A stretch of 64,000 nucleotides of DNA from Corallium rubrum (lineage: Eukaryota; Cnidaria; Anthozoa; Scleralcyonacea; Coralliidae), in assembly GCA_964035015.1 (NCBI GenBank), contig OZ035997.1:65537904-65601903 (forward strand), in the 5' to 3' direction. The position numbers and the translations under genes were made by a program. The notes below the pieces were generated by a model. The model was given only the letters and a program-made list of their open reading frames with translations, was not told where the DNA came from and made no database searches. This document shows, in pieces, positions 1 to 64,000 of the stretch (its first letter is position 1; each line of letters starts with the position of its first letter).

Positions 1-285
1 CTCGACACGGCCATGTTGACCTGCGTCCTTCGTAATTCAGCCGCTGACTGCAAGTAAGGATGATTAGCCCCCAGCCCTTTATCCTTTTATCCTTTAATAA
101 TAAGTCACTTACTTACCGCTGGCCAACCACATGTGTGTTCAACTAGTCCGGGTTGATGATTTTTGGGATCAACTTCCCAGAGCTAAAAAAATAGATCAAA
201 TTACGAGAGTTTAGTCCTCTACAGGATCAACTACTAACTTATTGCTAACTATCAACCAAATTTATATTCGCCTAAATACCACTTA

Positions 286-364
<79 letters not shown>

Positions 365-383
365 CGATCGATCGATCGATCGA
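286..383. repeat. (TGAT)n then (ATCG)n microsatellite
   Basis: About 75 bp of TGAT units change into ATCG units by a T-to-C substitution. A similar TGAT tail closes the LINE fragment at 45.28 kb, so this may be the tail of a decayed LINE. Confidence 0.9.
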
Positions 384-574
384 CGGACAGAATGACGGAT
401 AGAGGGACGAATGATCAAATGAGGGAATTTATCCAATATACAACGTAAAAGCCATTTTCACAGCTTGTCAACAGGATGTTGTCGCAACAGGTCGGTAACA
501 AGGCTGTAAATAGGTTGTAACAATGCGGTTACAAATAGGTTGTAACAATGGTTGTAACAATGCTTGTTTACAGG

Positions 575-765
575 GAGGCACGGATGGCGTGTGCTGTTAG
601 GACGCTGTCTCTCACCACTAGGTCACCGTCTGGGAATTACACCGTTCTCGAGCTTGGGACTCATGTGAGTAGAGATAGTTGGTCTCTGCTGTGCCTTGCG
701 GGTTTTTCACCGGGTTCTCCGGTTTTCCTCCCTCCGCAAAATCAACACCTACAATCATGGAATAA
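575..765 (+). mobile_element. 5S-rRNA-derived SINE, copy 1 (internal deletion)
   Basis: It shares the body with the copies at 27.97 and 32.21 kb: GTGCTGTTAG.., CTCTCACCA, ACCGTCTGGGAA, GTTCTCGAGCTTG, then the proline-codon-like GGGTTTTTCACCGGGTTCTC and CCTCCCTCCGCAAAA. Most of the 5S segment between box A and box C is deleted here. The tail part of the same element (GGTCTTAGCTGTGATCTGTG...) sits separately at about 1147-1255, so the copy has been split. Confidence 0.75.
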
Positions 766-1146
766 TTACATTGGGACAACTTGCAATAATGTCACTTCTA
801 AGCAAAGATGCATTTTGCACAGTTAAGTTATCCTCCTCCTCCTCCCCCTCCCCCATCATACAATGTTGATTCACAAACATGGTCCAACATTGCCTGGTGG
901 GGGGAAGGGGGGAGGGTAGGCTTGTGGGGGTAGAGGCTTGTGGGGGTAGAGGCTGATGGTGGTTTAGAGGAGGCGACCGATTTTTTTTTAAAGAATTTAC
1001 GACGCTGTGAGAAATCGCGCTCCAACGGAAAATGTCCCAATTAATTATTCTATGAATAGGTTAGGATCAAATGAGGCCAGAAGCTACTGTGTAAAAATGT
1101 CACTTGCAACATGCTACTGCAGGACAACATCATCCGCTTAATTATT

Positions 1147-1255
1147 CTATGACTGTAGGTCTTAGCTGTGATCTGTGGTCTGAACTGTGTCTTATGGCGG
1201 CTGCTTGGAGCGCCTTTGATATGCCTCGATACGGCCACGTTGAAAATCCTTATAA
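1147..1255 (+). mobile_element. 5S-SINE tail segment
   Basis: Matches the 3' body of the SINE at 32.42-32.52 kb (GTCTTAGCTGTRATYTGTGG, GCGCCTTTRATATGCCT). It is separated from the head (575-765) by about 380 bp of unrelated GT-rich and CT-rich sequence. Confidence 0.6.
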
Positions 1256-1775
1256 GAAATTGTTTCGCAAATTACTCGCCTCCTGGAGTACGTATCTACG
1301 AAAAGTCACGGATTTAAACACAAAATGAACGATATTTTATTATTTAGTCACATTCTCAACTCGCTATCACCCGATGTCTCGTCTCGCTAAAATCGCCTTG
1401 TCTCGCTCACTAAATCAACAATGAACACATGCAAAACATGTCAATCACCCTGCTCTCTTCTAATTGGCTATCGCGCGCGTAATTTCCAACAATTGTAACT
1501 CTTGATATGTAATTATCAACTGATAATAACGACATAATATACACTCGGTTAAATACATTTGACAAACCTTGTTAGCATCAACTTGTTAACCAGTTGTTAA
1601 GTGCAGAGCTATAACAGGTTGTCGGAGCAACTAGTCACCAGTCTGTTGGAGTCATCAACCCGTGAACCTTGCTTCAAGTTGTCAACAACCTGTTACGGAC
1701 ATGTTAACTGCTTGCTGAACAGTCTAGTAACAACTTGCTTGCAGGCAGGCATGTAACAGCTTGCGCGTTCCTACG

Positions 1776-1940
1776 TGTGTAGTTTATTCATTCACTCATT
1801 CATTTATGCATCTATTCATTCATTTCACTCATTGATTCGTTTATTTATATATTTATTTATTTATTTATTTATTTATCTATTTATTTATTAATTTATTAAT
1901 TTATTTATAATTATTTATTTATTTATTTATTTATTTGTAA
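1776..1940. repeat. (ATTC)n/(TTTA)n low-complexity tract beside ETFDH exon 8 donor
   Basis: ATTC-type units grade into ATTT units and end about 5 bp from the exon 8 donor (GTAACT at 1945-1940). On the sense strand this puts an A-rich repeat directly inside the intron start. Confidence 0.85.
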
Positions 1941-1945
1941 GTTAC

Positions 1946-2092
1946 CTCTTTCAATCCAATTCCATAAGTTTGATGTTGAGCATTCTTGCGTAGATCAAAC
2001 TTGTTGAATAGTGTCTTCGCGAGGTGACCATGGCAACCTTCGCCAAATAGCGTCAACTTGGCATGAAATTCCATCCCTCTCTCAAAGTTCGC
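1946..2092 (-). CDS. ETFDH: ETFDH exon 8
   Basis: 147 bp, 49 codons, phase 0 at both ends (residues 213-261): [24 protein letters not shown] and QTYGIGLKE, all characteristic of ETFDH. The acceptor is GTTTATAG and the donor is GTAACT. It is separated from exon 7 by a 10.7-kb intron full of elements. I could not find the following exon (the LWVIDE/HTVGWPL region) in 1-1945, so it probably lies outside the window. Confidence 0.95.
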
Positions 2093-2229
2093 CTATAAAC
2101 ACAAAGCATCTTTACCAAACATACGCACAAAATGAATATCCACATATTGATGCAACGCATCATGAGACGAGCCAGAGCCATGGTTGGTGTGGTTTATTTA
2201 TCAATACTTTAAAGAACTAAAGACACTAA

Positions 2230-2580
2230 AATTTCAACAGATTTATCTGTTGCAATTAGGTATGTTGATGTTCTCTTATAAAAGTACATTACTACCAAAA
2301 AAATTCAATGTTTATTACAAATAACCAAATTCATTTGCATAATACTAGATCAACAGAATTTTTTTATCTTCCATTATGTAGAACAAATATTCGAAAATTC
2401 TCAGTTCAATTCCAGGGTCCAAAACCCTTTAATTCACTTCCTTCGGAACTTACTAATTCTGCCTCGACTCCTACTTTTAAAAGGAAACTAAAATTGTTTC
2501 TCTTTATGAATAATTAAGTTATTTATGTTTAAGGCTATCATACTTGTTCTTTATGTCTGTATATAATTTTATTATATGGC
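2230..2580 (+). pseudogene. 5'-truncated LINE: C-terminal fragment of ORF2
   Basis: An open frame to the stop at 2515-2517 contains HNTRST, then FYLPLCRTNIRKFSVQFQGP, KPFNSLPSEL and FKRKLKLFL. This is the conserved C-terminal tail of CR1/L2-like non-LTR ORF2 proteins (YNTR ... R.N..KFS....GPK.WN.LP..L......FK..LK). No reverse transcriptase motifs remain; a short 3' UTR follows. It lies in ETFDH intron 7, antisense to the gene. Confidence 0.75.
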
Positions 2581-2979
2581 TGGGTTTGATTTCCCGTCCG
2601 TACGCAAAACGACGCACGCTGATTGGTTCCTGAGAGGTCGGGATTTTACGATATTGACCGACGGGTCAACACGCTTTTTTCTCGGCCCTGTAAGTTTTGG
2701 CGGGAACATTTCTGAGTTGATTTGAATACAAATAAAAGAGAAGTAGGTATGTTTATTCAAATATTCTGAACAATAAAATGTGCTGGAACATCACTGTTGA
2801 TTTTCTTTAAAGCTGTTTATCTAAAAACACGACAAATAAAAGCCGAACTGGTGTGAATAAGAAGGCCAAGAAGCGACACGAAAAGTCAACAGGTAAGGTA
2901 AACAGCATACTCCAAAGACGAAAACAACACTCGAAGCTTAAAAATAAAATGAACCAATAACCATATAATAAATTCCGTA

Positions 2980-3114
2980 TTAACCTCGTTTGCTCGGTCT
3001 GTACTGGAAAGTATTTGCCCTCGGTTTTATCGCACAAACCTCGCTCCTTCGTCGCTCGGTCTGTGCGAAAACCTCAGGCAAATACGTTCCCGTACAGACC
3101 TCGCACTCGGTTAA
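2980..3114. repeat. Palindromic MITE (TTAACCTCG.../...CGGTTAA)
   Basis: Imperfect inverted arms of about 65 bp around a TTCG turn; both arms carry CTCGGTCTGTRC, GTATTTGCC and CGCACA. Confidence 0.8.
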
Positions 3115-3501
3115 TAAGTCTTTAATATGTTAAATTATGTCATGTAAGCTCTGTTAAAGAGGGAGCCTAAACCTATATAAGCCTTATGGTTTCTTTTTAG
3201 GCTTCCTCGCCACTGCCTTCTTTTAATTCTTCTTTTTAGAATTAAGACAAACATTGTACAGTATTAAGTAGTGGCGGAAACAATTTCAATAAACATTTCA
3301 AAAGCTTTTTGGTAATCAATCATTAGCGATCGGTGGTCATCTAGACTTGCTCCAAGTCCCTTGGTCATCGGTACACGCGCGCGTGCCCACGCGGGATCCG
3401 GGCGTGGGAGGACACAAGCAGGGGCGGACTGGCAGCAGAAAAGTTACCGGGATATTATATGAAAGGGGCACTTGGTTGACTGTAAAGCCTGAATATTCTA
3501 A

Positions 3502-4021
3502 GGCCCTGTTTACATGGAGGTACGGTGACCTTTCTAGGAGGGTTACCCTTTGAAGCGAGTCAAAAGATAGCCCTTGTTTACATGGAGTAGGGTGACCCTT
3601 GTAGCAGGGTTAACTCTTCTAGTAGGGTCATATTACTTCTGCGCGACCATTTTACTATATTTTCGGTTTACATGTTATTGTTGGCGTCATTCGCTTGATA
3701 TCTTCGATAGACTTCACAAGGTGTACAAGAACAGGAAGGGCAGCCACAAAATCGTTAAGACATTTTGTCCGGTACGCGTTTTTTTTTTCTCATTGAAACA
3801 TAACCCGGCTGCCAGGGTCACCCTAGCAATTACATGGCTTTTGTAAACAAAAAGATAGCCCTGCCGCCAGGGCTACCCTAGCAAGCGGATAGGGTAACCC
3901 TCCCCCCAGGGTCGCCCTAGCACTCACGTAAACGAAACACGGAAAGACAATGAACTAGGGTAACCCTTTTACTAGGGTAACCCTTCTAGAAGGGTCACCC
4001 TACCTCCATTTAAACAGGGCC
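3502..4021. mobile_element. TIR element GGCCCTGTTTACATGGAGG
   Basis: The left end GGCCCTGTTTACATGGAGG is mirrored at 4021 (TTTAAACAGGGCC on the plus strand). The interior is full of AGGGTNACCCT half-palindromes (AGGGTGACCC, AGGGTTACCC), so the element can fold at several registers. No coding sequence. Confidence 0.8.
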
Positions 4022-5380
4022 AAAGGGTCCTGGCCGGGCTGTGCGCCCGGGGCGTTCCGGCCTCTAGGAAATTTTTGAGACTCTGAAATTGTATTTCCTC
4101 TGTATGTCGATATTTTTTGGTGACTACAACATTTAATAGACACTGAATAATATATTATATACTATGAGTAATATTTAAGTCACAAGTGGTTTACTGTTCC
4201 AGGATTCAACTACTCTTAGTCTTAGAGTTCCAAAATGTATTATACAGTATACATCTTATGAAAAGTGAATTACAAAGAAAAGATAATACAATTACATGCA
4301 GAGTAAGTAGTTTAGAAAATATATATTGTATACCATTGTGTTTGTAGTTTACGACTAATAGTCTTGCAATGCAACTAGTAACAACTGTATTTCATGTTTA
4401 CGTTATAAGCTGTATTTTGTTAATTAGGGAGGTTATGATTCAGACAACGGACTACGGCTACGGTAGAAAGTTTAACAGTGGTATTAAATGGTGGTGTATT
4501 TATACATTCAAATTTCAAGATACATAATCGCACGGACTTGTTTTGTTCTTAAATTATTGAGGAAGAACACTTGTTCAATCTAAGGTAGTCGCGAGAGTAA
4601 TGTTAAGCTTCTCCAAGGCTTCTGTAGTGACTCAGGTTTCGCGTTGTCTTTACAACGTACAAATTGCTTTTTCTACGTTGTCAACAGAGTCAAGACGGCG
4701 TAAAGATTACTCTTGGGACCGTCATTTGCAAACGTTCTTTGTCTATGACATAAAATTCTATTGTGCAAACACGTTGCCGTAGTCGTAGTCGCTGTGTTTT
4801 CTTAAAGTCCCTATTGTCTTTGTGGGGGCGCCTGAAACGAAAAACAAGGGGGCACACGGGGAAATTTCCGCCTCCTTGGAAACAAAAGACTTGTAAGACT
4901 TGTAAACCTTGCAGACGCGGGGGCGTTACCGTTCACTTTTCCGATCGGAGGAGTGTCAGGAGGTGTGGCCCTGAAAAACATGTCAATCAAAAAGAAAAAA
5001 TCATGTGATCAACGCTCTGGGTTTAAAAATATCACTTCTATCACAGGCGAAATTTCAACACCCGAAGATATACCGAAATAAACAAAATACACTGAGGTTG
5101 TTAGTTATTGGATTCAGAGATATTTTAAAGTCCGTTGGGTTTTGTGTTTATCATTTACCTTCTTTATAAAATATTTATAATTGATAAATTTCATCTGTTC
5201 ATTGTTTTTCGGAAGTTTGAATAAAATTTGAATAACCCCCGTCGGCAAGGTCACGGCGTTGTCTGATATTCTTTGATTGCAATGATTGTAAAAGTATTGG
5301 TTGGCTATTCCTTCCATGACGAGTTTTAATTGCCCTATTTTCCTCTCATGACAATACTTCAACTGTCTGACCTAACGGAT
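4022..5380. other. ETFDH intron 7, no recognised feature
   Basis: AT-rich intronic sequence; I see no gene, LINE motif or clear repeat unit here. Confidence 0.6.
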
Positions 5381-5385
5381 TTTGG

Positions 5386-6149
5386 CAACCTCGTACCCAG
5401 GGCATTTTGCCTCCGCATTGAGAGGTCGGCGAAAGTGGTGAGATAGAGCATAATTTATTCATGAAAATCTGGATTACAATAGATTCACTCTTCGAAATTT
5501 ATCCCCAAAAATAGAAATGATAGCTTTGGTTACAGTCAAGAACAGCATTAGATATATGCTTGTTCATGACATTCACATGTGTACTAGATAATCGTGGGGG
5601 TATCATGATGAATAATGCTAGTCAGTTGCTTTTATGATGAAGGCTTCGCACGTAAGTAAGTTGGCACAAAGACCGCATACATTTTCTTGTCGCAAAACAA
5701 CACCGCTGCCAAACGTTTTGCGCATGTACGACGTCCGAGCTCGTCCTCGGAAAAAGAGCGGGAAAACACTGAAATATTTGGACTGGTCCGAGAGTCCGAC
5801 ACAAAAGTTAAAATTATAAGCATACTACCAAAAAGGTAAGGTAGGTAATTTGTGTATGGCTTCCTTGTCCATATTGTAACATATTCTGAATTTACTCCTT
5901 CGTAATTTTCTTTACCCTTTTTTTTAAACACAAATGAATAGTCGAGTCTTACTTAGTCTTCACTGTCTGGTTGTTGTCGCCACGGCTAATTCCCACTTCT
6001 CTCGCAATGTTTATTCAGCGAATTCACGCATGCGGACACGTTTGGCAGCGGTGTTCCCTAAAATTCTTGGTGTTATGTGACTAGCCGATGCCAGGACCAT
6101 TTTCGCAGACTTCCCCACGTGGAGGCAAAATGCTCTGGGTACGAGGCTG
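5386..6149. mobile_element. MULE-like MITE copy A, interrupted by an inserted TIR element
   Basis: Ends CAACCTCGTACCCAGGGCAT and its mirror at 6149. The internal sequence (ATTTATTCAT, GATAGCTTTGGTTA, AAGAACARCATTAGATATATG, GAATAATGCTAG) is shared with copy B at 35.99-36.51 kb. Relative to B it carries about 357 bp of the AACACCGCTGCCAAACG element (5699-6055). The flanks GGATTTTGG and GGATGTTAA look like a decayed 9-bp target duplication. The left flank and end recur inverted at 17.39-17.50 kb. Confidence 0.8.
5699..6055. mobile_element. TIR element AACACCGCTGCCAAACG, copy 1
   Basis: About 357 bp with 17-bp perfect inverted ends, inside MULE-like MITE copy A. Comparison with copy B, which lacks it, defines the insertion. 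Related copies are at 11972-12329 and 18496-18843. Confidence 0.85.
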
Positions 6150-6382
6150 GGATGTTAAACGAAAGCGAAAGCAAACCGCCGTGTGATTTAGACAACACGG
6201 GTTTCCTAATTTCATGTCTTAATTGTCCTTCAGCCGTTTAATCCAAGGCCAAGAAAAATTGTTCGATTATGAGAAGGCCAAAATTGCAAACCCCGATGTA
6301 AAATTACTCGGTCCCAGACTTCTCCTACTATCCGAGCTCTAGCTCCTCAACCTTCTATTCGCTATCCGCATTTGACTGGAGT

Positions 6383-6998
6383 CATCTTCGTTCCCAGGGT
6401 CTCCTCGGTACACTGGGAAATTGGAGGCCATGGTCCGATGAAAACAGGATGTCCTAGATTCTAGGACATTGAGTCATTGAATACATCACATTGCCCTAGG
6501 TGCGAACATGGACATAATATAACGAAACAAACGAGATACACTCAGCTATTTCAAGAAAAGTTGCCTTGTTATGACGTCCGAAAGGTTTGGTGTTTACTGC
6601 TCTTCCCGCTATACACAAAATAGCACAATTTCCCTTACCAAAATGCTTTTCAAACATAGGTTGTTTACAAACATAATTTGCCGTCGCCGACGAATGAGTC
6701 ACCAAGTCACGCTATGTCTAAAATCGTTCAATTTTGAGAGTTAAATGATGAAACTCATCGCAGTTCCAATTCGCTTTAAGAATCCTACTTTGTTGGCTTT
6801 ATTTGTAGACTTTTTCAGTGTTATCTGAGCGATAATCTTCATTCTATTCACACCGTTGTTTGACAGTTGAAAATATATTTGCCCAATTCCTGTTTTAGAC
6901 AATAGCCTTCGTCCAGCCAATCACACGCTTCAACCGTTTTCATCTGACCAGGGCCTCCGATTTCCCAGTGTACCGAGGAGGCCCTGGGAACGAGGATG
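6383..6998. mobile_element. MULE-like TIR element, 9-bp target duplication GACTGGAGT
   Basis: 616 bp. The ends CATCTTCGTTCCCAGGG and CATCCTCGTTCCCAGGG extend as inverted repeats for about 60 bp (CTCCTCGGTACACTGGGAAA). The exact direct repeat GACTGGAGT flanks it at 6374-6382 and 6999-7007. No transposase seen. Confidence 0.88.
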
Positions 6999-7013
6999 GA
7001 CTGGAGTTTCCCC

Positions 7014-7019
7014 CACTGA

Positions 7020-7074
<55 letters not shown>

Positions 7075-7170
7075 CTGAACTGCGGGTGCTGGTCAAAAAT
7101 GTGTCCCCACTTTCACTTTCAAAATGGCGGCATTTATGGGTCCTTCTGCTAATGGTAGCGACCACTGACA
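7014..7170. repeat. MITE with expanded (TA)n, copy 1
   Basis: Contains CACTGACC, a 52-bp TA run (7022-7073), then GTCCCCACTTTCACTTTCAA and ATGGCGGCATTTATGGGTCC. The same sequence in reverse lies at 10551-10683, with only about 10 bp of TA. Confidence 0.8.
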
Positions 7171-7239
7171 TGTACTTATCGTAGGAAAAAAGAATATTTT
7201 TGTAAATACAAAGCGATTTTCTTACTTTATTAATAAATT

Positions 7240-7455
7240 GTTCCTATGCGAGGGCTTTCCCAGAGGTAAATAAAATCGTCTGGCGTTAGCCAGAATAAAA
7301 TGCTAAACACCAATTCGGACAGGAAAGACTTAGAGACATAGTTAAAAATTGTTCTTGTAAAGGCTTCCCCAAGAGGTGAATAAAATCGTCTGGCGTTATT
7401 AGCCAGAACAAAATACTAAAGAGTAAAGAGCAATAAATTCGGACAGGAAAGAGTT
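7240..7455. repeat. Two direct units with the GTCTGGCGTTAGCCAGA core
   Basis: Two repeats about 114 bp apart, each with GAGGTRAATAAAATCGTC, TGGCGTTAGCCAGA, AAATRCTAAA and ATTCGGACAGGAAAG. The core recurs at 54.87, 57.46, 57.54 and 58.93 kb. Confidence 0.75.
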
Positions 7456-7860
7456 AATGCATGCAGGTTGGTCATTGTTAATTTCTTGTGGCCTGCTGGA
7501 TTATTTGTCTGACCAAATAGGAATATCGCCTCCCATGTAAACAGCCCCTAAGAAGAACTTGGTACTCGCTTTTTTACGATTTTCTCGTGATCTTCAGCGG
7601 TTCTTTATAGAGCTGGCGACTTCGTAAAACGAAATGTTTGTAGATTTCCATGACCATGTGTATTTTGACATTCTTGTTTATTTTATTTTATTGCCATGCA
7701 AGTGTTCGTGCAGTACCGCCGGCCGACACGTCTTTAATTCAGACTGCTAGAAAGCTACAACAGTAATTGTCTAGGAATATTATTATTGTAGTTCAGAACT
7801 ACAATAAGACTCTTTTCATGAAAACAACCTGGGCCGCTCAGCAAATATTTTGTTACACAT

Positions 7861-8290
7861 GACAAACTCGAGACCAGAACGATATTATGCTGACTTGGCA
7901 AAAATTCGACAAAGTTTGCCTAGTCAGTCTACTCCGAACATTTTCTCAAGAAATAATCCACTGTAGAAGTTATAAAATATATTGGCAGAAAGATAATTCA
8001 CCTTGCTACAACATACGTACAGTTTAATAATTGTTAGTTGTTTGCTGTACAAGCTGTGTTAGTTAGTAATACTCAGAAAAACTCTGAGCTCTGAGCGGGA
8101 CTCGATCCCACAACCTTCTGAATGCTAGCCAGACGCTCAAACCAATGAGCCAATGAGCGTCTGGCTAGCATTCAGAAGGTTGTGGGATCTAACAATTATT
8201 ACTAACATCAAGCTGCAATTTCTGAAACTAACTATACGTACAGTTTATCCGACAAAATAGCTTAGTTTCCCTAAAAAAATAGGTACGCAA
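7861..8290 (+). repeat. Dispersed repeat R1, copy 1 (split by SINE)
   Basis: CCGAACATTTTCTCAAGAAA, CCACTGTAGAAG, AAAGATAATTCA and ACATACGTACAGTTT match copy 2 at 10376-10510 in the same orientation. Copy 1 is interrupted at 8027-8233. Confidence 0.8.
8027..8233. mobile_element. Fold-back tRNA-derived SINE with 14-bp target duplication
   Basis: The insertion is flanked by ATACGTACAGTTTA (8013-8026 and 8034... on the right at 8234-8247) and is absent from the R1 copy at 10.46 kb. Read on the minus strand it holds a tRNA-like promoter: A-box-like TGGCTCATTGGTTTGAG and B-box-like GGATCGAGTCCC. About 40 bp (GAGCGTCTGGCTAGCATTCA, GAAGGTTGTGGGATC) is repeated in inverted orientation around position 8153, so the element is a hairpin. 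Confidence 0.82.
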
Positions 8291-8380
8291 TGCGTACATG
8301 CGGATACTGGTATTTATTTGGCCTACAGATAATGATTGAACAACGTAAATTGTTCACTAAAATATACTGAAAATGCTTGA

Positions 8381-9640
8381 TAACCTTGCGACATATCAGC
8401 ATATGCTCTCACGTATTATCTAGAATCGACAATAATTATTCATTTTTAAATGCCCTTAATAACTTAACAATAATGTTTAATTCTAGCCCTTACTTAAACT
8501 CCAACCCAATCCCTAACCCAAGCCCGGCCCCAACCCTAATCTTAACTCTAATCTTAAAATGACAATTTTATAGGTAAATTGGGAAAAACAGGAAACCCGA
8601 TCGCTAATCGCATTGTTAAAAGAATGTGATAATATATCGCTTTCGTTCTAATCTTTATTACGTTAGACTCTGGTAACACATGAATTGATTTGTCCCAACA
8701 ATGATCAACGCGCTTTTTGAATAAGTATTTTATACGCCTGCACGTAACTCAAGCAGTACCAAGTACAGTTGATTTCTTTCTTTCTTTCTGCGTATATATG
8801 CAGACAATCAGACATACAGCTAAGACATCTTGGCCAAGGGCCTAACATGTCAACAGTACACTTGAAACATTAGTTAAGACATGAAACACGGTCCCTATAA
8901 TCGCATTAAAATATATACTTCTATCGCTTTAATTTCGCTCGAGTGGAATGTTAGAACTCAACACAATAAGCGTGTGATCATGCCACACGTATATTCGAAT
9001 TAAAGCATTAGAGCCGGCGCAAAGAACAGCCTGAAAATTCCAGCTTGTGAATTATAGTTAAACATCTCGGCCCAGCGCTTATCATGTTAACACTTCGAAC
9101 ATTAATTCAAAGGCTCTTCAGGTTTCAGAAATATTGATTGGAACGGTTTAACACTCTTGTCTGAGCAAAAACGTTACAAATTGACTACACCCTTCAACAT
9201 GTACTGTTACGTCTCACCTATAGAAATAACAATAATCGTTCATTTCTAACGATTAACCCCAATCTGGCAATCTCTAACCCCTATACTAAAATGTTTGAAC
9301 ACACGGTAAGGTTAGGTAAAACATAGTTGGTAAATCGGCAAAAACAGGAAACGCGGACGCTACTCGCATTGTTAAAGAATATGATATTTTTACGTTTTAT
9401 ATGTCTATGTTTTAGACTCTGGTAATATATGCATTGATGCGTCTCAATAAATCAATGTTCAACGCGTTTTTTGAATAAGTATTGAATACGTCTACATGTA
9501 ACATAAACAGTGCCAAGCACGGTGGATTTCTGCGTGTAAACCTATAGCTAAAACATCTTGGCCGAGCGCCTAACACGTAAACACTTCAAACATTTAATAG
9601 TTAAAAGGGCATTCAGATTTCAGAAAGATCTTTAATCCGA
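8381..9640 (+). repeat. Diverged tandem duplication, about 730-bp period
   Basis: Matching blocks recur in order: AAAAACAGGAAAC, CGCATTGTTAAA, TTAGACTCTGGTAA, AACGCGYTTTTTGAATAAGT, ACATCTTGGCC and CTAACAYGT at about 8.58-8.88 kb and 9.32-9.59 kb, with a third partial copy near 9.05-9.14 kb. No coding capacity. Confidence 0.7.
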
Positions 9641-10170
9641 AGCCAAACAAGCGCTGACACTGTTTCTTTGTCCTTGGAAAGCTTGTCGTTTAGGCAACAA
9701 AGTCGAAACGCGTTCCAGAATTATTAGAGTATAAACACTTTGTATGGTTTGATTACGTGATGCTGAGATGAACACGAGAAAGTATTGCATGTAAATATGC
9801 AGTCAACGCGCGCTTGTATTTATAGTATAAAACAACAGTACATACATACATGTACATAAAAATGTATTAAAATGCTGAAATACATATTGTTACGAAACCA
9901 GACAATCCGCAAAAATTCTCAAAACCGTTCAGATTTATACCGACAGACCAGTAGCCCACTGTCAGCTGTCGACTTGTCATATATTTCTTGGCGTCTTGTG
10001 ATAGCGCGCAAATGTTCATTACCTGAAACAAAACTCAACTTTCTATCTTCCATTCATTGTTCTGGTACACGTTGATAAACCCTTCGGACATACAAATATG
10101 ACTTCTGAAGTATGCTGATTCGGATCCGCTATTGGTCGTTTGCGTTGATCACGTGATTGACGAAAACATT

Positions 10171-10172
<2 letters not shown>

Positions 10173-10228
<56 letters not shown>

Positions 10229-10237
10229 AACACACAA
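10173..10237. repeat. (CA)n microsatellite
   Basis: About 50 bp of pure CA followed by interrupted CA units. Confidence 0.95.
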
Positions 10238-10375
10238 ACACACAACCGCGCTCATGACATAGCGGATATGGTTTAGCAACCAGTATCCGCAAAAAGCGAA
10301 ATACCGAACATGTCCAAATCATAACAGCGGCCGCTATTAATTTTCTTTCCGACTTTTTTTTCCGTATGTATTATA

Positions 10376-10510
10376 ATGTCTTCTCCGAATGTTTTCTCGA
10401 GAAATAAACCACTGTAGAAGCTATCAAATACACTGGAAGAAAGATAATTCATCTGGCTACAACATACGTACAGTTTATCCGACGAAATAGCTTAGTTTTC
10501 GTAAAAAAAG
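10376..10510 (+). repeat. Dispersed repeat R1, copy 2 (empty site)
   Basis: Uninterrupted relative of 7861-8290; it reads straight through CATACGTACAGTTTATCCGA and so shows the site before SINE insertion. Confidence 0.8.
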
Positions 10511-10550
10511 CGAAACACCGAACATGTCCAACACGAACTAGAGATCTTAG

Positions 10551-10683
10551 GTATCGGTCAGCGACCCTCACCATTAGCAAAAGGACCCATAAATGCCGCC
10601 ATTTTGAAAGTGAAAATGGGGACACTTTTCCTAACTCAAAGGTAATAGGAGCACGCAGTCCAGTTATATATATAGGTCAGTGG
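10551..10683. repeat. MITE copy 2 (short TA)
   Basis: Reverse-orientation relative of 7014-7170; TA tract only TATATATATA. Confidence 0.8.
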
Positions 10684-10689
10684 TTTCCC

Positions 10690-11960
10690 CCCTCTAGTTT
10701 TATTGTGGCCACCGCTGACCTTCGGCGGGAGCCACTATGTCGGCGTGATCTTGCTTGCTTGATTGCTTGTCTTGGACCTCACTTACGTCATACTCGACAA
10801 CTATCGTGACATCATCGCCAAAAGTTTACTTGGATTGATGGATTCACGGAAAGTCGAAGATACATAGGGTCAGAACAAATATATCTCGCTTTTCAAAGAA
10901 CATGTTCAATATAGCATTCTTCGTAAATTTCGTGAAGTTTTAGGCTATACTACACGAAAAACAATAGCTTTTAAATAAACACGCTACTTTATTATGTTCC
11001 CTCCAAACTATTCCCGTGCGCCTCCGGGTTTGTGTTTACAATCTTTAAATTCGCTGACGCTCAGACACTTTAAACTAAAATTTTAAACTACCATGCTCCG
11101 TCAATTTCGTGTTGTTCTAATTCTTCTTAAATTTTGTGAAGTTCTAAGCGAAGCGTTTCGAAATATCAGCAAGTTTCACAGTCAATTGGAAACGCGGGTT
11201 TCAAATTTCACTTACCCGTCAAAATAAAGAAACATGAATATCTCCGCAAATGCGCAGTAGCGGTTGTAATTCACCCTTAAATTAGTATAATCGTATTCCT
11301 TTTACTATTGATGTTGATAATACTTTTGATTATCGATTACTCTTGATAACGTAATAGCCAGTGTCTGTGAAGTTTGGGGGCAAGACCAGATCGAGGTAAC
11401 AGTGCAACTGCGCGGTGGACACATGCATGCGTAGCATGCCTATCTTTTGTGATGTCTATGTGGAATCGAATGACTCAAAGAGACCCGTCCAGTTCTTTCG
11501 TCGCTTTTCCAAAAGATGTTGTCAAATTCGTTTTTTCCAAATTTGTCGTCAAGCTTCAGTGAGTTTCAAGATTTTAGCAATCTTCTGGATACCATAACCA
11601 CAACGAAAACCCTAACCCTAGTCAGAAATCTGGTTTACCCCATAGCTTTTTAGAAAAAAAAAGAAATATTTGGCAACATATTTTCGAAAAAACAAAAAGG
11701 ATTGGATGAGTCCCTTTGAGTCATCCCTTTTAATCTCCACCGAAAAGGTCTGACCGTCCTAACCATGTGGAAACAGCTCAGTGGCATAGCGTAAATTCGG
11801 AGAGCTTGGGTTCGACTCCCAGTTACTGTAATAGACTTTCCATTTTAATACAAATATACAAAATAATAATACAATAAACAAAACAACTATAAGAATTAAA
11901 AGTCCTCGTGGTTCGAGCACTGGCTTCGACGGGTTCTAGTTCAAAACGTAAACTGAGAAC
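10690..11960. other. ETFDH intron 7, no gene; one degenerate tRNA-like block
   Basis: At 11773-11826 AGCTCAGTGGCATAGCG and GGGTTCGACTCCCAG resemble tRNA A and B boxes, but no acceptor stem forms; probably a SINE relic. AACCCTAACCCTAG at 11608 is only two telomere-like units. Nothing else recognised. Confidence 0.5.
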
Positions 11961-11971
11961 GTACTCGTGAC

Positions 11972-12329
11972 GAACACAGCTGCCAAACGTTTGCTCATGC
12001 GTGAATTCACTGAGTAAACATTGCAAGAGAAGTGGGAACTAGCCGTGGCGACAACAACCAGACAGTAAAGACTAAGTAAGACTCAACTATTCATTTGTGT
12101 TTTAAAAAAAGGGTAAACAAAATCACGAAGGGGTAAATTCAGAATATGTTACAATAATGACAAGGAAGCCATGCACAAATTATCTACCTTATCTTTTTGG
12201 TAGTATGCTTATAATTTTAACTTTTGTGTCGGACTCTCGGACCAGTCCAAATATTTCAGTGTTTTCCCGCTCTTTTTCCTAGGCCGAGCTCAGACGTCGC
12301 ACATACGCAATACGTTTGGCAGCGGTGTT
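11972..12329. mobile_element. TIR element AACACCGCTGCCAAACG, copy 2, 8-bp target duplication
   Basis: 358 bp flanked by exact CTCGTGAC at 11964-11971 and 12330-12337. Inverted ends GAACACAGCTGCCAAACG and AACACCGCTGCCAAACG. The interior matches copies 1 and 3 (ACATTGCAAGAGAAGTGGGA, TATTCATTTGTGTTTT, ACCAGTCCAAATATTTCAGT). Confidence 0.9.
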
Positions 12330-12410
12330 CTCGTGACGTTACAAAAACATATCAATCAAAAAACATAAACAATCCTAACGTGAAGTGATCGTCAAATTCA
12401 ACACTCGCCT

Positions 12411-12764
12411 GCGCTAAACGTCGCACAATAGACGAATTTAATTTAGACGAATTTAATTCGAATTAACTTCGTCGGTAATGCGACGCAAATGCGACGTCGA
12501 GTTAACGTCAAATTTCAGTGGAACGTAATGGTTTTTACTTGCACTCGTGGAGCCTGAAAACGACTTCTTGAAAACATTGCGCCAAATTTTCATAGACAGA
12601 AAAGAAACATTTAATTCAACGCGACGCTAATTTGTCGTGTAACTCGAACACGCATTATCCGGGTGTCGAATTTAATCGAGTTATACGTCGCGGTTTCGTC
12701 GAATAAAATTCCAACAATTTAACTCGTCTGAATTAAATTCGTCACATTGCACGATATTTAGCGC
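12411..12764. mobile_element. Palindromic TIR element GCGCTAAA...TTTAGCGC
   Basis: Inverted ends GCGCTAAACGTCG and its mirror, each followed by ACGAATTTAATT. The interior is dense in CGACG and GTCGCG words, unlike the AT-rich surroundings. Lies 23 bp from ETFDH exon 7. Confidence 0.75.
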
Positions 12765-12787
12765 AAACTAAGAAATCTAGCACGTAC

Positions 12788-12865
12788 TTTCGGAGATCCG
12801 TCTTTATGAATTCCTACATCGTTCGTAGCAATGCCTTTCACGCTTCCATCTTCGTGATAAAGGAC
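12788..12865 (-). CDS. ETFDH: ETFDH exon 7
   Basis: 78 bp, 26 codons, phase 0 at both ends: [20 protein letters not shown] then KDGSPK (residues 187-212), the [14 protein letters not shown] segment of ETFDH. The acceptor is TATATAG and the donor is GTACGT. A palindromic MITE (12411-12764) ends 23 bp past the donor. Confidence 0.96.
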
Positions 12866-13057
12866 CTATATATATGCATGGCAAGTACAAAACTTTACAC
12901 TAAATCAAGCAACTTAAGTAGAAATAGAATAAAGACACACCTTATATCAAAACTGGGGAAAGTTCCGCTTAGATACAAGGTTTGATGCATTCTCTCCCTC
13001 TTTCTCTCTCCCTCTCCTTGCTTGCTTGCTTCGTTGCCTCGTTGCATCGTCCGTTCC

Positions 13058-13812
13058 TGTCTTCCTTCCTTCCTTCCTTCCTTCCTTCCTTCCTTCCTTC
13101 CTTCCTTCCTTCCTTCCTTCCTTCCTTCCTTCCTTCCTTCCTTCCTTCCTTCCTTCCTTCCTTCCTTCCTTCCTACCTCCCTCCCTTCCTTCCTTCCTTC
13201 CTTCCCTCCTTCCTTCCTTCCTTCTTTCCTTCCTTCCTTCCTTCCTTCCTTCCTTCCTTCCTTCCTTCCTTCCTTCCTTCCTTCCTTCCTTCCTTCCTTC
13301 CTTCCTTCCTTCCTTCCTTCCTTCCTTCCTTCCTTCCTTCCTTCCTTCCTTCCTTCCTTCCTTCCTTCCTTCCTTCCTTCCTTCCTTCCTTCCATCCTCC
13401 CTCCCTCCCTCCCTCCCTTCCTTCCTTCCTTCCTTCCTTCCTTCCTTCCTTCCTTCCTTCCTTCCTTCCTTCCTTCCTTCCCTTCCTTCCTTCCTTCCTT
13501 CCTTCCTTCCTTCCTTCCTTCCTTCCTTCCTTCCTTCCTTCCTTCCTTCCTTCCTTCCTTCCTTCCTTCCTTCCTTCCCTCCTTCCTTCCTTCCTTCCCT
13601 CCTTCCTTCCTTCCTTCCTTCTTTCTTTCTTTCTTTCCTTCCTTCCTTCCTTCCTTCCTTCCTTCCTTCCTTCCTTCCTTCCTTCCTTCCTTCCTTCCTT
13701 CCTTCCTTCCTTCCTTCCTTCCTTCCTTCCTTCCTTCCTTCTTTCCTTCCTTCTTTCCTTCCTTCCCTCCTTCCTTCCCTCCTTCCTTCCTTCCCTCCTT
13801 CCTTCCTCTCCG
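13058..13812. repeat. (TTCC)n array filling most of ETFDH intron 6
   Basis: About 755 bp of TTCC with few interruptions (CCTCCC, TTTC, CTCC). On the gene's sense strand it reads as GGAA repeats. All long ORFs over it are artefacts of period 4. Confidence 0.98.
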
Positions 13813-13931
13813 TTCCTTTTCTTTTACTATTTTTTCGTTTATTATAACTTCTACTACTTATTTCCTTCACTCTTCTTTGTTTCTAGTAAGAAGCAGCATA
13901 AAAGCTGTATCATGTCTCAACAGAGCCTTAC

Positions 13932-14050
13932 CTCACTAGCAGCAAATCCAGGGTAGACCTCTACGCCCAGTTCTTCAGCCTGCTCTCCTAACCAGTTCAC
14001 TAAGTGTCCAAGTCGAACAACGTAATTACCATGATTATTCATCGGCAGCC
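13932..14050 (-). CDS. ETFDH: ETFDH exon 6
   Basis: 119 bp: two bases completing Gly147 and residues 148-186, [16 protein letters not shown] then [19 protein letters not shown] and ASE. NHGNYIVRLGHL and GVEVYPG are strongly conserved in ETF-QO proteins. The acceptor is CTACAG and the donor is GTAAGG. Confidence 0.96.
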
Positions 14051-14270
14051 CTGTAGAAGGTACAGTGTGGTCTATTATATTCATCATGTATACGTTTCAA
14101 CTACGAGACTAAATCTATTCAAGCAAGAATGTTCTTCTTCAAAATACTTCAATTCTACTAGCTTTTTAAAGTACGTGTGGTGGTACAGGTGCGAGCTTGG
14201 TGTAATGTGACAGACGTTTGGCAGACGTTCGTCAAGCTTAAATGGTCAGAAAATGTTATCACATATACAC

Positions 14271-14690
14271 AACTGATCTCTATATAAACTGGATAGGACA
14301 TTCCCTATGACCATTTCGTACCAGTCGCCGCCATATTACGCAACGCATTGCGGTCTTCGAAGTTAGAACGTGTTCCCAATCCTACAGTTCACTGGCATAA
14401 GCAATCTTGACGTCAGCACGGTCAGATTATCCAGGGGGAGGAATATTAAGTACTCTGTGCCGGGGGAGTCGGAAAAGCCGTAAAGCAAAAAACACATGCC
14501 GGTTCGTTTAGTTTTCACTGCTTAACAAATACAGTCAAAAGATGGCAAGTACACAACACGAGATATTGTTAAGGCATTAAGATTACTATAAAAGGTACAA
14601 TTTAAGACTTGGAATTGAATTCTTCGTAAATTTTATAGTCTATTTTTCAGTTTATATTATCGTGAAACAAAAAATACTTCAAGTTTTCTT
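14271..14690 (+). mobile_element. MITE S (CACTGATCTC...), copy 1, right end missing
   Basis: Starts ACTGATCTCTATATAAACTG; the body (GACGTCAGCACGGTCAGATT, GATGGCAAGTACACAACACG, ACTATAAAAGGTACAATTTA) is shared with copies at 39.34-43.72 kb and 53409-54054. It keeps the uninterrupted site GGAATTGAATTCTT where the 3.8-kb transposon sits in copy 2. Confidence 0.85.
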
Positions 14691-14709
14691 ATTTCATATA
14701 CACTTTTAA

Positions 14710-14857
14710 GCCGGTTTTCCACTAGGCGATTTTTTTCGCGCGAAGCGACTTTCTTTTGTTCGAATTCAATAGATTTCTGATTAGTTCCAGCTCAGAGTTC
14801 ATGAGACAAAAGAAAAAGTCGCTTCGCGCGAAAAAAATCGCCTGGTGGAAAACCGGC
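14710..14857. mobile_element. Hairpin MITE with TTAA on both sides
   Basis: 148 bp with about 45-bp arms (GCCGGTTTTCCACTAGGCGA, TCGCGCGAAGCGAC) and flanking TTAA at 14706-14709 and 14858-14861, suggesting a piggyBac-type target. A diverged relative is at about 46300-46440. Confidence 0.85.
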
Positions 14858-15030
14858 TTAAGGGAGCACTCGTTAATAGTGCGGGGGTGGGGGTGGGGTA
14901 AAAGATAACTCACAACACCAAACTCGTTCGCAGTAGTTACAGTACTCAAATCGATGGGCATTGCATGAAAATTGGGGATTTGCAGTGGTAGAAAGGTATT
15001 GTTCTTGACTAAACTTTCTGCTCTGTTGAT

Positions 15031-15167
15031 ATAACAATAGAGTTGATGTTCGCGGGCATAAAATGTTTTTGGCCCGACTCAGGCTCATTTTAGCCCGAGC
15101 CGAAGTTAGCTGTGAGAAGGGCCAAATACATATTTATGCCCAAGAACATCAACTCTATTGCTATTAT
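15031..15167. repeat. Hairpin element
   Basis: Arms ATARCAATAGAGTTGATGTT...GGGCATAAA and mirror; loop rich in GCCCGA half-palindromes. Confidence 0.75.
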
Positions 15168-15475
15168 AAAAAATTTGGTGGGCATTTAGAAGAAAATCAA
15201 ACACAGTATGCGGTCGTCGTCGTTCATTTGAACAGAACCAGCTGGTAACATCCGTTATTATTATAAAATAACATTTTGAAAATAAGCGCGGCGATTGGTT
15301 GAAAGCCGTGTTTCTATAACTTTATGGAAACACGGCAAGGTCCACGCCATTCAATACGCCATCATTACGGTGTAGGATACGCCATTATACGCCATCGTAC
15401 GCCATTATGAAGAGTAAGGAGAATTTACGCTTTGATGCAGTGATTATTTTTACGTTCTATACCTATTTTCGACAT

Positions 15476-15648
15476 GTTATTTTATAAAGGAAATAGAAAA
15501 CATTTTTTGCGTGTTCCCACAGAGTTATAGAAACACTTGTGGAAGTTTGGGAGAACTCGATTTTGGGATTTCTCGTTCTCCCAAACTTCCAATCGTGTTT
15601 CTATGGCTCTATGGAAACACGGAAAATGTTTTCTATTTCTTAAATAAC
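15476..15648. mobile_element. Hairpin MITE GTTATTT...AAATAAC
   Basis: Arms share GAAATAGAAAACATTTT, ATAGAAACAC and GGAAGTTTGGGAGAAC. A single left half recurs at 51253-51340. Confidence 0.82.
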
Positions 15649-16027
15649 AGCCACTCTATGGTCTGTTCGTCGAGCTCAGCCACGCTGTCTCGGCCACGAG
15701 GCGACTTGTAGATTGGGCAGGCGGAGATCAGGTGATCCACCGTCTGGGGGAAGCCGCAAGGACAGGAGTCGGACCCCACGGCTCGAATCTTATGAAGGAA
15801 GGAGCGTGTCCTCACCCTTGGCGCGGCAGATGGCATCCAGGCGGCTCGCAAAGTTGGTTCGGATATAAAATTGTGCAGGAAGGTGTCGACACCTTGCCAG
15901 GCTTCCTTCCACCTCTGCTCTACCCACGATGTCGACAGGTGCGAGCGGGAGTGAATTTCTTTGGCGAGGAGGGAGAAGTGTGGGCGGGAGATTCGTTGCC
16001 GAGGCGCGTCGTCGGGCGCAGAGGGTA
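15633..16027 (-). pseudogene. LINE ORF2 C-terminal fragment with Cys/His knuckle
   Basis: The minus-strand frame contains RVRTRSFLHKIRAVGSD, CPCGFPQTVDHLISACPIY, the CxC...H...C pattern found at the ends of R1/LOA/I-like non-LTR ORF2 proteins. Upstream sequence (15850-16027) continues in shifted frames, and a related-looking continuation resumes after the MITE at 16262. It is frameshifted and has no reverse transcriptase motifs. Confidence 0.65.
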
Positions 16028-16036
16028 CTAAGGAGC

Positions 16037-16252
16037 CAATCTAGTTCCCAGAGCCCACGTTCCCCTTACCCAGCGGGCGGGAAACGAGAGGCTCTGGGAT
16101 AATCCGTTCACGCCATCACAGGATTCTTGTTATCCGGAAGATGAGTTATTTTGAGTTCACTGTGTTCATCAGCCAATGAAATATCGATGTGAAACGGATT
16201 ATCCCAGTCTCTCGTTTCCCGGGTGGGGAAGTGGGCTCTGGGAACGAGATTG
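16037..16252. mobile_element. MULE-like MITE, 9-bp target duplication CTAAGGAGC
   Basis: Ends CAATCTAGTTCCCAGAGCC and CAATCTCGTTCCCAGAGCC in inverted orientation, arms about 65 bp, flanked by CTAAGGAGC at 16028-16036 and 16253-16261. The end sequence is close to the 5.4, 32.6 and 36.0 kb elements. It splits the LINE relic around it. Confidence 0.9.
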
Positions 16253-16533
16253 CTAAGGAGCCTGCTTGGTTGGATTTGTCGGCGAGTGTCAGTACCAGGT
16301 GCTCCCGTCGGATCGAGGATGGGGGATACCTGCCACTATCTGTAACATATGCGTCGGGGTGGGTGCCAATGTTCCCGAAATGAGGCGTAGAGCGTCGTTA
16401 ATTATGACATCCGCCAGTTTCGTGTGATGACTGTGGGCCCATAACGGGAGCGGAATATTCTGCCGTCGAATATACCAAGGACCAGCACTGAGCCGGTCAC
16501 CTCGTCGGCGAGTATTTCATTGCAACAAATATT

Positions 16534-16878
16534 TACATAACTCATAACTCATAACTAAACTAAACTAAAAACTAAACTAACCTTATTTATACTGGATAAC
16601 TCTATCAGTTATATCTAAACTGTTATCCTCAGAGGTCCAGTAAGGCCCACCCTCATTGGTCCAATGTTACTACAGGAGGAAACGGGAGAACCCGGAGGAA
16701 ACCGGAGAACCCGGAGGAAACCTGTGGTGTTTGGTAGAGTCAAACTGGAAGCACTTTTCTCACATGCGGCCAAGGTGAAATTTTTTTAATCAGATAACTG
16801 CACCGTGCTGGAATCGAATCCGGGTCGCAGAAGTGAAAGGCACGTGCACTAACCACTGTGCCACCATGTAACTTGGCA
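16534..16878 (-). mobile_element. tRNA-derived SINE (minus)
   Basis: Minus strand: A-box-like GTGGCACAGTGGTTAGTGC, B-box-like GGATTCGATTCCAGC, then a body with CCTCCGGGTTCTCCGGTTTC repeats and a tail of TTAGTTTAG/TTATGAG units. The GGTTCTCCGG motif is shared with the 5S-SINE body, which suggests exchange of tails between SINE families. Confidence 0.75.
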
Positions 16879-17296
16879 GAAAAACGCAACATTTGTCATC
16901 AAAACAATCTTTGCTCCAAAGTATTGACATGAAAAATATACAATTCCATAAACAACAAACCAATAGTGATTTAGAACTATTAAAACTGATAGGCTCAGAT
17001 CAGCGGGCTAAAAATTTTATCTCGCTGAATTCTCCACGTTAGCCCGCAAAATACACCGCAATGCCCGAAAAATTATTATAATATTAATTTGTTTATTGTT
17101 TATCATACTTTCTACAGGCCACAATACGATTTCCGACCAAATTATGTTGCACTGATTCGGGAACTGGCCGTCGGTAAGTATATAAGTTAGTAAAGTTATG
17201 AAATGCTATGCGAGCGCCCACGCTTTTATCCTAGTGAAATCCCCTTTTATCCCCCGTAAACCCGCGCTTAATCCTAGCAAAACATGATGCTAGTGA

Positions 17297-17675
17297 ATAA
17301 AGAAATACCAAATGGACAATGGTTTTCCGTGTTTGGATACTCTGATCCAAACATGCGGGAAATTGCGAGACTGGGGCAAACTCCAGTCAAATGCCGGTAA
17401 CGAATTGAAGATTGAGGAGCTCTCGGACACCACTTTCGCCGACCTCCTAACGAGGCAAAATGCCCTGGGTACGAGGTTGCCAAAATCCGTTAGGTCAGAC
17501 AATTAATAAAGAAATACCAAATGGTTTTCCCTGTTTGGATATTCCGATCCAAACACATGGGAAATTACGAAACTGGAGAAAAGCGTAACAAAACACGAGC
17601 CGTTAGGCGAGCAATTTCCCAAGTGTTTGGATTAGAGTCTCCAAACACGGAAAAAAACATTTGGTATTTCTTTTA
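17297..17675. repeat. Hairpin repeats with GTGTTTGGAT and GAAATACCAAATG ends
   Basis: 17505-17675 has ends TAAAGAAATACCAAATG and mirror. TGTTTGGATAYTCYGATCCA occurs at 17329, 17533 and again at 17748. A relic of the MULE-like MITE end plus its flank (17385-17503) separates the units. Confidence 0.7.
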
Positions 17676-17930
17676 TAAAATAATCACAAGTGAATATGAT
17701 ATGCTCTTCGACTTTTTCAAAAAATCGTTTTGGCGCGAATTTTCCGTGCTTGGATACTCTGATCCAAACACGGCAATTGACCAATCAGGGTTTGCAAGTT
17801 ATTTTATATAGTCTTATCCTAAAGAAGCGACTGGAGACAAGTCTGTCACAACACACGGTCAAGTTTTTATGGTCCACCATGTTCTTTGAAACACGGGAAA
17901 ATACTTTTTAAATTTAATTAAATTCTTTAC

Positions 17931-18012
17931 CTGGCAAAATGGGAAGTGGTATCCTTCTATTTTTCGTAAGGAATGAAAACTTATCTGCACTGACTTTTGT
18001 TTTAAGAGGGGC
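17931..18012 (-). CDS. ETFDH: ETFDH exon 5
   Basis: 82 bp encoding residues 120-146 (APLKTKVSADKF, then IPLPILP) and the first base of Gly147. Length and phase (0 in, 1 out) fit exactly between exons 4 and 6, and the residues match the APLNTPV...RIPVPILPG stretch of animal ETFDH. The acceptor is TTCTTAG and the donor is GTAAAG. The start codon frame is set by the neighbours, so it does not appear as an ORF. Confidence 0.94.
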
Positions 18013-18032
18013 CTAAGAAATACACATAATAT

Positions 18033-19403
<1,371 letters not shown>

Positions 19404-19407
19404 TTAC

Positions 19408-19484
19408 CCCCTTTTCTTCCCAATCTGGGATTAGTTCTTCTAAAGCACGTGGTTCAATACATGCTCCAGAGAGAGTGTGAGCAC
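19408..19484 (-). CDS. ETFDH: ETFDH exon 4 (GAHTLSGAC segment)
   Basis: 77 bp encoding residues 95-119, [17 protein letters not shown] then IPDWEEKG, preceded by the two bases that finish Gly94. GAHTLSG is a signature of the ETF-QO/FixC flavoprotein family near the flavin. The acceptor is CCTAG and the donor is GTAAGT. The donor lies only about 12 bp from the edge of the pentanucleotide array filling intron 4. Confidence 0.95.
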
Positions 19485-19612
19485 CTAGGAATACAACAGT
19501 AGCGTATTTTTTTAATGTCACTCGTGCAAAGAAATAATTATAACTTATAATGTCCAAACTGGCCATTTGTCACATACGACGAGAGCAAAAGGTACAATTG
19601 TTTTAGCACTGA

Positions 19613-19683
19613 AGGATCAAACCTGCAGTCTTCTAATAACCGGTTATAGATGGTCTAACTATCGAGCTACTAAGACTCGCATA
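19613..19683 (-). repeat. tRNA-like SINE head (minus)
   Basis: Minus strand TAGTAGCTCGATAGTTAGAC resembles box A and CAGGTTTGATCCTT box B at normal spacing. The stems are degenerate, so it is not called as a tRNA gene. Confidence 0.5.
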
Positions 19684-19988
19684 GAGAACCAAGGTTGGAC
19701 AAACAATGTGAGAAGGAAACAGCATCTGAGTGTTACAGGATCTGGTGAAAATCCAATCAGGATTTGAATCATGCTTATTATGAAATGTAAGGATCCTGCA
19801 GGATCTTGCATGGATCCTGATGTTACAGGACCTTGACAGTATTAGGATCCTAATAAAATCCTGTTTAATAATGACGATTTCGAATGTATGAAGACTATTG
19901 TCTAGATATTGAAGAAACTAGTCTGTTTTGAAATACCAAGTAGACTATATAAGTACTATTCATCAGACCTTCCTTCAGCTCCCAACTT

Positions 19989-20060
19989 GGCCTGTAGCTC
20001 AGTTTGTAGAGCATCGGACTAGGAAACCAAAGGTCGTGGGTTCGAATCCCAGCCGGGTCA
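19989..20060 (+). repeat. tRNA-like sequence, AGG (Pro) position, probably SINE head
   Basis: Box A TAGCTCAGTTTGTAGAG and perfect box B GGTTCGAATCC. The acceptor pairs 6 of 7, the D stem GCTC/GAGC is intact, and the T stem has one mismatch, but the anticodon stem is broken (TCGGA against ACCAA). The AGG at the anticodon position would read Pro. The failed anticodon stem and an attached non-tRNA tail favour a SINE over a functional gene. Confidence 0.6.
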
Positions 20061-20116
20061 AGTAGAGTTTTCTCTATTTGTCCAGTATGGTTCGTCACTC
20101 GGAGTAACACTATACA

Positions 20117-20257
20117 CTTGTTGACTGGCGCCGAGGGAAACATCGAGTTTTACGGACCCGAAGGCTTCAATGTCACCCGAGGGCTTTAGCCCGAGGGTGA
20201 CATTGAAGCCTGAGGGACCGTAAAACTCGATGTTTCTCGGGGCAAAAGTCAACAAGC
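20117..20257. repeat. Hairpin MITE, arms about 68 bp
   Basis: CTTGTTGACT and AACATCGAGTTTTACGG, AAGGCTTCAATGTCACC mirror around TTTAGC at about 20187. Confidence 0.85.
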
Positions 20258-20260
20258 GTT

Positions 20261-20779
20261 TTGTTATATACCAAAGACTTTTAAAATACAAAATACCAAG
20301 TTGACTCGAAACTTGCAAAAGGCAAAAAGACTTACCAAAACACTTTAACTTTGTCTTCGTAATTTCAATTCAACTAAACAAATACACCAGACTCAACAAG
20401 TACAAAGAACAGCTTTAAATTTATCCAGGTTTTCTTCAGTACTTCTTTGAAGATGTGTATAGATATTCTTTCCTTTGGAAAATGGACTATTTCATACCAA
20501 ACAAGCTCGAAACAGCTCTTGTTTTCAAAATGTTCCGAAAAGTCCAAAGTTCTTGATCTGATGCAATAATCATTGTGTATTCACGTGAACAACGCATGAT
20601 TAAAGCTGACGTCAGAGGGAAACATTGCACTGTTTCCTTCTTCGTTGTTGACGTCAGAGGGAAACAGTGCAATGTTTCCATCGGCAGAAAGAAACATTGA
20701 GTTTGTTGAACAACACGTGACCATGATTTGACCAATAGTATTTCATCTTTGGCAAACGGAAATATTTGGTATATAACAA
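20261..20779. mobile_element. Non-autonomous TIR element TTGTTATATACCAAA
   Basis: 519 bp bounded by a 15-bp perfect inverted repeat (20261-20275, 20765-20779). Inside, GACGTCAGAGGGAAACAKTG occurs twice. It directly abuts the hairpin at 20117-20257. No target duplication could be fixed. Confidence 0.8.
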
Positions 20780-21360
20780 TTAATTATCATTCTCCACCCG
20801 AGTTCACTCTCCCACAATAATCATTCGAAAGATCCTGTTTATTAAACAGGATCGTGAATTTTAATTACATGAGCCAGAATTTAAAATTTAGTTAAATAAA
20901 TTCTAGATTATCTAAATTAAAATATAGTAGGATCTCAGGGTCCGAATTAGCGCTCAAAAACAGAGCTTCGCAATTTTCTTTTGAAAAATTCCTTGTTAGA
21001 ACACACATTTTAGCCCCCCCCCCTGATAGTACGTCAATTTTAATACGTCACAAAATCGAATTTGCATGCAATGTTTTTGCTCTAGATGAAGAAAGAAAAC
21101 AAAAGGTCAAAACTGCAGGAAAACTGCACATGTGCGGTAATTTGCATGCATAAACAACTTGCGCGTGCGAGTGGCGGGATGAACGGCTGACCTAACTTTT
21201 ATATTCTCCTCACATCTGTGTTGCTTAATGTCCGTTGTAAGATATTATCTATTCTTTTGCTTTAATGTGTTACTTTTCTTAGTTGTAAAACGTAAAAACT
21301 ATACTACGCTAGTACGCTGTAAAAACTGTTACGCTTCGCTGAAAGACGTATACATGCATG

Positions 21361-21736
21361 TATACCTTACGTTGTTTATGTTGTGAGACCTTATATTGGC
21401 GTTGTGCGACCTTACAGTGTAGATTGCCTACATCACATTGTGAGACCTTCACCTTACGTTACATTGTGAGAACTTACGTTACGTTGTGAGACCTTTACGT
21501 TACATTGTGAGACCTTAGGTTACGTTGTGAAACCTTACGTTACGTTGTGAGACCTTACATTACCTTGTGAGACCTTACGTTCCATTGTGAGACTTTACGT
21601 TCCATTGTGAGACCTTACATTACCTTGTGAGACTTCACGTTACATTGTGAGACTTTACGTTCCAGTGTGAGACCTTACGTTACCTTGTGAGACCTTACGT
21701 TCAACTGTGAGACCTTACGTTCAATTGTGAGACCTT
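21361..21736. repeat. 20-bp satellite CCTTACGTTACATTGTGAGA, left part
   Basis: About 17 units with variants ACGTTCCATT and ACATTACCTT. It is interrupted at 21737 by a LINE and continues at 23333. Confidence 0.95.
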
Positions 21737-23332
21737 ATGGAGGAAGTGGTCGCTAGAAAATTACGGGAAGTTAGTACAACTCGTGCAGAAGGACCTGACG
21801 ACCTCCCAAATTGGATACTAAAGGAATTTTCGGACATTTTGGCTTCTCCGGTCACAAGCATTTTAAACACATAATTTCGAGATTGTAAAGTGCCCGATAT
21901 CTGGAAGTTAGCGAACATTTCACCTATACCAAAAGTTGCAACAGTCTGTGACTTTAACAAAGACTTGAGACCTATATCCCTCACTTCAACCTTGTCTAAG
22001 ATTGCGGAGAGTTTTATTATTGACCAGGAGTTAAAACCAGCTGTTCTGAAAATAATGGATCCTTCCCAATTTGGATTTTTGCCGGGATCATCAACTACGT
22101 TTGCCCTTATCTCTATGTTACACAAATGGTTGGAAGCCAGTGACGGTGCAGACGCTGATATAAGAACTGTGCTGTTAGACTTCCAGAAAGCGTTTGATTT
22201 AGTGGATCATCATCTACTTATTGCTAAACTGTACAGTTTTGGTGTTAAACCTACTGTAGTGAATTGGGTAATTGATTTTTTGCGAGGCAGAACCCAAAGA
22301 GTAAAGATAAATTCCAGTTGTTTCTCAAACTGGTTAGAAGTTTCGGCTGGGGTTCCTCAGGGAACTCGGCTAGGTCCGTGGCTCTTTCTGGTGATGATAA
22401 ACGATTTGAAAGTCGAAAAGGAAAATTCCTTTTTGTGGAAATTTGCTGACGACAGTACTTTATCAGAAATAGTTCCAAGGAATAATGCAAGCTTACTACA
22501 AGATGATATTGATCACATTTCACAATGGACAGTGGAAAATAACCTTCGATTAAACCCGATTAAATGCAAGGAATTAACTGTATCATTTAAAAAATCACCT
22601 ATTGAATATGAGCAGCTGAATATTGATAATAAGCCTTTGGAAAAAGTATCAACTGCTACACTTCTAGGAATGTCTATTTCGAAAGATTTGAAGTGGAATG
22701 GACATATCGAAAAGATTACATCTACGGCAGCCAAAAGACTATATTTATTGAAGCAGTTAAAACGAGCCAAAGTGTGTAATAAAGACCTTGTCAGATTCTA
22801 TTGCTGTTGCATTAGATCTGTCATGGAATACTCGTGTCAGGTCTTCCATAGCAACCTGCCAACATACTTATCTAATGAAATTGAGAGGATTCAGAAACGA
22901 GCCATGCGTGTGATCTTTCCAGACCTCAGTTATGATGATGCACTTTCGGAGACAAATCTTCCCAAACTTTGTGAAAGATGGGACCAATTGTGTAGTGATT
23001 TATTTAGTAATATTGTTAAGAAAAATAATCATAAACTAGCCTATCTATTACCACCTAGAATTAATGTATCAAAGGATATGAGGAATGCTAGAACTTTTGA
23101 AATTCCGAGGTGCAAGACAGATCGGTTCAAGAAATCATTTATAGTACATTTTGCAAACAATTTTAACTTAGATTTTCAAATTTATAATCCTAAATTTTCA
23201 AAATTGACCGTGTAAATATAACATAATTTTTATACAATTGCTTGTAATAGTTTTTCAGCGTAATTCAGTCTTCGACTGCAAAGCTGACTTCTTTTTTTGG
23301 AAATAAACGATTTATCTATCTATCTATCTATC
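21737..23332 (+). pseudogene. 5'-truncated non-LTR retrotransposon (LINE) with reverse transcriptase
   Basis: Reading from 21737 (in frame with 21890-23215): EGPDDLPNWILKEF, stop TAA at 21872-21874, then VPDIWK...PISLTSTLSKIAE, LLDFQKAFDLVDH (catalytic Asp), GVPQGTRLGPWLF, FADD (catalytic pair) and a C-terminal RIQKRAMRVIF region. This is the reverse transcriptase and thumb of a CR1/L2/jockey-like LINE. The endonuclease half is missing by 5' truncation, and one nonsense codon breaks the remaining frame. The 3' UTR ends in (TATC)n at 23311-23334. The insertion lies within the satellite, which resumes in register, with at most a TATG duplication. Confidence 0.93.
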
Positions 23333-23430
23333 TATGTTACCTTGTGAGACCTTACGTTACGTTGTGAGACATTCCATTCCATTGTGAGACCTTACGTTAC
23401 ATTGTGAGACCTTACATTACCTTGCTTGAT
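23333..23430. repeat. 20-bp satellite, right part
   Basis: About five more units continuing the register broken at 21737. Confidence 0.95.
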
Positions 23431-23689
23431 CTTATATGATGATTCGAGATGACAGCTGCAAAGCCGAAACGCCAAAACTCAAAAATACTGAGTAAATGTG
23501 CCTCATTTTACATGTATCTGGCCTGTGGATTTGTTGACGTGCGTTAAACGCCGATTTCGCGGAATATATAAGAATACCAAACAGCGTTCGTTAAAAAGAA
23601 CTTCGCAATTTTCAGAAAAATTGCTTCGCAGATTTTCGAAATTTTTAAAATCGCTTCGCAATTCGGGATTTGCGAAGCGCTAATTCGGA

Positions 23690-23890
23690 CTCTGGATCTC
23701 ACATGATCTTGAAAGATCCTGATAAGATCATCCAAGAACCTCTCAACATTATAAAATTATCCTGTCAGGATCTTGAAGTATCTTGTGCACAGGGTCCTTC
23801 AAGATCCTGTTGAAATATCTTGCAAGATCGTTTAAGGATGCTATCAGGATCCTTTTAGGATCTTGTCAGGATCCTGGTATGATTTTCATC
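23690..23890. repeat. GATC-dense degenerate repeat AGGATCYTG
   Basis: Ten GATC sites in about 190 bp as variants of AGGATCCTG/AAGATCCTG. A second, smaller cluster lies at 19788-19865 and 20830-20855 on the other side of the 20.1-23.7 kb insertions, so the insertions probably split one older GATC repeat. Confidence 0.7.
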
Positions 23891-23908
23891 AGGGTAGCTG
23901 TACTGTAC

Positions 23909-24061
23909 CTATTTCGGGAGCTTTTTCCACCAAGCACACCCGTATTTCTTTGTCACTCTCATTGGCCAACTGTTTCAACTTGATTGCCGCCGACAAACCA
24001 GCTGGACCTCCACCAACAATGACAACGTCTGTTTCATCTGCAAACCTTTCCATTTCGACAT
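23909..24061 (-). CDS. ETFDH: ETFDH exon 3 (FAD-binding GxGxxG)
   Basis: 153 bp encoding residues 44-93 plus split codons on each side. [15 protein letters not shown] holds the dinucleotide-binding motif G59-x-G61-x-x-G64 at the end of a beta strand, which binds the ADP part of FAD. It is followed by KLKQLA and a strand ending in LVEKAPEIG, the acidic residue that normally contacts the ribose. The donor is GTACAG and the acceptor is ATTAAG. Confidence 0.96.
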
Positions 24062-24064
24062 CTT

Positions 24065-25980
24065 AATTTTAAGTAAAGCATATACGTGATTAATTACTTG
24101 GGCTATCTGTGGCAGGAGTTCACACTTCCAAGACAATACATTTCAACATTTTCCAGAGGTACACTGCATGTGCCTAGACTCGGCTAGTGGGTTCCAAAAT
24201 ATCTCTGGATATACAGTATGACACTGATCATATAAGAAGAAAATAGGTATACTATAGCTATAGTAGCCGGCCTGGTTAGGTGGTACCATCGAACTCTAAA
24301 TAAACTGGAACGATAACTCGCTTGCACGTTTTGAAGCCAACATGGGGGCCGCCATGCACGTCGAAACCAGTCCCTTTTACTGTATAACCGAGAGAAAATG
24401 AAGCTGAATTTGGTGAACTGGGTTGCAAAAACAGCTTGAAATCAAAGAAAAACTAAACTTGTTTACCACTTTTCGGCTTAAATCAAATTCCAATATACCG
24501 TAGAGTAGGTGAACCTGACGAGTAAAAACAAGGAAAACAGTAAAAATATAAGCTCTCAAATAAAAGTCAACAATACGCAACCAAAATTGCCATTGGTTTG
24601 GACAAATATAAAGAAAATACATATTAAACCCAGGTTTAAAATGAAGAGGTTGTTTATAAAAACAGTTGGGTTTTAAATTTCTCAATTTTCAGTAGGGAAA
24701 AAACCAACAAAATACACTTTACCGTGTGTTATCACAGCTCTGGAATTACTCTTTGTATCGAAAAATGTCAGATTTAGCATTTCCTTCCACAACTGAAACT
24801 TGAGTTAAAGCTATCATTTAGCATTATCTTATTACTAATTCTTGGCAAGACAACCTTCAAACGTTTGAGATAACAAAGAAAAATAAGAGTAACCTGCATT
24901 TTCCGTACAAGTTTCGGACTCGAATTTTGCTTTTGTTCGGCAGATATTTCGTCATTCAATCCATTTTCGTGTGTAGAAATTGTTCAGGTGCAAGGCCGAT
25001 AAGCCCAATACATACTATCTTCTTCGTTATCATCTATAAAAAAACTTTAGGTCTAAAAAATGGTTGTTTTTTGCAGCGAGTTTTCAGTTTTTCATTGTGC
25101 CCCTCATACCCAGCGGCCGGACGTTTGACTTCACCCAATCATAGGGCTTGTCTTATGGAGTTAGCGTTCCACTTTATTTAGAGTTCAATGGGTGGTACAT
25201 GTATGTTCTGATTGTTGTGTTTTTTTTACTTGATCATCAGACATTACATAATATGTACAGTACAGTAGGCCTGCAATGTCATGATGCACCGATATATTGG
25301 ATGTATGATATATGAGGGGGGGAAAGTCTTCTGTTTCTGGTCAGCGCGCGCGTCATCTTTTTTCTTGCAGGTCGATACTTTTTTTTTAACATTGTTAACA
25401 TTAATTGACTACAAATTACACCAGCGGATATTAAATATTTGATCGGTCTATTCTCAACCAATGTTTCCTATGAAAACTGCTGGTACGTTTGCGGGCACTG
25501 ATTGAAGCAGCTTCATATTTCAATCATGTGTTCATGCTACATGTTCATTATACCATGTGACAAGTATATTGTAAGAATACTCAACATGTTTCAGATGTCT
25601 GTTCAATCAAGGTTTGCCTTGGGGAAAGAAAGGAAGAAAAAAACAAACAAACCGTGTCACCGCGTCGATTTTGGGCATGTGCCCTGACCAGAAACAGAAT
25701 ACTTTTTTTTTTACCTAATGCAATATTTCTTTGCAAAATTTACGAATATTGATATTTGGAACAAGATACTGATATTTGCAATACATTTAAATATTAAAGG
25801 TGTTCTGCACATGTATGAAACTAATGTTTACTTCTTCATTTACAATTAAAAACGTTATGAGCACCAGAGACTCCATGCAACTACAGTACTTTGAACACAT
25901 GATAGACTGAGTGTACTAAGGACGACGTACCATGCTATGCCCTTGCTCAAGGCTGAGCTCCCCCCATTTCGTGCCACTTT
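24065..25980. other. ETFDH intron 2, left part, no gene
   Basis: TCTAAATAAACTGGA at 24295 resembles a MITE S end, but no body follows. Otherwise unremarkable AT-rich sequence. Confidence 0.5.
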
Positions 25981-25986
25981 GTATGG

Positions 25987-26154
25987 GTAATAGCATGGTT
26001 TCAAGTGCAATTTGGAAAAACCATGCACGAGTGAGTTTTTCAAAGACTATCAAAATTGCACGAGTCCGAAGGACGAGTGCTATTTGAGGTCTTTGAAAAA
26101 CTCATTCATGAGTGCATTTTTTTTTTCAAATTGCACGATAAACCATGCTATTAC
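25987..26154. repeat. Hairpin MITE GTAATAGCATGGTTT
   Basis: Arms with GTAATAGCATGGTT, GTGCAATTTG and GAGTTTTTCAAAGA mirror around CGAGTCCGAAGGACG. Confidence 0.82.
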
Positions 26155-26159
26155 TTATT

Positions 26160-27960
26160 AATAATATACATGAAAAAATTTATCATAAACAGAATCTTTC
26201 TAATCAAAATTCTTTGCTCAAATAACATACAGGGAAAAAAATTAACAGGAAGAGTTTTTTTCTACTAGAGTAAAAAATGATTTTTGTGCAAATTTAAAAA
26301 ATTACAAAATTTGCACTGTATTTCATTTTTCTACACTGAATTACACTAAAATTGCAGTCCTCTCAGAATTGAGAAATTTTTTCATACATGTATATATATT
26401 ATTAGTCATGAAACATGTGGTTACCTTGTCGTTAACCTTGGTTATTCTATAACCACATAAATACATACTGATACCTTATTCGAGAGTATAAGCTCTTCTT
26501 ACTTCCTCCTCATTACTTGTAACCCAGAACAAAACATTTTCAGGAGAAATAGAAGAAATCCAAAGAGATATCCTCATTGAATTACTTAATTTTCTGCAAT
26601 GTTGCTTCAAAACTTCTGTAAATGTAGGCATACAAGCCCCTCAGCCTCCCCCCCCCCCCCCCCTGCCCCCCATACTCTATGCCTATGTGTAAATGTTCTG
26701 TTTCAGGTACAAACTGTAATGAAGAGAAAGTAAGAAATGTTTACCATTTTGAAAGAGGTATCAGTATATTTCTTTTGTAAATAAAGATGTAAACATTAGT
26801 TTCATACATGTATGCACAGAACGGAGTGTAGATCACATTAATGCATGCATCACACACACAGATCCAATTATGTGTGCATTTGAGCACGTGTACACATACT
26901 ATTTTCCATATTGAGAAGTATGAATTATCTACGAATGTCATGTTTTGAGGGCCCTCAAAGTGGATCATGTGCAGATCAAATGGAGTGGACAGCACCTTTA
27001 ATTATTACAAATCCTGCAAATACAACAAGTCATATAATCAAATGTCCGCAGCTATAAGACTAGTCAGTACTCAAGATAATGACTCTTTCCCTTTTCCAAT
27101 ACAAATTCAAGATTTGACACACATATCAAAGGCACCGTCATGATGAAAGAAGTGTGTTCTGCATAATATGACATACTAGGGGCCCTGTTATCGGCTGTTG
27201 CAGTATTAAAAATGTTAATGTCGCTTTTTGGAGTGTATCAGATTTCACTGTCAAAATTTCGCAGCATTACTAGTCCATTACTAGTCAACTTAACATCCTT
27301 AATATTTTGCCACGTTAAAGGCCATTAAATACCGTTAAAATGGAGTAAAATCATCAAAGATCAATGGATAATCGAACCTAAGGCCTCGAGGCAAGCTGAA
27401 AGCTCAAAAAGCCTCATGGGGCTGTAGACGGCGTATACGTTCTGTAGACGTCGATGTGGATCGCACCATCAAAGGCCTGGTACAGATTTAGGCAGTATTT
27501 CCAGTTTTGGCCAGCTGAAGTCAGGAACGAGAATACAAGATACAGACCAGATGGCCACAGATTGGCAGTTTGGCTGATTGTCTCTGTCGCTTTTTTAAAT
27601 TACTGCAAGTGCTGTCATTATCGAAAATTAACAAAATGTTGTCACAGTCATTTATTCGCCCTTCTTACTTGTCGGATTTCCAAACTGTGCTGTCACCTAA
27701 AAAAGGGATCTGTCCGAGGCTGTTGCAACTTACCCCTAACAGGGCCCCATACTACAATACCTTGACTGGTATGCCTAGTAGGAATGGATTAATGAAATAA
27801 ATTGTCACTTATCTTAGTGGACTAGTGTTTTCATCTTGATGTTGGTAAAGTTTTTTTTCCAATGGTTTGACCATGCAGTTCCCAGGTATATAAATATCAA
27901 AAAAACCTTGGTCTACCATCTGAGTGGCAGTACCACTCAGAGAGGTACTGTACTGGTTAT
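26160..27960. other. ETFDH intron 2, central part, no gene
   Basis: AT-rich, with a C16 run at 26648-26663. I see no gene or clear element. Confidence 0.5.
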
Positions 27961-27966
27961 GGGGAG

Positions 27967-28320
27967 CATGGGTGGCATGTGCTGTTAGGGTGCTGCCTCT
28001 CACCAATAGTTAAGCCCAGTTAGACAGGGTTACTAGTACTTGGATGGGCGACCATCTGGCAACAACCCCGTTCTCGAGCTTGGACCTATGACAGTAGAGT
28101 TTACTGTTGTTGGTCTCTCCTGTGCTCCGAGGGTTTTTCACTGGGTTCTCCAGTTTTCCTCCCTCCGCAAAATCAACACCATCTGGGATAGGAGTGGTGC
28201 CCACCCCTACCTTGGGGTAGTAGCTAATGAACAATGGTGAGAGCATCCAGCTGGCATTCAGGAGGTTGTGGGTTCAAGTCCCATCTGGAGCTCCGAGTTT
28301 TTCTCTGAATTTAACTTACA
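27967..28320 (+). mobile_element. 5S-rRNA-derived SINE, copy 2 (best 5S head plus tRNA-like tail)
   Basis: AATAGTTAAGCCC and TAGTACTTGGATGGGCGACC are the box A region and box C region of 5S rRNA, the internal RNA polymerase III promoter. The body then carries GTTCTCGAGCTTG and GGGTTTTTCACTGGGTTCTC. Near the end, GGTTGTGGGTTCAAGTCCCA looks like a tRNA T-arm/B box that resembles the tRNA SINE at 8.1 kb. Confidence 0.85.
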
Positions 28321-28402
28321 ACAGCTAATGCATAGCAAAAGCAACTGGAAAAATTCTTTCTTTCCAATGCTTCTTTTTTTATTAACTGCGTGCATTGTAT
28401 AC

Positions 28403-28591
28403 AGTAGACCTTAATCAAAAATGGCCACTGAACTAAAATTCTTTTATATACATATAAATTATCCCTTATGAATTCGTTTTCATGTGTGAAATTCAAAAGA
28501 ATTTTTACTTTAAAATTAGGTCATAAGGGCTAATTTATATATGCACATAAAATAATTCTAATTCAGCGGCCATTTTTAAATAAGGTCTATT
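28403..28591. repeat. Fold-back element AATAGACCTTA
   Basis: Arms of about 42 bp: GTAGACCTTAATCAAAAATGG and mirror of CGGCCATTTTTAAATAAGG. Confidence 0.8.
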
Positions 28592-28710
28592 GTGTATCAT
28601 ATCATGATACCGTAGCTGTTACTGTAAGAGTATATCCAGATGACACATTGTATTGTGAGAAAATGTACCATTGCACACCTATTCAGATGTGCATCAATAT
28701 TGCATAGGTG

Positions 28711-29239
28711 TTAAAGTGCCACTAACCCCAAAAAAAATTTTTCACAAATCTAAAAGCCCTTATTGAGTGGATTAGTCCAGTGAATAAATTATTGGTATTG
28801 GACATTTCTTTGGTCTTCTGTAGACCACCAAAGTTGCAAAAATTGGCATATGCATGTCCCATGGCAGAGAAGGAAAGGGAATGGGTATATTCCTGGTGTG
28901 ACATCAGACAAGCCAAACAAGGAACTCATTTGAACTCTGTCTGCTGAATGCTTAGAATTTTTACATTGAGTTAGTTGGGAAAATGAATTTTCAACCCAAA
29001 AAATTCTATGATTCACCAGACAGAGCTCAAAGGAGTTCCTTGTTTGACTGGTCTGATGTAACACCAGGAATATACCCATTCCCTTTCCTACTCCACCATG
29101 GGACATGCAGATGCAACTTTTATGGTCTACAGAAGATCAAGGAAACATCCAGTACCAATAATTTATTAACTGGCCTAATCCACTCAATAAGGGCTCTTAG
29201 ATTTGCGAGAAAAAAATTTTGGGGTTAGTGGCACTTTAA
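28711..29239. mobile_element. Long-arm fold-back element TTAAAGTGCCACTAACCCC
   Basis: 529 bp with arms of about 230 bp that match almost throughout (ACCCCAAAAA, TTATTGAGTGGATTAG, CCCATTCCCTTTC). TTAA is at both outer ends (28711-28714, 29236-29239). The two mirror ORFs across it are translations of the same repeat. Confidence 0.87.
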
Positions 29240-29373
29240 CCAATCAGAGAGCTTGTTTCACTAGACTTGTTGTACTGGCCAAAATCAGAAATAATAATAA
29301 TAACAGTCATATAATCTACCTCATAACAAGTAAAGCTGGTTTAACAATGCTCTTTTTTATACGTTGAACTAAC

Positions 29374-29475
29374 CTTTCCATCTGGGATCTGTCTCACGAG
29401 CTACGATTGTATAGTGTGTTGTTATTTTGGGATGACCTTTGGTCGAAGTAGAGCTGTGCCGATGCCATCGACAAA
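29374..29475 (-). CDS. ETFDH: ETFDH exon 2 (end of presequence and start of mature protein)
   Basis: 102 bp: two bases completing Val9, 33 codons (residues 10-42) and one base of Asp43. It contains RWHRHSSTSTK, then ITTHYTI and DPRWK, all recognisable in animal ETFDH just before the FAD domain. A pyrimidine-rich tract and GTGTAG acceptor precede it; the donor is GTTAGT. The 90-bp intron 1 (29476-29565) is the only compact intron of the gene in this window. Confidence 0.92.
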
Positions 29476-29565
29476 CTACACATTTTGAAACAGAAGAAAT
29501 TAGTGAGAAATTACAGCGATTAACGCCAGACGCGGCATACACCGAAAAAGACTTTCTCTACGCAC

Positions 29566-29590
29566 CTCTTGTCAAACTTCTTCGCAGCAT
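29566..29590 (-). CDS. ETFDH: ETFDH coding exon 1 (start of mitochondrial presequence)
   Basis: The exon codes MLRRSLTR plus the first base of residue 9 (Val) and ends at a GTGCGT donor. An in-frame TAG three codons before the ATG fixes this start. The joined exon 1-2 N-terminus is rich in Arg, Ser and His without acidic residues, as expected for a mitochondrial targeting peptide. Phase 1 matches the next exon, which begins with TT. The exon is very short, so the call rests mainly on phase, in-frame stop and presequence character. Confidence 0.75.
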
Positions 29591-30434
29591 TTGAGTCTAA
29601 AAAACGTCTGTATTCTGGTTCAACGCAATCAAAAGAACAAATATTATATAAATTTTCAAGAAAGAAACACCATGTGAGCCCGCGATTTTATCGTAACGCG
29701 CATTGTACCGGGGACTTTTCCGGGACTCTCTCCCCGGTCGGTCAACTAATCGACCCATGAATTCCCATGAATCATTTTCTATCAAGCGCCAAAAAATGGG
29801 ATTAAAAATATCTTTTTACAACGTTATAAAAGAGTTTTGAAAAAAAGAAACATGACACTTTGCAACTGAAAGAGAGCACTTTTCAGAAAACCTGTGGGCA
29901 TATGCTTCCAGTGCACTCAGATCACGCTTAGTTTGCCAATTTATGCGTGACAGTCATGATGTAAATAATATTGTAAACTGTTATACGTCTTGTACATTTA
30001 TTCCTGCTTTGACGTTTTTAATATGTTGCAACTTGTTTTTGTTCAATAAATATTCAATAAATGATGTTATTATGCCTCGCTTACATTATCTCTCCGATCC
30101 CTGTGGTGTAACTCCTCCCCCTAAAAATCAGCCTAGCAAATTACAGTCATAAAAAATCCTTGATGTTCAACCTGTAACCGTCACTGTTAATGTTGCACAC
30201 CTGCACCACCCCCGAAAACAGCTAGATAACAAAGAACTCATAGATCCATTGGGCACGATAAAAATGATACTGTAGCAAAATCATGTTGAAAAAAAAAATA
30301 CAGAGGGAAATACACATAAATTATACCCATACAGTATATATTACACACACATAGACATACCATGCAAGCTACTATCCGCAGATATACATGCACTCCTAAG
30401 CGCACCCATTCTTGTGTGGTTTACATGATTTACA

Positions 30435-31229
30435 AAGTTAACATCGTTTACAAGGTTTACAAGGTTACAGGGTTTACAAGGTTTACAAGGTTTACAAGTT
30501 TTACAAGGTTTACAAGGTTTACAAGGTTTAAAAGGTTTACAAGGTTTAAAAGGTTTACAAGGATTACAGGGTTTACAGGGTTTACAAGGTTTACAAGGTT
30601 TACAAGGTTTAAAAGGTTTACAAGGTTTACAAGGTTTACATGGTTTACAAGGTTTACAAGGTTTACAAGGTTTACAAGGATTACAGGGTTTACAGGGTTT
30701 ACAAGGTTTACAAGGTTTACAAGGTTTACAAGGTTTAAAAGGTTTACAAGGTTTACAAGGTTTACAAGGTTTACAAGGTTTACAAGGTTTACAAGGTTTA
30801 CAAGGTTTACAAGGTTTACAAGGTTTACAAGGTTTACAAGGTTTACAAGGTTTACAAGGTTTACAAGGTTTACAAGGTTTACAAGGTTTAAAAGGTTTAC
30901 AAGGTTTACAAGGTTTACAAGGTTTACAATTAAGGTTTACAAGGTTTACAAGGTTTACAAGGTTTACAAGGTTTACAAGGTTTACAAGGTTTACAAGGTT
31001 TACAAGGTTTACAAGGTTTACAAGGTTTACAAGGTTTACAAGGTTTACAAGGTTTACAAGGTTTACAAGGTTTAAAAGGTTTACAAGGATTACAAGGTTT
31101 ACAGGGTTTACAAGGTTTAAAAGGTTTACAAGGTTTAAAAGGTTTACAAGGATTACAAAGTTTACAGGGTTTACAAGGTTTACAGGGTTTACAAGGTTTA
31201 CAGCGTTTACAAGGTTTACAAGGTTTACA
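30435..31229. repeat. 9-bp minisatellite (GGTTTACAA)n, left part
   Basis: About 88 units with AAGGTTTAA and CAGGGTTTA variants. Both strands stay open (KVY/GFT and CKP repeats) only because of the period. A LINE follows immediately and the same unit resumes at 35051. Confidence 0.97.
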
Positions 31230-32211
31230 CGGATCGACGGAGAATTTAAGCACCTAATCCGGAAGAAATGTGCAGCGCTGAAAAAATTTCGACAGTTTAA
31301 AACGGAAGACCGAAAACGAAAACTGCGGACACTAAGTCAAAACATCAAGAACTTAGTCAGAAGAAAACATCGTGAGTACCTAGCTAAAATTGAGGGTTCG
31401 TTTAGCAACAATCCGAAGTTATTCTGGAGCTACCATAAAGCCGTACTCCATCATCGAGCAAGTCAAAGTAGAGCCATCTCTTACAAAGACGCTACCGCCA
31501 AAACGCCGGTCGAAAAAGCGGAACTTTTTAACTCTTATTTCTCTTCCGTATTCCAACCACCAAGATCCAATGTAACATCAGCTACTGTCAACTGTTCATC
31601 TCCGATGAAAACTGATATGCAACTATCTGACATTACCCTCAGTGTGGAAGAAGTTGCTAATTGCTTGGGAGATTTGGACACTACAAAGGCATGTGGACCT
31701 GGCGGGATTCCGGCACGCCTCTTAAAAGAGTGTAGTGAACACATTGCACCAAGCCTGTGTGCACTTTTCAACCATTCACTGCATTTTGGTCACATTCCTT
31801 CCGAGTGGAAATCAGCTGATATCACACTGATTCATAAAAAGAATCAAAAAGAGCCAGCAGAAAATCACAGGCCCATCTCGCTGTTACCTATCCTTAGTAA
31901 AGTCTTGGAACGCTGCGTTTATAATAGACTGTACGATCACGTTATTCATCTTATTACTGATTTACAACATGGATTTCTAAGAAATCGTTCTTGTGTCACA
32001 CAGCTTCTCTCAGTTCTTCACAACATTGGACATCATCTTGATAGGAACATTCAGACTGATGTCATATTCCTCGATTTTGCCAAAGCATTTGACTCTGTTG
32101 ATCATTCAATTCTTCTTCAGAAACTCGAAAGCTACGGTGTAACAGGACCACTCCTACACTGGTTTACCGATTATCTAACCGGCCGACGTCAAAGAGTTGT
32201 TGTGGATAACG

Positions 32212-32587
32212 GGAGTTGGCGTGTGCTGTTATGGTGCTGCCTCTCACGAATAGTTAAGCCCGACTGGACGGGGTTAGTACTTAGATGGGTGACCGTCTGG
32301 GAATAACCCTGTTCTCGAGCTTGAGACTCATGTGAGTAGAATTTAGTTGGCCTCTCCTGTGCTTCGAGGGTTTTTCACCGGGTTCTCCGGTTTTCCTCCC
32401 TCCGCAAAACCAACACCTAGGTCTTAGCTGTAATTCGTGGGCCGATATGTGTCGTATGGTGGCTGCCTGAGCGCCTTTAATATGCCTTTGACTTGGACAT
32501 GTCAAAAATTATTGTAAGGCGCATTTGAAAACCTTAAAGTTGAATTTGCGCGGTATAAATACATGTTATTATTATTATTAATATTAT
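32212..32587 (+). mobile_element. 5S-rRNA-derived SINE, copy 3, 7-bp target duplication GATAACG
   Basis: Flanked by GATAACG at 32205-32211 and 32588-32594. The head has AATAGTTAAGCCC, GGTTAGTACTTAGATGGGTG and ACCGTCTGGGAATA (5S rRNA 3' half); the body is as in the other copies; the tail is (ATT)n. Inserted in sense orientation into the LINE reverse transcriptase. Confidence 0.93.
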
Positions 32588-32615
32588 GATAACGTCGCTT
32601 CGCAATGGGCACCTG

Positions 32616-33539
32616 CAACCTCGTCCCCAGGGCCATTTGTGGGGGCTGGGCCAAGATGGCGGCCAAAAACAAAATGGCGGGAACAAATGGCCCTGGCACA
32701 GGCTGCAAAAAATGAGTCATATTTTGACTCATTTTTGACTCGGCCCAGGCTTCACGAAGTTTATCGCGCCTAGTCAGGCTCAATTATTTTCTGAATATTT
32801 AGTTCAGCTTGACTGACCCAAACTGAAAACAATCAAAACATCATTTCCAAATACATTGTCGAATTATTAAAATAAATACACTTTTAATAAATATCTGTAA
32901 ACGCTTATTATTTATCATTTGCTTCACCGTTGTACCAAATTCACAAGAAACTGGATTGCCGTTGTCTGGCTGGGCCGCCCTGTTTTCGTACGTTTTCGGT
33001 GGATTCAATTCAGCGTTTTGAAAAACATATAGGCTTCGTTTCGTCGAGAACTCTTGTTTGAAAAAAGCCTGCTTCTTAATAGCCAAACATGTATATTCTG
33101 CCTTGTGGTGTACTTTCCTTTCGCAGCCAAAATACTTTTTGACTTTGTTCACCAAGTCTTTCGTTCGCCCGATTTAGAAAACACACTGAATTGCCGTCCC
33201 ATGGACTTCGTTGTATGGCAGCGGGCACAGAGACGACACGACCCATCATTACATATTCTTCCGACGTTTTCACGGGTGTTTCGCCAGCTTTCCTCACATT
33301 TTCATTCATTTCGAAGTTGTTTTTTAACAGCCGGCAATTCTGAATATAATTTGAGCCCAAAAAACAAATGCCCGCGAGTTAGCCTGCCGCCCGCCTTGTT
33401 TCCGCCAATCAGAATACCTAAAACATTCAAAGTTATCTCGACCAATCAAATGTGGTGATAGCTCAGCCTGTGCCAGGGCCATTTGTTCTTGGCCGCCATC
33501 TTGTCCCAGCCCCCACAAATGGCCCTGGGGACGAGGTTG
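32616..33539. mobile_element. MULE-like TIR element, 9-bp target duplication GGGCACCTG
   Basis: 924 bp. The ends CAACCTCGTCCCCAGGGCCA continue as inverted repeats of about 75 bp (GGGGGCTGGGMCAAGATGGC, GGCCAAGAACAAAT-like). The exact flank GGGCACCTG is at 32607-32615 and 33540-33548. No transposase recognised in the interior. Confidence 0.92.
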
Positions 33540-34507
33540 GGGCACCTGTAACTTCTGGTGTTCCTCAAGGCAGCATCCTAGGGCCCTTGCTTTTCGTCAT
33601 CTTCATAAATGATCTTCCCGATGTCATATCGGACGAAATATCAATAGCTTTATACGCAGATGATACGAAACTTTACGAAAGCATCACTTCCGTAAGTGAC
33701 TGCGAGAACCTGCAACGAGCTTTAACCAACTTGAATGATTGGAGTTGCGAAAACAACATCCGGTTCAACGCGTCCAAATGCAAGGTCTTAACCGTGACAC
33801 GTAAGAAGAATCCCGTGACTTATGACTATTGCTTGGGCACGGAGAAGCTGCAAAATGTTCGGGAGGAGAAAGATCTTGGTGTCTACATGTCGACCAAACT
33901 CTCTTGGGAATCTCACGTCTACAACATCGTCGCGAAAGCTAACAAACTGCTTGGATTGCTTAAGAGAACTTGTCCTCTGTTAACGGACACGGGAATCAGG
34001 CGAACCCTATACCTGTCGCTGATAAAGTCCCGGCTATGTTACGCAAGCCAAGTATGGTCTCCAGTCCACAGCACAGTCCAACAAAAAGTGGAAGAAGTGC
34101 AACGCAGAGCAACTAGATGGATCCTGAAAGTCAAACCACGCGAGATATATACCGTACAAGCAGCGACTGCTAATTTTACCACTCCCGTACTCGGCTAAGT
34201 CAAACCTCTAGTGACATTCTTCAAGTCCCACTCTGTAAAACTAGTACTTTCCAAGCATCTTATTTTACTCGTAATGTTAAGACCTGGAACACTATATGTA
34301 AACTAACGCCTCCTGATCGTTTTTCCAGCCCTAGTTCCTTTAAATGTTATCTTAGGCGGGTTTATTTCTCTCTGGTTACTTTAGTTTTTGATGCAGAAAT
34401 GACTTGTACATGGTCCTTGACCCTTGATTGCCCTTGTTACAGAACATAATGTTCGTTCATTCGTTCGAGGGCTCGCTTTCTCACTCATTAAATCACTCGC
34501 CCTCGTT

Positions 34508-34737
34508 AAATTACACACACACTCACTCACTCACTCACTCACTCACTCACTCACTCACTCACTCACTCACTCACTCACTCACTCACTCACTCACTCACTC
34601 ACTCACTCACTCACTCACTCACTCACTCACTCACTCACTCACTCACTCACTCACTCACTCACTCACTCACTCACTCACTCACTCACTCACTCACTCACTC
34701 ACTCACTAACTCATTCACTCACTCACTCACTCACTCG
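34508..34737. repeat. (CACT)n array in the LINE 3' region
   Basis: About 230 bp, nearly pure; gives spurious THSL ORFs. Confidence 0.97.
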
Positions 34738-35050
34738 CATCAACTTACTCTCACTATAGTCACTCATCCACCCACTCACTCGGTCGCTTGGTCGCTCACT
34801 TATTGATCACTCGTTGATTTACTTTGTCATTCACTTCTTCCTTCCGTATCTAATTTTTTCTAGACTTTCTAAATTTATTTGGGTGGGTGCCTTGCATGGG
34901 CCTTAGAGTCCCGTTCTCACCCTTCCCCTTTTGGATCTTATTATTATATTTTTATACTGCATGTCTTTCGTCATCTTGTTATGTAATACTATTAATGTTC
35001 TATTCTTGTTAAATATATATGATCCAAATAAATTTGTTAAAGAAAAAAAA

Positions 35051-35186
35051 AAGGTTTACAAGGTTTACAGGGTTTACAGGGTTTACAGGGTTTACAGGGT
35101 TTACAAGGTTTACAGGGTTTACAGGGTTTACAGGGTTTACAGGGTTTACAGGGTTTACAGGGTTTACAGGGTTTACAAGGTTTACA
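35051..35186. repeat. 9-bp minisatellite, right part (GGTTTACAG variant)
   Basis: About 15 units. Same unit as 30435-31229 but dominated by ACAGGG instead of ACAAGG. Confidence 0.95.
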
Positions 35187-35654
35187 TTTACATGGTTTTT
35201 ACGTGGTTCCGATAGGGGCCACAGTGGATCGGTTGTGGGTTGCTTGGGTAGCGAGACATGAACCTACAACCGGAATTATTGCCCAGAATTGAAATTATAA
35301 ATTATAGAATTGAAACCTCGTTGGGTTCGGGCATAAACAATTTGAAATACCAAAAACAACGAACTCGTAATAACTGAACAATATAATAAATAAATTAACA
35401 TCCTTTTCTAATTTCTCACGGTGACTCAAAGTAGTTTTATTCCGTTGCTTGCAACAATTCAGTGTCTACCACTAGGAGAACAAGAAACGCGCTTGGTTTT
35501 TTGTTTTAGTTCGGACTAGACTATCAACGCTGAGAGACGCAATAAATTACCACAAATTACAAGACAAAATTTTAAAGTTATCAAATGAAGTTGATTTGTT
35601 GCTAATGGTAGCAGATGGCGTAGTGCGTAAAATAACAGTAGGAGAGTCATGCTA

Positions 35655-35742
35655 CAATCCCGGACAAAAGTCCTTGGGACACCAAGTGAAAATCGTCAAT
35701 AACGGCAAAGTATCCCAACAATTTTGTCCAGGATTGTCTGAA
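35655..35742. repeat. Small hairpin MITE ACAATCCYGGACAAAAG, copy 1
   Basis: Ends ACAATCCCGGACAAAAG and mirror; almost identical copy at 36554-36637. The pair flanks the MULE-like MITE, and the flank CTGAAAATGRCGAATT appears once after copy 1 and once inverted before copy 2. Confidence 0.85.
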
Positions 35743-35992
35743 AATGACGAATTTTAAAATTTTCACTAAAACACAGCTTTTTAGCTTTGTAACATTGCGA
35801 AAGATCTACAGTTTAATAAAAGAGACCCCGTCTCTGCTCCCCCTCCGGTACCACCCGCACGAGAGCTCTTATTTAATTTGCATATTCACCAACCCTTCTA
35901 TACTCCACAAACAATCTGTTGCTCATGCATGTGGGAGCGTATTTGTCATTTTGAAACAAACTGCGCAGAATCGCCCCGTCCAAATCATTTTT

Positions 35993-36511
35993 CAACCTCG
36001 TCCCCAGGGCATTTTGCCTCCACGTTGGGAGGTCGGCGAAAATGGCCCTGGCATCGGCTGGTCGATTCTATAATCGGATTGGCCGGTTTAAAAACTTGAT
36101 TAATTCAGATACAGTGTAATTTATTCATCAAAATATGAATTGCAATAAATCCACTCTGCGAAGTTCATCCAAAGAATTGTAACGATAGCTTTGGTTAAAG
36201 TCAAGAACAACATTAGATATATGTTTCAACCCGACATTAAAATGTATCCTGGATAATCGTGGGGAGTATCATGATGAATAATGCTAGCCAGTTGCATTTA
36301 TGATAAAGGTTCACATGAGTGATTCGGCAGAGCGTTAAATATTTCTTATTTATTATTCATGTATACGTATTATACAAAAACGAAACACAAAGACCGCAAA
36401 AATTTTCTTGCCAAAACACCCCAAAATTCTGGGTGTCACGTGACCAGCCGATGCCAGGGCCATTTTCGCCGACTCCCAACGTGGAGGCAAAATGCCCTGG
36501 GGACGAGGTTG
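35993..36511. mobile_element. MULE-like MITE copy B, 9-bp target duplication ATCATTTTT
   Basis: 519 bp, ends CAACCTCGTCCCCAGGGCAT, arms about 80 bp (TTTTGCCTCCACGTTGGGAG, CGGCGAAAATGGCCCTGGCA). ATCATTTTT at 35984-35992 and 36512-36520. Body homologous to copy A at 5386. Confidence 0.93.
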
Positions 36512-36553
36512 ATCATTTTTTTGTTCGATTTTGTTTAATTCGCCATTTTCAGA

Positions 36554-36637
36554 CAATCCTGGACAAAAGTCCTTGGGACACCAAGTGAAAATCGTCAATA
36601 ACGGCAAAGTGTCCCAACAATTTTGTCCAGGATTGTA
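36554..36637. repeat. Small hairpin MITE, copy 2
   Basis: See copy 1 at 35655; only a few differences. Confidence 0.85.
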
Positions 36638-37219
36638 GGTCATTCCGCAATCCACACTCAATCGGAAGCGAGCGGGGGGGGGGGGGGCCTTGGTCCCCCC
36701 ACTTTTTTTAGTGGGGGCCAGAATATGTTTGCCCACCCTTCCCCCCCACACACACACTTTTTAACAAGGCCAGTAATAAACAAGGCCAGTAATAAAGTTA
36801 TGATTAACAAAATCAACAAGAAAACAATTTTTACACATACCATCTATTTTATACATTGAATTCTGTTTTTAAATGTACCTCTTGTAAGTCTGATCCAACA
36901 CAATAATACACTAACCCTAGCTAACTCACGACTTGAATAAAGATATAATAAAGAAATTTGAATGCAGATATTCAATGCCCGGAAAAGTGTTGTCTTTTGA
37001 GAATTTTATGACGTTTTTGGAATTTAGAATTCTGTAAATCCTTGTCCTAAAATGCAGGAAATGGCATTTGAGAGACTCTAGGTGTTTTGGATAGATCAAA
37101 GTTAAAAGGTGGTAAACTAACAAGACTTTTAGTAACGAAATACTGACGTTTCGGTCTTTCATCAGAGTAAAATGTGATATGATTATCTAAGAGTTGCTAA
37201 AGCTTCAAAAAGGAAATGA

Positions 37220-37760
37220 TTTCTCCGAAGTAACTTAACTAAGTTACGCTAAGTTACGGTTAAGTTACGGTGCGTAATTACGCACCCTAATTACGCACCG
37301 TAACTACGCACCGTAACTACGCACCGTAACTACGCACCGTAACTACGCACCGTAATTACGGTGCGTAATTACGCACCATAATTACGCACCGAAATTATGC
37401 ACCGTATTACGGTAAGTTACGCTAAGTTACGGTGCGTAATTATGGTGCGTAATTACGCACCGTAATTACACACCGTAGTTACGCACCGTAACTACGCACC
37501 GTAACTACGCACCGCAATTACGCACCGAAATTATGCACAGTATTACGGTAAGTTACGCTCTGTTACAGTTCGTAATTATGGTGCTAATTAACTACGGTGG
37601 TAATTAACTACGACCGTAACTATGCACCGTAATTACGCACCGTAATTACGCACCGTAATTACGCACCGTAATTATGCACCGTAACTACGCATCGTAACTA
37701 CGCACCGTAATTACGGTAAGTTACGGTAAGTTACGCTAAGTTACGGTGCGTAATTACGCG
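37220..37760. repeat. 13-bp satellite GTAATTACGCACC in both orientations
   Basis: Units GTAACTACGCACC/GTAATTACGCACC alternate with their reverse complement, producing the perfect 18-bp palindrome GGTGCGTAATTACGCACC, plus TAAGTTACGGT/TAAGTTACGCT spacers. Confidence 0.93.
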
Positions 37761-37923
37761 CCTCAAACAATATTAAAATGAAATGCAAAATGAAAGTCTA
37801 ATCTCATTTGGACAGAAATTAATCACCGAGATATTTCTTAAAAATAGTGGGATGGACAGTTATATATAATATGGATGGACAGTTATATACTACAGACAGT
37901 TATATATAATATGGATGGACAGT

Positions 37924-37924
<1 letters not shown>

Positions 37925-37965
<41 letters not shown>

Positions 37966-38076
37966 GCCGGGATACAGAACGATTTATATCGTTCTGTATC
38001 CCGGCCGATACAGAACGGACACGAATTCTGTAAATGACTTCTAAAATGGATCTATTTGGTAAGTTCATTGGCGTAG

Positions 38077-38144
<68 letters not shown>

Positions 38145-38187
38145 CTACGCCAATGAACTTACCAAATAGATCCATTTTAGAAGGAGC

Positions 38188-38254
<67 letters not shown>

Positions 38255-38290
38255 ATTTTATATATATATATATATATATATTAAAATAGC
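37925..38290. repeat. (TA)n-linked palindromes
   Basis: TA tracts separate a 20-bp-arm perfect palindrome (CGGCCGGGATACAGAACGAT, 37965-38008, 4-bp spacer) and a 45-bp-arm palindrome (TTCTAAAATGGATC, GGTAAGTTCATTGGCGTAGT; 38039-38083 and about 38139-38183). Confidence 0.88.
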
Positions 38291-38309
38291 GATTTAGTTG
38301 TGGTAATAA

Positions 38310-38598
38310 ATTTAAATACAGCATGGAAGAACGTATTAACCTTACTTTTAGTATAAATACGACTCCAATTTTAATCTTTAGTTAGCAGACGTTGCACCTG
38401 AAGAGCGGTCTGCCGAAATGCATAGTGTTTTTTCTATAGTTTTAAAGTTTTTAAATACTATAAAGTTTATCTGTTAATCTTCTCATAGTTTGTTTCTTAC
38501 TCTTCTTACGCTCTCATAGTTCACCTCTTACTTTGCTAATTTCCTCGTTGTGTGTTTATAAGCCATTCACCATGGTTAATACGCGTTCTTCCATGCTG

Positions 38599-38645
<47 letters not shown>

Positions 38646-38655
38646 GCTCCTTCAT
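38310..38655. repeat. Second TA-linked inverted pair
   Basis: AATACAGCATGGAAGAACG at about 38317 mirrors 38577-38604; GAAGGAGCGTATATA at 38180 mirrors TATACGCTCCTTC at 38641. The pairs nest around the TA tracts. Confidence 0.8.
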
Positions 38656-39340
38656 CTCGGTGTTGTTGAGCACACTGTGAAGTAGCTGTGGATACCTATT
38701 AGCGATAATGCAACGCTCACGGTACCCTTGTGGAAGTTTGAGCACTGTTTCAAAAGTCACAAAATACAACTTTGGAACGTTAACGGTTTATAAAGATTTT
38801 TTAAGTCGAGTAGTTCAAAACCCTAGAACTCACTTTTAGCGGACTAGCTACTCAAAACCTCCTTATTTTGGCATGATTGTGTAATTAATGTGTACTGTAG
38901 TTTATAAAATCAACAAACTTTTTATCATTTAATATGAACATTTTGGGGGGTATCAACATTTTCATGCATTGCGAGACAAGTTGCATGAACCATTGCACCG
39001 TGTAACATGCTGTGCCATGGTCAAAATCGTTGCCGAGACAAGTTGCAACAATCGTTGCACAAAGTAGCATCAAAGTAGAATCTTCTTTCTGCAACGATTG
39101 CAGCAATTTGTTTCAGTGTTGTACCATGTGACACACCTTCAGCGACTTATCTCGCAATATTTTGTTATTGGCACTTAATCGAGTCTTTCCCCAGTCTACC
39201 CACTTTTGTCGAAATACAAATCATTGGAAAATTGCATAAACGCGTTGCAGCATCTAACAACCCCTGTCTTGCAACTGCAATGCTATCATTGCGAGACATT
39301 GCACCGTGTAACAGGCCACTGATCTGGCCATCGCCGTCAT

Positions 39341-39630
39341 CTTACGTAGTGGAACATATGACGCATTGTTGCCTTAGAACTTGTTCCCAATCCCAAGGTT
39401 GACTAGCGTACGAAATCTTGACGTCAGCACGGTCAGATTATCCGGGGGAGGCAATATCAAGTACTCTGTGCCGGGGTGTCGGAAAAACCGTAAAGCAAAC
39501 AACAGATGCCGGTTCATTTAGTTTTCACTGTTTAACGAATACAGTCAAAAGATGGCAAGTACACAACACGAGATATTGTTACGGCATAAAGACTACTATA
39601 AAAGGTACAATTTAAGACTTGGAAGTGAAT
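39341..39630 (+). mobile_element. MITE S copy 2, left part
   Basis: Same body as copies 1 and 3; interrupted after GGAAGTGAAT by the 3.8-kb palindromic transposon. The right part resumes at 43407 (ATTC...CAGTCTGTTTTTCAG) and ends near 43724 with CCATCCAGTTTTATTGAGA. Confidence 0.88.
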
Positions 39631-41397
39631 GGACCTTTAACCTTATAGCAAAAACCGCAATGCATTCTGGTAGTTCGATATCACTTCACTTCGAAGTGAA
39701 ATGGCCGCCGCGAGGCGAGCATTTTACTCCGAAGAAGAATTGGCCAATTTGCACGACTTTTTCTTTTGCGAGGACGAAATTAAATCATGTCTATGGAACA
39801 AGGAGCCCCTTCATTACATTCTGCAGAAAAAGTAAAGAAATCGCCCGTGTCATTGTCGAGAAAATTGAATTCACAGAGGTTGAAGAGTCGAGTGCTGTTC
39901 GAACAAAACATTCTTTAACCAAGGTGTTTCTTCTTGTTACAAGGTAAGTAACCGTATTGATTGCCCTTCAACGAAAGATTTTGCTCTGTGGCTATTCATC
40001 TGTAGTTTGCCTGTCTAAATGGCGTATTAGTTGTAGCTGTGAACGGCTCTTTGTAAATTTGCCATTACTTGAAATTGACACACTCGGTGATGCCTTTTAA
40101 ATCATTTGTTCGATAAACATGGCCACCCGAGACAGTATTCTAGGCCTGTTTTGGCGCGAAAATATACAGGCCGTGAGTGGGAATTCAGGTCTTTTCAAAA
40201 GCTACATCTCCAATGTACTGTCACTTGTACTTTTGACTGTGTTTGGTTTCGCTTACCCTTGGTAGCTGCTTTGGTTCCTGTTTTCGAATAACCAGTAGGT
40301 TATTGAAGTTCTAGAACTAAGTTTAAGTTGTAAAATATATAAAAGATATATGCACTAAAACTTGCATTTTCTTTAAAATCCTTCGGTGGTTTTTTCGTCG
40401 TGTTGTATACTCGTGTTGTATACTTATAAAACAGTGAGTTTACAATAACTTCGTAACATAGATATTACAAAGCTAGCTTTCGAATTCTAAATTCTATTTC
40501 CAACTAGTTATTTTATAAATATAATATATAAACCAGTCCAGGCAAAGGTTAAACTTCACAAATACAACAATACATGTATTTGACATAAATTTGTAGTTTT
40601 ATTCTTAAATTTTTAATAGTTTTAAATACAGTACATACTGTTAATAAAATTAATTGTAAATAAATTTGTAAATACACCTGTAAATATTAAATATACTGTA
40701 TAATTTAAATTATGTAGTACTTACAGTGTAAATAGCAAATAGTGCTGTTAATACATTTTAATAGTAGGAATATAAAGTTAGATAATAAATGGAGGACAGG
40801 CCTTGCACAGGTCTTGAGGAGGTCAAATGCCCATATTCAAAGAGAGAGAACACAATTGAAGAAGCTTGTGCAGATCTCAATTTTGTGCTCTTGTGGTAAA
40901 GTTTATTTGAAAAGGAAACATGCTTACTATTATTATCAGCTGCAGGGATCCATGGCAACAACTCCATTTGCAGTGGTCAGACTTTGTTGTTTATACAAAG
41001 AAAGATATATATTACATTATGTGGAGAGAGTACACTGACAATGAACTGTAATTTACTGTGGGAAAGAACAATGGTACCAGAACTAACAAATAATTTTCTA
41101 TTCTGATTATTTATTACCACATCTGAACACTTGTTAAAACTTTTTATTTAAGTTTTGTTAAATTGGTTTGATTGAACACATTCAACTACAGTATTTTCAC
41201 AACATTATCAATGGCACTATATTGATGTAAATACAGTACATTAAAATATTTACATGTAACAAATGTTTGGAAATGTAATGTTAGAAATTATTACATATAA
41301 ATCATGTTATCTGATTGAATCTCTTGGGTCTATTAAAGTACAGTAACTATTTTAACTGCTTACATTTTCTCCTCTATTAATGGGGGCAGGAACAATG

Positions 41398-41720
41398 TTA
41401 GATAAGATACATACAGTCCATATTTTGTCTAGTTCTTTCACCATAGTTATTGGAATGACCTGATGTAGAATTCTGAAATTCTTTATTCTTGCAATAGCTC
41501 TTTCCACATGAACCCAGACTGGCTATTTTCCTTGTGGAGGTTTCCTCTTCAAGTGTTAGCTGGTCTTTGCCATTGGTCTTTGGAGGGATATTTAATGTTA
41601 CCCCAGCAGGAAGATCACTCTCGATGTCAAAACCATGGTCTGCCATTATCTGATCTCCTGCTTCAAGAAGATTTAGGATCCCACTTAGGGTGCACTTAAG
41701 TTGGAGCCAGGCTCTGTTGT
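41398..41720 (-). pseudogene. DDE_Tnp_4-type transposase C-terminal fragment, frameshifted
   Basis: Minus strand: SGILNLLEAGDQIMADHGFD, then DLPAGVTLNIPP and EEETSTRKIASL, followed in the next frame by VHVERAIARIKNF and HQVIPITMVKEL. The ADxGF Asp and the HVERAIxRIKxF Glu region are the last parts of the DDE_Tnp_4 catalytic core seen in Harbinger and ISL2EU transposases. A 2-base loss between SL and VHVER breaks the frame, and no upstream catalytic part is present in the window, so it is non-functional. Confidence 0.85.
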
Positions 41721-43203
41721 GCTAACCTGCACCATTTTATTTTATTTTTCTTGTATGGTGGAAGTTATGTAAATAAATAAAATAAATCTTTTGTAATTTT
41801 TTTATCACTAGTTCTACCTGCATAGAGACAAAACTTGGGTATCCATTTGGGGAAATACCAATATCAAACCAATTTAACAAAACTTAAATAAAAAGTTTTA
41901 ACAAGTGTTCAGATGTGGTAATAAATAATCAAAATAGAAATTTGTTAGTTCTGGTACCATTGTTCTTTCCCACAGTTCATTGTCAAAGTGTACTCTCTCC
42001 ACATAATATATATCTTTCTTTGTATAAGCAACAAAGTCTGACCACTGCAAATGGAGTGTTGCCATGGATCCCTGCAGCTGATAATAGTAAGCATGTTTCC
42101 TTTTTAAATAAACTTTACCACAAGAGATGCCGAGAAAAAAATTGAGATCTGCGCAACCTCCTTCAATTGTGTTCTCTCTCTTTGAATATGGGCATTTGAC
42201 CTCCTCAAGACCTGTCCTCCCCAAGACCTGTGCAAGGCCTGTCCTCCATTTATTATCTAACTTTATATTCCTACTATTAAAATTTATTAACAGCACTATT
42301 TGCTATTTAAGTACTACATAATTTAAATTATACAGTATATTTAATAATTTACAGGTGTATTTACAAATTTATTTACAATTAATTTTATTAACAGTATATA
42401 TGTACTGTATTTAAAACTATTAAAAATTTAAGAATAAGACTACAAATTTATGTCAAATACATGTATTGTTGTACTTGTGAAGTTTAACCTTTGCCTGGAC
42501 TGGTTTATATATTATATTTATAAAAGAACTAGTTGGAAATAGAATTTAGAATTCGAAAGCTAGCTAGTAATATCTATGTTACGAAGTTATTGTACATGTA
42601 AACTCGCTGTTTTAACAACTATTTGAAGTATACAACACAGCGAAAAAACCACCGAAGGATTTTAAAGAAAATGCAAGTTTTAGTGCATATATCTTTTATA
42701 TTTACAACTTAAACTTAGTTCTAGAACTTCAATAACCTACTGGTTATTCGAAGACAGGAACCAAAGCAGCTACCAAGGGTATGCGAAACCAAACACAGTC
42801 AAAAGTACAAGTGACAGTACATTGGAGATGTAGCTTTTGAAAAGACTTGAATTCCGACTCACGGCCTTTATATTTTCGCGCCAAAACAGGCCTAGAATAC
42901 TGTCTCGGGTGGCCATGTTTATCGAACAAATGATTTAAAAGGCATCACCGAGTGTGTCAATTTCAAGTAATGGCAAATTTACAAAGAGCCGTTCACAGCT
43001 ACAACTAATACGCCATTTAGCCAGGCAAACTACAGATGAATAGCCACAGAGCAAAATCTTTCGTTGAAGGGCAATCAATACGGTTACTTACCTTGTAACA
43101 AGAAGAAACACCTTGGTTAAAGAATGTTTTGTTCGAACAGCACTTGACTCTTCAACCTCTGTGAATTCAATTTTCTCGACAATGACAGGGGCGATTTCTT
43201 CAC

Positions 43204-43334
43204 CTTTTCTGCAGAATGTAATGAAGGGGCTCCTTGTTCCGTAGACATGATTTAATTTCGTCCTCGCAAAAGAAAAAGTCGTGCAAATTGGCCAATTCTT
43301 CTTCGGAGTAAAATGCTCGCCTCGCGGCAGCCAT
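43204..43334 (-). pseudogene. First-exon-like frame in the right arm (copy in left arm at 39700-39829)
   Basis: MAAARRAFYSEEELANLHDF and LHYILQK end at AG|GTGAAG, a plausible splice donor. In the left arm the same place reads AAAGTAAAG, which runs into a stop. Unknown function; position suggests the 5' exon of a transposon protein. Confidence 0.45.
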
Positions 43335-43866
43335 TTCACTTCGAAGTGAAGTGATATCGAACTACCAGAATGCATTGCGGTTTTTGCTATAAGGTTAAAG
43401 GTCCATTCCTAGCAGATTTTCCAGTCTGTTTTTCAGTTTATATTTTCGTGAAGTTTCCGTCGGCACTGAAGAAAAACAACGAAATTTTAAAGGTTTTACA
43501 GCTTAGTAATAGAAACAAATACAAGAAATTAGCGTCTTAAACCTTATTGAGTACTTCTTGTGTCATTACATTCGTTTAAATTTTTTTTAAATAACTTTTG
43601 TAATAACGAAAGCTTATGAATTTTGGTGGCGGCCATCTTGGGTAGTGGTCACGTCATCTGATACAGCTGGCACGCAAAATCCGGCCTCATGCCCCATCCA
43701 GTTTTATTGAGATCAATGAATGTGGCTTGAAGCACTGATTTCGTTATATAGAGATCGATCAGTGACCTGAAGGCTCTGCCGTAATTGTGACTGGTTTCCA
43801 TTGCTCGCGCATGCATGTCAATTGCTTAGTTACAATATATCGTCAGTTACAATATACATACAGTCA

Positions 43867-44915
<1,049 letters not shown>

Positions 44916-45277
44916 ACAAAAACCGGTTAAACGGGTCTTAAACAGGTTACTTCGTCCTAGATCTTGGACGACTATTAAGCCAAACACGAATACGACAGAG
45001 CCTCCTTTTCTTCCTCTCTCTTCAACGAAGAGATAAGGAAAAGAATGTTCTGCTTGCAGGGTATATCAAAAGATAAAAAAGGTATACCTATAAAGGCAGG
45101 TATGCAACGAAGTACTTGAATTTGCTCTATTTACATGCAGTTACAGCATAAATGAGAGCAAAATTTGCTCGCCTTCAAAGGGGGTGGAGTGAATTGGCGT
45201 ACCAAAATCCGACTATTTAATCCGAATCCACAGTTATCACTTTTGTTGAACTTTCCGAACTTGCATGATTTTCTACG

Positions 45278-45730
45278 AACTTGATCGATTGATTGATTGA
45301 TTGATTGATAAATTAATAATATTTATTCAGGAAAAACCAACATCACAAAAGTGTTTTTCAGAAGGTTCCTGAGAAACATAAAAATACAAAATATAAAAAG
45401 AAATAAAGTACAGGATATGTATCACAAAATTATGAAGTAAGAATATATGTGCTAATGATTAATATAGCTATATTACAAAGAAAGAACAAGTAAGGTAAAC
45501 AGTAACATTATGGTTGTGGTAGTTTAAGGAGTTCGTTTTTAAAAGTTGGCAATTGTTCAATTGATCTTATATTGGGATCCAAGGCGTTATACTCTTTACA
45601 AGCATGATAAGTGAGTTTCTGCTTCCCCCAATTTGTCGTCTTTGGTTTACTGAGGTAAATATCGTCCTTGCGTCTTGTGTCATAAGTATGATTAATATTA
45701 GTCAGTTCGAAATCAAAATCTATTATTTAC
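45278..45730 (-). pseudogene. LINE 3' end: ORF2 C-terminus and (TCAA)n tail
   Basis: The minus-strand frame ending at TAA 45510-45508 reads NINHTYDTRRKDDIYLSKPK, KQKLTYHACKEYNAL and FKNELLKLPQP, the C-terminal tail of CR1/L2-like ORF2 (Y.TR......P......K....YR....WN.LP...R....FK..L). The 3' UTR ends in TCAATCAATC units at 45281-45308. 5'-truncated; no start codon. Confidence 0.75.
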
Positions 45731-46165
45731 ACTTGAAAATGCGATGTAAATAGCGCCGGTATATAAGTGGTGCCAGTGCAGTTAAGTATAAGTGGATGCC
45801 AGTGTAGTTTGATGCCAATGTAGTTTTTTACTTCCCAAACACGTAAATTTTATATCAAAACCGCGCTCATAAATACTTGAAGTAACCATGCAACCAGGAG
45901 CGGATAAAGGGGGGGGGGGGGGGGAGCTGACTGAGCTGCAGCTAGGGACCCCCAATCTTTAGGGGGGCCCAAGAAATACTTCATAAAACATTTTTATAGC
46001 AAAATAAAATTTCTTATACTTTAGCCATCGTAGCGATAATCCGGAAACGACTGACGCAACGATCGCTGCGATCGCGATGACCACGATCGTGGAGATAGAA
46101 AATGTTGTATCTCGGCAATCGTGCCAATTGTTCCGTTTTATAAGGAAACGGTAATTTTGCAACCT

Positions 46166-46298
46166 AAGACTATGTGGACACGGCAACGTTTCCGAGCGTT
46201 TTCGTATTGTTTACTGTTCTCAAGGGAATCGAGAACAATCAACTCATTACTTGAAACAATACGAAAACGCTCGGAAACGTTACCGTGTGCATATAGTC
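46166..46298. mobile_element. Hairpin MITE 1 of 3 (GACTATGTGGACACGG)
   Basis: Arms about 50 bp with AACGTTTCCGAGCGTTTTCG and mirror. Confidence 0.85.
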
Positions 46299-46299
46299 T

Positions 46300-46440
46300 A
46301 AAGGCCCATTTCCACTCAGGAGAATTTTCCTTGGACATGAAATTTCCCTTTGTCTTGTGAGCTCTTGGGCAGAACTAATGAGTTTGAGACAAAAGAAAAT
46401 GTCCTGTCCGAGGAAAATTCGAGTCGAAATGGGCCTTAAG
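46300..46440. mobile_element. Hairpin MITE 2 of 3 (AAGGCCCATTTC)
   Basis: Arms AAGGCCCATTTCCACTC and mirror; loop GAGTTTGAGACAAAAGAAAA is shared with the TTAA MITE at 14710. Confidence 0.85.
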
Positions 46441-46615
46441 ATCCCGTTTACACGATGCCGGTACAATTTGAATACGGAACAAAATCATGCCGTTTAGGTC
46501 TTGCGTTTACACGATACCGGCACAAAAATAACATGAAATGTTATATTCTGTATTTGCATACCGGCATAATTTTGTTCCGTTTTCAAATTGTACCGGCATC
46601 GTGTAAACGGGGTCT
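46439..46615. mobile_element. Hairpin MITE 3 of 3 (AGAYCCCGTTTACACGATGC)
   Basis: Arms of about 55 bp: GTTTACACGATGCCGGTACA, ATACGGAACAAAATYATGCC and mirror. A third internal copy of GTTTACACGATRCCGG sits in the loop. Confidence 0.87.
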
Positions 46616-47224
46616 AGGTGATCTTGGCTATGAGTATGCATCCTAGCGGACCATTAAAACAATGGTTTCCATATAATTGCCGATCGCTCAAAAAGCCATG
46701 GCCGGTTTTATAGCGATAATGTAAGCATGACTGGAAGAATAGGAATACAATACAGAACTACTGAACCGTGTATTGTTTGAAAATATTTTTTTACCCAAAA
46801 CAAATTAAAGTTATGAATAATCACATATCTAAACTGTTAGCTCATTAGCTCATAACCTTAAATTTCATCTTTATATAAAAATACAGATCCTTTATTTTAT
46901 ATTGTAATGTAATGAAATTATCTCCCTTAAAATACAAGTTTTCTACTTTAAAAGCATGTCTCATTGTAGTAAAACAACGATGACAGGCTTCAACGTTCTA
47001 GAAGTTCCCGTCGTCTCAATAACGTGAAAATGCTCTCAATGACGTCTTGTGTAGAACGACGACGGCGTTCACGTTGCTCTTGGAATTTTTAAATTGCTCA
47101 TTATCAATCGCCCGCGCGCCTGTGACTCAACAAGTTCATAACATCCAATTACGAGCCCGCAGTCTCTCCGCCTTTTGTCAGCGGGTGAGCGCGGGGGTAA
47201 AATTCGCCCCTCGGACAAAACACC

Positions 47225-47250
47225 CATTTGTGATGGCGGCATGAAAAATT
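47225..47250 (+). promoter_or_regulatory. Candidate YY1-like site and three-codon upstream ORF near the TMEM184C start
   Basis: GTGATGGCGGC resembles the YY1 motif (ATGGCGGC core) often found at animal transcription starts. The same ATG (47233) opens a three-codon frame ending TGA at 47242-47244, 50 bp before the main ATG. If transcription starts upstream, this would be a minimal uORF; if YY1 marks the start, it is promoter. The choice is inference. Confidence 0.3.
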
Positions 47251-47293
47251 AAAAGGAAATTAATCTTTGGTCTTGTTTGGGGAAGAAAATGAC

Positions 47294-47547
47294 ATGGCGT
47301 TATCTTCTTGTTGTGGTCACTGGAGACAGTGGCTGAAGCCTTTAGCAGTCGTCGTTTATATTCTGTTATTATGTATCTCCGTGCCTCTATGTATCTGGGA
47401 GTTGCACAACCGAAAGGCAAAGGCCCACACACAAGCTTGGTTCATAGGTGCCATATTCGTTTTCTTCACTATTGCATTCGCCTTCGCTGGCATTATACAG
47501 CATCTGCTCAACTACACCAAGCCCCATTTACAAAGATATATTATAAG
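47294..47547 (+). CDS. TMEM184C: TMEM184C-like exon 1 (DUF300 seven-pass membrane protein)
   Basis: 254 bp encoding residues 1-84 plus two bases of Arg85. HWRQWLKPLAVVVYILLL and VPLCIWELHNRKAK give TM1 (about residues 15-36); AWFIGAIFVFFTIAFAFAGI gives TM2 (about 49-69), then QHLLNYTKPHLQRYII. This pattern (NWRQWIRPL..., VPLCVWEL, KAWFIAGIF, LQHL.HYT.P.LQ..IIR) is that of TMEM184C, an animal member of the TMEM184/DUF300 group of organic-solute-transporter-alpha-like proteins of uncertain role. I chose the ATG at 47294 because the protein aligns from its first residues. The donor is GTGAGT at 47548. Confidence 0.9.
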
Positions 47548-47841
47548 GTGAGTCCTATCACTAATAAAGACTGTCAACTTCTGACTGAGTTCTGTCAAGC
47601 GTTTAATAATAATGAGTTGATTGAACTCGTGTCAGTTTTGCTTTTTGTTTACTTGACATGTGTTTCTACATTTGCAATATCAAACTGTCAAAATATGACA
47701 TTGACACATTTATGTGTCGAAAAAGTATACAAAGTTTTATTATACTGAACAAATTTTCTGTATCACAAATGGAGAAATGGAGAACGGTTGTCATTGTATA
47801 CACTCTACCCAGAATATTATATATTAACTTATATATATATG

Positions 47842-48002
47842 TTATTGACTGAGCGAGAGGTCCGTACAGGAGGATACTGCACGGTCGAGTTCTTTTTTCG
47901 CTTGTTTGTGGACCGAGCCGTAGGCGAGGTCCACAAACAAGCGAAAAAAGAATGAGACCGTGCAGTATCCTCCTGTACGGACCGAACAAGCTCAGTCAAT
48001 AA
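47842..48002. mobile_element. Near-perfect hairpin MITE TTATTGACTGAGC
   Basis: 161 bp; 13-bp perfect ends and long arms (GGTCCGTACAGGAGGATACT, GCACGGTC, GCTTGTTTGTGGAC). It lies 5 bp from the left end of the recombinase element; GGTCCGTAC is shared with that element's other end. Confidence 0.88.
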
Positions 48003-48007
48003 GCTAT

Positions 48008-49815
48008 TTATTATATGGCAAAAGCAAAGACAGAAATTTAAATTGCTTCTTAAATTATATTTAATAAAAACAGAACTTGTTTACAAAAATTCAACATTTT
48101 CAATAAAGCCGGTAAATGGTTAATTAATTTAAGAACAGCGAAGGAAGCCAGCTAAAAAATTGTTCTCTGAAATGTTATTGGCTACCAAAAAAAAAGAACA
48201 AAATGTTCAAAAATGCTTTTAATTTATTTGTCTTCGCTGTCGGATTCAATAAACAGCCGGCGCCGCTTGCGGATGCATTCAGTTTTCGAAGGCGTTTGAG
48301 TAACTGGGCCGCTCATAACCTGGATATTGAAAGAGCAGTTTTCAAACGTAGCCCCATGGAAAATACCAGCTTCTTCTACATTTTTTGTGATGCTTTGGTT
48401 TGGTTTGTGTTGGATATCTACGACCGAACTCATGGTGGAACTTGAGCTGACAGTTGATGGCTCGGTGTTTTCCGTGCGACTTAGTGCAAATGACATCTTT
48501 CGCTGGTGTTGGGTTGACGCTGATTTGTACGCATCGAGACTTTTCAGGTTGTGATGACCACTTAACTGAGCAACAAAGTTGACAGGTACATCTGAATCTA
48601 GAAGCCTTGAGATACAGGTTTTGCGAACGGAATGATTGGTAACTCGTCCAGGCAGACCAGCGTTTTGAGCTGCTTTCGAGAGCAGCTTGCCGATTTCATT
48701 CTTTCCCAATGGGGATCTCTTGTACCAAATGTGATCGTTTGGATTTCGCTGGTGTTTGATGGCCAAGTAGAAAGGAGATTCAGGCTGATTCATTAGCAAA
48801 GGACGGTGGCTTTTGAACATTTTATAATACATCACCGGGCAGCGTTCATTGCCAGTTGCTTGGGCAGTGGGATAAAACGCACGACGTCCAGAAGACTTGT
48901 CTTGGCCATGGCGAGTTTTGGATCCTCTTTCTGTTTTCCAAACAAGGATTTCGTTGCCAGTTTCAGGGTCGTTTTCCAACGAAACGTCACCCCACAGAAG
49001 ACGTCGAGACTCATCTCTGGCTCTGAACCCGAAATGCAAAGCCAACAACCACCAAACAGTGCGCTGTAAAGCAACGGGATTTTGAGAACCAAACTCTCCT
49101 TCGGCAAAAAGCTTGTCTTCCTCGACCTCGCTCAATACTCGAGTGGCTTTCGGACGGTTCCCTTTTCCGTGGTCGACGACCAGCTTCTTTTTCTTCGACT
49201 TTAGGACTTCTCGGGACAATTTAAATTCATCCCCCTTCAGCACGTTTGCCGTAGATCCCTTGCTGTTGAGATACCGTTGGATACTTCGTTGAAAAGAAGT
49301 CAAAGTTGAGGGTTCGTAGACTTCGCCATTTTTTTTCGTTACATCTTTGAAGAATGAGCAAAGGAGAAGGTTCAACTGTTCAAAAGGTATATCTTCAACT
49401 TTTCTCATCTCGTTTTTTTGTTCACAAAAGTTATACCAAGTTTGTAAATCGTACTTTGTCTTCTGTTTTGTACTTTTTGGCTGTTGGTCGGCGATAAAAT
49501 TGCTGAATTCATTCATGTTTGTGTTGACGTCGCGGATTTCTTCAGTGTTTGTTTCGTTTAAACTTCCCAAAACATCTTCTTCTGGATAATAAAAAGCATT
49601 TGGGTCCTCCTCACTCTCAGACATTTCAAACTTAAAGCCGTTTCGCAAGACAGAATTTTTTTAAAAAGATATAAAAAAACTTGTCAAAGATTTAAAATCC
49701 AAAATTTCCCGCCAAACCTGAGCGGTCCGTACTGTTGGTTTCCGACCGCTAAGGAACCAATCAAAATGCTCTATTTTGGTAGATGGACCGCTCAGAAACA
49801 CTTGCCATATAATAA
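48008..49815 (-). mobile_element. Crypton-like element with 14-bp inverted ends
   Basis: 1,808 bp bounded by TTATTATATGGCAA and its exact reverse complement (49802-49815), enclosing one intact tyrosine recombinase. It sits antisense in TMEM184C intron 1. TATGG-type ends are, as I recall, described for Cryptons, but Cryptons are usually said to lack TIRs, so the inverted ends are notable. Near the right end TGAGCGGTCC is itself inverted (49717-49796). A 19-bp direct repeat starts right after the element (49816-49834) and recurs at 50313-50331. Confidence 0.75.
48224..49648 (-). CDS. Tyrosine recombinase (Crypton / DUF3504-like)
   Basis: 474 codons, no stop or frameshift. N-terminal acidic region (1-60), SAM-like/core-binding part (about 60-155: TWYNFCEQKN, SIQRYLNSKG), basic KSKKKK at 150-155, then the catalytic domain 170-385: GFRARDESRRLLWGDV supplies box I Arg (209 or 211), NHSVRKTC gives H339-x-x-R342, SGHHNLKSLDAY gives H365 and the nucleophile Y374 at the normal nine-residue spacing. 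Such enzymes cut and rejoin DNA through a phosphotyrosine. The C-terminus has a Ser-rich linker and KRRR (461-464), a likely nuclear signal. The fold matches Crypton recombinases and the related domain of vertebrate ZMYM2/QRICH1/KIAA1958 proteins. I chose ATG 49648; Met9 is an alternative. Confidence 0.9.
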   Translation of the reverse strand: MRNGFKFEMSESEEDPNAFYYPEEDVLGSLNETNTEEIRDVNTNMNEFSNFIADQQPKSTKQKTKYDLQTWYNFCEQKNEMRKVEDIPFEQLNLLLCSFFKDVTKKNGEVYEPSTLTSFQRSIQRYLNSKGSTANVLKGDEFKLSREVLKSKKKKLVVDHGKGNRPKATRVLSEVEEDKLFAEGEFGSQNPVALQRTVWWLLALHFGFRARDESRRLLWGDVSLENDPETGNEILVWKTERGSKTRHGQDKSSGRRAFYPTAQATGNERCPVMYYKMFKSHRPLLMNQPESPFYLAIKHQRNPNDHIWYKRSPLGKNEIGKLLSKAAQNAGLPGRVTNHSVRKTCISRLLDSDVPVNFVAQLSGHHNLKSLDAYKSASTQHQRKMSFALSRTENTEPSTVSSSSTMSSVVDIQHKPNQSITKNVEEAGIFHGATFENCSFNIQVMSGPVTQTPSKTECIRKRRRLFIESDSEDK

Positions 49816-50489
49816 TAAGAGATTATTAACCAAGAGATAATATTATACTGTACCTACAATATTGTATATTATATTATACTAGAAGTTTTTATCAAAAGTG
49901 AAGTGCTGCGAGTTGTTACCATTTTACTATTTAGTAGTAAAATACTTGTTATCATCCGAAGCATTTTCAGTTATTAAAAGAGCTTAAGCTGTCTGCCCCT
50001 CGAAATGTCGCTAAGCCTTTTGTGGCCTTGATATATACTTCCAGCAACAAATAGAGTTGTGTTTGATATAATAGTATAGTAGAAAAATACACTTACTTCT
50101 CTTTAATAAATCAATATATTCCAGCACCAAACAATGCCAACTTGCCAAGAAAAGTCCTTGCACAATTTAATGCCTGCCGCTGATCGGTAGACATTGCGTA
50201 TACTGAAGATCATCGCCCACGAAATCCTAAGAATCGAGTTTGTGAATGCATATCCACTTGCCCCAGACCTCGTCAAGATTAGTGAGCTGCTCGCCTTACG
50301 GCTCACAGCAATTAAGAGATTATTAACCAAGGATGAGGTCTGTACAAGAAATTATTAGACCAAGGTCTTGACAGTATGGGCCAAGCCACATGTGAGGTTT
50401 GTACAAAAAGGATCAAGGTCTGATATTTTTGCATACACACTGAGTAAATGAGGTTAAGAAATCATTTATTATATTGGCACTTCAAGTTT

Positions 50490-50494
<5 letters not shown>

Positions 50495-50545
<51 letters not shown>
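50495..50545. repeat. (TA)n microsatellite
   Basis: About 50 bp of TA. Confidence 0.97.
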
Positions 50546-50549
<4 letters not shown>

Positions 50550-52390
50550 CCTCAACTGTAAATTGTCCAGTCAGAAAGCTTGATTTGTACCATGTGACCA
50601 GTCAATCAGATCGAATTACCCTCAAAAGTAATATTCCCCGCTGCAGTGGGGAATATGCTTCGTGTACCACACATGAATGCCACAAACGCATGATTCAATG
50701 AAGCTGTCAACAATGGTGGAGTTTGGTGAGACAAGAAAACGTTTCGCCTGAACATTCAGATGTTGACAAGCAGATTGTTAGGTTACAAGAAAATAAGGAT
50801 TCAGGGAATACAAAGAAAGCAACAAACATTATGCATCCAGAAGCCTTGAGGGACAACAGAATGGAAACAGACAATGAAAAGCGGACAAAAGTTAAACTAA
50901 GCGAACTTTATTAACATTATTTCAGCTTTTTTTGGAAAACTGAAACTAAATAGTTACTATACATGTTGTGGTTTATACAATTATAAACCAGTGGCAACGT
51001 GGCTCTGAAATAGGGACTGGGAAATGACATTCTATAGGGCCCACTTTCAGGGTTCATCCTATGAAAAATTTAGAAATGACCATTTTCAAATTTGTTAAAT
51101 TGGGTCCAGTGTCATGCATATTTAGGTGTCTTGAAATTTGAGTGTCTGAAATGGCATTTCCTGTGTTCTAACAACACTTTTGAGCAAAATTTTAAAAGTG
51201 TAAAAACAAAGAAACAATGACACAGTGTTTATAATATAACATGTTTTGTGGGTTATTTTATAAAGGAAATAGAAAACATTTTTCCATGTTCCTATAGAGT
51301 TATAGAAACACTTGACGTGGAAGTTTGGAAGAACTCAGAATAGTTTGGACTAGACACTTGCCCTGTGGGCTCATGTTCCCACTGTAAATTCTTGTTCTTT
51401 CATGCAAACTTCCCCTCATGTTTGACTATAACTCATGTTATTAGTAACTACCAATTGCGTTCAAGCGTTTAGCAAATAACTAGTTGTTTTGAAACAAACG
51501 TTCTCCAATGACAACTATACATTTGACAGATCAAATCAATAATGAATTTTGGGTGTAACATTCCATTGTCAATGCTGAGTTGTTATGATCATTCTTTACA
51601 TATGGCAGCATTTGTTTGGTATAACTTGTTTAATATAACGCGCAACTGGGGGGGAGGGATAGTTGGGGGGGTTGCAACCCCTGCCCTTTTTAACGCCTGC
51701 CTTTTTTGTGAGCCTCTAATACTAGGTTAGACATTAGATAAACAGATAAATAATCCTCTGTTGTAGTACGCAATACAATTCTCCGTAAATCTGGCGAGAC
51801 TCAGAGGCTTCTAGCAGTGGGCCCGGGCATCAGCTAGGCTGAATATAATTATGATAAATTTTAAATAATGCGAGACCAAAATAAAAATGTCCGCAACTGA
51901 AAATACGAGAAAAGTGTCCTCAAAATGCAGGAAATGCCGTTTCAGAGACCCAAAATGCAAAAATATTCCGGACCCCCTAGAATCTCTGCTTCCCACAGCA
52001 CTGGCTTCTAGTCCCAAATTGTTTAGAATACTGAACGACTTTGCCCTTTTTTTGCATTCAATCCCTGCCCTCGAAATTTTCTAGTTGCACCCCTGAACTT
52101 GTCTTTAGCTTAATTGTGAGAATTGGAATGATCAGCGAACGCAGATCGTCTGATAAGGGTAGTTCACTTCGATATGACTTGCTGAACACATTTATTTTGT
52201 ATTCCATGTCTGCCGTGGCCTGTGAGAAAATATCTGCAACAACGTTGAAACGTGAAACAGAAGCAATAACAATGAAAAGTTACACCCCCTATTCGTTATT
52301 GATTTGATCTGTCAAACGTATAGTTGTCATTGGACAGTGGGTTTTTTTCAAAACTCAAACACAAATGGTATAAGAAATGTTTTAATTAAG
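50550..52390. other. TMEM184C intron 1, no gene recognised
   Basis: Contains a half copy of the GTTATTT hairpin MITE (51253-51340) and G/C-rich runs at 51650-51690. Short open frames show no family motifs. Confidence 0.5.
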
Positions 52391-52399
52391 TAATAGGTA

Positions 52400-52488
52400 C
52401 AGCATGAGCAGCCGAGCTGTATCTGATTTACAAGCAAGCGAGCGAGCCATAGTAAATCAGATACATGCAGCTCGGCTGCTCATGCTGG
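52400..52488. repeat. Hairpin CAGCATGAGCAGCCGAGCTG
   Basis: Arms about 35 bp around AGCAAGCGAGCGAGCC; GTATCYGATTTAC is repeated again at 52604-52620. Confidence 0.85.
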
Positions 52489-53408
52489 ATCTTTCTTAAA
52501 ATACAAAATGCATCTAAGTAATCAAGTTCACCAACTATTTGGGGGATACGGTCTGTTTTAGCCGAGGAAATCCAACCTAAAGTTTATGTAAATCAGGACG
52601 ATGCTGTATCCGATTTACAACCACTGCTACGGTATTGATTTCTTTTGTGTTTTCGTCATGAATTATTAATGAGTATTTGAATAAAGTTTCTTAAGTTTAA
52701 TTTTCTATTTCTTTTCTGGAACCAAGTGATGTATGCTGACACTTAATTTCCATAATTAATTATTAACAATTGATCAACGTTTTTACGTTTAAATATTTAT
52801 GAACTTTTCATGTGTAAATAAATAAATAAATGTGACATATATATGTACTGTGTGTACATACCACATTTGTAACTAATTTATAATATATGGACCACATTGC
52901 TAACATCAAAAAATTTCAACCTCTATTTTAGCTGGAAACTTCTTGCTAATACGTAAAAACAACTAATTGGCTTTAGAAACGAAAACAGACTCTGATGAAA
53001 ATTTATCTTGTCGAACTCAACATTTGCTGTAGCAAAACAAGACAAGAATATACCAGAATTCCTGAAATGCCACTTGAGGGACTCAAATTTCAAAAGTTTC
53101 CTGGGTGAAGATGCCCCCGCCCTCAAATAAGTTGGCATTGCTCCCCCAAACAAGTTAACATTGACCACCACCCTGTGTGTTTGTTCGTACGTTCGTTTGT
53201 TGGCTTGGAATCAATAACAAGCGACATTTTTAACGCGACTTTTTCGACGCAAAACAGGGAACGGCTATTTAGCTGCTTGTGTCTGGTTACAATAAGTCAC
53301 TAGTTTGTACAGGATTTTTGGCTTGAAGTTACTAAAGTTTTTTTTTGTGCAGTCTATTTCGTACAAAAACTGGTTTGACACGCAGCTCAAGTTTGTCTGA
53401 GTATTGAT

Positions 53409-54054
53409 CACTGATCTCTAAATAAACTGGATAGGCCATTCCCTGTGACCAGCAGTCAAACATTTCGTGCCAGTCGCCGCATTACGGCCTTAGAACTTGT
53501 TCCCAATCCTAAAGTTGACTGCCATAAGCAATCTTTATGTCAGCACGGTCAGATTATCCGGGGTAGGAATATTAACTACTCTTTGCCAGTTTGCCGGGAG
53601 AGTCGGAAAAGCCGTAAAGCAAACAACAGATGGCAGTTCGTTTAGTTTTCACTGTTTAACAACAAATACAGTCAAAAGATGGCAAGTACACAACACGAGA
53701 TATTGTTAAGGCATTAAAATTACTATAAAAGGTGCAATTTAAGACTTGGAATTGAATTCTTCATAGTCTGTTTTTCAGTTTATATTATCGTGAAGTTTCT
53801 TCGTTGTCGGAATTTAAAGGTTTTACAGCTCAGTAATAAAAACAAATGCAAGAAAATAACGTCTTAAACCTTACTGACTACTTCTTGTGTCCTTACATTC
53901 GTTTAAATTTTCTTAAAAGAACTCTTTTTGTCTGTTATCAATCTACGAAAGCTATGAACTTTAGCGGCAGCCATCCTGGGTAGTGGTCATGTCATCATAC
54001 AACTGGCACGCGAAATTCGACCCCATGGCCCATCCAGTTTTATTGAAATCAGTG
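53409..54054 (+). mobile_element. MITE S copy 3, complete, 8-bp target duplication GTATTGAY
   Basis: 646 bp; ends CACTGATCTCTAAATAAACT and mirror CACTGATTTCAATAAAACTG. Flanks GTATTGAT (53401-53408) and GTATTGAC (54055-54062), 7 of 8. This is a complete empty-site reference for the transposon in copy 2. Confidence 0.88.
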
Positions 54055-54109
54055 GTATTGACGCGTTATGACAGCTTGTACAACAAAAACAGCTAGAAAA
54101 CTTTAAAGA

Positions 54110-54837
54110 CCTGGCCAAACGCTTTCAACATCGCATTTAACATCATTCAACATTGTTGAACGATGTTGAATGTTGTTGAAAGCACGAGTGGCCAAATGAA
54201 TTCAACATCGTTCAACATTCATGAATGACAATTAATTGAGCGCGGGCTACCACAAAAGCTGGAATCGACAATATCCCGCATGGCGCATGTCTCTGTTCAA
54301 CAAAGTTGAATGAAATGTGGCCAAATGCGTTCCACACCTTTCAACATTTTGAGAACAATAGAAATGCTGAACGCGTGTTGAACGAAAATTTGAACGTGTT
54401 CAAATTTCGTTAAACATCATTCAACACCATTCAACAACGTTCTCAAACTCATTAATAATTCATGAGATAATCAATCAATCAGAAGCGCTGAATTGCACCA
54501 GGGAAGTACTTGGCAGAGGACTTGAAATATTACTTCACACAATCGGTTATTCATCCATACACTAATTACTAATGCACTAATTCATTTTGGGAATACACTA
54601 AGTGATTTTGAGAAGTCATGTAAAGGCCTCCAATTCGGACTAGACCGGGTGTTCAAGTACTCGGAATTTGTTCCAGTCCTCGGCTTCGCCTCGGACTGGA
54701 ACGAATTCCTCGTACTTGAAAACCCGGTCTAGTCCTCATTGTCGGCCTTTACATATTACTTCAACATCATTCAACAGGGGTGGCCAGACGCTTTCAACAG
54801 ATGATGTTGAATGAAATGTTGAAAGCGTTTGGCCAGG
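54110..54837. mobile_element. TIR element CCTGGCCAAACGCTTTCAAC rich in TTCAACA words
   Basis: Inverted ends of about 40 bp. The interior repeats TTCAACATYRTTCAACA in both directions, about 20 times. A second hairpin (54618-54754) is nested inside. Confidence 0.85.
54618..54754. repeat. Nested hairpin MITE ATGTAAAGGCC
   Basis: Arms about 60 bp with GGACTAGACCGGGT, TCAAGTAC and CCAGTCCGAGGC-type core. Confidence 0.85.
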
Positions 54838-55357
54838 CCGTAACACTTTGAAGCCTGACAATGAGTCTTTAGTATTTTATTCTGGCTAACGCCAGACGAT
54901 TTTATTCAGCACATGGAGAGGTCCAGGCCTCAAAGTGTTAAGCGTAGTTCTCATTTGTCGTAAGAATCGTAAGAATCGGGGATTTTTCCTGTCCCCGATC
55001 GTCCCAGACGAGTGGTCTTCATGGGCTTAGCCATAGGCCCGTCCACCCGTCTTTTGGACGGGAATTTTTGAAAGTGGACGGGCAAAAATTTAATAAAACA
55101 AAACTCCAGTATTTCGTCTTTAGTTCTTTAATACAACCGTACAAGCTTTAGTTTTGCTATGACATTCAACGGTCATTGAACATGCCTTGACCACAAGATA
55201 CAAGTTCCTATGTTTTGCGAAATATTTAATATTTTAGGACTAAATTTGGCGATTATTTTAATCTGCAGAGGGCGGACGTCAACCGTATCCCTATCAACAT
55301 GACAACATCACGTATTAGCATAATTGCATTCTACAACCGCTGACACAAATGCACGTG

Positions 55358-56057
55358 CAGGGGCGCCGGAGCCACGGGGGCAGCGGGGGCAGCTGCCCCC
55401 CTTGCCCTCACGGTGCGGGGGCAGCACGGGGGCAACAATTGCCCTTTTCCGTACGAGGAATGTTTTCTACAGAAAGTACCATTCGTATTATTGTATTAGA
55501 TTACTGTTGTATTAACATGGAAAATGTCTTACAAGCTAGTTTATTGCTTCAGACTGCGGGGAGGCAGCAAACTAATTTTGCCTTGGGTTACTTCTGTCTT
55601 AATTCTGCTCATGCAGGCCTTTTTAACTTGGTGGGTGTTTTGTGTTTTCGTTAAGGATGTCATGTTTTACCTTGGCTGACATTCGATTAACATCATTAAC
55701 CAGTCATTACAAGGTTTCAGATTCGAACCCTGTGTGGGGCTCAAATCTTTTTTTGAATAACTGAGCTTGACAAACGTCCACCGAACGTCTGTTCATGCAT
55801 GCATGTTATGTATAATACAACTTATGATGTCATGTTTTCTTAAATGTAAATAGGAATGTAGCATCAATATGTACAATTCAGTCGTTGAATTTACTTTTTC
55901 AATACATTGCAATTTATTATATAATGGCTTTTGGTTATTTTATGCTATACAGCAAAATTCGTGAATATTAATTACCACATGCAAAAATTAATGCTGAGAA
56001 AAAGTGCCCTTTTTATATGGCTGCCCCCGCCGCCTTAACTAGCTTCCGGCGCCCCTG
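55358..56057. mobile_element. hAT-type non-autonomous element, 8-bp target duplication TGCACGTG
   Basis: 700 bp; ends CAGGGGCGCCGGA and exact mirror; flanks TGCACGTG at 55350-55357 and 56058-56065. CAGGG termini plus an 8-bp duplication are typical of hAT. Its subterminal regions are GC-rich (GGGGGCAGC), the interior AT-rich. No transposase frame. Confidence 0.93.
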
Positions 56058-56864
56058 TGCACGTGTTTTCTGAAATTATACGAAAACAATTGGCCACTTC
56101 AGTCTCGGACCGGTGATTATCGTTATATTTAGCTCTAGATCAGCGAATACTCACCGATAATCACCTCGACTTTGGTCATCGGTGACTAATTGTTAAATAT
56201 AGACAAAGAAAACGATAGATTTTGTTGCTGTTTGGTCTCCAATTTAGAGTACTTTTGTTTTCCAGAAAGCTCAGAATCACTTTTTCAGAAGACCTGATTT
56301 CAAAAATTTTCGGGGGGGGGGGGGGGCATGCCCCCAGACCCCCCGAGTAGTGTACGAACTTTTGGACGGGTAGATTACTAATCCTGGCTAAGGCACTGGT
56401 GGTCTTCCGTGCTCATACATGTCGTAACTAGTTGTAAGAATCCCCGATCGTCGGCACGATCGGAAATCGCATAGAAAATCTGCCACTTTCATGGGGCAGT
56501 TCGCAGTCGACGTGGTGCTGGCTCAAGTGAGTTCTGAGGACATTTGAAAGTGTTGAATTTGAGAAGGGTATTTGGGCTCGTACATCGCGAAAATTCCACG
56601 AGTTGTCAACAAACCGTATTCTATGGCAAGCCCAACCTTCGTGCTATGCGCTCGTGGAAGAATTATGAGCGAGCGACGATTTTGAGCGGAGATGTTTGAC
56701 TTTGAGCTCGGGGTGTCCTCGCTCCTGGCGGCCGTGTATTGATGACGTTTACACGCAAGATATTCGTTCTACGCATGTGCAGCTAAAACAGGTCAGCCTG
56801 CATTAGGTCCCCGTCGACAGCCGCAATTTCCGATCGTGGCGACCGTCTGGGATGCATTTTCCAA

Positions 56865-57045
56865 AGCCTGGTTCTCATATGTCGCCGATCGTCGCCGACT
56901 CATGATTTGGATGCATGTTAAGTAAAAGAATAAAAGCACTGCTTTCTGCATTGTTCTTTATTACTTAACATGCTGCTGTACTTCCGTTTTAACATGCATC
57001 TAAATCACAAATCGCCGACGATCGGCGACAAATGAGAACCAGGCT
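56865..57045. mobile_element. Hairpin MITE AGCCTGGTTCTCATWTGTCG
   Basis: Arms of about 60 bp including CGCCGATCGTCG. Related TTCTCATTTGTCG/TGTCGTAASAATC blocks stand at 54950-55015, 56415-56465 and 57120-57190. Confidence 0.83.
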
Positions 57046-57248
57046 CAAATAGAAATGATTCCGATTCTTGCGATGCTTACGATCAGATCGGCGACTGTCT
57101 GGGACGTTACTTAACCATGTTCACACTTGTCGTAACAATCCCAGATGATTGGGGACAGGAGAAATCCCCGATTCTTACGACAAGTGAGGGAGGGGAAGAA
57201 CCAGGCTTCAATCAATGCTCATTGCTTCTTTTGTCCCTATTATTTTAG

Positions 57249-57285
57249 GATTCTTTGGATGGTTCCGATATATTCAATTTCCAGT
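57249..57285 (+). CDS. TMEM184C: TMEM184C-like exon 2
   Basis: 37 bp: one base completing Arg85 (AG|G) and the codons ILWMVPIYSISS. The family sequence continues RILWMVPIYS directly after the exon-1 end, and the phase fits. The acceptor is TTTTAG and the donor is GTAAGT. Intron 1 is therefore 9.7 kb and holds the recombinase element and several MITEs. The next exon (family continuation W.AL.., then the YVIYNF region) was not found up to 64000. Confidence 0.85.
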
Positions 57286-57419
57286 GTAAGTAACATGCAC
57301 GCATGTGTTTACTGTATATACCGTAGTTCCAGAGACTCGGGGTTTGAGGCTAGAGGAATCGTGTCAGTTTATTACTGTTTGCGAACATCTTTTTCAGAAA
57401 AAAAGTTCTATTGGTTAAT

Positions 57420-57610
57420 TAACCCTTTATCGCCCAGTAGGCAGTAGCCACTCCATTGACGAGTAAAATCGTCTGGCGTTAGCCAGTGTAAAATACTAAA
57501 GAAATCGTTTAACTCTTTATCGCCCAGTAGCCACTCCATTGACGAGTAAAACCTTTTGGCGTTAGCCATAGTAAAATACTAAAGACATCGTTGGGCGATA
57601 AAGGGTTCAT
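57420..57610. repeat. Two units with the GTCTGGCGTTAGCCAG core inside an AACCCTTTATCGCC hairpin
   Basis: Ends AACCCTTTATCGCCCA and mirror TGGGCGATAAAGGGTT (57592-57607); two internal copies of GCCACTCCATTGACGAGTAA. Confidence 0.8.
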
Positions 57611-57895
57611 GTGACACGTTACTTTCGGGTAGCGTTAGGCCACACAAATTTCATTTTGTGCTTTACGGGCAGAAATCCTCTTTTTTCAGGATCGGAGGAG
57701 GGATAAAAATAAAAATAAACTTGTATGCATGATTCATGAATGTTCAAATTCACCACAAAAAACCTATATATCACAAGAATAGATTTATCGAAACCAAAAC
57801 CTCAGCGATTCAGCACGTGTTTACAAATCGTACAATAGAGAGTTTAAGCTTCGCGTTCGAGAGCTCCGACAAACAGCAGAGTTGATTTTGTTAAT

Positions 57896-58121
57896 TAGGG
57901 GTGCACCGGATATAGTATCCGGCCGGATAGTGAAAAATCTCACTGTTTTTCTCTGTATTTTTGACGTTTACCCGAAGTAATATTTATTTTGCAGAAGAAT
58001 TTGAGGCAGAAATACTGATAATTCGGCCACAAAGTAGGTTACAACTCAGAAACTATGTAAAGTACTCCACCAGATAGAGGTTCCGGCCGGATAGTAAAAA
58101 GCACTATCCGGTGCACCACTA
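57896..58121. mobile_element. hAT-like MITE TAGGGGTGCACCGGATA
   Basis: 226 bp; mirror end TAGTGGTGCACCGGATA; flanks TTGTTAAT (57888-57895) and TTCTTAAT (58122-58129), 7 of 8. Confidence 0.85.
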
Positions 58122-58315
58122 TTCTTAATGTAGCTTCTACTTGCCATCGTCACATTACGTTTTGTTTTTTCTCGTCATCATGCTGATTTGCCGTTATCCC
58201 CGAGCCGGGCGTAGGGCCGAAGGCCCGGAGCCCAGTGAGGGTGCTAATCTCGACACGTGGAGTCCATTTTACACGCGTGTAGAAAAAGCGAGGGAGACGA
58301 AATCTGGGAAATAGT

Positions 58316-58394
<79 letters not shown>

Positions 58395-58400
58395 TATATA
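58316..58400. repeat. (TTTA)n microsatellite followed by (TA)n
   Basis: About 80 bp of TTTA and then TA. Confidence 0.97.
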
Positions 58401-59045
58401 TATATATATGTTTGGTACGGTGTCACGCGGTAAGAATAGTTGGACACTGGTGACTAGCGACGAAGAAAACTATTAAATCTGTCAGTATTTTGCTTTCGTT
58501 TAACGAAATGGAGCCTGTTCTACTTAATTCTGCCTTTGCAAAACATGTATATGTAGGGAAGCCATAAGCCATTTAAGTGCTTACTAAAAATAATCCCTTT
58601 TGAATCCTCCTATAAAAACAATATATTTTTTACAGCCAGATCTAAGTTTTTCTTTGATATGTTCAACTTTCATCAAATCAATTAGTCATCCTATCCATAA
58701 ATTCTATAATTATCTCGAGGATTATCATTTGTTTTAAAATCTGTTTGTTTTTATAGTGGTTGTATATCAGGAGTGCTTATTTTAAATCAGGGTGGGTGGG
58801 TGGGGGGTGTTTCAAAAAACCATTTAATAAAAGCGGGCGAGGGGTTGTTGCATTCATGTATTTCTAGTATTTTAACGTGAGAAGTCTTTTCGTGCCAGTG
58901 GTTGTTTTAACCCTTTGGTGGTCTTTCCTTGATGAGTAAAATCGTCTGATGTCAGACAGAGTAAAAAAAAAAAGTGCCAAATGTCACCGATGGGAATGAA
59001 AGGGTTAAATAAGAAATTTATATAAAATTAATCAATATAAAATTA

Positions 59046-59341
59046 ATTGTAAACCTTCTCCTTTCTGCGACTGTACGTTGGGGGATATAGAATCTATTAC
59101 GCACTACTTTTTATATTGCACTCATTATGTCGCTCAACGTAAACATCTGATAGCCTCTTCTGCGCGGTTGTTCCATGCCATGTGGTCAGCTTTTTCTGAT
59201 TCCCAAAAATTCAAATACTCCTACATGGATCAGAACTGCTTAGTTTCAAAGATAATCAAGTTCTGTTCTGTAATGTCCAGGAATTTATACGAGACACTAA
59301 GCGATTTAAAGAACTACAGTAAACGATCAAATGATCAGTAA
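59046..59341 (+). pseudogene. LINE C-terminal fragment with Cys/His knuckle
   Basis: The plus frame reads FCDC, GDIESITHYFLYCTHYVAQR and KHLIAS, the CxC...HYF..C...R pattern of LINE ORF2 C-termini. No start and no reverse transcriptase motifs; the frame ends at 59339. Confidence 0.65.
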
Positions 59342-59647
59342 GTTAGGACTATATCAGCAATTTCTGTTATTTTTCAATTATTTTACTTTCTTGTGTGTCT
59401 TTTTCTTTTTCTTTTTTTTTACAATATAATTACTCGGGCTACCTGTGGTAGCCAAGTCAAAATTTCGGCTCTGTTATTTTTTGTGTCGACAAACTTGACC
59501 CGACGGGCTTTGCGAAACCGAAATTTCACTTTCATGGTGAGTTGTCTCTTGAACGAAGCTTTTCTTGCCATTTTATCGATGTTTCGTCTTAAACAAAGAT
59601 GTCAGAGTAGTCGGACTGTCAGCGAATCAAGGTGTATTAAAAATAGG

Positions 59648-59935
59648 AAAATTCGAGTGTAGAATATATACATTTTAAGACCAAACCGGGACCAGTTGCG
59701 AAAAATGTAACTACACAGGCCTTCCGGCGGGAATTGAACCCACGACCTTGCGATTCTCGTGGTCAGAGCATTGCACTAGAATCGCAAGGTCGTGAGTTCA
59801 ATTCCTGCCGGAAGGCCTGTGTAGTTGCATTTTTCGCAATATATTTTACACTCGAATTTTCCTTCACCCAAAATCCTTAGTACACGCTAATAGTATGTAA
59901 TCGAGTGAAATGCCCAATATGAATTATAATATACC
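59648..59935. mobile_element. tRNA-SINE in head-to-head fold-back form, copy 1
   Basis: The minus half (59648-59778) and plus half (59779-59935) share CGCAAGGTCGTGRGTTCAAT, CCGGAAGGCCTGTGTAGTT and GCATTTTTCGCAA. A-box-like GTGGTCAGAGCATTGC and B-box-like GTTCAATTCC mark a tRNA-derived head. The tail has CACTCGAATTTTCCTTC and ATCGAGTGAAATGCCCAATA. Confidence 0.85.
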
Positions 59936-60002
59936 CAATTCTCTCCTGGCAATACCACCTTATTATATATACAGAACTCGCGATCAAGCTCTCGGCAACG
60001 CC

Positions 60003-60208
60003 CTCCGCGGCTCAGTGGTCAGAGCATTGCACTCGAATCGCAAGGTCGTGGGTTCAATTCCTGCCGGAAGGCCTGTGTAGTTGCATTTTTCGCAACTTGT
60101 CGCTGTTTGGTCTTAAAATGTATATATTCTACACTCGAATTTTCCTTCACCCAAAATCCTTAGTACACGCTATGTAATCGAGTGAAATGCCCAATATTAA
60201 TTGTATTA
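60003..60208 (+). mobile_element. tRNA-SINE copy 2, standard form
   Basis: Full-length: CTCCGCGGCTCAGTGGTCAG head, TCGCAAGGTCGTGGGTTCAA, tail TTTGGTCTTAAAATGTATAT to AGTGAAATGCCCAATATTAA. The tRNA-like part has CGA at the anticodon position, but the cloverleaf is imperfect. Confidence 0.88.
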
Positions 60209-63200
60209 AAAATAATTGGAAACTTTAAACTGAAGGAGTGAAGGGCATCAGAGAACAGTCATGTTTAATAATTGCGAAACTGAGGTTTGGCCGAGTTGTC
60301 TCCAGATGATCAATTGTCTCTTTTGAACGAAGCTTTTATTGCCATTTTATCGATGTTTTTGAATATCTGAAAGACATTTCACTGTTTCTCAGTTGTTTAC
60401 TTGGTTCCTCTAGCTCGGGATATCCTGCACTATTCACCAGCGGGAAAAACAAAATGGCGGCCAGTTTTGCTTTGTTTACCGAAGCAGACGATTTTGTTGA
60501 TAAACAGGGCTCATGTAGCAGAATAACGAGAAAAGTCAACAAAATTAAGTAGAATGAGTGTCCACAGGTATGTTTCTTTATTTTTTAGCCGTTAATATAT
60601 TCAAAAGTTGTAAAAACTGTTTTGTCGACAAATATCGAGTACGCCAAGTGCCGTTAGTGCCCAAGTTGCTAGCGGCCGTGTCTTGTATAAAATACCGAAG
60701 AACATAAGAATGTTAAACTTGTTATTTCCTTTATAACTTGTGAATATCCAGCACTATTCACCTCCACTTCGGTGAATAATTGTTAAATATCTTGAGTTTT
60801 CAGGATGTCATTATTCTTTGGAATACTTAAATCGGCTCGATTTCCAGCCTTATCTCGACTCGCGGGACTTTACCCGCCCTCTACGAACGGCTGGACGCGT
60901 GAGTGGCTTGTTATGTCTGTGACGTAATGCATAATTTTCACACGGCAAGGATATTTTTGTCATTCATCCAACCAACACTATAAACAGAGTCAGTGAACGA
61001 TAAATCGCAGATGTTTGAAATGGCAGAAATGTAGCGAAGACTTATAATTCAGTGAGCTTCGTGAACTGAAGCAAACTGCAATCTTTTCTTATGGACATCT
61101 TTAATCAACAATTAGCCTCGCCATTTCACGAAGACACAAACGGTATTTAATAATGTAAATAAACAATCTGACATTCACCAGGTTCAATTCGCTTTTTAGC
61201 ATCTTCGTCGTTCTATAAATCGTCGCAGAACTCTGCCGTGCTTCAAACTGACTTGGGAAACCGCATCTGATCATCTTCCATGAAAGAAATCAAAGGCGAA
61301 ATCGCAGTTGTGATTGATTTCGAGTTAGGTTTTACGACATCAACAAACTATTGACGCTGATTGAAATATCAGTGAATTTCCTGACCTAGTAAGCTAAATG
61401 GCAAACACATCTTGGCCACTAATGGTCACGTTGTAAATCTTTTAAAAAAATAATCTTCAAAAGTTTCGAAAATTCGGCCGCCAACTTTGGGCTGTCACGA
61501 TAATTTATACAAATGTTCAGTAATATATGCCGCTGAAAATGTGTAGGCGCGTTTGTGATTGGTGGAAATTGACAATGACAAGCTCACGAGCCCAGCCATG
61601 ATTTCGGGGGCGGGTCGCAGCCCGAAATAAGGCTGGAAACCGAGCCTACTTAAATCGTCTCCTAGCTATTTCCCAGCTGTCTAAAGAAAATACAATGCAT
61701 TTTTATAATGGTTTCAGTGTGGATTTGTGATTGTTTGTGTGGTGTGACGCCCTCAAAATCGCTCTTAGCTCGTTAGCGTTTACCATCTGTTAAATTGTTA
61801 TTGTAATTACAAGAGAATTATCTTTAACGTGTTTTTTTTTGCTTGCCCGCAGAACCGCTTGTTTATGAAAGTAATTTGTTGATATTAATAATTTAGAAAT
61901 AAAAGAAAACCTTTTACAATACTGCGGGATTATTTTTCAGCTGGCATAACTTCGCGGTTAAGCCGGTGGTTAACACTAACGACATACGCTCAAGCACAAA
62001 AAGAAAGCATAACTTTTCTTTTGGGACTTGCAAAGACAAAACGAGACTTTGTCTTTATTTCGTTTTTTTGTCGTTGTACTCTTGGCTCGTGATCTTATGA
62101 TTATAATAAGACGCCTGCTTAGGCGTTCACTCGGGCTACTGATTTCTGCAAATATTGGCGCAGTCTTCGCACATCTAGAAAACCTGAGGAACAGCGTGTG
62201 CATATTAAGTGTTTGTTAAAAAGTACAAAACTCTCATGATCAGAAGGGCGCTCGACACGAATTCTCTATATGTGGTCTTATATGAAGTACTTGGATCCAT
62301 GAAGCGATTTGGCGTAAACAACAAGCCGTTTAGCCGAATAATTAAACGATCTTACAGTTGCCTACCACATGTGTTTCACTGTTTCGTAGTTGTTGGACCA
62401 AACATCAAGGCGTTTAGTCAACACGGCATTTTTAACATTTTCTCCCGTCTGTAATATACTCGGCTATTCTGTCTTCATGGACAAACCTTGTCAGCAACAT
62501 TACTGATCAACTACTGATGAATTCACTAATACCGCGGAAATCACCTCAACCCAACTCGATCAAAGGCAAAGCCTGTCGAAAAAAAAAGAACTCGAAAAAT
62601 CGAAAATCGAGCACGCCTTACAGTTTCGCAAGGCCTGACGGGATGATGCAATAATGCCATTTTGTGGAACACCCCCCCCCCCCCCCAAAAAAAAAAAATC
62701 AGAAACCTAGACTCGGCCAACCACAGTCGCCCGAGTAATTATGATTGTCCTTATGTCCAGTGGCGTCGCCAGACCTGGGAGAGTGTGTGTGTGTGTGTGT
62801 GGGGGGGGGGGGGGGGATGGGGGGGCAAAATGATGACGCCATCGTCATATGACGTCATCGGTACATGACCTCATAATTGTTGATACCTCATGTTAATTCT
62901 ACATAATAGTTTTTATTTAGATAATTGTGATTTTAAAATATATATGATGGTTTCTGGTTGTTTCCGGTACGTAGTGCTAACCCGACACTACCTGTAACTT
63001 CCACATTAACCTTAACCTTAACCCCCAAACATTCCTAAACCTAACCCAAATTATTATGTGGACCTAACACATAGTCTCCAGAGCGATCTAACGCAAGAAA
63101 AGATATGAAAAACACATTCTCACACTTGTAAACTATTTGACCATTTCATGCCCACCCCCCCCCCCCCCCCCTCCAATGTTTCTCACCGGATTTGGAACAA

Positions 63201-63660
63201 TCTCGAAATTGGTCTTGAAGAGAACTGGGGCGACGCGTCACGTTTCGTTTCGTTTCTCTCTGACGAAGGGCCTTCGCTCGAAACGTTAGACTCCTACGTT
63301 CTCTGTTTCGGCAGTATATCTAACCTTATTATATTTCGATTGTTGTTTCTACACTGCCTACGCAGCACGCTACTTTTTATTACTCTCTTTTTAACGTCGA
63401 GCGGCAGACCGAAATTGTGAGAGGCCTGGAATAACAGGTTTTGCTTGGCCCCAAATCTGGCCCCCAAACTGGCCCCAAATTATACAGGCACCAAACGGTC
63501 GTTTGGCGGAAAACCAAAGCAGATAACACTCACGTCGGTCTGCACATTTCTTTATAACATCATATAGCAAGGTTGGTCTACTGCCGAAACGTTAAAATAG
63601 CATATTTCGATTTGTAGAAATGTGTTTCAACACAATCACTTCCTACGCCGAACACTACTT
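60209..63660. other. TMEM184C intron, no gene confirmed
   Basis: Holds a short frame at 60453-60551 starting MAASFALFTEADDF, similar in style to first exons of transposon proteins, C15/G16/C17 runs (62672, 62801, 63155) and a (TG)n. I searched for the next TMEM184C exon and did not find it. Confidence 0.45.
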
Positions 63661-63663
63661 TAT

Positions 63664-63790
63664 AAAAGACCAAACCGGGACCAGTTGCATTTTTCGCAAC
63701 TGGTCCCGGTTTGGTCTTAAAATGTATATATTCTACACTCCCATTCACACTGGAACATGCTATGTAGTCGAGTGAAATGCCCAATATTAC
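63664..63790. mobile_element. tRNA-SINE tail in fold-back form, copy 3
   Basis: AAGACCAAACCGGGACCAGT and GCGAAAAATGCAACT-type sequence is mirrored around 63692, then the plus tail continues to GAGTGAAATGCCCAATATTA. Only the tail half of the SINE is present, folded back. Confidence 0.82.
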
Positions 63791-64000
63791 TACTTTATAA
63801 AGCCTCGTATGTAACAACCTTTTAACGTAATGTAAAATAAAGAAACCTACTAGTTTGCTGTGTGCTATCAAGAAGAAGTTTGTTTGAGTGCCCTCGTTCA
63901 TAAAGATTAAATAATCCGAGCTCCAGCAGGATTCATGATATAGATAAAGATGAACATTTTCCGCTAGTCCTCTCGCGCGATCCCTATTCTGTGACGTCAC

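Follow-up and report, generated by a model that had tools for sequence, protein, structure and literature searches.

A palindromic, non-autonomous ISL2EU-type transposon family in Corallium rubrum, probably formed by duplication of the YqaJ-side end of a two-gene parent

The analysed window, 64,000 nucleotides of contig OZ035997.1 from Corallium rubrum (GenBank assembly GCA_964035015.1), contains an insertion bounded by two inverted arms of 1,546 bp each (39627-41172 and 41863-43408) that are 93.1% identical by BLAST, counting gaps. The outermost 4 bp on each side (GAAT and ATTC) are target bases, so that the element proper, GGACC...GGTCC, spans positions 39631-43404 (3,774 bp) with a 690-bp centre between two 1,542-bp arms (Table 1). 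Global alignment of the two arms, a check suggested in the first-pass annotation of this stretch, shows 46 substitutions and 14 indels in 1,507 aligned columns, with the outer 703 bp free of indels. Given its length and identity, the inverted repeat is evidently no chance match, and the description in that annotation of a palindromic element with highly similar arms of equal span holds. The same applies to its statement that transposase sequence is confined to the centre: the only transposase fragment of the element, identified with the Pfam profile, is a broken DDE_Tnp_4 piece on the minus strand.

A search with this fragment against solved structures gives no match at E-values up to 1, and the search against NCBIfam yields only two IS5 families, far below the cut-off. 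Pfam matches below the cut-off (DUF7059, Pox_I6_C, Thiol_cytolys_C, SWIM and OTU) are kept out of the evidence throughout. The exact tip pattern has no matches in viral contigs (32 bases) or genome contigs (18 bases); for relatives of the transposase fragment, 2 stretches in viral contigs and 161 in genome contigs fit a pattern, none of which is confirmed. From about 450 bp to the right of the element, a tandem array with a 14-bp unit occupies positions 43850-44930. Elsewhere in the window are an open frame of 477 residues on the minus strand (48230-49660) with Pfam matches to DUF3504, Phage_integrase and QRICH1, which we take to be a Crypton-like tyrosine-recombinase transposon, and two fragments of retrotransposons with the reverse transcriptase domain RVT_1 on the plus strand (21875-23212 and 33422-34195).

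Table 1. Parts of the palindromic element in the window (positions are those of the window)
Part	Position	Strand	Evidence
Left AT of the target duplication (target GAATTC)	39629..39630	.	Empty sites at 14617 and 53754
Left arm, outer part: long terminal repeat, arm positions 1-1178, tip GGACCTTTAACC	39631..40808	+	L019 has the repeat at both ends
Start codon common to both parental genes	40789	within left arm outer part (+)	ATG checked
Left arm, inner part: 3' end of the YqaJ gene, a remnant with broken frame	40809..41172	+	tblastn with the L019 YqaJ protein, approximately residues 443-545
Native junction, YqaJ end / 3' flank of transposase; the genes face each other	41172..41173	.	Read through by L019 and L041, identical junction, 93-94%
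Centre: end of the transposase gene, frame broken, then its 3' flank	41173..41862	-	DDE_Tnp_4 profile positions 34-154; residues 328-463 of the L019 frame
Insertion of ~100 bp inside the transposase remnant	41685..41784	.	Centre positions 79-178 skipped in L019 and L041
Derived junction, middle of transposase gene / 3' end of YqaJ	41862..41863	.	Common to 22 palindromic loci; absent from L019, L041 and L042
Right arm, inner part: second, inverted 3' end of YqaJ	41863..42230	-	Residues 436-545 of 545, 90% identical; boundary with the repeat approximate (short duplication at 42213-42247)
Right arm, outer part: second copy of the long terminal repeat, tip GGACCTTTAACC	42231..43404	-	Arm comparison, L019
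Right AT of the target duplication	43405..43406	.	

The host site is a MITE. Two other copies of this MITE in the window retain the uninterrupted GAATTC, as the first-pass annotation had noticed, and the third copy reads GAAT-element-ATTC. With these empty sites the insertion reads as an AT duplication, which is how ISL2EU insertions are read in the cited account (PMC4482050). The duplication had been called proven, however, and this goes too far: an element that ends in T...A and inserts without duplication fits A|AT|T equally, and with almost every target reading A|AT|T, sequence alone gives no means of separating the two cases.

With the first 274 bp of the element as the query, a search of the home assembly (474 Mb, 312 contigs) identifies at least 42 matches, many of them facing pairs a few kb apart; the count is a lower bound because 40 of the 296 candidates were scored. 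The derived junction is present in 21 of the 24 retrieved stretches, that is, in 22 palindromic loci with the window copy included (98-100% identity), and the native junction is likewise found in 22 loci. The remaining three stretches hold a parent-like element (L019), a mini-palindrome (L023) and a single end (L032). Both tips are present in 17 of the 22 loci, and their flanking letters are AT/AT in 16 cases and AT/AA in one (L011); in the other five, which are outside this count, a tip is missing or the stretch ends first. The 16 AT/AT palindromes are preceded by A in 15 cases and followed by T in all 16. Four pairs of palindromes are 0.11-0.17% apart over the arm positions they have in common, and the ~295-bp flanks of one member have no match in the stretch of the other. 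Movement of the palindrome itself does not follow from the AT repeat at the window site alone, since an ordinary element that was rearranged in place would still have that repeat; movement is shown by the presence of the derived junction at 21 further loci, together with the unrelated flanks in the four closest pairs. Judging from these comparisons, the palindrome had a single origin and moved as a unit thereafter. The inverted arms and the derived junction agree with the first-pass view of a fold-back derivative that had still moved, and the further copies it proposed to look for are the 21 additional loci.

Rearranged forms are also found in the assembly. The mini-palindrome of L023 (2413-2795, 383 bp) consists of arm positions 1-93 and inverted positions 1-292 between AT/AT, and is a MITE-sized derivative with the same tips. 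L020 and L029 are palindromes with an extra inverted copy of arm positions 862-1542 and a second derived junction, and an additional centre, in C18 near 11.957 Mb, is flanked by both arm types.

When the centre is used as the query (40 of the 58 candidates scored), the search identifies, besides the palindromes, L019 and L041 at ~95%, both without the ~100-bp insertion, and a further set of loci at 76-82%. In L019, one frame encodes THAP, HTH_Tnp_4 and DDE_Tnp_4 domains, and a second frame of 545 residues, in the facing orientation, has a YqaJ domain (E-value 4.7e-11); the THAP, HTH_Tnp_4 and DDE_Tnp_4 domains are found in L042 as well. The window copy retains part of the DDE domain only, and residues 436-545 of the YqaJ protein twice. 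The terminal repeats start with GG (GGACCTTTAACC at both tips), and the palindromes have AT at A|AT|T, where the reading with zero duplication remains compatible with the sequence. Since a THAP-HTH-DDE transposase, a facing YqaJ gene, AT at A|AT|T and GG tips are given as ISL2EU features in the cited part of PMC4482050, the window element is best classified, by the domains of its relatives, its target site and its tips, as one copy of a non-autonomous ISL2EU derivative. The repeats lie outside the 6-259 bp reported for ISL2EU: they are ~1.07 kb (left, without a stretch of ~117 bp) and 1.18 kb (right) in L019, 98.7-99.8% alike, and 487 bp in L042. We take 6-259 bp to be a descriptive range and no defining feature of the group. 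No intact autonomous partner is found among the retrieved relatives; the transposase frame of L019 is interrupted near its start.

The order of transposase gene and facing YqaJ end is common to L019, L041 and L043, and to L042, with an insertion between them; the latter (~4590-6841, between the transposase and the YqaJ remnant) contains minus-strand frames with one weak, sub-cut-off OTU match. The YqaJ frame of L019 starts with MEDRPCTSKDADRVTQQV within the right repeat; the identical start, identified by eye, opens the transposase side within the left repeat, and in L041 and L043, too, the start on the transposase side is matched by the YqaJ N-terminus. Each window arm corresponds to an L019-type repeat (arm positions 1-1178) plus the last ~364 bp of the YqaJ gene. 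That the parent repeats are natively long rests mainly on L019, the sole locus with both ~1.1-kb repeats and a full YqaJ frame; the 487-bp repeats of L042 count against long parent repeats, although the YqaJ side of L042 is also deleted.

Since the left arm and the centre are joined as in L019 and L041, which have the native order, the duplicated end is the YqaJ-side end. At the derived junction, the YqaJ end adjoins residue 328 of the transposase (463 residues in the L019 frame); inspection by eye shows a single additional base at the join and no clear overlap. A search for this junction in L019, L041 and L042 does not detect it. With the left junction native and the right one confined to the palindromes, a copy of the YqaJ-side end appears to have replaced the transposase-side end and ~70% of the transposase. 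Identity to L019 over the inner 364 bp is 94.9% for the right arm (355 columns) and 87.0% for the left arm (378 columns); the right, derived arm is thus nearer to L019 although the left junction is the native one, which argues that the changes in the left arm are later. The left-arm indels may have been gained after the duplication or moved by exchange.

Exchange between arms is approached by comparing arms of the same element with arms of different elements; if arms evolve apart, the former should be no closer than the latter. The comparison excludes the non-palindromic L019 and, from each near-identical pair, one member, so that 18 of 23 elements are kept, 17 or 18 of them usable per bin. 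In the three outer bins the same-element distances are 1.72, 1.05 and 1.39%, against 2.42, 1.47 and 2.33% between elements, and in each bin none of 20,000 permutations is as low. The excess similarity is weaker in the next two bins inward (p 0.0012 and 0.0069) and disappears in the innermost 292 bp (2.25 vs 2.27, p 0.32). With ten lineages, the p values from tip to centre are 0.0008, 0.00035, 0/20,000, 0.022, 0.021 and 0.21. Minor alleles that occur in both arms of an element account, in the same direction, for 26/99, 10/55, 31/91, 16/125, 10/100 and 2/116 occurrences; inclusion of L019 inflates sharing between arms, and the gradient persists, with smaller numbers, without L019 and the close pairs. 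These patterns suggest arm-to-arm conversion within elements and fit exchange that begins at the tips, as expected of gap repair that follows excision; an alternative is that the inner indels block exchange. The exchange is partial: with L019 and the close pairs included, the own partner is the nearest R arm in 7 of 21 elements over the outer 750 bp and in 4 of 21 at positions 1000-1542.

Taken together, these observations are best compatible, with a probability of about 0.85 in our estimate, with a non-autonomous palindromic ISL2EU family derived from a two-gene parent, in which the YqaJ-side end was duplicated and the product then became mobile as a unit. The parent would have had terminal repeats of ~1.1-1.2 kb, within which lay the starts of two facing genes, one for a THAP-HTH-DDE transposase and one for a YqaJ exonuclease. 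As the structure suggests, most of the YqaJ gene would have been deleted, which joined its 3' end to its own repeat. A break in the transposase-side half could then have been repaired with the other end as the template, usable because the repeats are alike; the repair would have copied the repeat, overrun it by ~364 bp through the YqaJ remnant and joined the copy to the middle of the transposase gene. This single product, as the common junction shows, subsequently moved to many loci as a unit, presumably with transposase supplied by other ISL2EU copies, and the arms of its copies show exchange of sequence, most at the tips and hardly at the centre, probably by gap repair after excision.

The first-pass annotation had considered the arms to be fold-back copies of the 5' end of the transposase gene, so that the element kept two 5' ends. 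The repeat in both arms does hold a start codon that the transposase gene also uses, but the outer ~1.18 kb corresponds to a repeat of which L019 already has a long version, with both genes starting inside it, and the inner 364 bp is, in either arm, the 3' end of YqaJ, joined on the left to the centre in the native YqaJ-side order of L019 and L041. Duplication of the transposase-side 5' end is therefore highly improbable, and the annotation had the ends the wrong way round. Recombination of two different head-to-head copies, with a separate donor for each arm, would account for the 14 indels between the window arms and for the two classes of inner arm, which are many indels apart and match the left inner arm of the window at ~92-98% (left type) and 83-90% (right type). 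The two arms nevertheless have one YqaJ deletion junction in common, and the innermost substitution distance between left and right arms, ~2.2%, barely exceeds the 1.8% between left arms (L019 included); we consider separate donors very unlikely.

The letters A|AT|T can also be cut as in Spy, which, as described in the cited part of PMC4482050, has one ORF, prefers AAATTT and makes no target duplication. The YqaJ gene and the THAP domain are ISL2EU features in that source, and a Spy-like element with T...A ends is an exceedingly unlikely reading; Spy as such is rejected, given the presence of the YqaJ gene and sites that are A|AT|T rather than AAATTT in most copies. Palindromes are, moreover, a recognised type of assembly or long-read fold-back artefact. 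In this case the arms terminate in transposon tips, a single MITE is split between the two flanks, substitutions as well as indels separate the arms and 21 other loci have the identical structure, which leaves an artefact with a negligible probability.

The palindromic ISL2EU family, as reconstructed here, is a derivative that has one end twice and has lost the other, and has nevertheless reached at least 22 loci in near-palindromic form. It points to a parent with repeats that contain the starts of both facing genes, and its young copies show arm-to-arm exchange as a gradient from the tips, so that models of gap repair would become directly testable, as would hairpin-triggered silencing in an animal. 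ISL2EU, a group of PHIS DNA transposons recorded from animals only in the cited part of PMC4482050, is resembled in the AT target within A|AT|T, the GG tips, the DDE-HTH-THAP transposase and the second gene, YqaJ. The differences from the description in that source are the repeats, reported as 6-259 bp but reaching ~1.1-1.2 kb in L019 and 1,542 bp in the palindromes, and the retention in the palindromes of mere remnants of both genes. On this assignment, ISL2EU would join the transposon groups with very long terminal repeats. No fold-back family of ISL2EU is present among the matches listed in the open-licence ISL2EU/Harbinger literature, which is no proof of absence.

Long repeats that recruit internal sequence are known from Galileo of Drosophila, where they reach ~1.26 kb and have been lengthened with internal, also coding, sequence (PMC3573991, PMC4168063); the cause proposed in the cited part of PMC3573991 is repair of one end from the other that overruns the repeat. 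The likeness to the coral palindromes extends to the long repeats, the recruited sequence and this end-from-end repair, whereas Galileo, in the same sources, has a P-superfamily transposase and duplications of 7-8 bp. Membership of the palindromes in Galileo or the P superfamily is rejected: the transposase is DDE_Tnp_4, and no P-type.

Structurally, the nearest counterpart is Mu killer, a rearranged MuDR of maize that, in the cited part of PMC3440606, has both ends from the mudrA side of a transposon with convergently transcribed genes, forms an inverted duplication with arms of ~1.3 kb and silences MuDR. The window palindrome likewise has both ends from a single gene side of a facing-gene transposon, in inverted duplication. 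A rather unlikely extension of this analogy is that the palindromes are animal counterparts of Mu killer also in function, such that the derivative would both parasitise and silence its parent: a transcript started at either tip would run through one arm, the short centre and the opposite arm into a hairpin RNA of ~1.5 kb, which would match the YqaJ end and the region where both ISL2EU genes start. Mu killer differs, in the account of PMC3440606, in its MuDR transposase, its single locus, the duplication of the transposase (mudrA) side and the silencing of its parent; in the coral palindromes it is the YqaJ side that is duplicated, at no fewer than 22 loci.
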